From Haloarcula vallismortis ATCC 29715 (GTDB lineage: Archaea > Halobacteriota > Halobacteria > Halobacteriales > Haloarculaceae), in NCBI RefSeq assembly GCF_000337775.1, contig NZ_AOLQ01000012.1, forward strand, positions 62,001 to 126,000: 64,000 bases of DNA. Reading direction: 5' to 3'. Position 1 is the stretch's first letter. Every line of letters starts with the position of its first letter. Shown in pieces: positions 1 to 64,000 of the stretch. Position numbers and translations under genes: made by a program. The notes under the pieces were generated by a model, which searched no databases, was not told where the DNA came from, and was given only the letters and a program-made list of their open reading frames with translations.

Positions 1-531
1 GAAGGACTCACCCGCGTCGAGTTCGCTGTCGGCCCGCGAGCGATCCGCCAGCGGGCGACCGAGCACGAGCGGGCGATGACTGCCGCGCAGTCACTGGATA
101 CGAATGTCGCCGAACTCCCGGCCGCTGTCGACGGACTCCAATCGGAGCACAACGACCTCCGGGAAACGGTGTCGAGCCTGCGAGAGCGCCTCGTCGATTC
201 CCGTCTCGATGACCTTCGCGACGACGCTATCGAAGCGGACGGGCGGACGTGGCTCGTCGGGACTGTTACGGGCCTCGATGCGAACGGGCTGGCCGACCGA
301 GCGGAGCGGACCGTCGGCGATGATACCGACGTGGCCGCACTGGTGGATGCTGACGGCCAGTATCTGGGGGTCGCAACGAACGGCGGCGTCGACGCCAGCG
401 AGGTGGTCGAGCGGGTGACCACAGAGTTTGGTGGCGGTGGGGGCGGGCGGCCGACGGTCGCGCAGGGCGGGGGACTCAGTGCTGACGGGGCTGATATCGT
501 TACGTTCCTCCGAAACGTGCCAGAGGCGTAA
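1..531 (+). CDS. Alanyl-tRNA editing protein (AlaX-L type) or AlaS, C-terminal part; 5' end outside the window
   Basis: The reading frame is open from base 1 with no start, so only the last 176 residues are present. The beginning (TRVEFAVGPRAI) looks like the end of an AlaS/AlaX editing core. A coiled-coil-like stretch follows (about residues 35-70), then a DHHA1 domain ending in the glycine-rich motif FGGGGGGRPTVAQGGG. This domain binds tRNA or holds subunits together in proteins that hydrolyse mischarged Ser- or Gly-tRNA(Ala). The short tail after the glycine motif fits a stand-alone AlaX-L editing protein rather better than full AlaS, but the catalytic part cannot be seen, so the choice is open. 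It converges on the transporter at 548 with only 16 bases between. Confidence 0.75.
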   Translation, partial: EGLTRVEFAVGPRAIRQRATEHERAMTAAQSLDTNVAELPAAVDGLQSEHNDLRETVSSLRERLVDSRLDDLRDDAIEADGRTWLVGTVTGLDANGLADRAERTVGDDTDVAALVDADGQYLGVATNGGVDASEVVERVTTEFGGGGGGRPTVAQGGGLSADGADIVTFLRNVPEA

Positions 532-547
532 GCCGTGGCGGCTGACC

Positions 548-1471
548 TCAATCGCTACGGTTCGGCGACCCGCTGAATCGCGCGACCTCGCTTCGCAGCG
601 CGTCTCGTTTCAACAGCGCGAACCCGACGAGAATACAGGTGAATCCGACACCCGTGTAGACCGTCGGTGTCTCACCGAGGAACAGCAGCCCAGTGGCGGC
701 GGCGACGACCGGCGCGGCGTAGGAGACGAGGTTAATCTCGATGGGACCCAGTCGCTCCAGCAGATCGAAGTAGATGAGAAAGCCCAGCGCGCTGGCGATG
801 ACAACCAGATACAGCAGGGCCACCACGGCATCGGCAGTCCACTGCACGTCGGCGAGTGATTCGGAGGCTCCGAGGCTGACACCGTGCATAAGCACTGCAC
901 CGAGCAGCATCGACCACGCCTCCATCGTCTCGATCTCCAGATCGTCGTCGAACCGGCGGGTCAGGACGCTCCCGAGGGCGAACGACGCGGCCGCAAGAAA
1001 CACTAGGAACAGCGACACGGTTCGGGGGTCGAGTAGGTTGCTCGGGTCGGGGTTGCTGAGAACGCCGACGCCGACGAACCCGACGAGGAGGCCGATGATA
1101 CCCAGCGTCGTGAGCCGTTCGTCCGGGAGGAACGCACGCGCGAACCCGGTCGTGAGAATTGGCGAGAGGCTGACAACGATAGCGGCGGCGGCACTGGTGG
1201 TCCCCTGCTCGCCGACGAACAGGAAGATGTGGTACGCGGCGATCATGAGCGAGCCGCTGATTCCCACGACGATCCAGTCGGTCCGGCCCGTCGGGACCCA
1301 CTGGTCGGTAGCGTACACCGCGTAGCCGAGCATCAACACCCCGGCGAGGTCGTAGCGGAACGCTGCAAACAGGATCGGCGGGAAGTACTCCAGTCCGGCT
1401 TTGATGGCAGTGAAGGCACTGCCCCAGGCGATTGCCAGCGCGACGAAGAGGATGGCGTTGCGGAACCGCAT
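548..1471 (-). CDS. EamA/DMT-superfamily membrane transporter
   Basis: The 307-residue protein is nearly all hydrophobic, with about ten predicted membrane segments in two EamA halves. It begins with the typical first helix (VALAIAWGSAFTAIKAGL) followed by the FR element of the first repeat. Members move small metabolites such as amino acids or nucleosides across the cytoplasmic membrane, usually outward; the substrate here cannot be read from sequence. It is the last gene of a probable minus-strand run tyrA, rsm22-like, surE, eamA, starting 7 bases after the surE stop. Confidence 0.85.
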   Translation of the reverse strand: MRFRNAILFVALAIAWGSAFTAIKAGLEYFPPILFAAFRYDLAGVLMLGYAVYATDQWVPTGRTDWIVVGISGSLMIAAYHIFLFVGEQGTTSAAAAIVVSLSPILTTGFARAFLPDERLTTLGIIGLLVGFVGVGVLSNPDPSNLLDPRTVSLFLVFLAAASFALGSVLTRRFDDDLEIETMEAWSMLLGAVLMHGVSLGASESLADVQWTADAVVALLYLVVIASALGFLIYFDLLERLGPIEINLVSYAAPVVAAATGLLFLGETPTVYTGVGFTCILVGFALLKRDALRSEVARFSGSPNRSD

Positions 1472-1478
1472 CGCCCGC

Positions 1479-2288
1479 TCAGTCGGCTGCCTCGCCGCTG
1501 TCTCTCGGTTCGTAGGTCTCTGCGATGGCGTCGAGAGCCTCGTGGTGTTCCGTCGTGTGTGGTGCGGTCAGTGGCGAGACACTGACTTTTCCGTCGACGA
1601 CGGCGCGACGGTCCGTCCCCTCGGGGTCGGGGATGTCGCCGTCGGCCATGTGCTCCCAGATGCGGTCGTGGAGGGTCACGGCGTCGCCATCCTGAACAGC
1701 GTCCATCTCGTAGAGGTGAGACGGTCGCGTGACCGTCATCTGTGCGTCACCCCATTCGGCGACGGGGGCGTTGATGTTCAGGTAGTCGCACTGTTCGAAC
1801 ACGCCGGCATCGGCGGCGTGGTCGGCAAGGTAGGTCGTTGCCTTCGCCGCCTCGCGGTAGCTCTCCCCGTTAGCTTCGATATCGGAGAAGGCAGCGTCTT
1901 CGCGGACCGGGATATACATCGAGACGGCCATCGCCGGTACGTCGAAGAAGGTGGCCTCGACGGCGGCGCTGACTGTCCCCGAGCGGCCGAGGACGTACGC
2001 ACCGAGGTTTGCTCCGCGATTACAGCCCGCGACGACGAGGTCGGTGTCGGTGACGAGCGCTTCTAGTCCCGCCACAACGCAGTCCGAGGGCGTCCCCTCA
2101 ACAGCATAGCCGAGTTCGTGCTCGTGGACGGTCACTTCGTGGGAAATAGCCCGACCAACCGCGCTCTGGTCTTCCGCCGGGGCGACAGCGGTCACGTCGC
2201 CGACTGTCGAGAGACCGTCGTACACCGCCCGGAGGCCGGCGCTCTCGATGCCGTCGTCGTTCGTCAGCAGAATCGTCGGCTCGTCCAT
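1479..2288 (-). CDS. surE: 5'/3'-nucleotidase SurE
   Basis: The 269-residue protein carries the SurE N-terminal metal site LLTNDDGIESAGLRAV, in which the two Asp bind a divalent metal. It also has the conserved GTPSDCVVAGL and AGCNRGANLG segments. SurE dephosphorylates nucleoside 5'- and 3'-monophosphates and short polyphosphates in the cytoplasm. Length is normal for the family (about 250-270). It sits 36 bases after the methyltransferase-like gene upstream and 7 bases before the EamA transporter, so co-transcription is likely. No promoter of its own is obvious. Confidence 0.93.
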   Translation of the reverse strand: MDEPTILLTNDDGIESAGLRAVYDGLSTVGDVTAVAPAEDQSAVGRAISHEVTVHEHELGYAVEGTPSDCVVAGLEALVTDTDLVVAGCNRGANLGAYVLGRSGTVSAAVEATFFDVPAMAVSMYIPVREDAAFSDIEANGESYREAAKATTYLADHAADAGVFEQCDYLNINAPVAEWGDAQMTVTRPSHLYEMDAVQDGDAVTLHDRIWEHMADGDIPDPEGTDRRAVVDGKVSVSPLTAPHTTEHHEALDAIAETYEPRDSGEAAD

Positions 2289-2324
2289 ACGCTCTGTCGG
2301 GCCGTCCCCGAGAAAAGCCCACCG

Positions 2325-3740
2325 CTAGCGGGCTCGGTCGACGACCGTCTCGCCGTCGACGACGACGTTGTAGGCCTCCTCGTCGTCGTTCCAGAGCACT
2401 AACGCGTTCTCGAAGGACAGCAGGTCGCCGTAGTCGGCTGTCCGGAGGTCTTCGTTCAGTATCGATGCCTCGGTGAGCACGGCGAAGTGATCGACCTGCT
2501 GGCTTCCGTCGCCGAGCAAGTACAGCGGATTCGCGCCCTCCCGCTCGGCGAGGTCGTGACTGAGTTTCACACCCAGAAAATTCACCCGGTCGGTGACGTA
2601 GTTCTCGGCCTCAGCCATCGGTGCGTGGATGCCGCGGTCCGGCGTCACGTCGTGCATTCGCTTCCCATCTGTTCGCAGGACGCTGTAGGCGAACTGTACG
2701 TCCGTGTTGACGAACTCGCCGGTCCCGTCCGCGGGGTCGTCGAGACGCTGTTGCATGGTCGGCACCTCGATGTCGGATTTCCGGTCGAACGACCACGACT
2801 CGCTGTCGGGCGATTGGTGGGGCCAGAGCCGCACCGTCGGCCCGTACACCGTCGCCGGCCCGCCGTCGGCCACCTCACGCTCGACCGTTCGGAGTTGTAT
2901 CGCCGTGTTGCGGTCGGCAGGAGCCAGCGCCAGCAACGTCCCGTCATCGGCAAGGGCCTCGACGTACCGGTAGAGGGTCGCCGCCGCGTCGTCGAGTTCA
3001 CTGAGGACGTTACCGAAGATGATGAGGTCGTATTCCGCTGCATCCGCTCCTGTGGGTTCGAACTCCTCTGCGAGCGCCCGGTGAATCTCACAGCGGACGT
3101 TCTGACCGCTGTCTTCCAGCAGTTCCTCTAGCACGTCCGCTGCGGCGCTTGGCTCGACGGCGTGGTAGTCCAGCAGGGCGTCGTCGGGGAGCAGGTCACG
3201 CAGTGCGAGCGCCGGGCCGCCGACGCCTGCTCCTACGTCCAGCACGCGGAGTTGCGACGGGAGCAGTCCGTCAGCAGCGAGGTCCGCGAGGACGTACTTC
3301 GCCACGGCGTAGTAGTCCGGCAGGTGGTAGACAGCGTAGCCAAGCGCTGTCAGTTCGTCGTACTCTACGGGTTGGCCCTGGAGGTACCGCTCCTTGATGT
3401 CGCGGATGCGCTCGCGGAGTTCGTCACCCCGTTCACCGTCGTACCACTCCAGCCCACCCCACTCCGTCAGCAGGTCCATGACCTGCTGCTCGTAGCGGTC
3501 CGGGAACCGGTCGACACCGCCGAAATCCACCGAGAGGCGGCCCTCCGGTGCCGGGACAAAGGTCCCGTCGTCCTGTTCGACGATGCCCAGGTCGAATGCT
3601 TCCTCCCGGAGCACCTGTTTGACGACGGCTGGGTGGGGCTGGCCCTCGACGTATTCCTGTAGCTCCTCGGGGTCCAGCGGTCGGACGTTGCGGAGGTACT
3701 GGGCGTTTTCGCGTATCTGCTGGCGTGTGTCCTGATTCAT
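2325..3740 (-). CDS. Rsm22-like SAM-dependent methyltransferase family protein
   Basis: A 471-residue protein with an N-terminal acidic helical region (about 1-140) containing the YAVYHLPDYYAVAKYVL segment. A Rossmann methyltransferase fold follows, with motif I VLDVGAGVGGPALAL at about residues 166-180 and a later FGNVLSEL segment. This arrangement matches the Rsm22 family, associated with the small ribosomal subunit in mitochondria and bacteria. Only one Cys is visible (CEIHRAL), so the four-Cys iron-sulphur motif described for mitochondrial Rsm22 is missing. The start overlaps the end of tyrA by 4 bases, which supports translational coupling. Function in haloarchaea is inferred from the family only. 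Confidence 0.75.
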   Translation of the reverse strand: MNQDTRQQIRENAQYLRNVRPLDPEELQEYVEGQPHPAVVKQVLREEAFDLGIVEQDDGTFVPAPEGRLSVDFGGVDRFPDRYEQQVMDLLTEWGGLEWYDGERGDELRERIRDIKERYLQGQPVEYDELTALGYAVYHLPDYYAVAKYVLADLAADGLLPSQLRVLDVGAGVGGPALALRDLLPDDALLDYHAVEPSAAADVLEELLEDSGQNVRCEIHRALAEEFEPTGADAAEYDLIIFGNVLSELDDAAATLYRYVEALADDGTLLALAPADRNTAIQLRTVEREVADGGPATVYGPTVRLWPHQSPDSESWSFDRKSDIEVPTMQQRLDDPADGTGEFVNTDVQFAYSVLRTDGKRMHDVTPDRGIHAPMAEAENYVTDRVNFLGVKLSHDLAEREGANPLYLLGDGSQQVDHFAVLTEASILNEDLRTADYGDLLSFENALVLWNDDEEAYNVVVDGETVVDRAR

Positions 3741-4471
3741 GAGAGTTGCTCGTAGAGCCGTTCGAACGTATCTGCGTCGGCGTCGGCGAGTTTGCTGGCG
3801 GCGTCGGCGACCGCGTCCGCACCGTCGAAGGTGTCCTGGATGTCGGCGTACACTCGCGGGTCGCCACCAGTGACCTGCTCGACAAGGTCGAACAGGCCGG
3901 CCGAAATCGGCGTCTGAAACCGGTCGGGCACGTCGGCGGCTACCATCGCAAATGCGAGTACGGCGGCGTGGGCGCTGGCCTGTACCGTTTCCATTGCTTC
4001 GTCGTGTTCCGCCGCCGTCGTCTCGAAGCAGTTGTTCCCGGCCGCGGCGATGGCGTCGACGACGGCCTCGGTTTCCGGCCCCGGTGCATCGGTGACGACG
4101 GCGACGTTCCCGGGCGCGTTCTCGGGGGCGAACAGCGGGTGGAGGCTCAGTCGCTGGCCGTCAGGCATCGCGTTCTGCATTGCCGCAATTGGGCCGGCCA
4201 TGCTCCCCGTCACGTCGACGATTGCGCCCGTGGCCAGCGGCGCGAACTCGTCGATAGCCGTCTCGGCAACGGGCATCGGGACCGCGATGCAGACGACATC
4301 GAAAGTCTCGGCCGCGTCGCTGGTGACAGCGCGCCCGCCGACCGCGGTTGCAGCGGCTTCAGCGGCCGACTGGTCGAGGTCGGTGAAAGCGACGGACGCG
4401 TCGGCATGGGTCTGGACCGTGCGTGCGAACCACTGGCCCATCGCGCCGGCACCAACGACGAGGACGTTCAT
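3737..4471 (-). CDS. tyrA: Prephenate dehydrogenase (TyrA-type)
   Basis: The 244-residue protein starts with a dinucleotide-binding fold, VLVVGAGAMGQWFARTV, with an acidic residue at the end of strand 2 (DLDQS) that suggests NAD preference. It continues with a PDH-like helical domain containing SLHPLFAPENAPG and, nearer the C-terminus, a conserved-looking His/Glu-rich helix (TTAAEHDEAMETVQASAHA). The family oxidatively decarboxylates prephenate (or arogenate) in tyrosine synthesis. It is compact compared with bacterial TyrA (about 280-370) and lacks ACT or chorismate mutase domains. It is the first gene of the minus-strand run down to position 548. Confidence 0.82.
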   Translation of the reverse strand: MNVLVVGAGAMGQWFARTVQTHADASVAFTDLDQSAAEAAATAVGGRAVTSDAAETFDVVCIAVPMPVAETAIDEFAPLATGAIVDVTGSMAGPIAAMQNAMPDGQRLSLHPLFAPENAPGNVAVVTDAPGPETEAVVDAIAAAGNNCFETTAAEHDEAMETVQASAHAAVLAFAMVAADVPDRFQTPISAGLFDLVEQVTGGDPRVYADIQDTFDGADAVADAASKLADADADTFERLYEQLS

Positions 4472-4602
4472 CGGCCCAGCGTAGCCCGTCCCGTCTCAAA
4501 AGCCGTTCGGTCACACTTCTGCTCGCCGCGACACCGCAGGTGACGATGGACGAGTAGACAGCCGTCGAACAGGCCGCTGTGGTCCGGTTTCCCCCTCCTA
4601 AA

Positions 4603-4610
4603 CGCTTATC
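4603..4610 (+). promoter_or_regulatory. TATA-like element of the FAH-family gene
   Basis: CGCTTATC lies about 28 bases upstream of the ATG at 4635, the usual archaeal TATA position for a transcript with little or no leader. Inferred by position and composition only. Confidence 0.45.
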
Positions 4611-4634
4611 TGTCGGCCCTGAGAGAACGGTGAC

Positions 4635-5408
4635 ATGAAGCGCGTTCGATTCCGTGATACCGCGGGGAACGTCCGGGGGGGTCGCTGGACCGTCGAGGAC
4701 GGTGAACCCGTCGTCACCGCCGCCGCCGGACCGTACGGCCGTATCGCCTTCGGCGACGAGTCCTACGCCCCCGACGAGGTGGATATTCTCCCGCCCTGCG
4801 AGCCGACGAAAGTCGTCTGTATCGGGCGCAACTACGCCGACCACGCCGAGGAGATGGACTCGGAGCTCCCGGACCGGCCGATGCTGTTTCTCAAAGCGCC
4901 AAACGCAGTCGCGTCCCACGGCAAACACCTCACGATGCCCTCGGGGAAGCAACGCATCGACTACGAGGCCGAACTCGGCGTTGTCATCGGGGAGCAGTGC
5001 AAGAACGTCAGCGAATCGGGCGCAATGGATGTTGTCGCAGGGTACACCTGCGTCAACGACATCTCGAACCGCGACGACCAGCGGCAGGAGCAGAACTGGG
5101 TCCGTGGGAAGGCCTTCGACAACGCCTGTCCCATCGGGCCGCTCGTGGCCACACCGGAACACGTCCCGGAAGACGCCAGCATCGAACTCCGACTGAACGG
5201 CGAGACGAAACAATCCTCCTCCCGCGAACACCTCATCTTCTCCGTCCCCGAACTAATCGCCGAGATAACGTCATACATGACGCTGGAACCGGGCGATGTC
5301 ATTGCCACGGGAACGCCGGAGGGCGTCGGCCCGATGGAAGACGGCGACGAGGTCGAAGTCGAAATCGAAGGAATCGGCACGCTCAAACACAGCGTCAAGA
5401 TTCCATAG
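4635..5408 (+). CDS. Fumarylacetoacetate hydrolase (FAH) family protein
   Basis: A 257-residue protein with the FAH catalytic domain. Visible elements are VVCIGRNYADHAEEM near residue 60, FLKAPNAV, YEAELGVVIG with the metal-binding glutamates, GYTCVNDISNRD with a metal-binding Asp, and the C-terminal GDVIATGTPEGVGP. The family includes fumarylacetoacetase, acylpyruvate hydrolases and 2-oxo-hept-4-ene-1,7-dioate isomerases/hydratases, all using Mg or Mn to cleave or rearrange 2-oxo acids. No neighbouring pathway gene fixes the substrate. It is a single gene on the plus strand, divergent from tyrA, with a TATA-like element in front. Confidence 0.88.
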   Translation: MKRVRFRDTAGNVRGGRWTVEDGEPVVTAAAGPYGRIAFGDESYAPDEVDILPPCEPTKVVCIGRNYADHAEEMDSELPDRPMLFLKAPNAVASHGKHLTMPSGKQRIDYEAELGVVIGEQCKNVSESGAMDVVAGYTCVNDISNRDDQRQEQNWVRGKAFDNACPIGPLVATPEHVPEDASIELRLNGETKQSSSREHLIFSVPELIAEITSYMTLEPGDVIATGTPEGVGPMEDGDEVEVEIEGIGTLKHSVKIP

Positions 5409-5445
5409 GCGGCCAGCACGGCAGCTCCGACGCTAGCTCAGATTG

Positions 5446-6327
5446 CTATTCGACGACGACTGCGCCTCTCATCCCCAGTCCCTCGTGTGGTTTACACGAG
5501 TACAGGTACGTCCCGGTTGCCTCGAATGTGTGCTCGTAGGCGCTCCCCTCGTCAGCGACGAGTTCCGAGTCGAGCGGGCCATTGTCTTTCGAGACGATGT
5601 TGTGCGGGCCACCGTCGCCGGTCCAGTCCCAGCGGACGGTCGTCTCAGTCGAGATTTTCAGTGCAGGCGGGTCGAAGGCAAACTGCCCACCGTTGCCGTC
5701 TGCACCGGCTGTAACAGTTGCAGTGTCAGTGTCGGTGCGGTCGGCAATGGTGCCGTCGAAGTTACTTGACTCAACAAGCCACTCGTCGAGTTCTGTGTTG
5801 CCTGAAGACGGCGGCTCCTTCACAATAATCGCACCCTTCATACCATCGTCGCGGTGCGGTTCGGAGACGTAGCGGTACTCGCCGGTCTCCTCGAAGAAGT
5901 AGTGATACATCGTCCCGGACTGAGCGTTCGTCCGGCCGCTGTCGAAGGTGCCGTCGAGCGCGACGACGTTCTGCTGGCCGCCGTGGCCCGTCCAGTCCCA
6001 CCGAACGTTCGTCATCGGCGGAACTTCGATGACCGGTGGGCTGAACGCCAGTCCATCGTCTGTCTCCTCGCCAAGCATAATTGTTGGTCGGGACTGCGGT
6101 CCGTATCTGCGGAGCTCGCCGTCGTACCCGTTAGCGTCCTCAAGCCAGTCGTCGAGGGACTCGGGTGTCGATTCAGGCGTTGCAGTTTCAGTCGCTGTAG
6201 GGGTTTCGGTGCCGGTTTCCGCCGCTGGTTCCGAACTGCTCCCCGAGGACACGCACCCGGCGGTAACGGCGAGGGCTGCTAAGCCTGTGCCTGTGAGAAA
6301 CTGTCTGCGAGTGGAGGGCCGTTGCAT
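5446..6327 (-). CDS. Two-domain halocyanin-like lipoprotein, first domain degenerate
   Basis: The 293-residue protein starts with a Tat-lipoprotein signal (TRRQFLTGTG, then a lipobox ending AVTAGC). A Thr/Glu/Pro-rich linker and two plastocyanin-like domains follow (about residues 60-170 and 180-293). Halocyanins are membrane-anchored blue copper electron carriers on the outer face of the haloarchaeal membrane. The second domain keeps all four type-1 copper ligands: His in GGPHNIVS, and Cys, His and Met in YSCKPHEGLGM. The first domain reads GGQQNVVA and YVSEPHRDDGM at the same places, so its first His and the Cys are replaced by Gln and Ser. It probably cannot form a blue copper centre. The divergent neighbour is a small HTH gene. 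Confidence 0.87.
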   Translation of the reverse strand: MQRPSTRRQFLTGTGLAALAVTAGCVSSGSSSEPAAETGTETPTATETATPESTPESLDDWLEDANGYDGELRRYGPQSRPTIMLGEETDDGLAFSPPVIEVPPMTNVRWDWTGHGGQQNVVALDGTFDSGRTNAQSGTMYHYFFEETGEYRYVSEPHRDDGMKGAIIVKEPPSSGNTELDEWLVESSNFDGTIADRTDTDTATVTAGADGNGGQFAFDPPALKISTETTVRWDWTGDGGPHNIVSKDNGPLDSELVADEGSAYEHTFEATGTYLYSCKPHEGLGMRGAVVVE

Positions 6328-6373
6328 AGCAAGCTAGTCGTTGTCCTGCGATGATAGAAAAGGGGGTGTGCCC

Positions 6374-6390
6374 TTTCCAGATTCTGGAAA
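6374..6390. promoter_or_regulatory. Perfect 7-bp inverted repeat (TTTCCAG-ATT-CTGGAAA), possible operator
   Basis: The 17-bp dyad lies in the divergent 6328-6569 gap. It is just upstream of the TATA-like CTTTTCTATC region (about 6350-6360) expected to serve the minus-strand halocyanin gene. Half-site TTTCC...GGAAA recurs at 6425-6444. Regulator unknown; the adjacent HTH protein is the nearest candidate. Confidence 0.5.
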
Positions 6391-6424
6391 CGAACAGTCA
6401 CCCTTTATCTGAGGGTCTTTTATA

Positions 6425-6444
6425 TTTCCGACACTGGCCGGAAA
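6425..6444. promoter_or_regulatory. Second TTTCC/GGAAA inverted repeat next to a TATA box
   Basis: TTTCCG and CGGAAA arms (8-base spacer) directly follow the plus-strand TATA-like TTTTATA at 6418-6424. With that TATA box, transcription toward the HTH gene would start near 6450 and give a leader of about 120 bases before the GTG at 6570. The rest of the gap 6328-6569 shows no convincing gene. Confidence 0.4.
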
Positions 6445-6569
6445 CCGCTACCGGGGTACCGCAGGACACTGGGGTCGACGTATCCCACAGGATTCAGGTC
6501 GCTGCCCCGTCATATCGGAATCGAACCGTCCGCAGAACCACTTCCGCCCGTACCCTGAGAGGTCCCGCC

Positions 6570-6932
6570 GTGGCACACAACGACGTGAGCGAGACACAGG
6601 CGCTGTTCGACGCCCTCGCCGACCCTGACTGTCGCTACATACTCAGGGTGCTCGACGAGCCGTTGCCAGCCAAGGAGGTTGCCTCTGTCTGTGATCTACC
6701 CCAGACAAGCACCTACCGGAAGCTCGAACAGTTGAGCGAGGCCGAGCTCGTCGCCGAGGAAACAGATGTGCGTGCCGACGGCCATCACGCGACGGCGTAC
6801 GTCCGAGATTGTGATGGCGTGTTCGTCGGCATCGACCCTGACGGTACGTTCGAGGTCGACGTTCTGCCGGCCGAGGAGCAGCCAAGCGATAGGCTCGCCC
6901 TCCTGTGGTCACGTGTTAGCGAGGAACTATGA
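6570..6932 (+). CDS. Small winged-helix (ArsR-like) transcriptional regulator
   Basis: A 120-residue protein with an N-terminal winged helix: ALFDALADPDCRYILRVLDE, then the recognition region LPQTSTYRKLEQLSEAELV. A C-terminal beta stretch follows (ATAYVRDCDGVFVGIDPDG). This is the layout of the short HTH proteins that haloarchaea pair with a small membrane protein. The GTG at 6570 is chosen because homology-like sequence begins there and a purine-rich GAGAGG precedes it; the frame is open back to 6351, but that part (Ser/Arg/Thr-rich) does not look coding. The stop overlaps the next ATG (ATGA), so the two genes are coupled. Confidence 0.75.
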   Translation: MAHNDVSETQALFDALADPDCRYILRVLDEPLPAKEVASVCDLPQTSTYRKLEQLSEAELVAEETDVRADGHHATAYVRDCDGVFVGIDPDGTFEVDVLPAEEQPSDRLALLWSRVSEEL

Positions 6933-7231
6933 ACGGAGATATCCCACTCATCGTTATCGGATTCAAGACTGTAACAGTGCTACTCGGTGGGCTCATCACC
7001 TACTTCGCTGTTCGTGCAGCATTAAAAACGCGGGCAACCGGGCTCACGTATCTCGCCGTCGGATTCGGGACGATTACTGTCGGATCGTTGGTCGCCGGCG
7101 TCGCGGACCAACTGTTCGATTTACCGACCGATGTTGCACTCATCTTCGAGAACGCGCTCACGGCGGTCGGATTCGTCATCATCGCGTACTCGCTGTACGT
7201 TACCAGTCGCTCTGCGCTGGTAACACGATAA
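6929..7231 (+). CDS. Small haloarchaeal membrane protein (DUF7521-like)
   Basis: A 100-residue protein with three hydrophobic segments: LIVIGFKTVTVLLGGLITY, TYLAVGFGTITVGSLVAGV, and a C-terminal one around AVGFVIIAYSLYV. It is translationally coupled to the winged-helix gene before it. Such HTH/three-TM pairs are common in haloarchaea, and the membrane partner is often annotated DUF7521; that name is from memory. Role unknown: it may sense or relay a membrane signal to the regulator. It ends 23 bases before the convergent halocyanin gene. Confidence 0.65.
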   Translation: MNGDIPLIVIGFKTVTVLLGGLITYFAVRAALKTRATGLTYLAVGFGTITVGSLVAGVADQLFDLPTDVALIFENALTAVGFVIIAYSLYVTSRSALVTR

Positions 7232-7254
7232 AAACCCGATTGCGACAAGTCGCG

Positions 7255-7830
7255 TTATTCGACGACGACTGCGCCGACCATCCCGAGCGCCTTGTGCGGG
7301 ACGCAGTTGTAGAGGTAGGTGCCGGCTTCTTCGAACGTGTATTCGTAGGTGGTGCCTTCCTCTGCAACAGCCGAGCCCGAGTCGAGCGGGCCGTCGCCCT
7401 CGGACTTGACGTTGTGGCCGGCTCCCTGGCCGGTCCATTCCCAGACGACCGTCGTTCCGGTCGAGACTTTTATTGCGGGCGGGTCAAAGGCGAACGCGCC
7501 GCCGTTTCCTTCGGCCCCGACTGCAACGGAAACCTCGTCCTGATCCGTCATCACGACCGTGTTCCCGTCGAAATTAGACGACTCGCCGACGTAGTCCGCA
7601 ACCTCGCTCGACGCTTCGACGGTTTCCATCCCACCGCTGCTCTCGGTGTCCATCTCCTCGGCTTCAGTGGTCGCCATCTCCTCGGTTTCGGCGGCTTCCG
7701 TTTCGTCGCTGCCACCGTCGCCGCCACTACCGCCATCGCCGCCGGACCCGCCACAGCCAGCGAGGAGTCCAGCGCCTGATACGGCTGCCGTCGCGCGGAT
7801 GAACGTCCGTCTATCGAGGTCGTCTGTCAT
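7255..7830 (-). CDS. Halocyanin (blue copper lipoprotein)
   Basis: A 191-residue protein starting MTDDLDRRTFIRATAAV with a twin-Arg signal and lipobox (GAGLLAGC), so it is exported by Tat and lipid-anchored. A low-complexity Gly/Asp/Glu/Thr linker follows (about residues 28-75), then one plastocyanin domain with complete copper ligands: His in GAGHNVKS, and Cys, His and Met in YNCVPHKALGM. It should carry electrons at the membrane surface. The ATG at 7830 is chosen because the signal peptide begins there and a TATA-like TTATACG lies about 27 bases upstream; the frame stays open to 8124 but without signal-like sequence. Confidence 0.92.
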   Translation of the reverse strand: MTDDLDRRTFIRATAAVSGAGLLAGCGGSGGDGGSGGDGGSDETEAAETEEMATTEAEEMDTESSGGMETVEASSEVADYVGESSNFDGNTVVMTDQDEVSVAVGAEGNGGAFAFDPPAIKVSTGTTVVWEWTGQGAGHNVKSEGDGPLDSGSAVAEEGTTYEYTFEEAGTYLYNCVPHKALGMVGAVVVE

Positions 7831-7853
7831 ACACTTAAAGTTGTGACTGTGCA

Positions 7854-7860
7854 CGTATAA
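7854..7860 (-). promoter_or_regulatory. TATA-like element of the halocyanin gene at 7830
   Basis: On the minus strand the sequence reads TTATACG, centred about 27 bases from the ATG, as for a leaderless haloarchaeal transcript. Confidence 0.5.
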
Positions 7861-8000
7861 GCGAGTCGTTTCTGTCGTTTGTAAAGAGACAATAATTGAG
7901 GTTTTCATCGTCCCGCTATCCCGGAATACCAACACAGTTCGGACGGGGATTGATGCTGATACAGGCCCACAGGAAGACCAATGGGAGTGTCTGTTTGTCG

Positions 8001-9527
8001 ATGACTGTCTGGCTTCGCGGAGACCACCTCGTCCGGCGGTCCGGTCCTGTCGCTCGACGGCCTGACGAACCAGTGCTTCTGATAGAATCCGAGTCGTTCG
8101 CTCGCAAGCTACCGTACCACCCACACAAACTGATTCTGCTGTTCAGCGCGATGCGGCATTTCCGCGACGAACTCCGGGACGCCGGCCGAACGGTGCACTA
8201 CCAGCAAACAGCGACCTTCGAGGCTGGACTGGCAGCACATTTCGAAGCCAACCCTGACGACACGCTCGTAACCCCCCGACCACAGACCGAGCCCGCACAG
8301 GCGCGGCTCAAATCGCTGGCGGCCGATGCCGGCGGAACAGTAGAGTTCGTCGCCGACGAACGGTTCCTCTGTTCCCCCGCCCAGTTCGACGACTGGTGCA
8401 GTGACGGTCGCTACCGCCACGAAGACTTCTATCGATTCATGCGCCAGGAGACCGGCTACCTGATGGACGAGGGCGACCCCATCGGCGGCGAGTGGAACTA
8501 CGACGATCAGAACCGGGAGACACCACCCGATGGGTGGACGCCGCCGGAGTCACCGCGCTTCGAGCCGGACGCCGTAACCGAGGACGTAATCGAGTGGGTC
8601 GAAGAAACGTTTGAGGGTAGCTACGATGAGCGACCGTACGGCGGCGACTGGGCCGACCCCGAACCGTTCCGCTGGCCCGTTACTCGTCGACAGGCCGTCC
8701 GCGCCTTGGACCACTTCGTTACGGACCGACTAACCGAGTTCGGACCGTATCAGGACGCGATGGTGGCGGGAGAGTGGGCGATGAGCCATAGCCTGCTTTC
8801 CACGTCGCTCAATCTCGGCCTGCTGGGTCCGGCGGAGGTCATCGAGCGCGCGATTGCGGCCTACGAGGACGGCGACGCGCCCCTGAACAGCGTCGAGGGG
8901 TTCGTCCGGCAAGTGCTCGGTTGGCGTGAGTTCCTCCGGCATGTCTACCGCCGGGAGATGCCGGACTTGGCCGAGGCAAACCAGCTTGGCGCGAGCGAGG
9001 CCCTGCCGGATTTCTACTGGGACGGCGACACCGACATGGCCTGCCTCTCCGACGTGGTCGACGGGGTCCGGAAACGAGGCTATTCACACCACATCGAGCG
9101 GCTGATGGTGCTTGCCAATTTTGGGCTCATCTACGGCGTCGAACCGGCCCAGCTCAACCGGTGGTTCCACGCCGGCTACGTCGACGCCTTCCACTGGGTG
9201 ACGACCCCGAACGTCGTCGAGATGGGACTCTACGGCGCGGGCGTGTTCGCCACCAAGCCCTACGCCTCATCGGCGAACTACGTTGACAAGATGAGCGATT
9301 ACTGTTCGGGTTGTCAATACTACAAGACGAAGACCACCGGCGACGGTGCCTGTCCGTTCAACGCGCTGTACTGGGACTTCCTCGACCGCAACGAGGAGAC
9401 GCTCCGGTCGAACCACCGGATGGGGCTGATGTACAGCCACGTCGACAACAAAAGCGACGAGGAACTCACGGAGATCCGCGAGCGGGCCGCAGAAATCCGG
9501 GACATGGCGGCCGAGGGCGAACTCTAA
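8001..9527 (+). CDS. Fe-S type bacterial-like cryptochrome/photolyase (PhrB/CryB family)
   Basis: A 508-residue flavoprotein-type sequence. The N-terminal Rossmann-like part is of the deoxyribodipyrimidine photolyase-related type (WLRGDHLVRRSGPV, LPYHPHKLILLFSAMRHF); the C-terminal FAD domain contains GWREFLRHVYRREMP and YVDAFHWVTTPNVVEMGLY. Four Cys at about residues 348, 435, 438 and 451 reproduce the [4Fe-4S] spacing of Agrobacterium PhrB and Rhodobacter CryB (C350, C438, C441, C454). It is therefore likely a (6-4) photolyase or cryptochrome. The ATG at 8001 is preferred over upstream in-frame starts because the conserved part begins MTVWLRGDHLV. Confidence 0.88.
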   Translation: MTVWLRGDHLVRRSGPVARRPDEPVLLIESESFARKLPYHPHKLILLFSAMRHFRDELRDAGRTVHYQQTATFEAGLAAHFEANPDDTLVTPRPQTEPAQARLKSLAADAGGTVEFVADERFLCSPAQFDDWCSDGRYRHEDFYRFMRQETGYLMDEGDPIGGEWNYDDQNRETPPDGWTPPESPRFEPDAVTEDVIEWVEETFEGSYDERPYGGDWADPEPFRWPVTRRQAVRALDHFVTDRLTEFGPYQDAMVAGEWAMSHSLLSTSLNLGLLGPAEVIERAIAAYEDGDAPLNSVEGFVRQVLGWREFLRHVYRREMPDLAEANQLGASEALPDFYWDGDTDMACLSDVVDGVRKRGYSHHIERLMVLANFGLIYGVEPAQLNRWFHAGYVDAFHWVTTPNVVEMGLYGAGVFATKPYASSANYVDKMSDYCSGCQYYKTKTTGDGACPFNALYWDFLDRNEETLRSNHRMGLMYSHVDNKSDEELTEIRERAAEIRDMAAEGEL

Positions 9528-9559
9528 GCGGTGCTGTGTCGTTGAGAACAGCGGCTTGA

Positions 9560-11323
9560 CTACTCTTCTCTCTCTGCAGTGTCAGTCGCCTGCCGCTGTT
9601 GCATCTCGTGGCGGGTGAACTGCGGGGTCGACAGCGCCGGTCCGCGCCGCCGGCGGAACGACCACGCGAGAACGCCGACCACCGCCGCGCTCCCGCCCAG
9701 TGCGAGGGCTGCAGGCTGAAGCCCGCTCACAGTGTAGAGGTAGGCACTCACCGGCACGCCGGCACTGGCAACGATACCAAGCAGGAGCCGCTTCGCGAGC
9801 ACTCGGCTCAGTCCGTCGGAGTCTTCGAGGACGGTCTTGACAAGCAGTTCTTCGCGTTCGACTCTGTCGAGGGCGTCCTCTAGCTTCGGCGCTGTCCGGA
9901 CAGCCGACCGAGTCGATCCCGTCACCGCGTCCTCTATCTCTGCTTTCACTCGCTCCCTGACATCGTCTCCGGCCCCCTGCTCCATGACGTACTCCGAGAT
10001 GATCTGGATAAAGTCGAATTCGGGGTCGAGCGTCCGACAGACGCCTTCGAGCACCGTCGTCACGCGGACCACCAGTGCCAGGTCCTGTGGGAGGCGCATC
10101 GGAAACTCGTACAGTTGCGTCTCGAACTGCCCGACCAGTTGCTCGATACGGTACTCGCTGATGTCCTCGCCCCGGAACTGCTCGATGACGATGTCGAAGG
10201 CCTCCCGCATCACGTCACGGTCGGCCATCGGGTCCAGTGCCCCCATCTCGACAAAGGCGTCCATCACGCGGTCCACGTCGTCTGTCGCCAGTCCGACGTA
10301 GAACTCAAGCAACTGGTCCTGCGTCCGGGGACCGAGGTAGCCGGTCATCCCGAAATCGTAGAAGACGAGCGTCCCGTCGGGCTGGACCGCCAGATTACCG
10401 GGATGGGGGTCGGCGTGAAAGAGGCCGTCCTCGACGATCATCTGGATGTACACTTCCTCCAGCCGGCGGACGAGCGACGGCCTATCGATGCCGAGTTCGT
10501 CCAGCCGCTCCACGTCGTCGATCTTCACGCCGTCGAGGTACGTCATCGTCAGCACGCGGTCCGTCGAGTGGCTCCCGACGACGTCCGGAATGGCGATGTC
10601 GTCGTCGTTTGCGAAGTTGTCGCCGATTTCCCGGAGCATCCGCGCTTCGTGGCCGTAGTCCATCTCCCGGCGGACCGTCGCCGCGAACTCTTCAGTGAGA
10701 TTTTCGAGCGTAAACGCCTGGCCGGGGTCCGCGCCGTACGTGAGCACCGGCAGCAACGTCGATAGCACGCGCAGGTCCGACTCGACACGTGTCCTGATGT
10801 CTGGACGGAGGACCTTTACCGCGACCCGCTGGCCGTCGACCTGCGCTTCGTACACCTGCCCGAGCGAGGCCCCGGATATCGCCGTCGTGTCGAACTCCTC
10901 GAACAGCGCGTCGATGTCGTCGTCCAGCTCCCGTTCGATGACAGGCTCGATGGTCGCCCACGCGTCCGGTGGGACGTTGTCCTGTAGTTCCGAGAGCACG
11001 TCGACGTAGGCCCGCGGCAGCGCGTCGGGCCGGGTCGAGAGCATCTGTCCGAGTTTAATGAACGCGGGGCCAAGGTCGACAAACGTGTCCTTCAGGTAGC
11101 GAGCGCGCCGCATCCGTGTCTCAGGGGTCACCGACCGGGACCGACCGAACAGAAGGAACCGCTTGCGGTCCCGGCCCCACTGCCAGAGCAGCGGGACGAA
11201 CTGCCAGACGATGACGAGCGCGCGCCAGAGCGCACGGAGCCGAACGCCGACACCGCCCGGCTGTGACACTGTCTGCCCCATCGGCTCGTCGGCGACACGC
11301 TCCTCAGCAGTCACTGTTCGCAC
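9560..11323 (-). CDS. AarF/ABC1/UbiB family atypical kinase
   Basis: The 587-residue protein has the UbiB/ADCK signature KxGQ (FIKLGQMLSTRPD, about residues 89-100), an Ala-rich nucleotide loop region (ISGASLGQVYEAQV), the catalytic-loop-like FHADPHPGNLAV and the metal-binding FYDFGMTG. Two hydrophobic segments close the C-terminus (about 520-560). The family supports isoprenoid quinone biosynthesis or lipid handling at the membrane through ATPase or kinase activity. The frame opens with GTG at 11323; an ATG at 11281 is an equally possible start. The gene ends shortly after the convergent photolyase, and its start lies 43 bases past the copA stop on the same strand. Confidence 0.88.
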   Translation of the reverse strand: MRTVTAEERVADEPMGQTVSQPGGVGVRLRALWRALVIVWQFVPLLWQWGRDRKRFLLFGRSRSVTPETRMRRARYLKDTFVDLGPAFIKLGQMLSTRPDALPRAYVDVLSELQDNVPPDAWATIEPVIERELDDDIDALFEEFDTTAISGASLGQVYEAQVDGQRVAVKVLRPDIRTRVESDLRVLSTLLPVLTYGADPGQAFTLENLTEEFAATVRREMDYGHEARMLREIGDNFANDDDIAIPDVVGSHSTDRVLTMTYLDGVKIDDVERLDELGIDRPSLVRRLEEVYIQMIVEDGLFHADPHPGNLAVQPDGTLVFYDFGMTGYLGPRTQDQLLEFYVGLATDDVDRVMDAFVEMGALDPMADRDVMREAFDIVIEQFRGEDISEYRIEQLVGQFETQLYEFPMRLPQDLALVVRVTTVLEGVCRTLDPEFDFIQIISEYVMEQGAGDDVRERVKAEIEDAVTGSTRSAVRTAPKLEDALDRVEREELLVKTVLEDSDGLSRVLAKRLLLGIVASAGVPVSAYLYTVSGLQPAALALGGSAAVVGVLAWSFRRRRGPALSTPQFTRHEMQQRQATDTAEREE

Positions 11324-11366
11324 GTGGGACCCGGCGACAAATGAGTCTGCTGGAGACGGTTCCCGC

Positions 11367-13973
11367 TCAGCGACGAAGGAAACCGAACAGCCGGTACTCC
11401 GAATCTGGTTTGTACCGGCGGAAGGCGAGGCTGTTTGCGAGCACCGACACGGACGAGGCGGCCATCGCGGCGGCGGCGAGCACCGGCTGGAGGAGTCCTA
11501 ACGAGGCTAGCGGAATCATCACGGTGTTGTATCCGAGCGCCCAGAACAGGTTCTGTTTTATTTTCTGGAGCGTGGCCTCGGAGACCCGGATGGCCTTCAC
11601 CACGTCGGCGGGGTCGTCCCGGAGCAACGTCACGTCCCCGGCCTCGATTGCCACGTCGGTCCCCGAGCCGATGGCACAGCCGACGCTCGCGGCCGCCAGC
11701 GCGGGCGCGTCGTTGACCCCGTCGCCGACCATCATCGCCTGGTCGCCGTTGCTCTGGAGTTCGTCGACGGCGTCGGCCTTGTCCTCGGGGAGTACGTCGG
11801 CCATCACGTTATCGGGGTCGATACCGACCTCCTCGGCGACAGCACGAGCCGTTCGCTCGTTGTCGCCGGTAATGAGCCAGACGCCCAGTCCACGCTCGCG
11901 CAGGCCACTAACGGCGGCCTTCGCAGACTCTTTGACCGTGTCGGCGTCGGCGACGATGCCGATGAGACGGTAATCCGGGTCGCTGCTCTCGTTGGCCCCG
12001 TCAGCCAGTGCGACTAGCATCGCCGTCTTGCCCTCACGTTCGAGCGCGTCCATCCGCTCCTCTGCCGGCTTGGTGTCGACGCCGGCCTCGGACAGCAGTT
12101 TCCGGTTGCCGACGAGGACGCGACCGTGGCGCGTCGTCGCTTTCACCCCCTGGCCAGGGACGTTCTCGAATTCGTCGGGGTCCTCCACTTCGATACCGCG
12201 TTCGCGTGCGCCCTCAACGATGGCCTCGGCCAGTGGGTGCTCGCTGGCGTGTTCGGCGCTTGCAGCAACTTCGAGGACGAACGCCTCGGTCCGTCCGGTC
12301 TCTGGCTTGAGCGTCCCGCCGTCCGCAGCGGGACCGATGACCTCGACATCTGTGAGTTCCATCTCGCCTTTCGTCAGGGTCCCCGTCTTGTCGAAGACGA
12401 CGGTGTCAACCTCGTGGACGCGTTCGAGCACGTCGCCGCCTTTGAACAGGACGCCGTTGCGCGCGCCAATAGCCGTCCCGACCATCGTCGCGGCGGGCGT
12501 CGCCAGTCCCAGCGCGCAGGGACAGGCGATGAGCACGGCGGAGGCGAACACGACGACGGCGAACTCTGAGATACCGACGGCCGCCGGGCCGCCCGCAGCC
12601 AGCCCCCACAGCGGGAGCGCGTCGACGACGGCGGCCAGCGTCTCCGGCGCGACCGCCCACAGCACCGCCCAGAGGACGGCGTTGGCGATGACTGCCGGGA
12701 CGAAGTACGCTGAGATGCGGTCGGCGACGTTCTGGATGTCGGGCTGTCGAGACTGAGCCTGCCGGACCCGTTCGGCGATCTGCTGGATAGCGGTCTCCGA
12801 GCCGACCTTCGTCGCTTCAATTTCGAGGACACCGTTCTGGTTCACCGTCGAGCCGATGACCTCGTCGCCCGCGCCTTTCTCGACCGGGACGGACTCGCCG
12901 GTCACCATCGATTCGTCGACGGCTGAATCGCCGTCCACGACGACGCCGTCTGTCGGAATCTTCTCGCCGGGTCGGACTTTCAGCCGGTCGCCGACCCCCA
13001 CCTCGTCGATGGGAACCTCTTCCTCGCTGCCGTCGTCACGGACGACCGTCGCCGTGTCGGCCTCCATCTCCAGCAGTTGCTGGATGGCGGCCCCGGCCTG
13101 GCTCTTCGAGCGGGCTTCGAGGTAGTTCCCGAGCGTGATGAACACGAGAATCAGCGCGGCCGTGTCGAAGTACAGCCCCGTGCTCGCGATGAGGCCGGCC
13201 AGCGCGGCCACCGAATAGACGTACGCCGTCGAGGAACCAAGCGCGATGAGCACGTCCATGTTGGCCCGGCCGTTGTTGACCAGCGCTTTGTAGGAGTTCT
13301 CGTAGAAGGGCTTGCCAAGCAAAATCTGGACCGGTGTCGCCAGCGCGAACGCGACCCAGCCCTGTGGCACTCCCAGAATCGTCTCGCCGACGAGGCCGAG
13401 CGAGAACAGGTGGTCCGCCATGAACAGCAGGAGCGGGGCAGAGAACACCGCTCCGAATAGCGTGAGCCGGAGCTGTCTGCGCGTTTCCTCGTTACGTGCG
13501 GCGGCGCGGCGGTCAGCGCCGGACTGTTCGCCGCCGGTGCCGTCACCGTCATTGCCCCGGACGGGCGTGTAGCCGGCGGCCTCAATAGCGTCGTCGAGGT
13601 CCGAACGCGACACGTCGGCCGGGTTGTACGTGACCTGTGCTTCGTCGGTAGCGTAGTTCACGCTGGCTTCGATGACGCCTGCGGTCCCTTCCAGCGCCTC
13701 CTCGTTAGTGGCCGCACAGTTCGCACACGACATGTCGGTGATGCCGATAGTCACTGTCTCAGTCGCTACGCCGTAGCCGGCGTCCTCGACGGCAGTGATA
13801 ATGTCGGCCAGTGATACCACAGCAGGGTCGTACTCGACACTCCCCTCGTCGGTGGCGTAATTCGCGTCGACGGACGTAACCCCGTCCAGCTCGCCCACCG
13901 ACTCTTCGATGGTGCCCGCGCAGTTGGCACAGCTCATCCCCGTCAGTTCGAGCCGAGTGGTCCGGTTGCTCAT
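11367..13973 (-). CDS. copA: Copper-translocating P1B-type ATPase
   Basis: An 868-residue membrane pump. Two N-terminal heavy-metal-binding domains carry CxxC at residues 15/18 and 83/86 (GMSCANC and DMSCANC). An acidic linker and eight predicted membrane helices follow. Catalytic marks are TGES (actuator domain), the transmembrane CPC ([13 protein letters not shown]), the phosphorylation site DKTGTLTKG, the SEHPLAEAI motif and the hinge [15 protein letters not shown] with these features indicates export of Cu(I) (or Ag(I)) from the cytoplasm. The gene for an Lrp-type TRASH regulator lies just upstream on the same strand, a context known for archaeal copper control. Confidence 0.95.
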
Positions 13974-14082
13974 CTTGTCTTATTGTACGCCCCCCATATT
14001 CATGCGGTTTGTCCCTTTGATTCGAAGGTCAGATTCGGCTGTGGATTTTAGAATTAAAGTCAAGCCGGCGAGAAGATACCAT

Positions 14083-14095
14083 TCTGAACTTCAGA
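14083..14095. promoter_or_regulatory. 13-bp inverted repeat (TCTGAA-C-TTCAGA) upstream of copA
   Basis: A perfect 6-bp dyad in the 13974-14101 gap between the TRASH-regulator stop and copA. It lies about 25 bases upstream of a TATA-like TTTAATTC (minus strand, about 14050-14058). It could bind the regulator encoded next door or simply end the upstream transcript; neither is shown. Confidence 0.35.
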
Positions 14096-14101
14096 TTGCA
14101 T

Positions 14102-14692
14102 TCAGGCCCCGTCTTTCAGCGACTCGTACTGGTCGACGAACCGCTCGGCACAGGAGCCACAGCAGAAGTAGTACCGCTCACCGTCGAGCGTGCGCTGTTC
14201 GCCTTCCTCGTCGACGCTATTGCCACACTCCGCACAGTCAGGTGCGAACTCCGCTTCCCCCAACCCAGCGGTCCACTCGCTGTCCGCGATCATTTGGACC
14301 TCGTAACGGTCCACATCCCCGAGGTCGACGTGTTCGGCGAGGAGTTCGCTGGCATCGGACTGGGAGACGTTCGCTACCAGTACTACTCGGCCGCCGGCGG
14401 TTCGATAGACCCGCTCGACGGCATCTGCGTCGCTGACCTCTGCAGCGATGTCGGCGGCTTGACCCGGCTTCGCACTGACATCGATCAGGACTGGCACGCC
14501 GGCCTGTAGCAGTGAGCGGTCGACATCGACGGTAAACCCCTGTATCAGTCCCATCTCGACAAGCCTGTCGACGCGGTCGGAGACTGCAGGGGCCGAGAGA
14601 TCCACTCGCTCCGCGATGTCGCTGTAGGGCCGCCTGGCGTCTTCGAGTAGCAGTCTGAGGATTTCGTGGTCTGTGTCGTCGAGTCCGGGCAT
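14102..14692 (-). CDS. Lrp/AsnC-family regulator with C-terminal TRASH metal-binding domain (CopR-like)
   Basis: The 196-residue protein has an N-terminal Lrp/AsnC helix-turn-helix (DDTDHEILRLLLEDARRPY, then LSAPAVSDRVDRLVEMGLI). A ligand-like ferredoxin-fold region follows, then a C-terminal TRASH domain with Cys153, Cys156, Cys177, Cys178 and Cys181 (CAECGNS and FCCGSCAERF). Proteins of this build regulate copper genes in archaea (CopR in Sulfolobus; a homologue in Halobacterium) and typically sit beside copA, as here. It probably senses Cu(I) through the Cys cluster and activates the copA gene downstream. A TATA-like CATAAAC lies about 30 bases upstream of its start. Confidence 0.9.
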   Translation of the reverse strand: MPGLDDTDHEILRLLLEDARRPYSDIAERVDLSAPAVSDRVDRLVEMGLIQGFTVDVDRSLLQAGVPVLIDVSAKPGQAADIAAEVSDADAVERVYRTAGGRVVLVANVSQSDASELLAEHVDLGDVDRYEVQMIADSEWTAGLGEAEFAPDCAECGNSVDEEGEQRTLDGERYYFCCGSCAERFVDQYESLKDGA

Positions 14693-14778
14693 ATCGGACC
14701 AACTTCCAGCGCCGGTTTATGTGTTGTGCACACCCGCGTCTGTGCCACAGAGTGGGTTTCAGGCACGAGGGGGCTTTG

Positions 14779-14794
14779 ATTAGACTAGTCTAAT
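14779..14794. promoter_or_regulatory. Perfect 16-bp palindrome ATTAGACTAGTCTAAT, probable DtxR-family operator
   Basis: It lies upstream of the metal ABC importer operon and shares TTAGA-N4-TCTAA with the site in front of the DtxR-family gene (19156-19169). It is centred about 58 bases before the chosen ATG at 14845 and about 30 bases before a TATA-like TTATATTC at 14816-14823. A further TTAGA half-site follows at 14802-14806. If the upstream ATG at 14806 is used instead, the palindrome falls over the expected TATA region. Confidence 0.7.
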
Positions 14795-14844
14795 TCTATT
14801 ATTAGATGGAAACTGTTATATTCTTCTCCGATAGCAAGCCACAC

Positions 14845-15930
14845 ATGGCAAGTAACCAACCCTGTGACGATCGGCCGTATGGCGTTACCCGCAGGCAAGC
14901 ACTCTGTGCCGGAGCGGGAGCCTTTGCGGCCAGCTTCGCCGGCTGTCTGACCGGCGGCGGGAGAGAAGCGGCATCGACTAGCAGCGGCGGGACGGACGGC
15001 GCGGACGGGCCGGTCGCAGTCGCCTCGTTCTTCAGTTTCTACGACTTCGCCCGCAAGGTCGCACGCGGGACGTCGATAACGGTCAAGAACCTCATCCCAA
15101 CCGGACTGCACGGCCACGGCTGGGAACCAGACGCCGGAATCACGCGAGATATCATCGACGCGGACGCGTTCATCCACGTCGGCCCGGACTTCCAGCCCTG
15201 GGCCGACCGCGCGATTCAGACGCTCAAAGACGACAACGTCGATACCGAACTCATCAACGTCCGCGAGGGCATCGAACTCGAATCGCTCGCGGCGAGCCTC
15301 GACCGCGACGAAGAGGGCGTCGGACAGGACAGGGCCAGCGACCCGCATTTCTGGCTTGACCCCAAGCGCGCGAAACAGTCGGTCGACAACATCACAGAGG
15401 GGCTGGTCGCGCTCGCACCCGACGCCGAAGACACGCTCCGAGACAACGCCGAGGCGTACAACTCGGACGTTCTCGACCGCATCGACGCGGACTACGCCGA
15501 TATTTTCGACCGGGCCGACAGGAACGTGGTCCAGCTCGCGGCGCACAACGCATTCCAGTACATCGGAACGCGCTACGGCGTTGAGATGCGTCCGCTCGTG
15601 GTTAACCTCGCTGCCAGCGGGGACGTGAAGCCCTCTGACATCACTGAGGCGAAAGCGGTCATCGATGACAACGATATCCGGTACATCGGAGCCGGTGTCT
15701 TCGAGACGCGCAAGCCCGCCAAGCAGCTACTCGCCGAAACATCGGTCGAAGCCTACTATCCGGTGACGCCGTATGCTGGCGTCCGCGAGGAGTGGGTGGA
15801 AAACAGCTGGGGGTACGAGGAAATCGCCTACCGTGTGAATATGCCGACGTTCGAGGTCGTTCTGGGCAACACAGCACCTGAAGACGCGGGCCCCGACGGC
15901 TGGAGCGAGGACTGGCGGAATTTTGAATGA
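14845..15930 (+). CDS. Metal ABC transporter substrate-binding lipoprotein (probably Mn/Zn)
   Basis: A 361-residue cluster A-I binding protein. It begins with a Tat signal (VTRRQALCAGAGAFAAS) and lipobox (FAGC). The mature part has the metal-site elements of the ZnuA/MntA/PsaA family: His in GLHGHGWEPD, HVGPDFQPW, His in DPHFWLDPKRA, and His in AAHNAFQYIGTRYG. It captures the divalent metal outside the cell for the ATPase and permease encoded next. ATG 14845 is chosen because the signal peptide follows it closely and a TATA-like element lies 25 bases upstream; an in-frame ATG at 14806 is possible. There is no His-rich loop like that of zinc-specific ZnuA, which leans toward Mn. Confidence 0.88.
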   Translation: MASNQPCDDRPYGVTRRQALCAGAGAFAASFAGCLTGGGREAASTSSGGTDGADGPVAVASFFSFYDFARKVARGTSITVKNLIPTGLHGHGWEPDAGITRDIIDADAFIHVGPDFQPWADRAIQTLKDDNVDTELINVREGIELESLAASLDRDEEGVGQDRASDPHFWLDPKRAKQSVDNITEGLVALAPDAEDTLRDNAEAYNSDVLDRIDADYADIFDRADRNVVQLAAHNAFQYIGTRYGVEMRPLVVNLAASGDVKPSDITEAKAVIDDNDIRYIGAGVFETRKPAKQLLAETSVEAYYPVTPYAGVREEWVENSWGYEEIAYRVNMPTFEVVLGNTAPEDAGPDGWSEDWRNFE

Positions 15931-16736
15931 AACCGACAATGCGCTCACACCACCGAGACGATACCGACGAAGCGACGACCGAATCGAACGAAAGCAGGCC
16001 ATCAGTCGTCGACCTCACAGACGTGTCGTTCGGGTACACGTCTACGCCTGTCGTTGAAGACATCACTGTCAGCATCGACGCCGGAGAGTACGTCGCCGTT
16101 GTCGGCCCCAACGGGTCCGGCAAGTCAACGCTCATGCAGTTGTTGCTCGGCCTGCTGGAGCCTGATAGCGGGACTGCAAAGCTGTTCGGCGTCGACGCGA
16201 CGGCGTTCGACGACGGAGCCAGAGTCGGCTACGTCGCACAGCGCGCCGGGACGAGTCGGGAGATGCCCATTACGGTCCGCGAAGTGGTGAAGATGGGCCG
16301 GTTTCCACACGTCGGGTTCGGGCGTCTTTCCGCAGCCGACTGGCGTATCGTCGACAGGGCTATCGACACAGTCGGGATGTCGGCCTTTGCCGACCGGCGA
16401 ATCACCCAACTCTCTGGCGGGCAGCGCCAGCGTGCGTTTATCGCCCGGGCACTCGCGGGTGAGGCTGACCTGCTCGTGCTGGACGAACCGACCGTCGGCG
16501 TGGACACCGAATCGGTCGACGCCTTCTACGGACTGCTCGAATCGCTCCACGTCGACGGCATCACCGTCCTGCTTATCGAACACGATCTGCAGGCCGTCAT
16601 CGAACACGCAGAGCGCGTCATCTGTCTGAACCAGGAGATCTACTTTGACGGGCCATCAGCGGAATTCACGGACAGTGCGGCACTAGCCAGAGCGTTCGGG
16701 ACGGGTACGCGGTTGCTGACCGGAGGCAACGGATGA
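15927..16736 (+). CDS. Metal ABC transporter ATP-binding protein
   Basis: A 269-residue ATPase with Walker A GPNGSGKSTLMQLL, the Q-loop at YVAQRAG, signature LSGGQRQRAFIARAL, Walker B LLVLDEPTVGVD and switch His in LIEHDLQAVI. It powers uptake through the ABC-3 type permease next in the operon. It overlaps the binding-protein gene by 4 bases (ATGA) and the permease gene by 4 bases, so the three are co-translated. About 25 acidic, Ser/Thr-rich residues precede the ATPase core; an inner start is possible but the ATGA overlap supports this one. Confidence 0.92.
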   Translation: MKPTMRSHHRDDTDEATTESNESRPSVVDLTDVSFGYTSTPVVEDITVSIDAGEYVAVVGPNGSGKSTLMQLLLGLLEPDSGTAKLFGVDATAFDDGARVGYVAQRAGTSREMPITVREVVKMGRFPHVGFGRLSAADWRIVDRAIDTVGMSAFADRRITQLSGGQRQRAFIARALAGEADLLVLDEPTVGVDTESVDAFYGLLESLHVDGITVLLIEHDLQAVIEHAERVICLNQEIYFDGPSAEFTDSAALARAFGTGTRLLTGGNG

Positions 16737-17704
16737 CGCTCGCGTTTGCCGGCGGCGTGTATGAGGCGTTCGTTCCGATCCTCGAAGTGTGGTACTGGCT
16801 CCTGACACTGCTTTACCACCTGACCGGACTGGAGCTTATCAACCCCGAGTACACGTTCATGTATCGGGCGATACTGGTCGGGCTGTGTGTCGGCGTCATC
16901 GCGCCGCTAATCGGGACCTTTCTCGTCCACCGTCAGCTCGCGCTCATCGGGGATGCACTCGCCCACACGGCCTTCGCCGGCGTCGCCGTCGGGCTGTTTC
17001 TCAACGCCGTTCTCGAACTGAGCGTTTCGCCGTATCTCACCGCTGTCGTCGTGGCCGTTATCGCGGCGTTGCTCATCGAACTCATCTCCGAGGCGACAGA
17101 CGCCTACAACGACGTGTCGATGGCGATTGTCCTCTCGACGGGGTTCGCCCTAGGGACGGTCCTCATCAGCCTCAACGCCGGCGGGTTGGCCGTCGGTATC
17201 AATCAGTACCTCTTCGGTAACCTCTCGACGGTGTCCGCCGAGAACGCGGTCATCATGCTCGGGCTGTTCAGCATCATCGTCGCGACGGTCGCGCTGACCC
17301 GCAACCAGTTGCTGTACGTCACGTTCGACGAGACCGCCGCCGCCGTCTCTGGACTCCCGGTCGCCTGGTACAACCGGATTATGGTGATGCTGACGGCGCT
17401 CGTCGTCGTCGGTGCGATGCAAATAATGGGCGTCATCCTCGTCGCGGCCATGCTGGTCGTCCCGGTCGCCGGCGCGACACAGGTGTCCCGAAGCTTCTCT
17501 GAATCACTGCTGGTCTCGATTGTGTTGGCTGAACTCGCTGTTTTGCTCGGTATCGGTATCTCGTACTACGTCGGTGCGACAGCCGGCGGCGTCATCGTTC
17601 TCGTCGCAGTGGGGATTTACGCCCTCTCGGTCCTTGCCGGGAACGTCCGGCAGACCGGCGCTCCGGATGAAACGCGAGAACTCGAAAGCATCAGTCAGGA
17701 CTGA
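16733..17704 (+). CDS. Metal ABC transporter permease (ABC-3 family)
   Basis: A 323-residue membrane protein with about eight hydrophobic segments. It has the ABC-3 landmarks HRQLALIGDALAHTAFAGVAVG (the metal-path segment of ZnuB/MntB-type permeases) and ALVVVGAMQIMGVILVAAMLVVP. It forms the channel for Mn or Zn uptake with the two proteins encoded before it. It is the last gene of the importer operon and converges on the GDT1-type gene, whose stop lies 46 bases further on. Confidence 0.92.
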   Translation: MTLAFAGGVYEAFVPILEVWYWLLTLLYHLTGLELINPEYTFMYRAILVGLCVGVIAPLIGTFLVHRQLALIGDALAHTAFAGVAVGLFLNAVLELSVSPYLTAVVVAVIAALLIELISEATDAYNDVSMAIVLSTGFALGTVLISLNAGGLAVGINQYLFGNLSTVSAENAVIMLGLFSIIVATVALTRNQLLYVTFDETAAAVSGLPVAWYNRIMVMLTALVVVGAMQIMGVILVAAMLVVPVAGATQVSRSFSESLLVSIVLAELAVLLGIGISYYVGATAGGVIVLVAVGIYALSVLAGNVRQTGAPDETRELESISQD

Positions 17705-17750
17705 GAGCACCCACTAGTAGGGCCATATCCAAGTGACAACACTGCCCGCC

Positions 17751-18458
17751 TCAGACGCCCATCTGCGCCGCGATGGACGAGACCATGGTTTCCCACAGCG
17801 AGAACCCCATCGTCACGCTCAGAGCGAAATCCGCGGCGAAAAACAGGAACAGTCCTGCGCCGACGAAGTGCGCTTTCCGCAGGTCGAAACGGTGGGTGAA
17901 CCGGTGGAAAAACAGTGCGTTGACGAGGCTCACCGGAATGATGGCGAGCATCTCCCCAGTCCAGATAGCGCTGGCGTGGGCGCTGTACTGAGCGGCGAGC
18001 GTGATCGTAATGAGCTGGGTCTTATCGCCGAACTCACCGAAGGCCATCATCGCGAAGATGGGCAGGAAGCCGCCGAGCTTGTTCGGAACCTGCCGGTCGA
18101 CGACGGGGACACGCACGTCCAACTGGCCCCCATCGGTGGTGAAGCCGGATGCAGGTTCCTGTTGCTCTGAATCGGCCGCCGGGGCGCTACGGAGCAGCAG
18201 TATCGCGAACAGCAGGAACATCCCGGCGGTGAGGCTTTCGAGAACGATGTCAGGCAGTGCCGACGTAATCGCTGAGCCGAACCAGATCTCAAGCGCCGTC
18301 CAGCCGGCGAAGGCCGTCCCCGCGGCGCTGACGACGAGGAACGGATTGAACCGCGTCGACAGGCCAGCAATGATGAACTGGACTTTCTCGCCGGGGAGGA
18401 CCGCAAGCTGCGCACCGGCTGCTATCGCGACCACTGTCAGCCACGTCGCGTCGCTCAC
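17751..18458 (-). CDS. GDT1/TMEM165 (UPF0016) family membrane protein, probable Mn2+ exporter
   Basis: A 235-residue membrane protein with six hydrophobic segments in two repeats of three. The second repeat has the family motif ExGD(K/R)(S/T) intact (FGEFGDKTQLITITLAAQ). In the first repeat the matching place reads LPGEKVQF, so the acidic pair is altered. A hydrophilic loop of about 40 residues (ADSEQQEP...) separates the halves. Relatives export Mn2+ (MneA in Vibrio, Mnx/SynPAM71 in cyanobacteria) or exchange Ca/Mn. Its start overlaps the end of the DtxR-family gene by 4 bases, so regulator and exporter share a transcript facing the importer operon. Confidence 0.85.
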   Translation of the reverse strand: MSDATWLTVVAIAAGAQLAVLPGEKVQFIIAGLSTRFNPFLVVSAAGTAFAGWTALEIWFGSAITSALPDIVLESLTAGMFLLFAILLLRSAPAADSEQQEPASGFTTDGGQLDVRVPVVDRQVPNKLGGFLPIFAMMAFGEFGDKTQLITITLAAQYSAHASAIWTGEMLAIIPVSLVNALFFHRFTHRFDLRKAHFVGAGLFLFFAADFALSVTMGFSLWETMVSSIAAQMGV

Positions 18459-19147
18459 GCCTGGCTCACTCCGTCTTCGCCCTGCGTGTCCGGTGCGCGG
18501 ACCTGAATCGCGTCGGCGATATGGTCCGGGAGCGACACGGACGACCCACTCTCTAGCTGGACCGTCACCATCCCGATGGGCGCGACTTCCTCGACGGTCA
18601 ACACGGTTCCCGGTGTGATACCGGCATCGGAGAGATACGTGAGTTCGTCGGGGTCGCGGTCACGGACCCGTGCGACTTCGAGTTGTCCCCCTTCGCTGTG
18701 CTCTGACAGCGCCGTCGCGGACTCGTCGTCGATGGGGTCGAGCGAGTCGCTGGGAATCGGGTCCCCGTGGGGGTCGAACTCCGGCTCGTCGAGAACAGCC
18801 GCGACCCGGGACTCGAACTCCTCGCTGATGTGGTGTTCGAGTACCTCCGCTTCCTCGTGGACCTCGGCCCAGTCGTAGCCCAGTTGCTCGGTGAGAAACG
18901 TCTCAAGCAAGCGGTGGTGGCGGATGATTTCTAGGGCTACCGTCTCGCCTTCCGGTGTCGTCCGCACGCCCTTGTACTTCTCGCGTTCGACCAGCCCGCG
19001 GTCGGCCAGCTTCTCGACCATACTGGTGACCGTCGGTGCGGTAACGTCCAGCATCTCGGCGATAGTAGACGGAGCAATCGGCGGGTCGCCGTCCCGCTCG
19101 AGGCGATAGATGGCCTTCAGATAATCCTCCATCTTGGCACTCAGCAT
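18455..19147 (-). CDS. sirR: DtxR/MntR/SirR-family metal-dependent transcriptional regulator
   Basis: A 230-residue protein with an N-terminal winged helix (MEDYLKAIYRLERDGDPPI, then VTAPTVTSMVEKLADRGLV). A dimerisation/metal domain follows, rich in the expected ligands (IIRHHRLLETFL, HEEAEVLEHHISEEFE), and then a C-terminal FeoA/SH3-like domain (about 150-215). DtxR-family proteins bind Mn2+ or Fe2+ and control uptake and export genes; SirR does so in Halobacterium. Met6 (19132) is an alternative start. A TTAGA-N4-TCTAA site 9 bases upstream of the ATG suggests autoregulation, and a perfect version precedes the importer operon. Confidence 0.92.
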   Translation of the reverse strand: MLSAKMEDYLKAIYRLERDGDPPIAPSTIAEMLDVTAPTVTSMVEKLADRGLVEREKYKGVRTTPEGETVALEIIRHHRLLETFLTEQLGYDWAEVHEEAEVLEHHISEEFESRVAAVLDEPEFDPHGDPIPSDSLDPIDDESATALSEHSEGGQLEVARVRDRDPDELTYLSDAGITPGTVLTVEEVAPIGMVTVQLESGSSVSLPDHIADAIQVRAPDTQGEDGVSQA

Positions 19148-19155
19148 ACACCAAA

Positions 19156-19169
19156 TTAGACGAATCTAA
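19156..19169. promoter_or_regulatory. TTAGA-N4-TCTAA dyad at the DtxR-family gene, probable operator
   Basis: TTAGACGAATCTAA lies between a weak TATA-like element (minus strand CTTTTGG, about 19173-19179) and the ATG at 19147, so a bound protein would cover the transcription start. It matches the importer-side palindrome in both 5-bp arms and in spacing. Confidence 0.65.
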
Positions 19170-19229
19170 CCCAAAAGATTGGCGGTTCCAACAAATTCGC
19201 GCGTACCGGACACGTCCGGACGATTGCTG

Positions 19230-19379
19230 TCACTCGTCGGCAGCGTACGTTTCTCGCCGGTTCCGGGTCAGGAGCCACAGGAACAGATAGCCGATGGCAC
19301 CCAGAACGAACAGCGTCGCGGGGATGAGAAACGGTCCAAAGGTTCGAACGAGCGTCTCGATCCCCGGCAAACCGACCAT
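19230..19379 (-). CDS. 49-residue single-TM mini-protein
   Basis: The minus-strand frame starts MVGLPGIETLVRTFGPFLIP, runs through one long hydrophobic helix (ATLFVLGAIGYLFLWLL), then ends in a charged tail RNRRETYAADE. A TATA-like TTTATCA (minus strand, 19402-19408) lies about 26 bases upstream, as for a leaderless gene. I do not recognise the family; the layout (short N-terminus, one helix, Arg-rich cytoplasmic tail) suggests a small bitopic membrane protein. The remaining 19380-19506 shows only this promoter. Confidence 0.6.
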   Translation of the reverse strand: MVGLPGIETLVRTFGPFLIPATLFVLGAIGYLFLWLLTRNRRETYAADE

Positions 19380-19401
19380 ACCCAGAATAGGGGCGTTGCC
19401 C

Positions 19402-19408
19402 TGATAAA
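19402..19408 (-). promoter_or_regulatory. TATA-like element of the 49-residue membrane protein
   Basis: Minus strand GGTTTATCAGG, centred 26 bases before the ATG at 19379; this supports the mini-gene being real. Confidence 0.45.
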
Positions 19409-19506
19409 CCTCAAGGGTATGCGGAGACAGCTCCCGACTCGCTCGTCCGGAAATCTCACGAGTTGTGGCGCGAGACCGGTACAGCGGTCGGGGTCAGTGT
19501 AGCCGA

Positions 19507-19755
19507 TTAGATGAGGTCCTGATCTTCCAGCGAGGCCATGACGTCGTCGACGAAGTCGTCGACGCTCTCGTACGGGAACTCCCCGTTGAGCTTCGTGTTC
19601 AGTTCCATCGCTGTCATCGAGAAGTCACCGGACTCGAACTTCGTCGACGGGCCGCCCGGAAGTGCCGGAACGAGGTCCATCGGGCTGGAAATCGGGTAGT
19701 CTGCTTCCTCGAACGCATCGACGAACTGTGATCGAAGGTCTTCTTTGTCAACCAT
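19507..19755 (-). CDS. MTH865-like family protein
   Basis: An 82-residue acidic, helical protein: MVDKEDLRSQFVDAFEEADY, then SPMDLVPALPGGPSTKFESG and YESVDDFVDDVMASL. This matches my memory of the MTH865 family, a small EF-hand-like or helical fold of unknown function found across methanogens and haloarchaea. The ATG at 19755 is chosen because a TATA-like CTTTTATCAT (minus strand, 19779-19788) lies about 28 bases upstream; the frame extends to 19884 without conserved-looking sequence. The gap 19756-19914 holds this promoter and nothing else convincing. Confidence 0.75.
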   Translation of the reverse strand: MVDKEDLRSQFVDAFEEADYPISSPMDLVPALPGGPSTKFESGDFSMTAMELNTKLNGEFPYESVDDFVDDVMASLEDQDLI

Positions 19756-19778
19756 GGTCGGACGTTGTGCGAGTGTTA

Positions 19779-19788
19779 TGATAAAAGG
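19779..19788 (-). promoter_or_regulatory. TATA-like element of the MTH865-like gene
   Basis: Minus strand CCTTTTATCAT, about 28 bases before the ATG at 19755. Confidence 0.5.
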
Positions 19789-19914
19789 TTCGACATCGGT
19801 ACACTCTCCCATTGTTTGGAGTTTATTCGGAGGTTGCACCGCTCTGGACCCTCGTAGTGCTGTCTCAATGTATGAACGCCACACCCCTACCGTGACGAGA
19901 CAGCCCCGGGCTAC

Positions 19915-20085
19915 TCACCGCACTCGGCCTTCGTCGTTCGTATCGCGGCGGGCAAGCCGTTCGGCAGTCTCACGGTCCGTCTCGACGCGCTGGTCGTGTT
20001 CGCTTCGGACCAGCGCGTACAGGGCCAGCGGTGCGGCCAGCGCAAGCACCACGGCTACGAGGAACAGCCCGGTCATGGCGGCCAT
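19915..20085 (-). CDS. 56-residue membrane mini-protein
   Basis: Begins MAAMTGLFLVAVVLALAAPL with one hydrophobic helix (about residues 4-26), then a charged tail SEHDQRVETDRETAERLARR. The start is placed just after the Zn-ribbon stop at 20088, so the two are probably co-transcribed. The frame continues upstream to 20169, but there it is Arg-rich, unlike haloarchaeal protein. Family not recognised; probably a bitopic membrane protein. Confidence 0.6.
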   Translation of the reverse strand: MAAMTGLFLVAVVLALAAPLALYALVRSEHDQRVETDRETAERLARRDTNDEGRVR

Positions 20086-20087
20086 CG

Positions 20088-20312
20088 TCAGCCGAGGAAG
20101 ATGTCTGCCAGATCGCTCCCGCCGGACCCGGTGTCCCGGTACAGTTCCGAGTAGCCGCAGTTTGTACACGTGACCACCTGAAACTGGTTTGTCTGGATGT
20201 CGAACATCTTCGAGAGACCGCCGCCGGTGGTCGAGATACTACCCACGTCAGTGCCGGTGTGGCCGCACTTCGGACAACCGCGGTCGTCAGTGGAGCGCGT
20301 GTCGGAGGGCAT
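20088..20312 (-). CDS. Small Zn-ribbon nucleic-acid-binding-type protein (DUF2082-like)
   Basis: A 74-residue protein with two Cys pairs, CPKCGHTG near residue 13 and CTNCGYSELY near residue 49, separated by a beta-rich stretch (FDIQTNQFQVVT). The pattern CPKC...F.VVTC.NCGY.ELY is typical of the DUF2082 Zn-ribbon family. Four Cys would hold one zinc; partner unknown. In-frame starts exist at 20339 and 20312; 20312 is preferred because the conserved-looking part starts soon after. It precedes a small membrane protein gene by 2 bases, so the pair may work together. Confidence 0.75.
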   Translation of the reverse strand: MPSDTRSTDDRGCPKCGHTGTDVGSISTTGGGLSKMFDIQTNQFQVVTCTNCGYSELYRDTGSGGSDLADIFLG

Positions 20313-20432
20313 TGCACACGACTGTTCGCTCCCCAGCATAACAAATCTGGTGCCACTGTGACACGTACGCGGCTTCCGTTAGTGCTCGCAGTTAGTTACT
20401 GGCAGCTGTTATCTCTCAGCGTCGTCGAAAAC

Positions 20433-20479
20433 GAGGCGGGCGAACGTAATGGTGCACTATGCCAGTTCCCACCCGCCTC
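20433..20479. other. Nested inverted repeat, likely structured RNA or terminator
   Basis: Outer arms GAGGCGGG (20433-20440) and CCCGCCTC (20472-20479) pair perfectly. Inside them GAAC (20442-20445) pairs with GTTC (20465-20468), and TGG (20450-20452) with CCA (20462-20464), leaving a 9-base loop. It lies in the 199-base gap between the DJ-1 gene (stop 20539) and the Zn-ribbon gene, so a minus-strand transcript of either could contain it. No T-run follows on the minus strand. Confidence 0.5.
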
Positions 20480-20538
20480 AACGGAGGGAAACGGGCACGT
20501 TATTTGGCTGTTATGAATTCGTCTAAACGTGTATTGTC

Positions 20539-21129
20539 TCAGTCGTCGGCCGGAATCGGGTCACCGTGGGACACTTCGTCGCCGAGCAGGGCCATGAACT
20601 GCGCGAGCCACTCGGGGTGGTCGGGCCAGGCCTGACCGGTGACGAGGTTCCCGTCGGTGACTACCTCGTCAACCCACGAGCAGCCGGCGGCCTCGCACTC
20701 GGCGCGACAGGCCGGGTACGACGTCATCTCGTAACCGTCCAGTACGTCGGCGGCGGCGAGAATCTGCGGGCCGTGACACAGTGCCGCCACGGGCTTGTCT
20801 TCCTCGAAGAAGTGCCGTACCGCGTCCAATACCTCGTCGTACGTTCGGAGATACTCGGGGGCGCGACCGCCGGGCACACACAGCGCGTCGTAGTCGCCGG
20901 GATTCACATCGGCCATCGTCGCGTTCAGGACGAAGTCGTGGCCGCGGGACTCCATGTAGGTCTGGTCGCCGCGGAAGTCGTGTATCGCTGTCTTGATGGT
21001 CTCTTCAGCCGCTTTGTCGGGACACACCGCGTCGACCTTGTGGCCGACCATCTGGAGCGCCTGGAACGGCACCATTATCTCGTAGTCTTCGCCGAAATCG
21101 CCGACGATCATGAGGATGTCTTTGCCCAT
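20539..21129 (-). CDS. DJ-1/PfpI family protein
   Basis: A 196-residue protein of the class I glutamine-amidotransferase-like fold: GKDILMIVGDFGEDYEIMVP at the start, the acidic residue in GEDYE, and the nucleophile elbow ALCHGPQILAAA with the reactive Cys followed by His. Members include PfpI-type peptidases, glyoxalase III and deglycases; which activity applies is not decidable here. Start chosen at MGKDIL (21129) rather than the GTG-like codon four residues earlier. Single gene, with the nested repeat 20433-20479 downstream. Confidence 0.88.
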   Translation of the reverse strand: MGKDILMIVGDFGEDYEIMVPFQALQMVGHKVDAVCPDKAAEETIKTAIHDFRGDQTYMESRGHDFVLNATMADVNPGDYDALCVPGGRAPEYLRTYDEVLDAVRHFFEEDKPVAALCHGPQILAAADVLDGYEMTSYPACRAECEAAGCSWVDEVVTDGNLVTGQAWPDHPEWLAQFMALLGDEVSHGDPIPADD

Positions 21130-21195
21130 TGGAAACACCACTGAGCGCTACGGTCGCCGTCGAAATAAAGTCGCAGGTGAATTACCAGTTCCGTG

Positions 21196-21990
21196 TCACT
21201 CGTCGAGCGATGCCAGCACTTCGTCGATGTCCGCCAGCGAATCGATGACGTAGTCGGGCGTCACGGCACTCTGTTCAAGCGACCGCTCGTTTGACACGCC
21301 GGTCCGGACGAGAACGGTCGTCATTCCGTTCCGCTCGCCCATCGCGATGTCTGTCTCCAGCCGGTCGCCGACGATGAGGCAATCCGCCGGCGCACAGTTT
21401 AGCCGCTCTAGCGCCGCCTGAACAGCAATCTCTGATGGCTTTCCGAGTATCCGGTCCGGGTCCCGCTCGATGACGCCGGCAACGGCGTTAATTATCGCCC
21501 CGGAGCCGGGAACCGGGTCGCCGTTCTCGCCGGGGAACGTCCGGTCCGGGTCAGTCCCGAGGAAGACGGTGTCGTCATCGACGGCCCGGAGCGCGTCGAC
21601 CATGTCGTTGTAGTGGAAGCTGTCCGTCCAGGAGGCCAGTAACACGTCGGTCTCGGCAGCGGTCTCGGTGAGCCGTGCCTCTGTCCCCATGACCATGCTG
21701 TGGAGCGGTTCGCTCCCGATGACGAACACGTCGTCACCCGCATGGGACTCGTTGAGGTACTCGCGGGTGACGACGCCGGAGGAACAGGCCTCACCCTCAC
21801 GGGCGTCAACGCCCATTCCCTGTAACCGCTCGACGTACTCGTTCCCGTCGTGGATCGGGTTGTTCGAAAAAAAGCAGATTCCCATGCCCCGCTCCCTGAA
21901 CACGTCGACCGCCGAGGCCGCGCCCGGCAATAGCGTGTCTCCGTGGTACACCGTTCCATCCAGGTCGATGATAGCCCCTGCAACTGTCAT
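21196..21990 (-). CDS. HAD-IIA family hydrolase (NagD-like)
   Basis: The 264-residue protein starts with HAD motif I (GAIIDLDGTVYHGD). It has motif II around FFSNNP (Asn in place of the usual Thr/Ser), a C2-type cap, Lys in GKPSEIAVQAAL and motif IV GDRLETDIAMG. HAD-IIA enzymes dephosphorylate small phosphates such as nucleotides, p-nitrophenyl phosphate or glycerol phosphate. The ATG at 21990 is chosen over a GTG at 21996. It ends 66 bases after the DJ-1 start on the same strand. Substrate unknown. Confidence 0.9.
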   Translation of the reverse strand: MTVAGAIIDLDGTVYHGDTLLPGAASAVDVFRERGMGICFFSNNPIHDGNEYVERLQGMGVDAREGEACSSGVVTREYLNESHAGDDVFVIGSEPLHSMVMGTEARLTETAAETDVLLASWTDSFHYNDMVDALRAVDDDTVFLGTDPDRTFPGENGDPVPGSGAIINAVAGVIERDPDRILGKPSEIAVQAALERLNCAPADCLIVGDRLETDIAMGERNGMTTVLVRTGVSNERSLEQSAVTPDYVIDSLADIDEVLASLDE

Positions 21991-22026
21991 TGCCACTATT
22001 CGGGCCCCGGCAGTGAAAAGTCCGTC

Positions 22027-23412
22027 TCAGTCGTGCAGTTCGACGCCTGTCACTTCAAACCGCGCCCCGCCGCTGTCACTCTCGGTCAGTGATACTTCCC
22101 AGCCGTGGGCCTCAGCGACCTGTTCGACGATGGCCAGACCGAACCCGGTGCCGTCCGTCGTCGAAGAGTAGCCCATCTCGAACACGTCCTCAGCGTCGCC
22201 TTTGACACCCTCGCCGTTGTCTGCGATGTAGAAACCGTTGTCTGACTCCAGCAGGCCGACCTCGATTTCCACGTCGCCGTCGTTGTGTTCGATGGCGTTC
22301 CGGAACAGGTTCGCCAGCAGGTCCTGTACACGACCGCTGTCGGCGTTGAGTTCCGTGCTTGAATCGACCGACATGGATGCCTGCTCAGCCTCGATCCAGG
22401 TCCACGCAGTCGACGCCAGCGTCGACAGCTCTGTCTCCTGTGGGTCACTGACCGTCTGGCCTTGCCGCGCCAGCGTGAGCACATCCTCGATGATACAGCC
22501 CATCCGGTCCAGCGACCGGTCGATCTTGGCGACCAGTTCGGCTTCCTCGCTATCGGCGGGCTCTTCGAGCAGGTCGACCGCGCCATGCGCGACGTTTAGC
22601 GGGTTCCGCAGGTCATGACTGACGACGCTGGCGAACTCTTCGAGTCGCTCGTTCTGGCGTTCCAGTTCGCGCTGGCGTTCGACACGCTCCGTGATGTCGC
22701 GTGAGACCAACTGAAAGGTATCTGCCTTGCGGTGGCTGTCAACGGGGATGTACTGGTTATGATAATGTCGTCCCCCAACGGCGTCCTCGGAGCGTGTCGC
22801 AGTCCCATTTTCGACTGCGCTCTTTCCGGCTTCGAGACGCTGGCTGGCCGCCTCGCTGTCCATCACCTCGCTCAGTTGCTGTCCGACAAGCGTGTCCGGC
22901 TCGGCACTCAGTCTGCGTGCCATCGAGGGGTTCGCTGAGAGGATGGTCCCGTCAGTCGTCAGGTGGACGATACCGTCCGGTGAGTCCGACACGAGCGATT
23001 CGAACTTCTTGCGGGTCCGCTCCTGGGAAACGCCGTTCTCGATTCGGTTCGCCAGCCGACCGTACTGCTTGTCTTCGACAACTTCGAGTTTGAGGAGGTA
23101 GTCGGCGACGCCTGCCGCGATAGCCGCGCTCGCCGTCTCTTCGTCCCCGCGCCCGGTCAGCAAAATGAACGGGATAGACGGGTTCGTCTCTCTGATCGCC
23201 TCGAGCAGTTCTAGCCCATCCATTTCAGGCATTTCGTAGTCACTGACGACGCAATCAAACCCGCCCCCGTCAAGTCGTTCCAGCGCTTCCATAGCGCTGT
23301 TTGCAGCAACGGACTCGATGCCGTGTTGTTGCGTGAGCGTATCGGCGGTCATCTCCGCGAAAAAATCGCTATCGTCAACAACAAGGGTTCGTATATTGGT
23401 TTCAGCTGTCAT
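22027..23412 (-). CDS. Soluble hybrid sensor: receiver-PAS-histidine kinase
   Basis: A 461-residue protein with three modules. A receiver domain spans residues 1-125 (VVDDSDFF, phospho-acceptor Asp in VVSDYEMPEMDGLELL, LLTGRGDE, Lys in YLLKLEVVE). A PAS domain lies at about 140-245 (LVSDSPDGIVHLTTDGTIL). The kinase domain has the H-box ASVVSHDLRNPLNVAHG, N-box LFRNAIEHN and G-boxes IADNGEGV and GTGFGLAIVEQV. There is no membrane segment, so it acts in the cytoplasm. N-terminal receiver domains on kinases are common in haloarchaea. No separate response regulator or output gene is adjacent. Confidence 0.9.
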   Translation of the reverse strand: MTAETNIRTLVVDDSDFFAEMTADTLTQQHGIESVAANSAMEALERLDGGGFDCVVSDYEMPEMDGLELLEAIRETNPSIPFILLTGRGDEETASAAIAAGVADYLLKLEVVEDKQYGRLANRIENGVSQERTRKKFESLVSDSPDGIVHLTTDGTILSANPSMARRLSAEPDTLVGQQLSEVMDSEAASQRLEAGKSAVENGTATRSEDAVGGRHYHNQYIPVDSHRKADTFQLVSRDITERVERQRELERQNERLEEFASVVSHDLRNPLNVAHGAVDLLEEPADSEEAELVAKIDRSLDRMGCIIEDVLTLARQGQTVSDPQETELSTLASTAWTWIEAEQASMSVDSSTELNADSGRVQDLLANLFRNAIEHNDGDVEIEVGLLESDNGFYIADNGEGVKGDAEDVFEMGYSSTTDGTGFGLAIVEQVAEAHGWEVSLTESDSGGARFEVTGVELHD

Positions 23413-23492
23413 ATGGGCGGCAAGGTCCTTGTCCCCTCAACGGTCTGTCCGTACTTATATTTCAAGGGAGTCAGGTTGCCCGCAGATTCCGG

Positions 23493-24167
23493 CTATGGCG
23501 GTACCGGTAGGGCAATCGACACTCGAAGCGCCGGGCTGTGATGGACTAGCGGGTCCGAGTTAGGGGCCGATACACCAACCAGTGAGAGGACAGATCCAAT
23601 CACAGTGGCGTCAACGCGGTCGAGTCGCCACGGGTCGTGACCGACGCTGCCGACGAGGGGCGTCCCGAAGCGCCCGGTCGTGAAGTAGCGCTGTCGGTCG
23701 ACGAGGAAGGAAGCCAGCGAGTCCGGTGGAATCGCCACTGGCTCACCGCCAGCCGTGTACCGACACTCGAACAGTCGTCGCTCCCCGGCATCAAGGACTC
23801 GGCGACGGTCAGCCGTCGAGAGCGTCCGCGGGACGGCATCGCCAACCGTGATTCGAAACAGTTCCGAAACTGCCGTCGTTGTCCGTTTGTCGTCACCGAA
23901 CAGCCCCAGCACACAGACCCCACGCTGGCCGGTCGGGCCGCGGACGTAGGTTCGAACTGTGAGCAACTCCGACGACCCGGCGACTTCGACACCGAACGTT
24001 TCGACGCAGTCAACGGTCGCTGCGACGGCTGACACCCAGGCGTTGCCGTCGGCCGTATCGACGGTGACCCAGTCGGGAACTGCCGCTCGCACCGCTGTCT
24101 CCGAGACCGGCCAGTGACAGAAGCACACGTCATCGAGCGTGACCTGCAGCGGGCGGAGGGCGACCAC
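23493..24167 (-). CDS. DUF2071 (YqjF-like, acetoacetate-decarboxylase fold) family protein, copy 2
   Basis: A 224-residue protein that aligns by eye with the next gene upstream: DDVCFCHWPVSETAVRAAVP here against RDVGFMHWPVEPDSVQATLP there, and later SFLVDRQRYFTT against SFLVERYRFYAA and SDPLVHHSPALRV against GDPLVHYCAEIPV. The start is a GTG 21 bases after the upstream stop. The family has an acetoacetate-decarboxylase-like fold and unknown function. This copy is more diverged and probably lies in the same transcript as its paralogue. Confidence 0.72.
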   Translation of the reverse strand: MVALRPLQVTLDDVCFCHWPVSETAVRAAVPDWVTVDTADGNAWVSAVAATVDCVETFGVEVAGSSELLTVRTYVRGPTGQRGVCVLGLFGDDKRTTTAVSELFRITVGDAVPRTLSTADRRRVLDAGERRLFECRYTAGGEPVAIPPDSLASFLVDRQRYFTTGRFGTPLVGSVGHDPWRLDRVDATVIGSVLSLVGVSAPNSDPLVHHSPALRVSIALPVPP

Positions 24168-24188
24168 ATACTCACTGGGGTCGACACG

Positions 24189-24893
24189 CTAATCAGTGTA
24201 CTGGGTAACCCCGTCGAGCCGGTGGAGACGGCCCGCAGTCACCGGAATCTCGGCGCAGTAGTGGACGAGCGGGTCGCCGCCGGGTCTGTCGAACCCCGAC
24301 GCGGCGAACAGGCCGTTCGTCCGAATGTCTGCCTGCCCCATCTGAAGCGGCCACGGCTCGTGGTCGATGTCTGCGTAATACACCGTCCCGTCGTCGCTCG
24401 CGGCGTAGAAGCGGTACCGCTCCACCAGGAACGACTCCACCGAGCCCGGTTCGGGCGTCGACGGCGGCTCAGTCGGCTCGTATGTGGCGTGGAAATCCGC
24501 CGGCGGTGCCCGCGAACTGGTCCGACGGCTCCGGAACTCGACGCTGTCGCCGTCGGTCCGGACCTGCATCGACGCCCGGTAGTAGGACAACTGGAACAGT
24601 CGCCGGGCCATCGTGACGCTGAGGCGGTCGTCGGCGTCGAGGTTGTAGAAGTACACGCCCGGCGTCCCGTCTGCGACCACGTAGGTCCGGAGATTCAGCT
24701 CTCCGAAGGACCGCCCGATTGGGCTGCCTCGCGGTCTGATATCCGCCATCTGGAACGGCACCACGCTGAGCCATGCCTGCCCATCGTACGTGTCGACATC
24801 GAGCCCATCCGGTAGTGTCGCCTGGACACTGTCTGGCTCGACCGGCCAGTGCATGAACCCCACGTCCCGCCACGTCATCGTCAACAGGTCCAT
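24189..24893 (-). CDS. DUF2071 (YqjF-like) family protein, copy 1
   Basis: A 234-residue protein with the typical start MDLLTMTWRDVGFMHWPVEP, a central GVYFYNLDADDRLSVTMARRLFQLSYY and a C-terminal HEPWPLQMGQADI followed by DPLVHYCAEIPV. This matches DUF2071/YqjF, predicted to share the acetoacetate decarboxylase fold; no biochemical role is established. The ATG at 24893 is chosen because the conserved sequence begins there, although the frame is open to 24953. It heads a tandem pair with a paralogue and is divergent from the macro-domain gene. Confidence 0.85.
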   Translation of the reverse strand: MDLLTMTWRDVGFMHWPVEPDSVQATLPDGLDVDTYDGQAWLSVVPFQMADIRPRGSPIGRSFGELNLRTYVVADGTPGVYFYNLDADDRLSVTMARRLFQLSYYRASMQVRTDGDSVEFRSRRTSSRAPPADFHATYEPTEPPSTPEPGSVESFLVERYRFYAASDDGTVYYADIDHEPWPLQMGQADIRTNGLFAASGFDRPGGDPLVHYCAEIPVTAGRLHRLDGVTQYTD

Positions 24894-24977
24894 ACCTGTT
24901 TGTAGTGGCCAGAGGGGTTTTTGCCTGACGTGGGGTACGATGACAGGCACCAATGAAAGCCACCGGTCGCGCCGGCG

Positions 24978-24987
24978 CTAAAACTTT
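24978..24987 (+). promoter_or_regulatory. TATA-like element of the macro-domain gene
   Basis: CTAAAACTTT is centred about 30 bases before the ATG at 25013, which supports that start. Confidence 0.45.
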
Positions 24988-25012
24988 GTCAGTGCCACTC
25001 CCAGCGTCGCGT

Positions 25013-25513
25013 ATGGAGTTCGAGGTGATCCAGGGCGACATCGCTGCACAGTCGGCGGACGCACTGGTCAACGCGGCGAACACCAGCCTGCGGATGGGCT
25101 CGGGCGTCGCGGGGGCGCTCAAGCGCGCGGCCGGGTCTGGGCTGAACGACGAAGCCGTCGCCAAAGGTCCCGTCGAGCTCGGCGGTGTCGCCACGACCGA
25201 CGCCTACGACCTCGACGCCGAGTACGTCATCCACGCCGCCGCGATGCCGCCGGGTGGGCAGTCGACAGCGGAAAGCATCCGCACTGCGACCCGGAATACG
25301 CTGGCGGAGGCAGACGCGCTGAACTGCGAATCACTGGTTCTCCCAGCCATCGGCTGTGGCATCGCCGGGTTCGACTTCGAGGCGGGTATCAGAATTATCT
25401 GCACTGTCGTCGACGAGTACCAGCCCGACTCCCTGACAGACGTTCGACTCATCGCCTACGCCGACGACGACTTCGAAGAAATGCAACGGGCCGCGGCCGA
25501 CGTTCGCGACTGA
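25013..25513 (+). CDS. Macro domain protein (ADP-ribose binding or hydrolysis)
   Basis: A 166-residue stand-alone macro domain: MEFEVIQGDIAAQSADALVNAANTS at the start, GSGVAGALKRAAG for the adenosine and distal-ribose loops, and LPAIGCGIAGFDFEAGI near the end. Such proteins bind ADP-ribose and often remove it from proteins, nucleic acids or O-acetyl-ADP-ribose. Start at 25013 is set by the conserved first strand and the TATA-like element. A sirtuin, which produces O-acetyl-ADP-ribose, is encoded about 11 kb away and may be functionally linked, but the two are not neighbours. Confidence 0.92.
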   Translation: MEFEVIQGDIAAQSADALVNAANTSLRMGSGVAGALKRAAGSGLNDEAVAKGPVELGGVATTDAYDLDAEYVIHAAAMPPGGQSTAESIRTATRNTLAEADALNCESLVLPAIGCGIAGFDFEAGIRIICTVVDEYQPDSLTDVRLIAYADDDFEEMQRAAADVRD

Positions 25514-25520
25514 CGGTCCC

Positions 25521-25814
25521 CTATAGCAGGTGCACGCGCCCGGCGCGCCACTCCCAGGCGAGTTCCAGTGCGATCCAGCAGACGAGCCATATCGCCGCGA
25601 AAGTAAACACGAGCCACGTCGAGCCGAGGTACGTCGTGGTTCCAGCGATGGGCTGGAGCCACGGATACGCTTGCACACCAATGATGAGCGTCACGACGAG
25701 TCCGAGTATCCCGGTCACGTAGTGTTCGGCCGCGTTCCCTATCGAGCAGACACAACCGTCACCGCCCGTTGTCTCATCGAGTCTCTCGTTGCTCGGTCCC
25801 CGAGCGTTGGTCAT
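25521..25814 (-). CDS. Small membrane protein of unknown function, two TM segments
   Basis: A 97-residue protein with a polar N-terminus containing a Cys pair (DGCVCSIGNAAEHY), then two hydrophobic segments (about 34-52 and 64-88) and a short Arg-containing tail. Its acidic/polar N-terminus and codon pattern look genuine for a haloarchaeon. I do not recognise a family. It converges on the macro-domain gene with only 7 bases between. Confidence 0.62.
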   Translation of the reverse strand: MTNARGPSNERLDETTGGDGCVCSIGNAAEHYVTGILGLVVTLIIGVQAYPWLQPIAGTTTYLGSTWLVFTFAAIWLVCWIALELAWEWRAGRVHLL

Positions 25815-25871
25815 TGTTACCTTTCCTCATTGTTAGAGTTCACCACACAGCGCATTAACCGTTTCGGCGGC

Positions 25872-26849
25872 TTACTCGTGGCCCGACACCCGAACTGGCT
25901 CGTAGGGGGCTTCGAGCCACTCTACGTCGCTCGGTGAGAGGTCAATTTCAAGCGCCGCGACGGCTTCTTCGAGGTGTTCGAGGCTACTCGTCCCGATAAT
26001 CGGTGCGTCGACCCACTCCTTGTCCAGTACCCAGGCCAGCGCGATCTGTGCCATCGACGCGTCGTACTCGTCGGCCAGTTCCTGTACGCGCTCGTTGACC
26101 TCGCGGCCGTTACCCTCGTAGTAGGGGTGTTCACGAGCGTAGTCATCTGTCTCACCCCGAACTGTCTCCTCGACCTGCTCGTGTGGCCGGGTGAGATAGC
26201 CCCGTGCAAGCGGGCTCCACGGGATGACGCCGACGTTCTCTTTGTCACACAGCGGGAGCATCTCGCGTTCCTCCTCGCGGTACAGCAGATTGTAGTGGTT
26301 CTGCATCGTCTCGAATCGCTCCAGCCCCTCGCGCTCGCTCGTCCGCAGCGCATCGGCGAACTGGTGGGTCCACATCGACGACGCGCCGACGTAGCGCGTC
26401 TGTCCGCGCCGGACGGCATCGTCAAGCGCCCGGAGCGTTTGCTCGATGGGCGTGTCGTAGTCCCAGCGGTGAATCTGGTAGAGGTCGACGGTGTCCATCC
26501 CGAGCCGGGAAAGCGAGTTCGACAACTCCTGTTCGATGGCCTTCCGCGAGAGCCCCCCGGAGTTGGGGTTGTCCTCGTCCATCTGGAAGTACCCCTTCGT
26601 CGCCACGACCTGGCTGTCGCGGTCGTAGTCGTCGAGGACGGTCCCGAGGACGCGCTCGGACTCACCCATCGAGTACATGTTGGCGGAATCGAAGAAGTTG
26701 ATGCCGAGGTCGATGGCCCGCTCGATGACCTCGCGGCTCTCCTCTTCGTCGAGCACCCAGTCGCGCCACTCCGAGGTTCCGAAGCTCATACAGCCCAGAC
26801 AGAGCCGGCTGACCTCCATGCCAGTCGACCCGAGTGTCGTGTACTCCAT
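25872..26849 (-). CDS. Aldo/keto reductase family oxidoreductase
   Basis: A 325-residue TIM-barrel reductase. It starts MEYTTLGSTGMEVSRLCLGC; catalytic residues are visible as Asp in FFDSANMYSMGESE with the Tyr that follows, Lys in VVATKGYF and His in LYQIHRWDYDTP. NADPH-site elements lie near the C-terminus (DAPIIGTSSLEHLEEAV). The LYQIHRWD form and length place it in the AKR11/12-like group that reduces aldehydes or sugars. ATG 26849 is chosen from homology; the open frame upstream runs into the end of the ABC permease gene. Substrate unknown. Confidence 0.92.
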   Translation of the reverse strand: MEYTTLGSTGMEVSRLCLGCMSFGTSEWRDWVLDEEESREVIERAIDLGINFFDSANMYSMGESERVLGTVLDDYDRDSQVVATKGYFQMDEDNPNSGGLSRKAIEQELSNSLSRLGMDTVDLYQIHRWDYDTPIEQTLRALDDAVRRGQTRYVGASSMWTHQFADALRTSEREGLERFETMQNHYNLLYREEEREMLPLCDKENVGVIPWSPLARGYLTRPHEQVEETVRGETDDYAREHPYYEGNGREVNERVQELADEYDASMAQIALAWVLDKEWVDAPIIGTSSLEHLEEAVAALEIDLSPSDVEWLEAPYEPVRVSGHE

Positions 26850-26892
26850 GCTCGGAGTCGCGTACGCGCTGGCGAAAAAGGTTCGGCGTCGG

Positions 26893-27981
26893 CTACAGCG
26901 ATTCTGCCGCAATTCGCCCCATGTACACTCTGGCCACAGCGTAGCCAGCAACCGCCAGCACGACCGCCCCACCGACGTGGCCGTAAGTCAGTAAGGTCGG
27001 ACTATCGACCGCAAGCTTCGCCACCGTTGTCGCCGGGTGCTCCGGAAGGAGCACGGCCCCGCCAAAGAGTACGAGCGTGAGCACGGAGAACAGCAACTGC
27101 GCCGGGCGACGGTTCTGGAGCGTGATGCCCAGCACGACCCCGAGCGTCACGACGACGACGGTGACGGCCGTGATGAACAGCAAGATTGCCGCCGGGTTCG
27201 AGACGGCGATGCCGTTCGTGGACAGCAACCCGAGCCACAGCAGCGCCTGTGCAGGGGCAAGCAACACCATCCCGAGGGCCTTTCCGTCGATGATGTCGAG
27301 CAGCGATACCGGAGCCACGCGGAGCAGTTCCATCGTGCCGCGTTCGAGTTCTTCGGTGACGGTGTCGACGGCCACTGAGCCGCTAATAAAGGGCGGGAGG
27401 AACAGCAGCAGCGGAATCAGGATGGTGTAGGTGAACCCGAAGTACTGGCTCGCGCTCACAGTGTCAGGCAGTGGCACCGGCGGCTGGTCGAGATACGGCG
27501 TCCGCTCCAGTCGCTCCTGGCGCTCCAAGGCGCTGAGGACCCGGCGCACTTCGACGACGATGAGCGTCGACCGGATGCTTCCCTCGGGGACGACGGCAGT
27601 GACCTGTATCTGCTCCCCTGGCCCGCGCGCCGACGGGACGTACTCTCCGCGCAGTATCGCGTCGACCCGCCGCTGGTCGAACGCCCGCTGTGCGGCGGCC
27701 TCGCTCTCGAAGGCGGTGACGCTTGTGCCGTCCTGTTCGGCGGCCGCGGCCTCAAGTTCCTCCCGGGCGTCACCGGTGACGGCCATCTCCACCTCGCCGG
27801 CTGCGACCGAGCCGGGGTCGTACAGCGACGTGAGGCCGACAACGAGAAACGAAGAGAATCCCGCGACGAACAGCTGAATGAGCAGCGCCAGCACGATGGT
27901 CTTCTCGCGGGACAGCGACCGGATGTCCCGCCGAGCGATGACGACTCGCGGGTCGCGCCAGAAGGGGCGATCTTCAGACAA
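26893..27981 (-). CDS. ABC-2 type transporter permease
   Basis: A 362-residue permease: a cytoplasmic N-terminus (RDPRVVIARRDIRSLSREKTI), a first membrane helix, an outer domain of about 140 residues (AVTGDAREELEAAAAEQDG...), then five or six helices containing PPFISGSVAVDTVTEELERGTMELLRVAP. The EELERGTMELL segment is the coupling-helix region of NatB-type ABC-2 exporters. It is the last gene of the minus-strand exporter operon and overlaps the permease-protease gene by 8 bases. It would form a heterodimeric channel with that protein, driven by the ATPase encoded first. Confidence 0.88.
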   Translation of the reverse strand: MSEDRPFWRDPRVVIARRDIRSLSREKTIVLALLIQLFVAGFSSFLVVGLTSLYDPGSVAAGEVEMAVTGDAREELEAAAAEQDGTSVTAFESEAAAQRAFDQRRVDAILRGEYVPSARGPGEQIQVTAVVPEGSIRSTLIVVEVRRVLSALERQERLERTPYLDQPPVPLPDTVSASQYFGFTYTILIPLLLFLPPFISGSVAVDTVTEELERGTMELLRVAPVSLLDIIDGKALGMVLLAPAQALLWLGLLSTNGIAVSNPAAILLFITAVTVVVVTLGVVLGITLQNRRPAQLLFSVLTLVLFGGAVLLPEHPATTVAKLAVDSPTLLTYGHVGGAVVLAVAGYAVARVYMGRIAAESL

Positions 27982-29854
27982 GGGTGCTCACCACCGTGAA
28001 GTTGTACGCGAAGTGGACGACGATAGCCACGGTCAGGGCAGCGGCGTAGGCCCGTCGCCCGCGGCTCGCGCCAACCGACGAGATGGCCGCTGTCACCGTG
28101 TGCAGCGCCAGCGGGAGCAGGAACAGGAGCCCTGCAACCCACAGCGGCAGGCCAGCAGGCAACGTTGCACCCTGCAGCGCCGCCTCGCCGATAGGCAGGC
28201 TCTCTAAGTCAGACAGCCTTGCGATAAGCAGCCCTTTCTCTCCGATGAAGAAGCCGAGTCCGGAGAGCGCGCCGATGCCGAGCGCCGACCGGAGCGTCCG
28301 CTCGTATCGGGCGTGCTCGTAGCCGGCGTAGACGTGCAGGCTCTTTGCCAGTTCCTCGATGACGACGATGACGCCGAGCACGAGCACGATGCCGAGCGAC
28401 TGGTTCGTCCCGAAGACGTTCAGCGACACCGAGTCGAGGACGAACAGGAACGCGATGGCTGCCAGCTCGGCGACGATGACCAATGGCAACAGGACGATGC
28501 TCATCTTCAGCGCGCTACGACGGGAGTTGATACCGCCGGCCAGCGCATCGAGCACCTTCAGCGGAATCGGGCGCTGGGTGAACATATCCTCTTCCCGGTA
28601 GAGGCCGGCCCCCAGACCGAACAGCACCAGCCCGGTCAAAAGTGGCGGGGCCGTCGAGAAGACGAACGACGAGAGCCCGACCGGCTGGCCAGTGAGGTCG
28701 AGGACGACCAGCGTCAGTGGTGAGATGAGCGCAATCGGCGTCACGTCGGTGAAGATGGCCGGCACGAACGCGTAGGAGGTCAGCGTCACCGTTATGGTCA
28801 CCGTCACGAAGGTGAGCTCCTTGAATGAGCGAGCGAACATCGCCCCGCAGAACGTTGCCGAGAGGAACAGAACGACGAGCGGGACCACCGCCAGTACCGC
28901 GACGTAACTTCCCGCTGGCGCGATGTTCCCGAACCGTAGCGCCGCGGTGATGAGTGCCGCCACGCCGACAGCACCCGCGAGGTACGGGAGTGTCTTTCCG
29001 CCGATGATGTCGCCCCGCGAGGCTGGCGTCACCAGCAGGAGTTCACCGCGCCGATTGAGCCGTTCCGAGAGCATCGACGAGCCGTACGCTTGGATGACGA
29101 AGTTCATCGGCACGATGTAGAGGAAGGCAAGGACGAGCGACTCGAAGGGGAACGGCGGCGAGATATCAGAGGGGGTGCCGCCCTGCACGTCGCCGGTCAG
29201 CCGCGCGCCGATAGCGCCGAGGTTTGCACCGCTGCCGCCGGCGGTTCCACCGTCGCCGCTACCGCCGGCGGTATCGGTGTCTGAACCGTCGCCGCTGCCG
29301 CCGGCGCTCGAATCGCTGCTGTCCGAGGTACCGGACCCGCCGTCCGAGGAGCCCGACCCGTCACTGCTGTCCCCACCACGGGGGTCAAGCTGGCTACTCC
29401 CTGACTGTTGCTCGTAGACGAGCGTCACAGATACGGGGAAGGCGGCGGTCTGATTGTCGTCCCGGGCGAGTGTTCGGTCGTTATACCGCGCCGTGCTGTC
29501 GCGGAGTTCGGTGAGTGCGGCCCGCTCTTTCGCCGTCTGCGGAACGCTCTGGAGCTGGGTCCCCCGATACAGGAGTTCCTGCTGGCGTCGTTCAATAGCC
29601 GCGGGGTCGGGCTCTCGGATGTCGAAGGTCGGGTCGTCGGCCGCGACGCCGTAGTACGGGCTGCTCTCGTCGACGCCGATGCGGTAGATGCCATTATCCA
29701 TGCCCGCGCCGGTACCGCCGCTGACGGCTATCGCGGCGACCGCGCCCATCGCGACGAGCGACAGCGCCATCACGAGGATGGTCCGCTTGTCGACGCCGCC
29801 GGCGTTTTTCGTCACCTCCCACTTCGCGACGCGCAGGAGCTTGTCGAGTTGCAT
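27974..29854 (-). CDS. ABC-2 permease fused to a PrsW-like intramembrane protease domain
   Basis: A 626-residue protein. The N-terminal part has one membrane helix and an outer domain with a Ser/Gly/Asp-rich linker (about 160-210), then an ABC-2 permease core (SSMLSERLNRRGELLLVTPAS is the coupling region). From about residue 440 a separate set of helices carries the PrsW-type residues: Glu-Glu-x-x-Lys in VIEELAKSLH (about 500-504), Glu in GFFIGEKG (about 539), His in LPLALHTVT (about 585) and His-x3-Asn in VVHFAYNF (about 614-618). PrsW proteins are metal-dependent membrane proteases. Gene order ATPase, this gene, second permease indicates one exporter complex with a protease arm. Confidence 0.85.
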   Translation of the reverse strand: MQLDKLLRVAKWEVTKNAGGVDKRTILVMALSLVAMGAVAAIAVSGGTGAGMDNGIYRIGVDESSPYYGVAADDPTFDIREPDPAAIERRQQELLYRGTQLQSVPQTAKERAALTELRDSTARYNDRTLARDDNQTAAFPVSVTLVYEQQSGSSQLDPRGGDSSDGSGSSDGGSGTSDSSDSSAGGSGDGSDTDTAGGSGDGGTAGGSGANLGAIGARLTGDVQGGTPSDISPPFPFESLVLAFLYIVPMNFVIQAYGSSMLSERLNRRGELLLVTPASRGDIIGGKTLPYLAGAVGVAALITAALRFGNIAPAGSYVAVLAVVPLVVLFLSATFCGAMFARSFKELTFVTVTITVTLTSYAFVPAIFTDVTPIALISPLTLVVLDLTGQPVGLSSFVFSTAPPLLTGLVLFGLGAGLYREEDMFTQRPIPLKVLDALAGGINSRRSALKMSIVLLPLVIVAELAAIAFLFVLDSVSLNVFGTNQSLGIVLVLGVIVVIEELAKSLHVYAGYEHARYERTLRSALGIGALSGLGFFIGEKGLLIARLSDLESLPIGEAALQGATLPAGLPLWVAGLLFLLPLALHTVTAAISSVGASRGRRAYAAALTVAIVVHFAYNFTVVSTLV

Positions 29855-30757
29855 CTACTCCGCGTCCTCCTCGACGTACCGTGTGCCGCGGGTCCCGGCC
29901 TCGGCGACGTTGAGGAACACCTCCTCCAGGCTGGACTCCTCCGTTCGTATGTCGACCACGTCACCGCCGTTTGCCTCCGCCTGTTCGCGTGTCTTCTCGA
30001 CGGCGTCCATGCTCTCGACCACCCGCTTGTACGACCCGTTTTCCTGCACTCCGTCGGGCACATCGACGGTCGTATAGACGTGATACCGCGTGTGGCCGTA
30101 CTCGGCCTGGAGTTCGTCGAGGTCACCGCGGGCGACGATTTCACCCTCGTTCATGATGACGACCCGGTCGCAGATAGATTCGACGTGAAAGAGGTTGTGT
30201 GCGGAGAAAACGATGGTCTTGCCTTCTTTCGCCAACTGCTCCGTGAACTCGATGACGTAGTTCGTCGTTAGCGGGTCCAGTCCCGAGGCTGGCTCGTCGT
30301 AGATAAGCACGTCAGGGTCATTGATGAGCGAGCGGGCGATAGCGACCTTCCGTTTCATGCCCTTGGACATGTCGCCGAGCTTCCGGTCCCGGTGTTCGAG
30401 CTCCAGTTCGTCAAGCGTGTCGTGCATCCGCTCCTCGGCCACGTCCGGTGGCACGTCGTAGAGGTCTGCGAAGAATTTCAGATAGGAGATCGGCGTCATC
30501 TCTTCGTACAGCGGCGACTCCTCGGGGAGAAAGCCCAACTGCTGGCGCATCTCGGCCGTTTCGGTGTCCAGGCCTGCGATTTCGGCGGTACCGCTCGTCG
30601 GCTCCAGCAGGCCCGCGAGCATCTTCAGCGTCGTCGTCTTGCCGGCCCCGTTCGGCCCGATGATACCGAACACCTCGCCGCGGTCGACCGAAAACGAACT
30701 GCCCTGTACAGCGACGAAACCGCCGTACTCCTTTCGAATATCCCGGGCGTCAATCAT
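29855..30757 (-). CDS. ABC exporter ATP-binding protein (NatA-like)
   Basis: A 300-residue ATPase with Walker A GPNGAGKTTTLKMLAGLL, the Q-loop FLPEESPLYEEMTPISYL, a signature in the NatA style (DMSKGMKRKVAIARSL), Walker B VLIYDEPASGLDP and switch His in FSAHNLFHVE. A C-terminal regulatory region of about 80 acidic residues follows. It is the first gene of the operon; the downstream permease starts immediately after its stop. NatA-type exporters expel ions, antibiotics or peptides; the cargo here is not evident. The short gap 30758-30817 separates it from the divergent SRPBCC gene. Confidence 0.92.
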   Translation of the reverse strand: MIDARDIRKEYGGFVAVQGSSFSVDRGEVFGIIGPNGAGKTTTLKMLAGLLEPTSGTAEIAGLDTETAEMRQQLGFLPEESPLYEEMTPISYLKFFADLYDVPPDVAEERMHDTLDELELEHRDRKLGDMSKGMKRKVAIARSLINDPDVLIYDEPASGLDPLTTNYVIEFTEQLAKEGKTIVFSAHNLFHVESICDRVVIMNEGEIVARGDLDELQAEYGHTRYHVYTTVDVPDGVQENGSYKRVVESMDAVEKTREQAEANGGDVVDIRTEESSLEEVFLNVAEAGTRGTRYVEEDAE

Positions 30758-30784
30758 CTGGCGATTGGTTGTGAGTGAACCAAC

Positions 30785-30791
30785 CTATACC
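30785..30791 (+). promoter_or_regulatory. TATA-like element of the SRPBCC gene
   Basis: CTATACC lies about 30 bases before the ATG at 30818. Confidence 0.45.
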
Positions 30792-30817
30792 TTGGCTCCG
30801 GTCTATTGCTTCTGATA

Positions 30818-31249
30818 ATGGCACTCGAACTCGGCGGGCGTCGCGTCTCACTCGAACGAACACCGGACGGCCGACGACTGCTCGTCCGGCACGACGTCGA
30901 CGCGTCGGTCGACACCGTCTGGAACGTCCTGACTGACACCGACTGCTGGGCAGACTGGGGCCCGTCTGTCACAGCCGTTGAGACAGCGGACCGGTACATC
31001 ACCGGGGGGACGACCGGTCGCGTTCGCGTCGCTGGCGCAGTGTGGCTCCCGTTTGAAGTGACAACATGTGCGCCGTACCGCTGGACGTGGACCGTCGCAC
31101 GGCTCCCTGCGACGGGCCATTTCGCTGAAGAACGGGCCGGCGGCTCCGTCGTCGGGTTCGAAATCCCGCCGCTGGCGACTGGCTACGCTCCGGTGTGTGC
31201 CCGAGCGTGCCAACGGATCGCCGCTCTGTCACAGCAACGCGAGGCGTAG
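30818..31249 (+). CDS. SRPBCC (START/Bet v1 fold) family protein
   Basis: A 143-residue protein with the polyketide-cyclase/SRPBCC pattern: LVRHDVDASVDTVWNVLTDTDCWADWGPSV near the N-terminus, a central beta-rich part and a C-terminal helix (GYAPVCARACQRIAALSQ). The fold forms a hydrophobic pocket for lipids or small aromatic ligands. The start at 30818 is supported by a TATA-like element; an in-frame ATG at 30806 would only add four residues. It is convergent with the histidine kinase at 31269. Confidence 0.82.
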   Translation: MALELGGRRVSLERTPDGRRLLVRHDVDASVDTVWNVLTDTDCWADWGPSVTAVETADRYITGGTTGRVRVAGAVWLPFEVTTCAPYRWTWTVARLPATGHFAEERAGGSVVGFEIPPLATGYAPVCARACQRIAALSQQREA

Positions 31250-31268
31250 GCAGCGCTGGGCCGCCCAA

Positions 31269-32507
31269 TCAGGGCTGTATTGGCGTCTTCGAGCGGGTGT
31301 CGGTGCCGTTCTTTGAGCGGTCTCTCGTTACATCCGTAATCTCGAAGCGCGTTCCGCCCTCGTTGCTTTCCGTCACGTCAATGTTCCAGTCGTGGGCTTC
31401 GACGATTCGCTGGACGATTGCCAGTCCAAGCCCACCTTCGCCGTCGGTAGTGGTGTAGCCGTCGTCGAGTACCGCCTCACGCTTTTCTGGCGGGATTCCG
31501 GAGCCGTTATCGGCGATATAAAACCCACCAGTAATATCGCCGACACGAATTGTCAGGCCGGTGCTGCCACGTTCGAGGTCGTCGGCCCCCGGCCGACTGC
31601 CTGTGTGACTGTACCTCACACTGTCATCGGACTCTGTCCGACTCCCCGTGGAGCCGTGCTCCACGGCGTTCCGAAACAGATTTTCGAACAGGTGACGGAG
31701 CCGATCCGGGTCAGCGTCGATGACGGCTGTCGTTTCGTTTTGCAGCGTTGTGTCCCCTGTTGGCACGGCCTCCCAGCAGCTATCGACCAGCGCTCCGATA
31801 TCAACGGCCTCCGTCTCACTGATGACGTGTCCGCTCCGAGCCAGCGTCAGCGTCCGGTCAATGAGTGTCTCCATCCGGCCCATGGCTGTCGCAGCCGTCT
31901 GCAGGTGCTCCGAGTCGCGGTCCATTCGTTCGAGTTCGAGCTGACCGGACGCGACGTTGAGCGGGTTCCGGAGGTCGTGTGCGACAACGGCCGCGAACTC
32001 GTCAAGGCGTTCGTTGCGCTGCTCGACAGCTTCTCGCTGGAGCCGCTGTCGCTCGGCTTCGACGGCTCTAGATATCGCACGAGCCTCGAAGATGCCCGCG
32101 ACCAGACCGCCGGAGCCGCCGACAGCAACGGCAAACAGTGCCCATCCGATGGTCCACCGTAGCGACCCAGCGGGCCAGGTCCACATCATCATCAGGTTCA
32201 ACAGCAGGAAGCCGCCGAGTCCACCGATGAACCAGATTCCGACTCGCTGGTACCGCGACGAGGTTAGGTCTGAGTTCCCCAGCCAGAAGCCACCAACGAT
32301 AATCACCGCGGCAAACGGCACGACTGCCAGCATACTGACGACGAAATCGGCCGTGAGAACAGCTGGAAGTCCAGCATCGGAGAAGTAAAAATAATTGCCG
32401 ATGATCCCGAGCAGCAGGAGCCATCCAACTCCCTGAATAAGGGCTGGCAGGGAATCGGAGTGGCGCTCTGGATCTGTCACTTCCCCAGTAGTTTGTTGGA
32501 TGAACAT
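31269..32507 (-). CDS. Membrane-bound sensor histidine kinase
   Basis: The 412-residue protein has four hydrophobic segments in residues 20-150 that form an N-terminal membrane sensor. A short coiled coil leads into a HisKA-type dimerisation helix (AAVVAHDLRNPLNVASGQLEL) and a HATPase domain with N-box HLFENLFRNAVEHGS and G-boxes YIADNGSGIPPEKR and GLGLAIVQRIVEAHDW. A Ser/Asp/Arg-rich insertion (GSTGSRTESDDS..., about 290-315) sits between N-box and G1. No receiver domain or partner gene is fused. It faces the same way as the zinc-finger and kinase genes upstream. Confidence 0.9.
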   Translation of the reverse strand: MFIQQTTGEVTDPERHSDSLPALIQGVGWLLLLGIIGNYFYFSDAGLPAVLTADFVVSMLAVVPFAAVIIVGGFWLGNSDLTSSRYQRVGIWFIGGLGGFLLLNLMMMWTWPAGSLRWTIGWALFAVAVGGSGGLVAGIFEARAISRAVEAERQRLQREAVEQRNERLDEFAAVVAHDLRNPLNVASGQLELERMDRDSEHLQTAATAMGRMETLIDRTLTLARSGHVISETEAVDIGALVDSCWEAVPTGDTTLQNETTAVIDADPDRLRHLFENLFRNAVEHGSTGSRTESDDSVRYSHTGSRPGADDLERGSTGLTIRVGDITGGFYIADNGSGIPPEKREAVLDDGYTTTDGEGGLGLAIVQRIVEAHDWNIDVTESNEGGTRFEITDVTRDRSKNGTDTRSKTPIQP

Positions 32508-32588
32508 TTACCGCTGTTGGCCAGCGGAACAGGCACATGTCGAGTTGTCCGCGCTGTCGTCCACCGAACTGCTAGCCGGCTATTCCTT

Positions 32589-32828
32589 CTAGCTGCGTTT
32601 GGTTACGCGTGCGTCCGATACTTTGTGGATGTCGTCGTCGATTCCGGTGCCGTCACAGTCGTCATTCGGACATCGATAGTGCCAGCCATCCTCTGTCGCC
32701 GCTCGCTCGGTAAACCGGTCACCACATTCGTCACAGTAGAGCTGCCCGTCCGAACACGTGTCGCGGTGAAGTTCGAGTTCGAGTTCTGTGCCGAAGGTCC
32801 GCTTGCAGTTCCGACAAATATGAGGCAT
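32589..32828 (-). CDS. Small zinc-finger protein
   Basis: A 79-residue protein with two metal-binding clusters: a C2H2-like finger at the start (CRNCKRTFGTELELELHRDTC) and a second Cys set (CDECGDRF, later CPNDDC). A short Lys/Arg-containing tail follows. The pattern CxxC...HxxxC at the N-terminus resembles classical fingers and suggests nucleic-acid or protein binding. A TATA-like CTATAAG (minus strand, near 32853-32859) lies about 28 bases upstream. The gap 32829-33069 holds that promoter and no gene I can support. Confidence 0.72.
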   Translation of the reverse strand: MPHICRNCKRTFGTELELELHRDTCSDGQLYCDECGDRFTERAATEDGWHYRCPNDDCDGTGIDDDIHKVSDARVTKRS

Positions 32829-33069
32829 ATTCGAAGATACAAATTCATCCCTTATAGCGATACCGGAACGTTCACGGCCGCTTCTTTCCGTTGACGGAGG
32901 ATTCGGGCCGCCCGCCGTCCGTCGATTTTCGATATGTTGTACACCTCATATCTTGGACAGTAATGGTTGACAACGCTGACTACCGATGTGCACATCTCGG
33001 CAAAGCCAGTTCGGGACCAGACGCAAGCTACCGTTCCAGGAGTGTCGTTTATCGTCTGTCCCAACGCCG

Positions 33070-34062
33070 CTAAGCTGTCGCTACGTCGATGCGCGTGCCG
33101 CCGGATTCGCTGGTCCCGACTGACACTGTCCATCCGTGTGCCCGCGCCACGGTGTCGACGAGGAACAACCCGTATCCCTCCCCCTCTCGCGTTGTCCCAA
33201 AGCCCTGTTCGAACACTCTGTCGCGGTCTGATTCGGGAATCCCCGGGCCGTCGTCGGCCACGTAGAATCCTGACTCGGTGTCACCGACGGTGACGGTCAC
33301 CGGCCCCTCGGTGTGAGCGATGGCATTGTCGAACAGTTCGCGAAGCAACAACTGCAGTCGGTCGTTTTCGGCGTCGATAGCCGCGTCTGTCGTCACGTCG
33401 AGCGTCGCATCCTCGTAGCTCGCTGCGGCCCAGACCGAAGTGGCGACGTCAGAAAGCGACACCGAGTCGGTTTCCGAAACAGGGCGTCCAATGCTTCCGA
33501 TACGAGACAGGTCGGTAAGCAGCGACTCGACTCGGGTGACGGACCGAAGCAATGCGTCTTCATGGGGCTCACCGATATCGAGTAGCTCTAACCGGCCCAT
33601 GACGACGTTCAGGGGATTCTTTGCGTCGTGGGAGATGCCGCTTGAAATATCGTCCCACTGGCTGGCACCGACCCGCCAGTCCGTCGGCCACCGGGTCGCG
33701 TACGCTTCGAGCTTCGCGGCCAGCAGTGATGCCGGCGTTGCTGCGGTCACGTATTCGGTGACGCCGGCTCGGAGCGCCTCGGTGACCCGGTCGGGCTCGG
33801 GGTCTGTCCCGACGAGTACAATCGGAATATCGGTGCCTGCTGCCCGTAGCGCTTCGAATACCGCAACCCCGTCACAATCACCGTCATCACTGATAACGGC
33901 ACCTCTGATGTTCCCGTCACGCAGCCGGTCCTGTATGTCACTCGTGTCTGGGACCGCCTCGGCTGTTGCCTCGTCCGTGGCCAGTGCGTCAGAAAGTGTC
34001 CCAGCTAGATCAGTCACTTCGCTACCGGCGACGAGATAGACGGTCCCACGAGCAGGCGTCAT
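33070..34062 (-). CDS. Histidine kinase with degenerate N-terminal receiver domain
   Basis: A 330-residue soluble protein. Residues 1-120 fold like a receiver (GTVYLVAGSEVTDLAGTL, AVISDDGDCDGVAVFEAL, IVLVGTDPEPD), but the N-terminal acidic pair and the conserved Lys are not evident, so it is probably a pseudo-receiver. The dimerisation helix has the phospho-acceptor in GISHDAKNPLNVVMGRLELL, where Ala-Lys replaces the usual Leu-Arg. The ATPase domain has LRELFDNAIAHTE, VADDGPGIPESDRDRVFE and GYGLFLVDTVARAHGW. Partner unknown. It ends the block of signalling genes before sucCD. Confidence 0.88.
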   Translation of the reverse strand: MTPARGTVYLVAGSEVTDLAGTLSDALATDEATAEAVPDTSDIQDRLRDGNIRGAVISDDGDCDGVAVFEALRAAGTDIPIVLVGTDPEPDRVTEALRAGVTEYVTAATPASLLAAKLEAYATRWPTDWRVGASQWDDISSGISHDAKNPLNVVMGRLELLDIGEPHEDALLRSVTRVESLLTDLSRIGSIGRPVSETDSVSLSDVATSVWAAASYEDATLDVTTDAAIDAENDRLQLLLRELFDNAIAHTEGPVTVTVGDTESGFYVADDGPGIPESDRDRVFEQGFGTTREGEGYGLFLVDTVARAHGWTVSVGTSESGGTRIDVATA

Positions 34063-34105
34063 CCTCTGGCACTACGAAAACAGGTGATAAGAAACCGACG
34101 GTGCC

Positions 34106-34978
34106 CTACAGCAGGTCTTCGACGTGGTCGGCGACTTCCTCGGGTGTGTCACCGACCGGGACACCGTTGTCCTCCAGCGCGGTGATCTTCGACTGTGCGG
34201 TCCCGGTGCCGGAGCCGGAGACGATAGCGCCGGCGTGGCCCATGCGCTTTCCGGGCGGCGCGGTTCGACCGGCGATGAAGCCGGCGACCGGCGTGTCCAT
34301 GTGCTCGCCGATATAGCGGGCGGCCTCTTCCTCGTCCTCGCCACCGATTTCGCCGCACATCACGACGGCGTGGGTGTCGGGGTCGGCTTCGAACTGTTCG
34401 AGCGCGCCGATGAAGTCCGTCCCGATGATTGGGTCGCCGCCGATACCGATGGCCGTCGACTGACCGATACCGCGGTTGGTGAGGTTGTCGACGACCTGGT
34501 AGGTCAGCGTCCCCGAGCGGGAGACGAGCCCGACGTTCCCGGACGAGAAGATGTTCCCCGGGAGGATGCCGAGTTTGGCGACGCCCGGCGTGATGACGCC
34601 GGGACAGTTCGGACCGACCAGATGCGTGTCGGTCTCCTGCAGTTTGCGGTAGACCCGGGCCATGTCCTGGGTCGGGATGCCCTCAGTGATGGCGACGACG
34701 AGGTCGATGCCGTCTGCATCGAGGGCCTCGAAACAGGCGTCACCGGCGAAGGCCGGCGGCACGAACACGACGGCGGCGTTCGCATCGGCTTCGCGGGCCG
34801 CGCCCTGCACAGTATCGAACACCGGCACGCCAGCGACTTCTTGGCCACCGCGGCCGGGCACTGCGCCGGCGACGACGTTCGTGCCGTACTCAAGCATCTG
34901 TTCGGTGTGGAACTTCCCTTCACCGCCGGTGATTCCCTGTACAACGACTCGGGTGTCTTCGTCGACTAGAACACTCAT
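34106..34978 (-). CDS. sucD: Succinate-CoA ligase (ADP/GDP-forming) alpha subunit
   Basis: A 290-residue CoA-binding subunit: [31 protein letters not shown] and the phospho-histidine loop [15 protein letters not shown]. With SucC it interconverts succinyl-CoA and succinate with nucleotide triphosphate formation in the citric acid cycle. Its start overlaps the end of sucC by 4 bases. Length and motifs are complete. Confidence 0.96.
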
Positions 34979-36123
34979 GCTTCCACCTCCTTTGCGTACT
35001 CAACCGCACGCTGGACGGCGTCCTCCAGCGTGTGCTCGACCGTAACCAGGTCCTCGTTCAGAATCTCCATGCCCTCCTCGGCGTTGGTCCCCGCGAGTCG
35101 GACGGTGACCGGCTTTGGAATCTCGTCGAACTGCTCCAGCGCTTGGTTGATGCCGTTGGCGACCTCGTCACCGCGGGTGATGCCGCCGAAGATGTTGAAC
35201 ACGACCGAGTCGACGTTGTCGTCGGAAAACACCATATCGAGCGCGTTGGCGATTCGGTCGGCCTTCGCGCCGCCACCGACATCGAGGAAGTTGGCGGGTT
35301 CGCCGCCGTAGTAGTCCACGAGGTCGAGCGTCGTCATCACGAGGCCCGCACCGTTGCCGATGATGCCGACGTTACCGTCCAGTCGGACGTAGTCGAAGCC
35401 GTACTCGTCGGCCTTCTGTTCGAGCTCGTCGCCCTCCGCGGCCTCCTCGCCCATCTCGGCAATCTCGGGCTGGCGGAACAGGGCGTCGCCGTCGATGTTC
35501 ATGACGGCGTCGGCCGCGATGACCTCGTCGTCGGCCGTAATCATCAGTGGGTTGATTTCCGTGTCAGCGCCGTCGCGGTCGTCCCAGAGCTGGTACAGCG
35601 TCGTGAGGACGCTCGCCACGTCGTTTGCGACCTCGCGGTCGACACCGGCTTCGTAGACGACCTTCCGGGCCTGGAACGGGTGCATCCCGAAGGCGGGGTC
35701 GATGTGTTCCCGGGCGATAGCGTCGGGGTCCTCTTCGGCGACCTCCTCGATGTTGACGCCGCCTTTCGTCGAGACCATCGCGACGGGCCGGCCCTCGTTG
35801 CGGTCCATTGTCACGCCGACGTACAGCTCGTTGACGAAGTCGACGGCTTCCTCGACGAGCACCTTCGAGACGTGGTAGCCCTTGAGGTCCATCCCGATGA
35901 TGTCCTCGGCGGCCTCGCGAGCCTCCTCCTTGGACTCGACGAGCTTGATGCCGCCGGCCTTACCGCGGCCGCCGACGTGTACCTGTGCCTTGATTGCGAC
36001 CGGATATCCGATTTCCTCGGCCGCGTCGACGGCCTCGTCTACTGTCTCGGCCAGCTGCGAGGCGGGCGTCGGAATGCCCGCGTCAGCGAAGACTTGCTTC
36101 GCCTGGTATTCGTGCAAGCGCAT
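34975..36123 (-). CDS. sucC: Succinate-CoA ligase beta subunit
   Basis: A 382-residue subunit with an N-terminal ATP-grasp domain ([39 protein letters not shown]) and a C-terminal CoA-ligase domain ([36 protein letters not shown]). It binds the nucleotide and completes the SucCD enzyme. ATG 36123 is preferred to the open frame back to 36183 because the conserved N-terminus starts there and a TATA element lies about 31 bases upstream. Confidence 0.96.
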
Positions 36124-36150
36124 GTCATGCAGAAAGGCGAGCGGTGGCGA

Positions 36151-36157
36151 TTTAAAT
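36151..36157 (-). promoter_or_regulatory. TATA element of sucCD
   Basis: TTTAAAT is centred about 31 bases upstream of the sucC ATG at 36123; a strong match for a haloarchaeal promoter. The rest of the gap 36124-36336 contains an inverted repeat at 36219-36237. Confidence 0.6.
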
Positions 36158-36218
36158 CCGTCCGTTTCTCTTCCTGCGACCACGCGGGGGAGCGTCCCAG
36201 TTTACTGTGGGTACCGCG

Positions 36219-36237
36219 ACTGTGTTTGAAGCACAGT
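36219..36237. repeat. Inverted repeat ACTGTG-N7-CACAGT upstream of the sirtuin gene
   Basis: Perfect 6-bp arms around TTTGAAG in the divergent gap between sucC and the sirtuin gene. It is about 100 bases from either start; function unknown. Confidence 0.3.
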
Positions 36238-36336
36238 GTGACGTGTTATTGTACGGCGACTCAGGCTGTGAGAGCGCATCCACGGTCGTTAGGTTCGATC
36301 CGATAGACCCACACCGTCGCACTCCGAAGCGAGCGT

Positions 36337-37119
36337 ATGGCCGAGGACAGGCACGGAATCGGCAACGTTGACAGTGAGACGCTCGATGCCGTAGCTGAGG
36401 CACTTCGCACCGCCGAAACCGCTGTTGCGCTCACCGGCGCTGGTGTCTCGACGGCGTCAGGCATCCCCTCCTTTCGCGGCGATGACGGTATCTGGGAGCG
36501 CCACGACCCGGCGGACTTCCACCGCCGCCGGCTCGACGCTGACCCGGCTGGCTTCTGGGAAGACCGGCTCTCACTCCGGGAGGCCATCTACGGCGACGTA
36601 GACCCCGAACCCAACGCCGCCCACGAGGCGCTGGCGACACTCGAATCCACGGGGCACATAGAGGCCGTGCTCACGCAGAACGTCGACGGACTGCACGACG
36701 CCGCTGGCACGGACCGAGTCATCGAACTGCACGGGACCCACCGGCGCGTGGTCTGTGACGACTGCGGCCACCGCCGGGATGCCGAGGCGGTGTTCGAGGC
36801 GGCTTCCGGGGACGGCGACCTGCCGCCCCGCTGTGACTGCGGCGGCGTCTACCGCCCCGATGTGGTGCTGTTCGGCGAACCCATGCCCGACGTGGCGATG
36901 AACGAGGCCCAGCGCCTCGCCCGGGACAGCGACGTGTTCCTGGCCGTGGGGTCGTCGCTGTCGGTTCGGCCGGCATCGCTCCTGCCGAAAATCGCGGCAG
37001 AGGCGGACAGCACACTGGTCGTCATGAACTACGAGGAGACGCCGCGTGACGGGAGTGCGACGCACGTGCTTCGTGCGGATGTCACGCAGGTGCTCCCGGC
37101 GATTGCCGAGCGAGTGTGA
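36337..37119 (+). CDS. Sir2-family NAD-dependent protein deacylase
   Basis: A 260-residue sirtuin: the NAD-binding segment ALTGAGVSTASGIPSFRG near residue 30, TQNVDGLHDAAG, catalytic His in ELHGTHRRVVC, a zinc site with CDDC and later CDC, and RPDVVLFGEPMP. It removes acetyl or longer acyl groups from lysines, using NAD and releasing O-acetyl-ADP-ribose. Length is typical of the bacterial/archaeal class III/U-like forms. It stands alone on the plus strand, convergent with the gene at 37136. Confidence 0.94.
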   Translation: MAEDRHGIGNVDSETLDAVAEALRTAETAVALTGAGVSTASGIPSFRGDDGIWERHDPADFHRRRLDADPAGFWEDRLSLREAIYGDVDPEPNAAHEALATLESTGHIEAVLTQNVDGLHDAAGTDRVIELHGTHRRVVCDDCGHRRDAEAVFEAASGDGDLPPRCDCGGVYRPDVVLFGEPMPDVAMNEAQRLARDSDVFLAVGSSLSVRPASLLPKIAAEADSTLVVMNYEETPRDGSATHVLRADVTQVLPAIAERV

Positions 37120-37135
37120 CAGCGCGGAGACGGAT

Positions 37136-37561
37136 CTAAAGCTCGACGCCGCCGGGAATCAGGCTTTGCCCGCGCAGGAGATCCCCGTCGTGGTCGTAGA
37201 CGAGCAGCGTCCGCAGCTCGTAGGTCCGTGACTCGCCGTCGCCGTCAGTGAGACGGACTGTAAACTGTGGGTCTTCTTGAGCGTCCGCCGCAGAAACGAG
37301 CGCGTCGACGTCCGCCGTCGGGGCTGTCGCTTCGAAGACGTACTCGCCGGTGAGTCGGTTCGTTAGCGAGAGCACGCCGTCGCTTTCGGGCTGGCGGCGG
37401 AAGGTCACGTCAATGTCCTCGCCATCGAGGGTGCCGCCGTCTACTTTGCTGAGGCGCTCGCGGAGCTCTCCTGTCGGCCCATCGTATACAATCGCGATCG
37501 TCGGGTCGTCGTTGTCGGTGGCCGAAGCCTGGATGTCGACGGTGAAGTAATCACGCCTCAT
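37136..37561 (-). CDS. Conserved haloarchaeal protein of unknown function (DUF5793-like)
   Basis: A 141-residue, strongly acidic, beta-rich protein: MRRDYFTVDIQASATDNDDP, TIAIVYDGPTGELRERLSK, DIDVTFRRQPESDGVLSLTN, GEYVFEATAP. No catalytic motif, signal peptide or membrane segment is visible, so it is probably cytoplasmic. The opening MRRDYF and internal DGPxGxLxxRL resemble the haloarchaeal DUF5793 family as I remember it. Function unknown. It ends 16 bases from the convergent sirtuin gene. Confidence 0.65.
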   Translation of the reverse strand: MRRDYFTVDIQASATDNDDPTIAIVYDGPTGELRERLSKVDGGTLDGEDIDVTFRRQPESDGVLSLTNRLTGEYVFEATAPTADVDALVSAADAQEDPQFTVRLTDGDGESRTYELRTLLVYDHDGDLLRGQSLIPGGVEL

Positions 37562-37630
37562 TCCGGTACTTATCGGTACGTGGCCCGGCCAAATGAACGT
37601 AACGGCGCACCGACTGTCGGTATCGGTAGC

Positions 37631-37636
37631 TTTTAC
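37631..37636 (+). promoter_or_regulatory. TATA-like element of the membrane protein gene at 37664
   Basis: TTTTAC lies about 30 bases before the ATG at 37664 and supports that start over the upstream in-frame ATG at 37580. Confidence 0.4.
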
Positions 37637-37663
37637 CGGACCGGCCCACCCTCTGACAGTAGT

Positions 37664-38164
37664 ATGGCCTGGGTGAAATCAGAGTACGCGGGGGAGTTCG
37701 CGGTGCTTGCGACGTGGCTCGTGGGATTGGCCCCGTGGTCGGTGTCACTGTTCGAGATCGAGGGGGTTACTGTCATCGGACTCCGCTTTCTCCCGTTCCG
37801 GTTTCAGTTCATCTTCGGTGCGACGCTCCCCGGCGAGCGGCCCTTTCTCTGGGCCTGGCAGGTCGCCGCGTTTCAGCAGTCGGCCCCGCTTGTGCTCGCC
37901 GGGACACTCGGGGCCGCGGCCCTGGCCGTTTTCCTGTTGCCGTTCGGCCTCAGCCTCTACTATTACGCCGCTGAAGACCGCGTTGAGGCGGCTCTCCCTG
38001 TGGACCCCGTCCGACTGTTCGGCGGGCTGCTCGGCCTTGTTGGCGTTCTTACGCTCGCGGCCAGCGGGCTGTTCATCACGTCCTTTCCCGGCATCACCGT
38101 CCCCATCGGGGCGCTCGTCGCCCTCGTGTTCGCCTATCTCTTATTGACCGTCGACCGAGCGTGA
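37664..38164 (+). CDS. Haloarchaeal membrane protein of unknown function, about four TM segments
   Basis: The 166-residue protein begins MAWVKSEYAGEFAVLATWLV with a membrane helix, then an outer or amphipathic part (GLRFLPFRFQFIFGATLPGE) and three more helices, ending at the membrane (VFAYLLLTVDRA). Haloarchaeal homologues with this opening are familiar to me as an uncharacterised family, whose exact name I cannot give with confidence. The ATG at 37664 is favoured by the TATA-like element. Confidence 0.7.
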   Translation: MAWVKSEYAGEFAVLATWLVGLAPWSVSLFEIEGVTVIGLRFLPFRFQFIFGATLPGERPFLWAWQVAAFQQSAPLVLAGTLGAAALAVFLLPFGLSLYYYAAEDRVEAALPVDPVRLFGGLLGLVGVLTLAASGLFITSFPGITVPIGALVALVFAYLLLTVDRA

Positions 38165-38265
38165 GGGCAGGGTCCTCCCGTTCGTCCGACCGCTGTCGAT
38201 TATACTCCTGATAATTTGGCGAGCGAATTTAAGTAGGTGGATACGATAGCAGAGGTATATTCCGC

Positions 38266-38282
38266 GGAGCACCGTGTGCTCC
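38266..38282 (+). promoter_or_regulatory. 17-bp perfect inverted repeat (GGAGCAC-CGT-GTGCTCC) in front of the pilus ATPase gene
   Basis: Seven-bp arms with a 3-base spacer end 14 bases before the ATG at 38297. Two TATA-like elements lie upstream: ATTTAAG (38227-38233) and GTATATT (38255-38261). With the first, the repeat would be a hairpin in the 5' leader; with the second it would lie between TATA and start as an operator. Confidence 0.55.
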
Positions 38283-38296
38283 CCACCGCACCACAG

Positions 38297-39916
38297 ATGT
38301 CGAACCCAGAATCCCCCGAACCCGGTGACTTCGTTTCGGACCCGCTCGGCCACATCCAATCGTGGCTCTCGCGAACCGCGACGGTGTTGAGCGGGGCTGC
38401 GGTTCCAACGGCGAACTACGACCCGAGCCGCCACGGGGCGCTGGTCGAGTTCGACGGTCTTGACGGCTACAACGAAGTGGAACGTTACTGGCTGAACGCC
38501 CCGTTTGCCTTCGCCTCTATCAATCACGACCCCGACCGCGACGAACACCTGTATCACGTCGTCGAGCCGTCACTGACTGATATCGAGCGAGAACTGCTCG
38601 ACCGCCTGTTCGAGGACATCCGCATCCCGCTCATCTACCGCGAGGACGTCGACACCGACCCGGAGCGAGTCCTCGCCGAGGAACTCGAAGCCAGGCTCGA
38701 AGAGTACGGCGTCGTTATCGAACCAGAGACGTTCCACCGACTGTTTTACTACTTGTATCGCTCCTTCCAGGGCTACGGCCACATTGACCCCCTGATGCAC
38801 GACCCGGACATCGAGGACATCTCCTGTGACGGAGCGAACCTCCCCATCTTCGTCTACCACGACGGCTACACGGACATCGAGACGAACATCACCTACGACG
38901 CCGACGAACTGAACGACTTCGTCATCCAACTGGCCCAGCGCTCGGGACGACACGTCTCCGTTTCGGACCCTGTCGTCTCCACGACGCTCCCGGACGGCTC
39001 GCGTATCGAGCTGGCGCTCGGCGAAGAAGTCACCCCGCGCGGCTCGGCGTTCACGATCCGGAAATATGCCGACGAGCCGTTCACGCCAATCGAACTGCTG
39101 GAGTATGGCACGTTCTCGGTGGAGATGCTGGCCTACCTCTGGCTCGCCATCGAGTCAAACAAGTCGCTCATTTTCGCGGGCGGGACGGCGGCCGGCAAGA
39201 CCACGTCGATGAACGCGCTGGCGATGTTTCTGCCGCCTCGGTCGAAGGTGCTCTCCATCGAGGACACCCGCGAGCTGTCGCTGTACCACGACAACTGGCT
39301 CTCCTCGGTCACCCGCGAGCGACTGGGCGATTCGGACATCACGATGTACGACTTGCTGCGGTCAGCGCTGCGCCACCGCCCCGAATACATCATCGTCGGC
39401 GAGGTTCGTGGCGAGGAAGCGATTACGCTGTTCCAGGCGATGAACACCGGCCACACGACGTTCTCGACGATGCACGCGGACTCGGTACAGACGGTCATCA
39501 ACCGGCTGGAAAACGAGCCGATAAACGTTCCACGGCCGATGGTCCAGAGCCTCGATATCCTCTGTGTGCAGGTGCTGGCCCGCTCGGGCGACGAGCGCGT
39601 CCGCCGCGCGAAGACGCTCGCTGAGATCGAAGGCATCGACCAGCGAACCGGCGAACTGGACTACTCAACGACGTACAACTGGCGGGCCACGGAGGACCAC
39701 TTCTCCGAGAACAACAGCGAGCTGCTGGACGAGATCCGTGAGGAACGCGGCTGGACGCAGTCGGAACTACTCACCGAACTCCGTAACCGCCAGCGGTTCC
39801 TCCGCTATCTCCAGTCCGAGGGCATCACCGATTACCGGAAGTTCACGGCGATGGTCAACAAGTACTATGCGGACAAAGAGCAGGTCATAGCAAACATCGA
39901 CGACGAGATAGCCTGA
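38297..39916 (+). CDS. Type IV pilus/archaellum-type secretion ATPase (PilB/TadA-like)
   Basis: A 539-residue member of the GspE/TadA/VirB11 superfamily. An N-terminal region (1-150) precedes the conserved YRSFQGYGHIDPLMHDPDIEDISCDG. The ATPase core has Walker A GGTAAGKTTSMN (Lys about 301), the Asp box LSIEDTRELSL, Walker B region PEYIIVGEVRGEEA and the His box GHTTFSTMHADS. It powers assembly of a pilus or another secreted filament from the cytoplasmic side. The membrane-platform gene begins 1 base after its stop. An in-frame ATG at 38237 exists, but conserved-looking sequence begins later and a hairpin occupies that stretch. Confidence 0.92.
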   Translation: MSNPESPEPGDFVSDPLGHIQSWLSRTATVLSGAAVPTANYDPSRHGALVEFDGLDGYNEVERYWLNAPFAFASINHDPDRDEHLYHVVEPSLTDIERELLDRLFEDIRIPLIYREDVDTDPERVLAEELEARLEEYGVVIEPETFHRLFYYLYRSFQGYGHIDPLMHDPDIEDISCDGANLPIFVYHDGYTDIETNITYDADELNDFVIQLAQRSGRHVSVSDPVVSTTLPDGSRIELALGEEVTPRGSAFTIRKYADEPFTPIELLEYGTFSVEMLAYLWLAIESNKSLIFAGGTAAGKTTSMNALAMFLPPRSKVLSIEDTRELSLYHDNWLSSVTRERLGDSDITMYDLLRSALRHRPEYIIVGEVRGEEAITLFQAMNTGHTTFSTMHADSVQTVINRLENEPINVPRPMVQSLDILCVQVLARSGDERVRRAKTLAEIEGIDQRTGELDYSTTYNWRATEDHFSENNSELLDEIREERGWTQSELLTELRNRQRFLRYLQSEGITDYRKFTAMVNKYYADKEQVIANIDDEIA

Positions 39917-39917
39917 C

Positions 39918-42365
39918 ATGGCGCTGAACCCGCTCGGTCTGGCACCGCTCGCTGTCGTCGTCGGAATCCTCGGGCTTATCAGCTACAGCACGGTCAACGA
40001 GCACTTCGACCGCAACGTCACGCGGCTATCACGACGGCTTTTCGGTCGGTACGTGGGACAGTCGCCCGAGCGGGAACGCCAGCTCGAAGCCGCATACGTC
40101 GACGAGACCTACCGCGGCTATGCCGCCAGAACGCTGGTGTACGCCTGTGCTGGTGCTGTTTCGGGAGCAATAACCGGGGCGTACGCTATCGGCGGCCTGC
40201 TGTTGATTCTGCCGGCGCTGGTAGAGCTTGCGCAGGGACTCCCCTCGACGATGGTGACCGCTTTTGGGTTGCGCACGTTCGAACTCGTGTTGACGCCGAC
40301 ACAGACGCTGTACATTCTTATCGGTGGCGGCGTGCTTTCCGGCGCGGCGACGGCCGGACTCACGTATCTCTACCGCTGGGAGCGACTGAAAAATCAGGCC
40401 GATGTCCGGAGCCGGAACATCGACGAGGGGATGGCCCGGACCATCGCGTTCATGTACGCCCTCTCCCGCGGTGGGATGTCCTTCCCGGATGTGATGCGCG
40501 TTCTGGCCCGGAATCAGGAAATCTACGGCGACACCGCGAAGGAAGTCGGCGTCGCCGTCAGAGAGATGGACCTGTTCGGCCGGGATATGATTACGGCGCT
40601 GGAACACGTCTCTCGGCGAACCCCGAGTGAACAGTTCAAGACGTTCACCGAGAACCTCTCAAGCGTCCTCCAGAGCGGCCAGTCGCTGGCCCCGTTCCTC
40701 CGCGAGCAGTACGAACGCCATCAAGAAGAGGCCGCCGAGCGGCAGGCAGACCTGCTCGAACGGCTGGCAACGGTCGCGGAGGCGTACGTCACCGTGTTCG
40801 TCGCCGCCGTACTCTTCCTGATGACGATTCTGCTCGTCTTCGGCCTGACGACGACGGACACGCTCTGGCTGTTACAGATGATGGCGTATCTCGTCATTCC
40901 GTTGGCTAACGTCGGATTCATGGTGTATCTGGACAGTAAGCTCCAGTCGCTCGGTATCGGGAGTGCCGGCACGACGGACGTTCTAGAGCGCTACGAGACG
41001 GCGTCGCTCGGCAAGCCCAGCCTGGGAACCGGCCGTCTCGGCCTGACCGATGGCGGCGTCGTCCCGGCCGACGAGGCGAACTGGCTCCGACTGCAGTTCT
41101 ACGACCGCATCAAGTCGCTTCGGGACCTCCTCGGCTCTCCCGTTCAGTCGCTCGTCTGGAATCCAGTCTACGTCCTCTATCTCGCCGTGCCAGTTGCGGT
41201 GGTGTTGCTGCTCGTCCGTTCCCCCGCGGCGTTCCAGACGTCGTCTGTCAACGTCCGCATTCTCGACGACCTCGTCATCCAGTCCATCCTGCTGGTTCTG
41301 GGGCCGTTCGCACTGGTGCGGTTCGTCTACACGCAGCGGCTCTCACGTATCGAGAACGCCACACCGGACCTGCTTGAGCGGCTGGCAAGCCTGAACGAGG
41401 CCGGGATGACTGTCGTCGAGAGCCTCCGCCGGGTCCGTGGCAGTGACATCGGCGTACTCACTCAGGAGATGCACCGCATCTGGGCCGACATCCGGATGGG
41501 TGCGAACGTCAATGACGCTCTGGTCCGATTCGGCCGCCGGGTCCAGACCACGGCGATAACACGCATCGTGACGCTGTTGACCCACGCGATGCACGCCTCG
41601 GGCCAGCTCGGGCCGGTGTTCCGTATCGCGGCCACCCAATCGCGGGCTGACCTCCGGCTGAAACGCCGGCGACGCCAGCAGATGCTCACGTACCTCGTCG
41701 TCATCTACATCGCCTTCCTGGTGTTTCTGGTCATCATCGTCGCCGTTCAGGAGGTGCTGGTCCCGAGCCTCCCGTCGAGCGTGCCCACGCCGGCCGGCGA
41801 GTCGAACCGCCTTGGCGTCGGTGTCGACCAGTTCGCTCGGTTCGGCCGCGTCGACAAGGCCGCATACACGCTCGTGTTCTTCCACACCGCGCTCATTCAG
41901 GCGGTCCTGACCGGCTTCATCGGCGGCCAGCTTGGCGAGGGCACGCTCAAGGACGGCGCGAAACACGCCGCAATTCTGCTGGGCGTCGCCTACGTTGCGT
42001 TCATCCTGCTGTCCTCGCCAGTCGCGTCGATGACGGTCACCAGCCCCGCTGTTTCCGGCGACCAGATAACGGTCGAATCAGCATCGCTGTCAGAGGGTGG
42101 GTTCATTGTCGTCCGCGAGTTCGAGGCCGACGGGCGCGTACTCGGGACTTCCGAGTACCTCTCCTCGGGGTCCCACAGCGATGTCCAGATACCGCTGGAC
42201 AGGCCGCCGTCGACCGGCCAGTCACTCGTGCTCGTCGTGCATCAGGACACCAATGGGAACCAGCAGCTCGACTATCCTTTCGGCGACAATTCGGGGTCGC
42301 CGGACCAGCCATATGCGTCGTCGACGGCCGGCGAGAACGTCACGGTCGAGTACACGGTCGAGTGA
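39918..42365 (+). CDS. Pilus membrane platform (PilC/TadC-like, double T2SSF) with C-terminal DUF7282-like outer domain
   Basis: An 815-residue membrane protein with two T2SSF domains: about 165-330 (FMYALSRGGMSFPDVMRVLA) and about 480-620 (RLASLNEAGMTVVESLRRV). Each is followed by membrane helices. After the last helix (AILLGVAYVAFILLS), residues about 704-815 form a beta-rich domain (QITVESASLSEGGFIVVREF, GTSEYLSSGSHSDVQIPL, VVHQDTNGNQQLDYP), which I recognise as the DUF7282 type of haloarchaeal surface and secreted proteins. The two-T2SSF layout is usual for haloarchaeal PilC; the outer domain is the unusual part. No pilin gene or prepilin peptidase is adjacent. Confidence 0.9.
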   Translation: MALNPLGLAPLAVVVGILGLISYSTVNEHFDRNVTRLSRRLFGRYVGQSPERERQLEAAYVDETYRGYAARTLVYACAGAVSGAITGAYAIGGLLLILPALVELAQGLPSTMVTAFGLRTFELVLTPTQTLYILIGGGVLSGAATAGLTYLYRWERLKNQADVRSRNIDEGMARTIAFMYALSRGGMSFPDVMRVLARNQEIYGDTAKEVGVAVREMDLFGRDMITALEHVSRRTPSEQFKTFTENLSSVLQSGQSLAPFLREQYERHQEEAAERQADLLERLATVAEAYVTVFVAAVLFLMTILLVFGLTTTDTLWLLQMMAYLVIPLANVGFMVYLDSKLQSLGIGSAGTTDVLERYETASLGKPSLGTGRLGLTDGGVVPADEANWLRLQFYDRIKSLRDLLGSPVQSLVWNPVYVLYLAVPVAVVLLLVRSPAAFQTSSVNVRILDDLVIQSILLVLGPFALVRFVYTQRLSRIENATPDLLERLASLNEAGMTVVESLRRVRGSDIGVLTQEMHRIWADIRMGANVNDALVRFGRRVQTTAITRIVTLLTHAMHASGQLGPVFRIAATQSRADLRLKRRRRQQMLTYLVVIYIAFLVFLVIIVAVQEVLVPSLPSSVPTPAGESNRLGVGVDQFARFGRVDKAAYTLVFFHTALIQAVLTGFIGGQLGEGTLKDGAKHAAILLGVAYVAFILLSSPVASMTVTSPAVSGDQITVESASLSEGGFIVVREFEADGRVLGTSEYLSSGSHSDVQIPLDRPPSTGQSLVLVVHQDTNGNQQLDYPFGDNSGSPDQPYASSTAGENVTVEYTVE

Positions 42366-42403
42366 CGCTGGATTTACGGTGTCCAACCGGATAGAGTGCG
42401 CTG

Positions 42404-44065
42404 ATGGAGTTCGCCGCCTTCGCCGACCGGGCCGAGGAAATCGAAGCCGAGAGCGCCGACACCGCGATTACCGAGGCAGTAACCGACCTGTTCACGGACG
42501 CGGGGTCGGACCTCCCGACGCTCGCTCGCTTCGTGCAGGGCCGGGTGTTTCCAGCCTACGAAGCCCGAACGCTCGATATCGGGCCGCGGCTCTGCTACGA
42601 GGCGATTGCCCGGGCAGCGGGCCAAAACATCAGTGCTGACGATGTGGAGCAGCGCCTTGCGGACATGGGCGAAATCGGGGCCGTCGCGGCCAGCTACGAC
42701 CTCGGCGGCCAGCAGGGCCTCGCCGCGTTCGGCGCTGGCGGCGGGAGTGACGCGCTGACCGTCGCGGAACTCGACGCCGAGCTACGGGACCTCGCGGCCG
42801 TCGACGGCAGCGGGAGCCAGGGGACGAAAGTGGACATCCTCTTTGGCCTGTTCTCGCGGTGTTCTCCGACGGAAGCGAGCTACCTCGCTCGGCTCGTCCT
42901 TTCGGAGATGCGCATCGGCGTCGGCGAGGGGACCGTCCGGGACGCCGTCGCGGCCGCCTTCGGTGTTCCAGTCGACGCCGTCGAACGGGCCGTGCAGGTG
43001 TCAAACGACTACGGCATGGTCGCCGAGGTGGCCCGCGACGAAGGCGAGGCTGGACTGGACACAATCAGGCTCGAAATCGGCCGCCCCGTTCAGGCGATGC
43101 TGGCACAGGCTGGGACCGTCGCCGGCGCGCTGGAGGACTGGGACCGCGCCGCAGTCGAGTGGAAGTACGACGGCGCTCGGGTGCAGGTCCACTTCGACGG
43201 CGAGGACGCGCGGCTCTTCTCTCGGAACATGGAGGAAGTCACGGACCCGCTTCCGGAAGTCGTCGATACTGTCGAATCGACGCTGGACGCGCCGGCAATC
43301 CTTGACGGCGAAGTGGTCGCGGTCGACGCGGACGGCGAGCCGCTCCCGTTCCAGGAGGTGCTGCGTCGCTTCCGCCGGAAGCATGATGTGGCCGCCGCCC
43401 GCGAGAACGTGGCCGTCCGCCTGCACGCCTTCGACTGCCTGCACGCCGACGGCGAGGACCTGCTCGACGCCCCGCTGGAGACGCGCCACGACCGCCTCGA
43501 ATCGCTGTTTCCACCCGACAGCGAAATAGTCTCGCAGATGTGGCTGTCCGATGACGCCGGTGGGATTGAAGACCTGGAAACGGAGGCCCTCGACGCCGAG
43601 CAGGAGGGAATTATGCTGAAGGACCCGACCGCGTCGTACTCCCCCGGGAAGCGGGGGAAGCACTGGCGCAAGCGCAAGCCCGACGTGGAGACGCTGGACT
43701 GCGTCGTCACCGGCGCGGAGTGGGGCGAGGGCCGCCGGGCGAACGCCCTAGGGTCGTTCGAACTCTCGGTGCGAACCGACGACGGCTACGCCACCGTCGG
43801 CAACGTCGCGACAGGCATCACCGACGCGGAACTCGACGACCTGACCGAGCGCTTCGAGGCGCACATCCGCAGTGAGGACGGCCGCGACGTGACCCTTGAC
43901 CCAGCCATCGTCTTCGAGGTCGGCTACGAGGAGATTCAGGCGTCCCAGTCCTACGATTCGGGCTACGCGCTTCGGTTCCCCCGATTCATCTCGGTCCGCG
44001 AGGACAAGACGCCAGAGGACGCCGACTCGCTGGAACGGGTCAAGCGGCTGGCAGCGTCACAGTAG
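42404..44065 (+). CDS. lig: ATP-dependent DNA ligase
   Basis: A 553-residue ligase with the archaeal/eukaryotic type I layout: an N-terminal DNA-binding domain (about 1-220), the nucleotidyltransferase domain with adenylated Lys in EWKYDGARVQVHF (Lys about 254), motif IIIa/IV elements (LDGEVVAVD, QEGIMLKDPTASYSPGKRG) and an OB-fold domain at the end. It seals nicks in replication and repair. Length is normal for archaeal LigI-type enzymes. It follows the pilus genes by 38 bases, but no functional link is implied. Confidence 0.96.
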   Translation: MEFAAFADRAEEIEAESADTAITEAVTDLFTDAGSDLPTLARFVQGRVFPAYEARTLDIGPRLCYEAIARAAGQNISADDVEQRLADMGEIGAVAASYDLGGQQGLAAFGAGGGSDALTVAELDAELRDLAAVDGSGSQGTKVDILFGLFSRCSPTEASYLARLVLSEMRIGVGEGTVRDAVAAAFGVPVDAVERAVQVSNDYGMVAEVARDEGEAGLDTIRLEIGRPVQAMLAQAGTVAGALEDWDRAAVEWKYDGARVQVHFDGEDARLFSRNMEEVTDPLPEVVDTVESTLDAPAILDGEVVAVDADGEPLPFQEVLRRFRRKHDVAAARENVAVRLHAFDCLHADGEDLLDAPLETRHDRLESLFPPDSEIVSQMWLSDDAGGIEDLETEALDAEQEGIMLKDPTASYSPGKRGKHWRKRKPDVETLDCVVTGAEWGEGRRANALGSFELSVRTDDGYATVGNVATGITDAELDDLTERFEAHIRSEDGRDVTLDPAIVFEVGYEEIQASQSYDSGYALRFPRFISVREDKTPEDADSLERVKRLAASQ

Positions 44066-44129
44066 CGCCGCTGGGGCTATTTCGAAATGGACCGACACGC
44101 GTAATGGGCCGCTCCGAGTACCCTCGCAC

Positions 44130-44876
44130 ATGACAGTCAGACACGACGGCATCACCGCGGAGTGGCTCGGCTACGCGACGCTGCGGCTGGAAGGCGACGA
44201 CACTGTCGTCTACTTCGACCCCGGTCGCTACGGTGTCCTCACCGGTGAGTGGGAACCGGACACGCCCGGTATCGGCCACCCGCCGACGCAGGACTACGCG
44301 CCGAAGGACGGGGACATCGTCTGCGTGACCCACATCCACCACTACGACCCGGACGGCATCCGCCGCGTCGCCGCTGAGGACGCCACCGTCGTCGCGTTCG
44401 AGGGCATCAACGTCCACGCGACCGACCGTGACCTCGACCGCCTGGCCGACCTCGACTACGAGGTCCGAAAGGTAGGGATGGAAGCCGACCTGCTGGTCGA
44501 CGACGTACCCATCTGGACGATGCCAGCCTACAACCACGAGGACGGGCCGAACGTCAACGACGACGGCAGTCCGATTCATCCGAAGGGCATCGGCTGTGGC
44601 TTCCTCGTCGCGCTCGATGACACCCGCGTGTTCTGGCCCGGCGACACCGACGTGCTGGACGGTCACGCCGAACTCGACGTGTCGCTGTTCGTCCCCTCTA
44701 TCGCCCAGAACTACACGATGAACCGCCACGAGGCCGCCGATCTGGCGGAGGCAATGGACCCGGACCTCGTGCTCCCGATGCACTACAACACGTTCACGTC
44801 GTTGGAAGCTGACTCCGGCGCGTTCGCTGAGGATGTCGCGAAACGCGGTGTTCCGGTCGTGCTTGACGAGAACTGA
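44130..44876 (+). CDS. MBL-fold metallo-hydrolase family protein
   Basis: A 248-residue metallo-beta-lactamase-fold protein: strand WLGYATLRLEGDDTVVYFDPG, metal motif THIHHYDPDGI, His in MPAYNHEDGPN, Asp in FWPGDTDVLDGH and His in LVLPMHYNTFTSL. The first motif is HxHHxD rather than the textbook HxHxDH, a variant seen in the UlaG-like/UPF0173 branch. It probably hydrolyses a phosphoester or lactone; the substrate is unknown. ATG 44130 is chosen since conserved sequence begins there; upstream in-frame sequence is the shadow of the ligase gene. Confidence 0.87.
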   Translation: MTVRHDGITAEWLGYATLRLEGDDTVVYFDPGRYGVLTGEWEPDTPGIGHPPTQDYAPKDGDIVCVTHIHHYDPDGIRRVAAEDATVVAFEGINVHATDRDLDRLADLDYEVRKVGMEADLLVDDVPIWTMPAYNHEDGPNVNDDGSPIHPKGIGCGFLVALDDTRVFWPGDTDVLDGHAELDVSLFVPSIAQNYTMNRHEAADLAEAMDPDLVLPMHYNTFTSLEADSGAFAEDVAKRGVPVVLDEN

Positions 44877-45014
44877 GCGCAGCGAGGTGGCAGTGTAAGT
44901 CTGGCAAAAATTTGAAAGCTATTTGATTGCCTTCTGGAACAGTGCTATCCTACTATTTTGGATTTGTGAAATATAACACAGAAAGTACTCAAGTCAAGCT
45001 ATTGATGATATTAT

Positions 45015-45458
45015 ATGAATCCCGCTATCCGTGCCATACGGATGATTGGTTTGATATTACTAGTTGGAGGTATTGCGAGCGGTGGACTGGGTGTATATCT
45101 TGAGTCCAATCTTGCCTGCGAGGATGGGTACGGGGTTACTATTGAGACCATTGAGGAGAATAGAACGAGCAGTTCTGCTGTGGAACGCCTCTCATTTCAG
45201 AACCTATCTTCACGCGATCAACGTACATTCGAAGAAATCCTGACGAGTAATACCACTCAGGTTTATCACAACGCTTCTACGGTACAAAACATCTCAAACA
45301 AAGAGATAGAATACAAAAATACAGTATATATAACAAGTGGCTTATTTGTCACTGACTGTTTCAGTAACTGGCGGCTGTATAAAGCTGGAGGGGGGCTTGT
45401 GGCCTTCGTTGGTGGTTGTCTAACTACGGTCACAATCGTCTGGCAGCGGCGCTCTTGA
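45015..45458 (+). CDS. AT-rich gene for a membrane-anchored protein of unknown function (DUF7979-like)
   Basis: A 147-residue protein with one membrane helix near each end (MIGLILLVGGIASGGLGVYL and GGGLVAFVGGCLTTVTIVW). The outer loop of about 90 residues is rich in Asn, Ser and Thr, with several N-glycosylation sequons (for example NRTSS, NLSSR, NTTQV, NASTV). The pattern FQNLSSRDQRTFEEIL resembles haloarchaeal DUF7979-type proteins. The gene and its flanks are visibly lower in GC than neighbouring genes and use AT-ending codons such as ATA and AAT freely, which suggests acquisition by transfer. Flanking gaps 44877-45014 and 45459-45544 contain no other gene. Confidence 0.68.
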   Translation: MNPAIRAIRMIGLILLVGGIASGGLGVYLESNLACEDGYGVTIETIEENRTSSSAVERLSFQNLSSRDQRTFEEILTSNTTQVYHNASTVQNISNKEIEYKNTVYITSGLFVTDCFSNWRLYKAGGGLVAFVGGCLTTVTIVWQRRS

Positions 45459-45544
45459 CCAAAGGAACTCCACCTTTCTGGCTGAACGGAATAGTAAACA
45501 CGCCTAACCGGCGGACAGACAGGTTTTGAACGCAACTTCGGCCG

Positions 45545-46651
45545 CTACAGCACGCCCATCTCGTCCAGCCGCTCTGGCAGATACGTGTCCGTCACGAAAT
45601 CAAGCCCCCGAGACGCGAGTGCCTGCTGCTCGGCCTTCTTGTTGATGTCCAGTTGGAGTTCGATCTGTTCCTCCCAGAAGTCAGTCTGGAACCGCGGGTC
45701 TTCAAGCTCGCTCTCCAGAGCGTTCACGTCGGAGTCCGCCAGCGGGTCTGTCGGCAGTTCGTACTCCACGATATCCTCCGGGCGGATGCCGATGAACTGT
45801 GCCTCAGGGGTCGCCAGGTACTCCGAGAGGTGCGCGCTCTTGATAGAGCCATACGAGACCGACCCGAAGATGCGGTACGACCACGGGTCACCGTCAGTGA
45901 ACACCGTGACCGGGAGGTCGAGTTCGTCGTGCAGTCGTTTGATGAGCCGCCGGGTCGCCCGCGCTGGCTGGCCGCCCAGATGGACGACCAGCGCGTCGTA
46001 CTCGTCGTCAAAGCCGTTCTCGACGAGGCGGTCGCGCATCCCACCGGTCTCCACACAGAGGACGAACTTCGCATCGTTGTCGAGGAACTCGATGGTGTCG
46101 GGGTTGTTCGGAATCTGGTAGCCGCCCTGGCCCACGTCGTCCTGGCAGTGGATTTCGCGGTCGCCGCGGTTGGTCTGCTCGCGGAGGAGTAACGGCCCCA
46201 TCACCTTCGCGCCGGACTCCTCCGGGCGCATGTGGAAGTCCTCGCGTTTCACATCGGAGACGATTTCGAGGTCTTCGATGAGGTTGTTCGACTCGTCCTG
46301 CGTGTTGAACTGGGCCTCGTCGAGGTCCCAGGACTCCGAGAGGTAGTACAGTTCACGCAGGGTCGAAGAGCGGTCTTCCTCCAGTTGCTGGGAGAGGAAA
46401 TCGATGGTGTAGACGGCCTTCAGAATCTTCTCGGCTCCGGAGATCGTCTTTGCCGACCGGGTGGAGTCCCGGTCGCCGTACACCCAGACCTGCTCGTCCT
46501 CGTCGAAGACGATGTTCGATTTGGTCCGGGTCGGGATGGTCATCGTCGGCACCTCGCCGCCGGCGAACTGGTCGTAAAAGTCCGCCGCGAGGTCGATGAG
46601 TTGCTCGCGCGCTTCCTCGGTGTCTGGTGTGGTGTCTGAGTCGGTGCTCAT
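45545..46651 (-). CDS. top6A: DNA topoisomerase VI subunit A
   Basis: A 368-residue Spo11-like subunit. The CAP domain includes the catalytic Tyr region [14 protein letters not shown]; the Toprim domain has the acidic pair in [20 protein letters not shown] and the Glu in [12 protein letters not shown]. With Top6B it cuts and passes both DNA strands in type IIB fashion to relax or decatenate DNA. It follows top6B on the minus strand with a single base between genes. Confidence 0.96.
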
Positions 46652-46652
46652 A

Positions 46653-49043
46653 TCAGGCGTTCACCGTGAGTTTCTCGTCTTCGATGCCGTCGACCGAGAC
46701 GGTGAACTCGGCCTCGCCGGACACGCTGTATTCCAGCACGGCGGTCTCGCCAGCCCCGACGGTCGGGGACCACTTGACGAACCACTCGCCGTCCATCTCG
46801 ACGACCGTCGCGCCGTTGGTGTCCTGTGGCTCGGCGGTGACGATGTCGGTCAGTTCAACGTCCGCGTTCGTGTCGTCGTTGTTCTCGATGCGGACTCGAA
46901 CGGTGCCGTCCTCGACTTCTCGCTCGACGAGGACGTTATTCATGATGCGGGCCAGCGAGTCGTCGATGTGGAGGTCGTCGTTGCCGGTTACCTCGGTGAG
47001 CTTCTCGGCCATCTCCGGCAGGATGGTCGCGAGCTTGTCCTGTTTCTCGCGGCGCTGTTGCATCGACTGGCGCTTGTTCAGGTAGCTCTTGAGTTCGCGG
47101 GCGGCCTCCCGGATGGCGAGTTCGATCTCGTCTTCCATCTCGGGGACGTTCGCGATGGCGTCCTTGGATTCGCTGGTGAAGGGGACGTTCGTCGAGGCGA
47201 CGTGGACCATGATGACGGCCGGCCCCTTCGGGATGCCTGAGCCGCCGGGCTGGTCGAGGTTGTAGTTGCGCCAGCGGATGGACTTCACCACGTCCGTCGT
47301 CGCACAGGCCCCGCGCTGGTACACCAGCGGCACGCGGTTGGCGAATCGCATCACGTCGACGGTGCCCTCGCTTTCGAGTTCACCGCCGTAGGCGATGCCG
47401 GCCTCGACGATGAACGGGTCGCCGCCGTGGACCGACGCGTCCCGCGTCGACGCGGCATAGAAGTCCGCGTCGAACTCCTTTCGAAGCCCTTCCTCAACGA
47501 GTTCCGCGCTGATTGGGGAAAGGCAGTCCGTCGGTGGCGCGATGATGTCCGTCTCACGCATCGCCGACAGCAACTGGCTCGCAGTGTCGCGGTCGTCGGC
47601 GATGTCAGAGACTTTCGGCGGCTCCTCCGGAACGCCCTCGGCGGCCGCCCAGAGCGCTTCGAGGACGTTTTCCCGGGCCGTCTCGCCGTATGTGGCGTCG
47701 TCTTGTTCCTCGGTCATGTCGGCCGCGCGGTCGATGTAGCCCCGCAGTTCGTCGCGGGTCAGCCGGTGGCGGCCCTCGTCGGCGAACTTGTCGGCCAGTC
47801 GGCTCGCAAGTCCCTCGATTGCGGCGTCGTCTTTGCGTTTCGTCGTCACATCGTCGACGAGCGCGTAGAGGTCGGCGGTCAGCTCGGCGGAGACGGCGCT
47901 CCAGGCGGCCTCGACGGCGTTCTCGCGGACTGTCGAACCGAAGGTGGTGTCACCGTCGGCCTCGGCGTCTTCGGCCGCCTCGTCGACGATGGATTCAATC
48001 TCGTGGTAGGCGACCCGGTCGCGGTCGTGGATGGCATCGGAGACCGCGGCGGCGAACGTCGCCGTGGTTTCGGCTCCCTTGTTCGCTACAGCATCCTCGA
48101 CGGCGACCTCGATGTCGGCGTCCTCGTTGACCTTCGGCGGCTGCCAGGCCATGCCGCGGCCGTAGTGGCGGTCGTTGAAGTTCGCGATGACGCTGTCGGC
48201 GGTCTTCCCGCCGACGCGCGTGAACTCCTCCTGCATGAAGCCCGAAACAGAATAGGAGTCCGTGGCTTCGAGCATCTTGAGCAGCGTCCCCAGTTCGACG
48301 CCGTGTGGGTGCGGCCTGATTTCCTCGGTCTCGTCGGGGAGTTCCGCTCGCTCGGCTCGCTCGAACTTCAGGGACTCGTCCAGCCCCGGCTCGTCGAACT
48401 CGATGCGGGCGTGGGGGTTGACGACGGCGGTGTCCTGAATGTAGTCCCGCAGCGTCGAGCGGGCCCGCATGTTGGCCTCCATCTCCAGTTCGATGCGGGT
48501 CCCGTGGGGTCGCTCCCACGTCGTCGTCTCGTCGACGCTGATTTCGGGTTCGTTGGTGTCCGTATCGACGATGAGTTCGAAGTACTGGGCCTCGTCCTGG
48601 CCCTTCGGCCGGGAGGTGATTTTCGCCGGCTTGCCGGAGGTGAGCTGCGAGTAGAGCACGGCCGCGGAAATCCCGATCCCCTGCTGTCCCCGGTTCTGTT
48701 CTCTGGCGTGGAACCGGGAGCCATACAGGAGCTTCCCGAAGATTTTCGGGGCCTGCTCCTTCGTGATGCCGGGGCCGTTGTCCTCGACGACCAGCTTGTA
48801 GTAGTCGCCGGACTCCTGTATCTCGACGTAGATATCGGGGAGAATGCCGGCCTCTTCGCAGGCGTCGAGCGCGTTGTCGACGGCCTCCTTGACGGCCGTG
48901 ACGAGCGCCCGGGCCTCCGAGTCGAAGCCCAGCATGTGCTTGTTCTTCTCGAAGAACTCGGCGATGGAGATGGCCCGCTGGGATTCGGCCAACTCCTCGG
49001 CGATTCCCTCGCCCTCGCCGAGTCGCGACTGATACGAGGTCAT
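46653..49043 (-). CDS. top6B: DNA topoisomerase VI subunit B
   Basis: The 796-residue ATPase subunit has GHKL motifs ([52 protein letters not shown]), an H2TH region, transducer domain and a C-terminal Ig-like extension (about 700-796, ending at [13 protein letters not shown]). It is longer than Sulfolobus Top6B (about 530), mainly because of an acidic insertion around residues 330-480 ([13 protein letters not shown]..., repeated as [22 protein letters not shown]), as in other haloarchaea. Its promoter faces that of gyrB across 138 bases. Confidence 0.96.
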
Positions 49044-49051
49044 TGTCGTGC

Positions 49052-49061
49052 GGTACGTACC
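49052..49061. promoter_or_regulatory. 10-bp palindrome GGTACGTACC at the top6B transcription start region
   Basis: It lies between the top6B TATA-like element (49071-49080) and the ATG at 49043, where a bound factor would cover the start of transcription. No factor is known; a palindrome this short can arise by chance. Confidence 0.35.
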
Positions 49062-49070
49062 CGCGTCGGG

Positions 49071-49080
49071 GTTAAAAGGT
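49071..49080 (-). promoter_or_regulatory. TATA-like element of top6BA
   Basis: Minus strand CCTTTTAACC lies about 32 bases upstream of the top6B ATG. Confidence 0.5.
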
Positions 49081-49143
49081 AATCGCCACCAGAGTGAAAG
49101 TGAACGTTGTCCCCGAAACCGCGGTCCCGCGCGCGTGCGGGAG

Positions 49144-49150
49144 CTTTATA
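49144..49150 (+). promoter_or_regulatory. TATA element of gyrBA
   Basis: CTTTATA lies about 35 bases upstream of the gyrB ATG at 49182, directly after a GC-rich CCCGC...GCGGG dyad (about 49125-49140). Confidence 0.55.
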
Positions 49151-49175
49151 CGTCCCCCTCCATTAGGACTGGTAA

Positions 49176-53554
<4,379 letters not shown>

Positions 53555-53606
53555 GCTCGATTTTTGGCCCGCGTCGTTTGCAGTCGCTTTCTTGCCGTCT
53601 AAACAG

Positions 53607-54521
53607 CTACAGCACCCGCTTACCGAAGGCACTGGCAACGAGTTCACAGGCCAGTTCGGCGGTGCGGTTGTGCTCGTCGAGAATCGGGTTCACCTCGACC
53701 AGTTCCATCGAACGCAGCTGGTCGTGGTGTTCGGCGACGTACTCCATCGCGATATGGGCCTCGCGGTAGGAGACGCCGCCACGGACCGGCGTCCCGACCC
53801 CAGGGGCCTCTGTCGGGTCGAGCCAGTCGAGGTCAAGCGAGACGTGTATGCCGTCCGTCCCGTCCGTCGCAATCTCTAGACCCTCGTCGACAATTTCGGG
53901 CGCGCTCCGAGCGTCGATATCCGACATCGTGTACGCCGTGATATCGCTGTCTTCGATCAGCCGGCGCTCCTCGTTGTCCACGTCCCGCAGGCCGACGATG
54001 ACGACGTTTTCCTCGCTCACTGCGGGTGTGTGCGCCCACTCGTGGTCGGTGAACGGGCCCAGCCCGAGAACGGCCGCAAGCGACATTCCGTGGATGTTTC
54101 CGCTTGGTGTTGTCTCCGGCGTGTTGAAATCGCCGTGGGCGTCGAACCAGATGACGCCCAGTTCCTCGTCGTCACGGACTGCGCCGGCCATCGTTCCGAT
54201 GCCGATAGAGTGGTCACCGCCCAGAACGAGCGGAAACCGTCCTTCCCGGAGCGTCGCATCGACCGCCGTTGTCACGTCCTCACAGACTTCCTTCGTCTCT
54301 CTGAAGAACTTCGCGCGACCGCTCTTCAGGCCGCCAGCGTCAGGGTCACGTTCCTCCGGTCGCGGTACAGCGATGTCGCCGCCGTCGACGCAGTCGATAC
54401 CGATACCTTCCAACTGGTCTGCGAGGCCGCCGTACCGTATCGCCGACGGCCCCATGTCGACGCCACGCCGGTCGGCCCCGAGGTCCATCGGGACGCCGAG
54501 GACGCGAACCTGTCGTTGCAT
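53607..54521 (-). CDS. Arginase/ureohydrolase family protein (arginase-like)
   Basis: The 304-residue enzyme has the dinuclear Mn site: VLGGDHSIGIGTMAG, WFDAHGDFNTPETTPSGNIHGM and HVSLDLDWLDPTEAPGVGTP, with a late Glu in MELVEVNPILDEHN. The PSGNIHGM element and VNP ending fit arginase more than agmatinase or formimidoylglutamase. It would cleave arginine to ornithine and urea. The ATG at 54521 is set by the conserved MQRQVRVLGVPMDLG; the open frame further upstream is unlike haloarchaeal protein. It converges on gyrA across 52 bases. Confidence 0.9.
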   Translation of the reverse strand: MQRQVRVLGVPMDLGADRRGVDMGPSAIRYGGLADQLEGIGIDCVDGGDIAVPRPEERDPDAGGLKSGRAKFFRETKEVCEDVTTAVDATLREGRFPLVLGGDHSIGIGTMAGAVRDDEELGVIWFDAHGDFNTPETTPSGNIHGMSLAAVLGLGPFTDHEWAHTPAVSEENVVIVGLRDVDNEERRLIEDSDITAYTMSDIDARSAPEIVDEGLEIATDGTDGIHVSLDLDWLDPTEAPGVGTPVRGGVSYREAHIAMEYVAEHHDQLRSMELVEVNPILDEHNRTAELACELVASAFGKRVL

Positions 54522-54582
54522 ATCGTCGCCTCCACAGGCGGCCAATAAAGACCCAGCGGTGGGCCAGCGATATTCAGCGGCC

Positions 54583-55500
54583 CTACGTGTAGGGCGCACA
54601 GACCAGCTCGATGCCCTCTTCGAAGCTGATCTCCGGCTCCCAGCCGGTCGCGTCGTGCATTCTTGAGAAGTCAGCACAGGTGTCGTGGACGTACACGTCC
54701 TCGGGAATCGGGTTCTCGACGTACTCCGGCTCGATATCCGTTCCGAGTTCGTCGTTCAGCATCTCGACGACGGTGTTGAAGTCGTAGGCCTCGCCGGTAC
54801 CGAGGTTGTACACGCCGTTCAGCTCGTGTTCGGCGGCCAGCACGAGCCCGCGCACGATGTCGTCGACGTAGGTGAAATCGCGGGTCTGCTCGCCGTCGCC
54901 GTACAGCTTCGGCGCGTCGCCGCTGGCCAGGTCGTCGGCGAACTGGGCGATGACGTTCGCGTACTCGCCTTTGTGCTCCTCTGCGCCGCCGTAGCCCTGA
55001 TACACCGAGAAAAAGCGCATGCCGGCCAGCGTGAGGTCGTAGTGGTTCTGGAAGTACTCGGCGTAGGTCTCCCGGGCCATCTTCGAAGCCTCATAGCCGG
55101 TGTTGACCGTCACATCCATGTCCTCCGGCGACGGCTCCGTCCGACTCCCGTAGATGGAGGACGTCGAGGCATAGACGACGGTGTCACAGCCGTCGTCACG
55201 GGCCTGCTCGACCGTGTTGACGAACCCCTCGACATTCACGCGAGCGCCGTGGGTCGGGTTGTCCTCGTGCATCGCGTAGGAAGAGAGTGCCGCGAGGTGA
55301 AACACCACGTCTACGTCGGTCGGCAGGTCGTCATCGAGGACGCTCTGTTCGACGTACTCTACGTCTTCTGATACGTTTTCCGGCGTGCCGAGGTAGCCGT
55401 CATCCAGGGCGACGACATCGTTGTTTTCGGCCAGTTTGTTCGCGAGGTTTGCCCCGATGAACCCGCCACCGCCGGTCACCAGAACACGCTGACTTTCCAT
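54583..55500 (-). CDS. NAD-dependent epimerase/dehydratase (extended SDR, nucleotide-sugar type)
   Basis: A 305-residue extended short-chain dehydrogenase: VLVTGGGGFIGANLANKL for NAD binding, HLAALSSYAMHEDNP, Ser-containing VVYASTSSIYGSRTEPS and the catalytic pair in TGYEASKMARETYAEYF (YxxxK). It ends with RDFTYVDDIVRGLVLA and GVYNLGTGEAY. Such enzymes epimerise or dehydrate UDP- or dTDP-sugars, here probably for surface glycans. No glycosyltransferase is adjacent. It lies on the same strand as, and before, the arginase-like gene. Confidence 0.9.
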   Translation of the reverse strand: MESQRVLVTGGGGFIGANLANKLAENNDVVALDDGYLGTPENVSEDVEYVEQSVLDDDLPTDVDVVFHLAALSSYAMHEDNPTHGARVNVEGFVNTVEQARDDGCDTVVYASTSSIYGSRTEPSPEDMDVTVNTGYEASKMARETYAEYFQNHYDLTLAGMRFFSVYQGYGGAEEHKGEYANVIAQFADDLASGDAPKLYGDGEQTRDFTYVDDIVRGLVLAAEHELNGVYNLGTGEAYDFNTVVEMLNDELGTDIEPEYVENPIPEDVYVHDTCADFSRMHDATGWEPEISFEEGIELVCAPYT

Positions 55501-55580
55501 ATCTGTGTCAGGTCAGCGCTGGAATAAAGTACTAACGTTTTCCGCGATTCTGGGACGGTTCCAGACGGTTTACCGTCGCA

Positions 55581-55587
55581 TTTAAGG
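55581..55587 (+). promoter_or_regulatory. TATA-like element of the winged-helix gene at 55611
   Basis: TTTAAGG lies about 27 bases before the ATG; a purine-rich AGGAG also occurs immediately before the start. Confidence 0.5.
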
Positions 55588-55610
55588 ACGGCTGTACCGA
55601 ACAGGAGATT

Positions 55611-56144
55611 ATGTCATCTATCGAACTGACACCCAGTCAAAAGAACATTCTGCAGGAACTGGTAAATCTCTATCGGGAAAGTGAAAGCGCCGTCAAAGGC
55701 GAGGATATTGCCGAGAAAGTTGACCGAAACCCCGGGACGATTCGCAACCAGATGCAGAGCCTCAAAGCCCTGCAGCTTGTCGAGGGCGTCCCTGGCCCCA
55801 AGGGAGGGTACAAGCCCACCGCCAACGCCTACGACGCGCTCCAGATTCAGGACATGGATCAGGCAGCGGAAGTTCCGCTACGTCATAACGGCGAGCTCGT
55901 CGAACACTCGAACGTCGAGGAGATCGACCTGACCAGCGTCCACCACCCCGAGGAGTGCCGGGCAGAGATTCAGCTGCAGGGCACGATGTCCGAATTCCAC
56001 GAGGGCGACTCGGTGACAGTCGGACCGACACCGCTGTCGAAGCTCCAGATTATCGGGACCCTCGAAGGAAAGGACGACACCAACAACAAGCTCATCCTCG
56101 CTATCGACGATATGCGGGCGCCGGCGGGCGAACCGGAACACTAG
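55611..56144 (+). CDS. Winged-helix regulator (Rrf2-like HTH) with C-terminal beta domain
   Basis: A 177-residue protein. The N-terminal winged helix reads LTPSQKNILQELVNLYRESE, AVKGEDIAEKVDRNPGTIRNQMQSLKALQLV, then the wing GVPGPKGGYKPT that is typical of Rrf2-type HTH proteins. The C-terminal half is beta-rich and acidic (LTSVHHPEECRAEIQLQG, EGDSVTVGPTPLSKLQIIG), possibly a ligand or protein-interaction domain. It has a single Cys (EECRAE), not the three-Cys cluster of IscR/NsrR. Target genes unknown; the NADH dehydrogenase gene downstream on the same strand is a candidate by position. Confidence 0.78.
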   Translation: MSSIELTPSQKNILQELVNLYRESESAVKGEDIAEKVDRNPGTIRNQMQSLKALQLVEGVPGPKGGYKPTANAYDALQIQDMDQAAEVPLRHNGELVEHSNVEEIDLTSVHHPEECRAEIQLQGTMSEFHEGDSVTVGPTPLSKLQIIGTLEGKDDTNNKLILAIDDMRAPAGEPEH

Positions 56145-56285
56145 TACGTCTCACTGGTCTTTTGGATTGTTTTTCTGCGGTCACCGAGGCCGCATCGTAC
56201 CCTACCACGGGTATCGCTGGAGAATTGCTCTCCCGATGAGAGGGATTTCAAAGGGTTTGTATCAGTCGGTTGCGGAGTCTCCGGT

Positions 56286-57455
56286 ATGACAGAGAACGTG
56301 GTCGTGCTCGGAGCGGGGTACGCTGGCGCGGGGGCAATCAAGAGTTTAGCGGACGAGTTAGACAGTGAGACGGACGTTGACGTCACGTGGGTCTCCGAGA
56401 CGGATTATCATCTGGTGTTACACGAGTCCCACCGCTGTATCCGGGACCCGAGTGTGCAGGAGAATATCGCTATTCCCGTCCACGAGATTAAACAGCCCTC
56501 GACGGCGTTCATTCAGGACGAGGTCGTTGGTATCGACACCGACGCCCGAGAAGTGGAACTGGCCGACTCCGACACTGTCGAGTACGACTACCTGCTCGTG
56601 GGGCTGGGCTCGCAGACTGCATTCTTCGGAATCGACGGGCTCGAAGAGCACGCGCTGACGCTCAAGAGTCTCGACGACGCGCTCGATATCCACGACGCCA
56701 TCCAGCAGGCCGCTCGTGAGGCCTCCACGAACGACCCCGCGCAGGTCGTCATCGGCGGCGCTGGCCTCTCTGGCATCCAGACCGCCGGCGAGGTTGCCGA
56801 GTTCCGTGACGAACACAACGCGCCCATCGGAATTCACCTCGTCGAAGGTCTCGACCAGGTCCTGCCAAACAGCGACCCCGAGCTTCAGGGCGCTCTGCGC
56901 AAGCGCCTGGAAGCCGCCGACGTGAACATCAAGTGCGGGGAGTTCATCGGCGAGGTCGACGAGGAGACCGTGTACATCGGTGACGAGGACGAACTCGACT
57001 ACGACGTGCTGGTCTGGACGGGTGGTATCACGGGCCGGGACTGCATGCAGGATGTCGACCTCGACAAGGACGAACGGAATCATCGCGTCCACGCGGAAGG
57101 GAACTTCCAGACCGACGACGAGCACGTCTTCGCTATCGGTGACTCGGCGCTGATCGACCAGCCCGGAGACCAGCCCGCGCCGCCGACGGCTCAGGCCGCC
57201 TGGCAAGCCGCCGAGGTGGCCGGCGAGAACCTCGCCCGCGCCGTGCGCGGGCAGCCGCTCAAAACATGGACCCACAAAGACAAGGGGACAGTCGTCTCGG
57301 TTGGGGAGAAAGCCGTCGCCCACGACGTGGTGAACGTGCCTATCGAAACCTTCGGCGGACTGCCGGCGAAACTGCTGAAAAAGGCGATTGCCGCCCGCTG
57401 GATCAACGACGTTACGAGTGTCGGTCGGGCCGCCAAGGCCTGGCCTGATATGTGA
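56286..57455 (+). CDS. Type II NADH:quinone oxidoreductase-like flavoprotein
   Basis: A 389-residue two-Rossmann-fold flavoprotein: FAD site VVLGAGYAGAGAIKSLADEL, then VGLGSQTAFFGI, NAD site VVIGGAGLSGIQTAGEVAEF and the second FAD element HVFAIGDSALIDQP. C-terminal residues form an amphipathic end (LKKAIAARWINDV) rather than a clear membrane helix. It would pass electrons from NADH to quinone at the inner membrane surface without pumping ions. TTTGTATC about 26 bases upstream is a reasonable TATA element. Confidence 0.9.
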   Translation: MTENVVVLGAGYAGAGAIKSLADELDSETDVDVTWVSETDYHLVLHESHRCIRDPSVQENIAIPVHEIKQPSTAFIQDEVVGIDTDAREVELADSDTVEYDYLLVGLGSQTAFFGIDGLEEHALTLKSLDDALDIHDAIQQAAREASTNDPAQVVIGGAGLSGIQTAGEVAEFRDEHNAPIGIHLVEGLDQVLPNSDPELQGALRKRLEAADVNIKCGEFIGEVDEETVYIGDEDELDYDVLVWTGGITGRDCMQDVDLDKDERNHRVHAEGNFQTDDEHVFAIGDSALIDQPGDQPAPPTAQAAWQAAEVAGENLARAVRGQPLKTWTHKDKGTVVSVGEKAVAHDVVNVPIETFGGLPAKLLKKAIAARWINDVTSVGRAAKAWPDM

Positions 57456-57475
57456 GACCACCTTTTTCTGCGTCG

Positions 57476-57582
57476 GGTTCGCGCTGACCGCGCGAACCGC
57501 TCCTTGAAAAACGTGGGCGAAAAAGGCCGGACGCTCACTCCATTCGCGTCCGGGGAAACCGCGCTCGCTCCGCTCGCGCGGT
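57476..57582. repeat. Three consecutive perfect inverted repeats between convergent genes
   Basis: Hairpin 1: GGTTCGCGC (57476-57484) pairs with GCGCGAACC (57490-57498), 5-base loop. Hairpin 2: CCGGACGC (57527-57534) with GCGTCCGG (57546-57553), 11-base loop TCACTCCATTC. Hairpin 3: ACCGCGC (57558-57564) with GCGCGGT (57576-57582), 11-base loop TCGCTCCGCTC. The two last loops are near copies of each other. The 190-base gap 57456-57645 lies between the convergent NADH dehydrogenase and uridine phosphorylase genes and contains no supported gene. Confidence 0.75.
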
Positions 57583-57645
57583 ATGCCTCTCCGCCACCGC
57601 TGAACCACAACCCCGGCCGCTCACACTTAGCACCAGTGGCGAACC

Positions 57646-58470
57646 CTAGCGGTCGATAGACAGACCGGCGTGCCAGCCGTCGGCATCTGCTTCCTCGACA
57701 GCCGCGTCCATCTCGGCGAGATACGACACAGCGAGGCTGGCACACTTGGCCGCTTTGCGCTCCCCTTCGGTGCGGAACTCGCCGGTGACGCGGTTAGCGT
57801 ACACCGTACAGACAGCGCCGGCCCGCAGGCCGTACAGGTTCGCAAGCGTGAGGATTGTGGCGGCCTCCATTTCGAAGTTGAGGACGCCAGCCTCCTGCAG
57901 TGCCGCGATGCGTTCGTCGCTGCCGCTGGCCTCGAAGTCCTCGAATCCGGGACGCGACTGGCCGGCGTAGAAACTGTCCGTCGAGCAGGTGACGCCGAGG
58001 TGGTAGTCGTAGCCGAGTTCCTCGGCGGCGGCGACGAGCGCCGAAACGATCCGGTGGTCGGCGCTGGCGGGGTAATCTTCGCGGACGTACTCCTTGCTGG
58101 TCCCCTCCTGTCGCACTGCACCGGTCGTGATGACGAGGTCGCCGATGCTGGCTTCCTCCTGAATTGCGCCACAGGAGCCGACGCGGATGAACGAGTCAGC
58201 GCCGACGCGGGCCAGTTCTTCGAGCGCGATTGCGGCTGACGGGCCACCGATACCAGTCGAGGTCACGGAGATAGGTGTCCCGTCGTGGGTGCCCGTCGCC
58301 GTACGGTACTCGCGGTGTTCGGCGACGATGTCGTGGTCGTCCCAGTAGTCGACGACCTTTTCGACGCGCTCGGGGTTGCCCGGCAGCAGGACGCTGTCGG
58401 CCACGTCGTCGTCGCTCACTTCCAGATGGTACTGTACGTCGTCGTTCGGGTCTTCACTATCGCTTGTCAT
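57646..58470 (-). CDS. udp: Uridine phosphorylase (nucleoside phosphorylase family)
   Basis: The 274-residue protein is of the PNP/UDP-phosphorylase fold: SVLLPGNPERVEKVVDYWD, phosphate site region VTSTGIGGPSAAIALEELA and FIRVGSCGAIQEEASIGDLV. The nucleoside-site element is NFEMEAATILTLANL, whose FEMEAA motif binds ribose. It splits uridine and phosphate into uracil and ribose 1-phosphate. It overlaps the cytidine deaminase gene by 4 bases, which supports a pyrimidine-nucleoside role. Confidence 0.92.
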   Translation of the reverse strand: MTSDSEDPNDDVQYHLEVSDDDVADSVLLPGNPERVEKVVDYWDDHDIVAEHREYRTATGTHDGTPISVTSTGIGGPSAAIALEELARVGADSFIRVGSCGAIQEEASIGDLVITTGAVRQEGTSKEYVREDYPASADHRIVSALVAAAEELGYDYHLGVTCSTDSFYAGQSRPGFEDFEASGSDERIAALQEAGVLNFEMEAATILTLANLYGLRAGAVCTVYANRVTGEFRTEGERKAAKCASLAVSYLAEMDAAVEEADADGWHAGLSIDR

Positions 58471-58853
58471 TTGTCGAGATGATCGCTGGTTATCGTCGTT
58501 GGCAGGAGCTCCCCGAGCTCGTACACCGTCGGTTCGTCGCCGTCGGTGATGATCTCGAACGATTCGTCACAGAATTCGCTGAACGTCTGGCGGCACATCC
58601 CACAGGGGGTGACACCGTCTCGCTTGCCAGAGGTGACGGCGACGCGCTCGAACGATTGATGCCCGTCGCTGACAGCCGCACCGATGGCTACTTCTTCGGC
58701 GTGTAAGCTGTTACTGTAGTTCGCATTCTCGATGTTACAGCCGGTGTAGACGCTACCGTCGCTCGTTTCCAGCGCTGCGCCAACGGTGTACTCTGAGTAC
58801 GGTGCATACGCCTCGTCGATGGCGTCTCTTGCTGCGTCGAGGAGAGCCTCCAT
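58467..58853 (-). CDS. cdd: Cytidine deaminase
   Basis: A 128-residue homotetramer-type deaminase: AYAPYSEYTVGAALETSDG, GCNIENANYSNSLHAEEVAIGAAV with the zinc-bound nucleophile site (HAEE; this type usually has CxE, so His here replaces Cys as a zinc ligand) and TPCGMCRQTFSEF with two Cys ligands. It converts cytidine to uridine, feeding the uridine phosphorylase gene that follows with a 4-base overlap. The ATG at 58853 is chosen because the conserved helix begins there. Confidence 0.9.
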   Translation of the reverse strand: MEALLDAARDAIDEAYAPYSEYTVGAALETSDGSVYTGCNIENANYSNSLHAEEVAIGAAVSDGHQSFERVAVTSGKRDGVTPCGMCRQTFSEFCDESFEIITDGDEPTVYELGELLPTTITSDHLDK

Positions 58854-58911
58854 GCACTGGGCGTCGAAGGGCCGTGTAGAAATTCTATCGGTCTCAGTAG
58901 CGGCCGGCGGT

Positions 58912-60279
58912 TCAGGCGTCGGCGGCGCTGACAGCCTCGACAGCGTCGCGGACGGCCTGCGTGGTATCTGCGACCAGCGCGTCGATGTCGTCGCTCTCTG
59001 CGTACACTCGGACGTACGGCTCAGTGCCGCTCGGTCGGACGAGTGTCCACGACCCGTCGTCGAAGGAGAGTCGGACGCCGTACTCGGTCGAGACGTCGGC
59101 CTCAGGGAACGCATCCGGCAGGCTGGATTCCAGTCGTCCCATCGTCTCGGCTTTGGCGTCGTCGGGACACTCGACGCTCACCTTCTCGTAGGGGCGCTCG
59201 GAGATAACGGCCCGCCTGTCAGCGACGCTCTCCGCGGCGAAGAGGCGCGTCAACACGGCCGCGCTGGCCACGCCGTCGATCCAGCCGCCGAAGGCGGTGT
59301 GAATGTGCTTCCACGGTTCCGCGGCGAAGACAACCTCGGTTTCGTCGGTCGCGTCCGCGCGGACATCGGCGATGCCCACGTGAAGCGAACCGAGGTGGAT
59401 GCGCTCGACACGGCCGCCAGCGGCTTCGACACGCTCGTCGATGCGGCCGGAGGCGTTCGGTGTCGTCACCACGACTGGGTCCGAGATATCCGCGGCGCGT
59501 GTGTAATGTTCGGCCAGCATCGCAAGTATCGTGTCCTCGTGAATGACATCACCGTCGGCGTCGACGACGACGATACGGTCGGCGTCGCCGTCGTGGCCGA
59601 ACCCGAAGTCGGCGTCGGACTCGGCGACGAACGCACGGAAATCGGCCAGTGTCTCCGGCGTTGGCTTGCTTTCTCGGCCGGGGAAGGTCCCGTCGACGTT
59701 TGCCTCCGTCGCCAGCACGTCGGCACCCAGTTCCCGGAGGACCTGTGGCGTCGCCACGCTGGCCATGCCGTTCCCGCAGTCGACGGCAACTGTCAGGCCC
59801 GACGGGTCGCCACCGAGTGACTCGGCGTAGTCGGCGACAGCGCCTCGATACTCGTCGAGGTAGTCGACCGATTCTGTGTCGCCCCAGTCGCGCCAGGCCG
59901 TCGGCGTTGAACCGTCCTCGATTCGCCCTTCGATGCGCGTCTCGTCGTCGTCACCGTACTCAGTGCCGTCGGCGAACACCTTGATGCCGTTGTCCGTCGG
60001 CGGGTTGTGGCTCGCGGTAATCATCACGCCATGGCGGCCCTGCGAGGCGTACGCCAGCGCCGGCGTCGGAACGCGGCCGATTCTGACGACGCGCGCGCCA
60101 GCGCTTTGCAGTCCCGCGGCCATCGCATCAGCAAGCGCTGGCGAGGTCACGCGACCGTCGTACCCCAGCACGAACGTCTCGCCGTCCTGCCCAGTAGCCT
60201 GTCCGACTCGCAACGCAAGGTCCGGCGTCACCTTCGATACAACATCACCGCGGATTCCCGCGGTCCCGAACAGTTCCAT
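58912..60279 (-). CDS. Phosphohexomutase-family enzyme (phosphoglucomutase/phosphomannomutase/GlmM-like)
   Basis: A 455-residue alpha-D-phosphohexomutase: GTAGIRGDV at the start, the active-site Ser in GVMITASHNPPTDNGIKVF, metal loop GFGHDGDADRIVVVD, sugar-recognition loop (AEPWKHIHTAFGGWIDGV) and phosphate loop RPSGTEPYVRVYAE. The family includes glucosamine, glucose and mannose mutases and, in Thermococcus, a phosphopentomutase. Because cdd follows 58 bases later on the same strand and udp after that, interconversion of ribose 1- and 5-phosphate is a reasonable alternative role. Confidence 0.88.
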   Translation of the reverse strand: MELFGTAGIRGDVVSKVTPDLALRVGQATGQDGETFVLGYDGRVTSPALADAMAAGLQSAGARVVRIGRVPTPALAYASQGRHGVMITASHNPPTDNGIKVFADGTEYGDDDETRIEGRIEDGSTPTAWRDWGDTESVDYLDEYRGAVADYAESLGGDPSGLTVAVDCGNGMASVATPQVLRELGADVLATEANVDGTFPGRESKPTPETLADFRAFVAESDADFGFGHDGDADRIVVVDADGDVIHEDTILAMLAEHYTRAADISDPVVVTTPNASGRIDERVEAAGGRVERIHLGSLHVGIADVRADATDETEVVFAAEPWKHIHTAFGGWIDGVASAAVLTRLFAAESVADRRAVISERPYEKVSVECPDDAKAETMGRLESSLPDAFPEADVSTEYGVRLSFDDGSWTLVRPSGTEPYVRVYAESDDIDALVADTTQAVRDAVEAVSAADA

Positions 60280-60302
60280 ACCGGCGATGCGGAAGCCGAC
60301 CG

Positions 60303-60309
60303 TATAATT
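60303..60309 (-). promoter_or_regulatory. TATA-like element of the phosphohexomutase-cdd-udp genes
   Basis: Minus strand AATTATA is centred about 27 bases before the ATG at 60279. Confidence 0.5.
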
Positions 60310-60388
60310 CTCTCGTTCGCACGTCAGTGCAGGGTCGCCAGAGGAACGGGCGGATACGAACGATGACTGCTGTCGGATATAAACGGCG

Positions 60389-60394
60389 AAAAAA
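60389..60394 (-). terminator. T-run downstream of psmB
   Basis: Minus strand TTTTTT lies about 20 bases past the psmB stop. T-runs of this kind end many archaeal transcripts; no hairpin is needed. Confidence 0.4.
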
Positions 60395-60411
60395 GCGTGT
60401 AACAGGCCGGC

Positions 60412-61134
60412 TTACAGCAGTTCGTCGAAGTCGTAGCCGTTGATATCGACGCCCTCGGCGGTGACATCCGCGAGGTAGATCCCGTTACCGGAGCCGGTGT
60501 CGCGCTCGGCGGCGGCGTTGATCGAGGCGGCAGCGACTTCCTTTGCCTCCTCGTTTGTCATGTCTTCCTCGTAGCGGTCTTCGAGGGTGCCGTACGCGAC
60601 GGTGAGCCCGGAGCCGGTAACAGTGTAGTCGTCTTTCATAACGCCGCCAGCTGGGTCGATGGAGTAGACGTGGTGGCCGTCGTCGTCGACGCCGCCGAGG
60701 ATAGGGTTGATAGCGAAGAAGGGGCCACCGCGGGCGAAGTTACCGGCCAGCGTCGAGAGGGCCTTCATGCTGATGTCCTCACCGCGGCGTGCCTCGTAGA
60801 GATTGACCTCTGCTCGAAGTGTCCGGATGAACGACTGTGCGCCGCCGACACTCCCGACAAGTGTCAGCGCCGCCGTGGGGTGAATCTGCTCGACCTTCTG
60901 GACGTTCTTGTTCGAGACGAAGCGACCGCCAAGCGAGGCGCGCATATCCGTCGCGATAACGACGCCGTCGGACGTGCTGATTCCGATGGTGGTCGTTCCG
61001 GTCTTGTTCACCTTCTCCGAATCCTGTGCGGACTGTTCGGGGAGCTCGCCGACTTCGGGCGCATACGGGTCGCTCTGGAACTCGTCAGCAGTCTGGGGTC
61101 CAGAAAGGTCCGACCCCGGAGTCATATCTCGCAT
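60412..61134 (-). CDS. psmB: Proteasome beta subunit
   Basis: The 240-residue subunit is made as a precursor: residues 1-46 form an acidic propeptide, and cleavage in NKTG/TTTIGIST exposes the catalytic Thr (Thr47). The core has VIATDMRASLGGRFVSNKNVQK with the conserved Asp and Lys of the active site, and GSGNGIYLADVTAEG near the end. It forms the two inner rings of the archaeal 20S proteasome with alpha subunits that are not in this window. A second in-frame start (61125) would shorten the propeptide by 3. A TATA element at 61161-61168 lies about 30 bases upstream. Confidence 0.96.
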   Translation of the reverse strand: MRDMTPGSDLSGPQTADEFQSDPYAPEVGELPEQSAQDSEKVNKTGTTTIGISTSDGVVIATDMRASLGGRFVSNKNVQKVEQIHPTAALTLVGSVGGAQSFIRTLRAEVNLYEARRGEDISMKALSTLAGNFARGGPFFAINPILGGVDDDGHHVYSIDPAGGVMKDDYTVTGSGLTVAYGTLEDRYEEDMTNEEAKEVAAASINAAAERDTGSGNGIYLADVTAEGVDINGYDFDELL

Positions 61135-61160
61135 TACTGTCCGATACTGGTCGGGCGCTG

Positions 61161-61168
61161 ATAAAACC
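61161..61168 (-). promoter_or_regulatory. TATA element of psmB
   Basis: Minus strand GGTTTTAT lies about 30 bases before the ATG at 61134. Confidence 0.55.
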
Positions 61169-61226
61169 TCTTTTTGTGGTGAGGCTGACCGCCACCGTCC
61201 GGTCAGGTATCTACTGGCCGCCCGGC

Positions 61227-61397
61227 TTACGCGCTCGCCTGATCGTATGCCTCGTTAAGTCCCGAGACAGCCCGGTCCATTGGCAGTCGGAGACCGAACT
61301 GCTCCGTGACCATCGCTACCGGCAGCAGCATGATGCCCAGCAGCAGGGTGAGTTGGTACAGTGCGAACAGCGTTGCGGAGTACAGTCGAGCTACCAT
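61227..61397 (-). CDS. 56-residue membrane mini-protein upstream of psmB
   Basis: Begins MVARLYSATLFALYQLTLLL and has one long hydrophobic region to about residue 28 (LGIMLLPVAMV), followed by a soluble tail EQFGLRLPMDRAVSGLNEAYDQ. The frame opens at 61448, but a strong TATA element (61426-61432) lies about 32 bases before the ATG at 61397, which fixes the start. Family not recognised. It lies 92 bases upstream of psmB on the same strand but psmB has its own promoter. Confidence 0.65.
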   Translation of the reverse strand: MVARLYSATLFALYQLTLLLGIMLLPVAMVTEQFGLRLPMDRAVSGLNEAYDQASA

Positions 61398-61425
61398 CTT
61401 CCTCGATCCATCCAGAGTGGGTCTA

Positions 61426-61432
61426 GTATATA
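61426..61432 (-). promoter_or_regulatory. TATA element of the 56-residue membrane protein
   Basis: Minus strand TTATATAC region, about 32 bases before the ATG at 61397. The remainder of 61433-61634 (to the next promoter) shows AT-rich tracts but no gene I can support. Confidence 0.55.
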
Positions 61433-61634
61433 AGTCTTGTCGCCACATTTCAGTTAAAAATTATTGTTCGTGAAAAACCATCGGGCCGCTGTCTTGCGGT
61501 TTGCCGAAATGCCTGAGTACCCAGACGCCTACCCGAACGGTTCGCCGATCAGATATAATGGGAGCGTGACTCAGATGGCTGGTTCGCATAAGTTATAGAG
61601 ATAGTAATGGTGACGTGCGCAACAGACGCGAATC

Positions 61635-61643
61635 AAAACTATC
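61635..61643 (+). promoter_or_regulatory. TATA-like element of the DUF555 gene
   Basis: AAAACTATC lies about 32 bases before the ATG at 61671. Confidence 0.4.
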
Positions 61644-61670
61644 GAATAGTCGGGCCACGAGAGCTAGTGT

Positions 61671-62042
61671 ATGAACTACCTCGTGGCGATGGAAGCAGCC
61701 TGGCTGGTTCGTGACGTAGACGACATCGACGACGCTATCGGTGTAGCAGTGAGCGAAGCGGGGAAGCGGCTCAACGAAGCCGAGATGGACTACGTTGAGG
61801 TCGAAGTCGGCGCGACCGGCTGCCCGGCCTGTGGCGAACCGTTCGATTCGGCGTTTATTGCGGCCGACACAGCGCTTGTCGGACTGGTACTCGAGATGGA
61901 CGTGTTCAACGCCGAATCCCCCGAGCACGCCCAGCGGATCGCCAAGAGCGAGATCGGCGGTGCGCTGCGGGATGTCCCGCTGAAAGTCGTTGAGGTATTC
62001 GAGACCGAGGCCGACGAGGACGAAGCCGAAGCCGAAGCATAA
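61671..62042 (+). CDS. DUF555 (UPF0212) family protein
   Basis: A 123-residue archaeal protein: [34 protein letters not shown], then [33 protein letters not shown] and an acidic tail of repeated Asp/Glu/Ala. The CPAC pair is the only obvious metal-binding feature. DUF555 is conserved in many euryarchaea; function is unknown. It precedes the XRE-CBS regulator by 71 bases, which has its own promoter. Confidence 0.88.
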
Positions 62043-62083
62043 CTGAAGCCCGCCTTGATCCGCTTGCCGCCGTAGCCGTGGGC

Positions 62084-62093
62084 TTTTTATATT
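62084..62093 (+). promoter_or_regulatory. TATA element of the XRE-CBS gene
   Basis: TTTTTATATT is centred about 26 bases before the ATG at 62114 and is overlapped at its end by the dyad 62091-62105. Confidence 0.6.
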
Positions 62094-62105
62094 ACCTCTG
62101 GTAAT
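62091..62105. promoter_or_regulatory. 15-bp inverted repeat ATTACC-TCT-GGTAAT, probable autoregulatory operator
   Basis: Perfect 6-bp arms overlap the TATA element and end 8 bases before the ATG of the XRE-type regulator at 62114. A protein bound here would block transcription initiation. By position the gene's own HTH product is the likely ligand; not shown. Confidence 0.6.
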
Positions 62106-62113
62106 TAGCCGAT

Positions 62114-62656
62114 ATGGACTTACCGACGCCACAGGACCTGCGGGAACGCCGCAATGAACTCGGGCTGACCCAGAGCGAACTCGCAGAGCGGGCTGACGTC
62201 TCCCAACCCCTTATCGCTCGTATCGAAGGTGGTGACGTGGACCCACGGCTGTCGACACTCCGTCGCATCGTAACTGCCCTCGAAGAGGCCGAAGGCGGCA
62301 TCATCAAGGCCCGCGACCTGATGAACTCGCCCGTTGTTGGCGTCGCGCCCGACGACTCCGTCCACCAGACGAAAGACCTGATGGACGAGAAGGGGTACTC
62401 ACAGGTCCCCGTCATTCGGGATGGGGCCCCGCAGGGGCTCATCGGCAACTCCGATATCCGGCAACGTCCCGAAGAGAACGTCGGCGACCTTCCGGTGGCT
62501 GAAGTGATGAACGAATCCATCGCGACCGTAGAGCCCGACGCACCTATCGACGAAGTCGACGCTTACCTGAACCACAATGCCGCTGTGATGGTCGTCGAAG
62601 GTGGGGAAACTATCGGTGTCATAACCGAAGCGGATATCGCGCGTACGGTTAGCTAA
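62114..62656 (+). CDS. XRE-type HTH regulator with two CBS domains
   Basis: A 180-residue protein. A Cro/C1-type helix-turn-helix occupies residues 1-60 (LRERRNELGLTQSELAERADVSQPLIARIEGGDVDPRLSTL). Two CBS domains follow, about 70-120 (MNSPVVGVAPDDSVHQTKDLM) and 130-180 (MNESIATVEPDAPIDEVDAYL). CBS pairs bind adenosine nucleotides or S-adenosylmethionine, so DNA binding may respond to cell energy or methyl status. The XRE-CBS fusion is widespread in euryarchaea, with few known targets. A dyad on its TATA element suggests self-control. Confidence 0.92.
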   Translation: MDLPTPQDLRERRNELGLTQSELAERADVSQPLIARIEGGDVDPRLSTLRRIVTALEEAEGGIIKARDLMNSPVVGVAPDDSVHQTKDLMDEKGYSQVPVIRDGAPQGLIGNSDIRQRPEENVGDLPVAEVMNESIATVEPDAPIDEVDAYLNHNAAVMVVEGGETIGVITEADIARTVS

Positions 62657-62738
62657 CTCTGATTCTCACAAACGCAAATGGAGATAGTGGGCGCATACTC
62701 CCTGTAGGAGTGGCTTACTACCGAAAACAGTGTCAGGG

Positions 62739-62744
62739 ATATAT
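62739..62744 (+). promoter_or_regulatory. TATA element of the 48-residue protein gene
   Basis: ATATAT lies about 34 bases before the ATG at 62776 and argues for that start instead of the in-frame ATG at 62743. Confidence 0.45.
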
Positions 62745-62775
62745 GTCTATTCTCACCAACGATAGACGTACTCAC

Positions 62776-62922
62776 ATGGCCAGTCCCAGCGACCCACTGT
62801 ATGCCGAACTCGAAAAGGCCCTCGAAACCGCCGAGACCGAAGCGGCCAGATACCACATCCGGCAGGCACTCCAAATTCGGATTGCAGAAGAGACCGCCGG
62901 TAAAGACATCTTGTCGGCCTGA
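62776..62922 (+). CDS. 48-residue helical mini-protein
   Basis: A short, charged, helical protein: MASPSDPLYAELEKALETAE, then EAARYHIRQALQIRIAEETAG. It has heptad-like spacing of Leu/Ala/Ile that could form a small coiled coil or helical hairpin. No Cys, no membrane segment. The promoter position and haloarchaeal codon use support it; family not recognised. The preceding gap 62657-62775 contains only its promoter. Confidence 0.62.
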   Translation: MASPSDPLYAELEKALETAETEAARYHIRQALQIRIAEETAGKDILSA

Positions 62923-62951
62923 ACGCGCCTGACAGGCATCCGTCGCGCCGC

Positions 62952-63968
62952 TCACTCGGTGAGTTCGAGGCCGCGAATCGAGACCGCCTCGTCCCCGTCA
63001 GCCACTTTTCCGATCACGCGAGCGTCCTCGCTGTCGTCGACGAGTGCCTCAGCATCAGCCTCGGGAACCGCTGCGACGAACCCGGTCCCCATGTTGAACG
63101 TCCGGTGCATCTCCTCGTCAGAGACCTCGCCTTCCTGCTGGACGAACTCGAAGACGGGCTGAGCCTCGAACGGGTCCGTGATTTCGTACCGGTAGCTCCC
63201 CATCCGCGTGAGGTTCGTCCAGCCGCCGCCGGTGACGTGTGCGGCCGCGTGTGTCTCACTGGCCCGGAGCGGCTCCAGTACCTCGCTGTAGATTCGGGTC
63301 GGCGTCAGCAGTTCTTCGGCGATAGTCCTGTCAGGGCTCGGCGGGAACGGGTCGGTGTAGTCGTGGTCCTGTGTGACCGCTTCGCGTGCGAGCGTGAGGC
63401 CGTTCGAGTGAATCCCGGAGGAGGGCCAGCCGACGATGGCGTCACCCGGCTCGGCCTCACCGGGAAAGACGGCGTCTTTCGGTGCCAGCCCGGCGCAGGT
63501 GCCAGCGATGTCCAGCCCCTTGATCACGTCCGGCATCACAGCGGTTTCGCCGCCCACGAGCGCCACGCCGGCCCGTTCGGCCCCCGTCCGGAGCCCTGCG
63601 CCGATGTCCTCGCTCGTCTCTTCGTCGGGCGTCTCGACCGCGAGGTAGTCGACAAAGGCCACCGGCTCGACGCCAGTCGCGATGAGGTCGTTTGCGTTCA
63701 TCGCGATACAGTCGATGCCGATGGTCGAGTAGTCGTCGACGGCCTCAGCGACGAGGAGCTTCGTGCCGACACCGTCCGTCGCGAGCGCGAGGTACTGGTC
63801 GCCGATGTCGACAAGCCCGGCGTAGTCGCCCTCGAACTCGCCGGCTGCGCCGATGAGCGCCTTCGTCGCCGCCTCGCTGGCGTCGATATCCACGCCCGTC
63901 TCCGCGTAGGTCAGCCCCTCCGCGTCTTCATCGTCCGTGTCGTCGATCTCGGGTTCACCGTCGGTCAT
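62952..63968 (-). CDS. purM: Phosphoribosylformylglycinamidine cyclo-ligase (AIR synthase)
   Basis: A 338-residue ATP-dependent enzyme of the PurM/PurL fold: LTYAETGVDIDASEAATKAL, YLALATDGVGTKLLVAEAV, VGGETAVMPDVIKGLDIAG and HVTGGGWTNLTRMG. It closes the imidazole ring of formylglycinamidine ribotide in purine synthesis. The ATG at 63968 begins MTDGEPEI; the open frame continues to 63995, but the earlier residues are not typical. It ends 29 bases from the small helical protein gene. Confidence 0.95.
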   Translation of the reverse strand: MTDGEPEIDDTDDEDAEGLTYAETGVDIDASEAATKALIGAAGEFEGDYAGLVDIGDQYLALATDGVGTKLLVAEAVDDYSTIGIDCIAMNANDLIATGVEPVAFVDYLAVETPDEETSEDIGAGLRTGAERAGVALVGGETAVMPDVIKGLDIAGTCAGLAPKDAVFPGEAEPGDAIVGWPSSGIHSNGLTLAREAVTQDHDYTDPFPPSPDRTIAEELLTPTRIYSEVLEPLRASETHAAAHVTGGGWTNLTRMGSYRYEITDPFEAQPVFEFVQQEGEVSDEEMHRTFNMGTGFVAAVPEADAEALVDDSEDARVIGKVADGDEAVSIRGLELTE

Positions 63969-64000
63969 ACCCGAGAGCGTGCGTGGCGCGGGCAAAAGAG

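Follow-up and report, generated by a model that had tools for sequence, protein, structure and literature searches.

Does one regulator govern both halves of a convergent gene block in Haloarcula vallismortis ATCC 29715, in which a metal importer operon faces an operon for a DtxR-family regulator and a GDT1-type transporter, and, if so, are the two operons switched in the same direction? The block lies within the window, i.e. the whole 64,000-nucleotide stretch of DNA that was analysed. The importer genes on the + strand end at 17704 and the sirR-GDT1 genes on the - strand end at 17751 (Table 1). The gene content is that of the original prediction: a ZnuA/TroA-type binding protein, an ABC ATPase and an ABC-3 permease on the + strand, and a DtxR-family regulator with a FeoA domain and GDT1 on the - strand. 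The importer is a cluster 9 (ZnuA/TroA) set of three genes in one operon, with PF01297, PF00005 and PF00950 above their cut-offs, and the GTG start of GDT1 and the stop of sirR share a 4 bp overlap. The side-by-side module proposed originally is present in H. vallismortis, where all parts of the importer/sirR/GDT1 system fall inside 4.4 kb, but adjacency of the importer and sirR is mostly limited to Haloarcula; in other genomes the two units are often apart or on plasmids.

Table 1. Features of the importer/sirR-GDT1 block, in positions of the window.
Feature	Position	Strand	Remarks
Predicted SirR-type operator of importer, TTAGACTAGTCTAA	14780..14793	.	Core of perfect palindrome 14779-14794
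Second half-site TTAGA	14802..14806	+	Exactly 22 bp after dyad start
BRE-like GGAAAC of importer promoter	14808..14813	+	GAAAC before TATA conserved in importer consensus
Importer TATA-like box GTTATATTC	14815..14823	+	About -30 to -22 of ATG 14845; consensus actAtTATAT
Metal-binding lipoprotein of ABC importer	14845..15930	+	ZnuA/TroA family; conserved His H91, H168, H234; lipobox Cys34; start ATG 14845
Importer ABC ATPase	15927..16736	+	
Importer ABC-3 family permease	16733..17704	+	
GDT1 (UPF0016) membrane transporter	17751..18458	-	Second motif EFGDKT canonical; PGEKVQ in place of first motif
SirR/MntR-type DtxR-family regulator with FeoA domain	18455..19147	-	
Predicted SirR-type operator of sirR-GDT1, TTAGATTCGTCTAA on - strand	19156..19169	.	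-22 to -9 of ATG
TATA-like ATCTTTTGGG	19170..19179	-	Directly upstream of sirR operator

A probable common operator at two promoter types

The motif TTAGA-N4-TCTAA was originally noted once before each operon. A whole-genome pattern scan confirmed both copies and found them to be the only two exact matches in the 3.92-Mb genome, in which the reversed control pattern gave 0 matches. With one mismatch allowed, 0.20 matches are expected in the window, and two were reached in 0 of 100 shuffles. Among 194 haloarchaea, the exact site occurs 330 times genome-wide, as compared with 117 for the control pattern. The proposal of one regulator acting through a common operator is further supported by related genomes, in which a conservation scan found the motif kept before orthologues of both units.

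In a set of 66 non-redundant importer promoters, 51 contain the exact motif (shuffles expect 0.01), which ends 49-56 nt before the ATG in 42 of the 51 and 20-22 nt before it in 6. A second half-site stands in a fixed register to the dyad. At +22, TTAGA is present in 21 of 43 importer promoters and TTHGA in 31 of 43 (variants include TTTGA and TTCGA), while any other offset is represented at most 3 times. The consensus of the importer promoter is ATTAGActaGTCTAAt-N7-TTaGAt-gaaActAtTATAT. The original prediction left the importer start as either ATG 14845 or ATG 14806. The latter was rejected, being missing in several close relatives and falling inside the second half-site, and the former was borne out. 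The importer motif, whose end is 51 nt upstream of ATG 14845, therefore lies upstream of the TATA-like box.

The 27-bp composite pattern was found in 105 of 391 haloarchaeal genomes, and its reversed control once. The pattern was then followed to 60 sites that the first whole-genome promoter set did not contain; 57 of them belong to genomes that had no part in its definition and 3 to genomes already used. An importer binding protein lies behind 54 of the 60, and 3 others appear, by eye, to precede a 10-TM protein like the one, also found behind the same operators, that Pfam calls ArsP_2. In the H. vallismortis genome the composite operator occurs once, at the importer.

The sirR promoters were approached through 80 loci collected by the regulator alone. 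The motif is present in 57 of the 80 (42 exact and 15 with one mismatch). In all cases it ends 7-15 nt upstream of the ATG and is immediately preceded by a TATA-like element, the consensus adjoining the dyad being acTTtTg. Thus the geometry is unlike at the two promoters, as predicted: the sirR site lies between TATA and start, and the importer site upstream. In a Halobacterium-like genome (G018), one protein is 61% alike to the regulator, GDT1 follows 26 bp later and the promoter contains TTAGATGCATCTAA; the importer promoter of the same genome is identical to that of ycdH on H. salinarum pNRC200, which consists of TTTGATACATCTAA and TTAGA at +22. Since sites are present at both promoter types, and the two units are often unlinked, both belong to the regulon independently and not merely as neighbours. 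Against this, no recognisable site was found in 22 of the 80 SirR-like loci, mostly from Halovenus, Halapricum, Halococcus and MAGs. The recognition helix shows no clear difference between these 22 loci and the others, and a change in the helix as the cause of site loss was therefore rejected.

A separate observation concerns 9 of 32 Haloarcula genomes, H. vallismortis not among them, in which an extra composite operator stands before a conserved, hairpin-bearing sequence of ~180 nt; in 1 of the 9 an insertion stands between the operator and this sequence. This sequence, the putative template of an RNA, is probably non-coding. Its variable sites are distributed 17/10/13 by codon position and it contains single-base indels, which speak against coding, and a protein reading was rejected, though a GTG- or ATG-started frame is present in some genomes. 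An Rfam search of the locus gave no match, its alignment showed almost no covariation, and the fold z was only -2.2. In H. vallismortis a DNA search for the locus found nothing. The sole candidate third site by sequence in that genome, TTAGGCCAGTCTAA with one mismatch (G000:C42:167587), precedes a different gene and hence is not the RNA locus.

Regulator, metal and GDT1

The DtxR-family domains of the regulator (PF01325, PF02742 and FeoA) score well above cut-offs, and its solved relatives are DtxR, IdeR, ScaR and SloR. As the best NCBIfam model for an MntR equivalog, NF047407, gave 203 bits against a cut-off of 350, the protein was filed by orthology to Halobacterium SirR, with which it shares 61% in sequence comparison. 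The metal ligand positions were assigned on the basis of MntR and DtxR structures, with Met10 and Cys102 taken to be the iron-type DtxR counterparts. On this assignment D8, H77, E104 and H105 are invariant, D8 and an Asp or Glu at position 101 each being present in 80 of 80 loci, and the Met or Cys of iron-type DtxR was found at the ligand positions in 0 of the 80 SirR-like loci. The MntR-type ligands, together with the published Mn-dependent repression by Halobacterium SirR, support the original view of Mn as the likely metal, and by analogy with Halobacterium Mn is the best single guess.

A system handling zinc, or zinc and manganese, rather than chiefly manganese, appears unlikely, although the importer itself offers arguments for it. 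Among the nearest solved binding proteins are the zinc carriers AdcA and YcdH. In the binding protein of the importer three His residues are invariant, the third ligand is His, and the acidic fourth ligand of AdcA and YcdH is missing from its usual place; the best models for the ATPase and permease are those of Azt zinc transporters, with scores below cut-off. Such a ligand set is commoner among zinc carriers, so that Zn, or more than one metal, could be what is imported. On the other side stand the MntR-like ligands of the regulator, the sequence of the binding protein, in which no His-rich loop was found, the Halobacterium derepression, seen with Mn (PMC1779511), and the GDT1 family, whose studied members move Mn (PMC7380456).

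In the GDT1 protein (PF01169, 91.6 bits), E-x-G-D-[KR]-[ST] occurs in one copy, the second motif EFGDKT at 142-147, and E-x-G-D-K-T is invariant in 55 homologues. The first motif is altered to L-P-G-E-K-V-Q, with PGEKVQ in 55 of 55 haloarchaeal homologues. The MneA-type first-motif Glu and Asp, both needed in Vibrio MneA as judged by mutants (PMC7380456), were found neither in this protein nor in any of the 55 homologues. Given the altered first motif, the Mn export originally ascribed to GDT1 is a putative function, assigned by family. Twenty GDT1 genes were also chosen by similarity alone, the motif being disregarded; 12 follow sirR and 8 stand alone. Within 150 nt upstream, 3 of the 8 stand-alone genes have an exact site and 3 a site with one mismatch, and in five stand-alone examples the site directly follows a TATA-like sequence. 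As stand-alone GDT1 genes keep the site, GDT1 is likely a SirR target in its own right.

Direction of control

The system of Halobacterium salinarum, SirR with ycdH-zurA-zurM, resembles that of H. vallismortis in having the orthologous regulator in an operon with GDT1, an orthologous importer and the same operator architecture; it differs in that the importer is on plasmid pNRC200 and the dyad has one mismatch (TTTGA), whereas the Haloarcula parts lie close together. Its sirR gene is presumably VNG0536G, the number adjoining VNG0535C. The membrane protein VNG0535C, which would be the GDT1 gene product, sits in the importer bicluster (PMC1779511), with which sirR mRNA correlates at 0.77 (PMC1502140). 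The mRNA levels of zurA, zurM and ycdH are up in a sirR deletion in the presence of Mn (PMC1779511; PMC3600143; PMC5287237), the derepressed operon being the one with TTTGATACATCTAA and the +22 TTAGA, and sirR is described as a Mn-dependent autorepressor (PMC3600143). Derepression, autorepression and correlation point to co-movement of the two units, which are most likely co-repressed by Mn-loaded SirR and not oppositely regulated.

It is probable that the block is a metal-responsive regulon of haloarchaeal SirR (MntR-type) with the following full mechanism. When Mn is plentiful, Mn-loaded SirR dimers would bind TTAGA-N4-TCTAA. At the sirR-GDT1 promoter, a dimer between TATA and the start point would block RNA polymerase, and SirR would repress both its own gene and GDT1. 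The importer would have a dimer on the upstream dyad which, assisted by occupancy of the half-site 22 bp downstream (about two helical turns), would cover the BRE/TATA region and keep TFB and TBP off; as the half-site abuts BRE and TATA, its occupancy should exclude these factors. Both units would be repressed together at high Mn and released together at low Mn. The upstream position of the importer site could suggest activation, but the Halobacterium data at the same architecture indicate repression. For H. vallismortis we infer direct SirR binding, a co-operative second dimer, repression of GDT1 and Mn as the metal; Mn-dependent binding and repression by SirR are predicted here by analogy to Halobacterium data that concern expression only.

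The original prediction, by which the regulator could repress one of the units but have another effect on the second, runs against the deletion, autorepressor and correlation data. It is quite improbable that SirR represses the importer and activates, or leaves alone, sirR-GDT1, with GDT1 exporting excess Mn. The unlike geometry at the two promoters and the Vibrio GDT1 relatives, which are Mn-induced exporters of Mn (PMC7380456), favour such opposite regulation, and repression of a putative exporter at high Mn is not expected for detoxification. However, the site just downstream of TATA, as found at sirR and stand-alone GDT1 genes, is in a blocking position, and sirR, as a Mn-dependent autorepressor, is positively correlated with the importer (PMC3600143, PMC1502140). 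The probable co-repression with the importer in turn argues against simple Mn-induced efflux by GDT1. Binding of the motif by some other factor, either another DtxR paralogue (Idr/TroR, for example) or an unrelated protein, is highly improbable. The genome does encode at least two further DtxR-like proteins (40% and 34% alike), but the site stands in the own promoters of sirR orthologues across the class, the other DtxR paralogues are without the exact site, of which only two exist in the genome, and deletion of sirR in Halobacterium derepresses the importer (PMC1779511).

Relation to known systems

Control by SirR is of a known kind, given Halobacterium SirR and the archaeal DtxR regulons. 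Leyn and Rodionov (2015, J Bacteriol 197:451) reportedly reconstructed DtxR regulons in Archaea, with palindromic sites before metal transporters and regulators, and the motif itself may already be published there. A review that cites this work and one other paper describes four halobacterial UPF0016 genes as Mn-regulated, and itself credits this control to ManS/ManR. In bacterial MntR/SloR/TroR systems (e.g. Treponema denticola TroR, PMC2628430) a DtxR-family Mn regulator likewise goes with a dyad operator and a TroA-type ABC importer; the haloarchaeal block is set apart by its archaeal TATA/BRE promoter, the GDT1 gene in the regulator operon and the composite operator with its 22-bp register. 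The yybP-ykoY riboswitch of bacterial GDT1/MneA also places a GDT1-family gene under Mn control; it is a bacterial RNA switch, with mneA Mn-induced in Vibrio, whereas a DNA-binding repressor is proposed here. Apparently new are the 22-bp spacing within the operator, the variant first motif of GDT1 and, in nine further Haloarcula genomes, the probable non-coding RNA behind the composite operator.

Because the operator is well bounded and its geometry is fixed at each of two promoter types, positional rules of archaeal repression become testable with a single regulator. A further question is why, in haloarchaea, GDT1 proteins, whose family is known for exporting Mn, are apparently repressed along with a Mn-type importer. 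A bolder reading, possible though doubtful, is that in some Haloarcula SirR has a structured non-coding RNA as an additional target, and that GDT1, with its altered first motif, and the 10-TM ArsP_2 protein, both of which stand behind these operators, act in Mn acquisition or under Mn-poor conditions and not in efflux. If true, this would give Archaea a small regulatory RNA that responds to metal, in its logic comparable to RyhB.

Importer promoters and adjoining genes

In a second class of importer promoters, the SirR-type dyad (TTAGA-N4-TCTAA) lies 20–22 nt before the ATG and the TATA box is upstream of the dyad; this class belongs to the same regulon, with the operator moved. The importer in the window adjoins genes for a copper-type P-ATPase and an Lrp/AsnC regulator, which resemble the published Halobacterium VNG1179C/yvgX copper pair. 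In the haloarchaeal GDT1 transporters, the first E-x-G-D-[KR]-[ST] family motif is replaced by PGEKVQ, which is invariant (55 of 55 proteins).

Conserved region behind a third composite operator

A third composite operator of SirR type (dyad plus half-site) was found in nine other Haloarcula genomes and was looked for but not found in that of H. vallismortis ATCC 29715. The conserved region following it has a strong 5' hairpin (GCGTTCCG...CGGAACGC), includes single-base indels, and lacks third-codon-position bias. This region is a candidate metal-regulated non-coding RNA.

Other genes behind SirR-type sites

A SirR-type site also stands before a gene for a two-domain multicopper oxidase, an enzyme that might conceivably be connected with the oxidation of Mn. 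The gene next after sirR in Natrialbaceae encodes a ZIP-like transporter and has a SirR-type site of its own; the Pfam Zip score of the product is below the cut-off.

Location of the features discussed
Feature	Location	Strand	Remark
P-ATPase; Lrp/AsnC regulator	window 11367-13973 and 14102-14692	-	two HMA domains; TRASH domain
GDT1 gene	window 17751-18458
Second promoter class	L133, L141, L142, L143, L144, L113
Third composite operator and conserved region	L162:2464-2700		G082:C6:107063 onward; also L160, L161, L163-L167
Multicopper oxidase	L026:8763, L176:2553
ZIP-like transporter	L064:8767, L065:8759, L074:8767, L078:8767
10-TM proteins	L173:2462, L174:2453, L178:2503, L222, L274		composite site in L178, L222, L274

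SirR-type sites likewise precede genes for 10-TM proteins, one of which (L173) matches Pfam ArsP_2 (PF11449), a putative heavy-metal exporter family. The operator common to these genes and the importer suggests a role for the 10-TM proteins under Mn scarcity, or in Mn transport generally.
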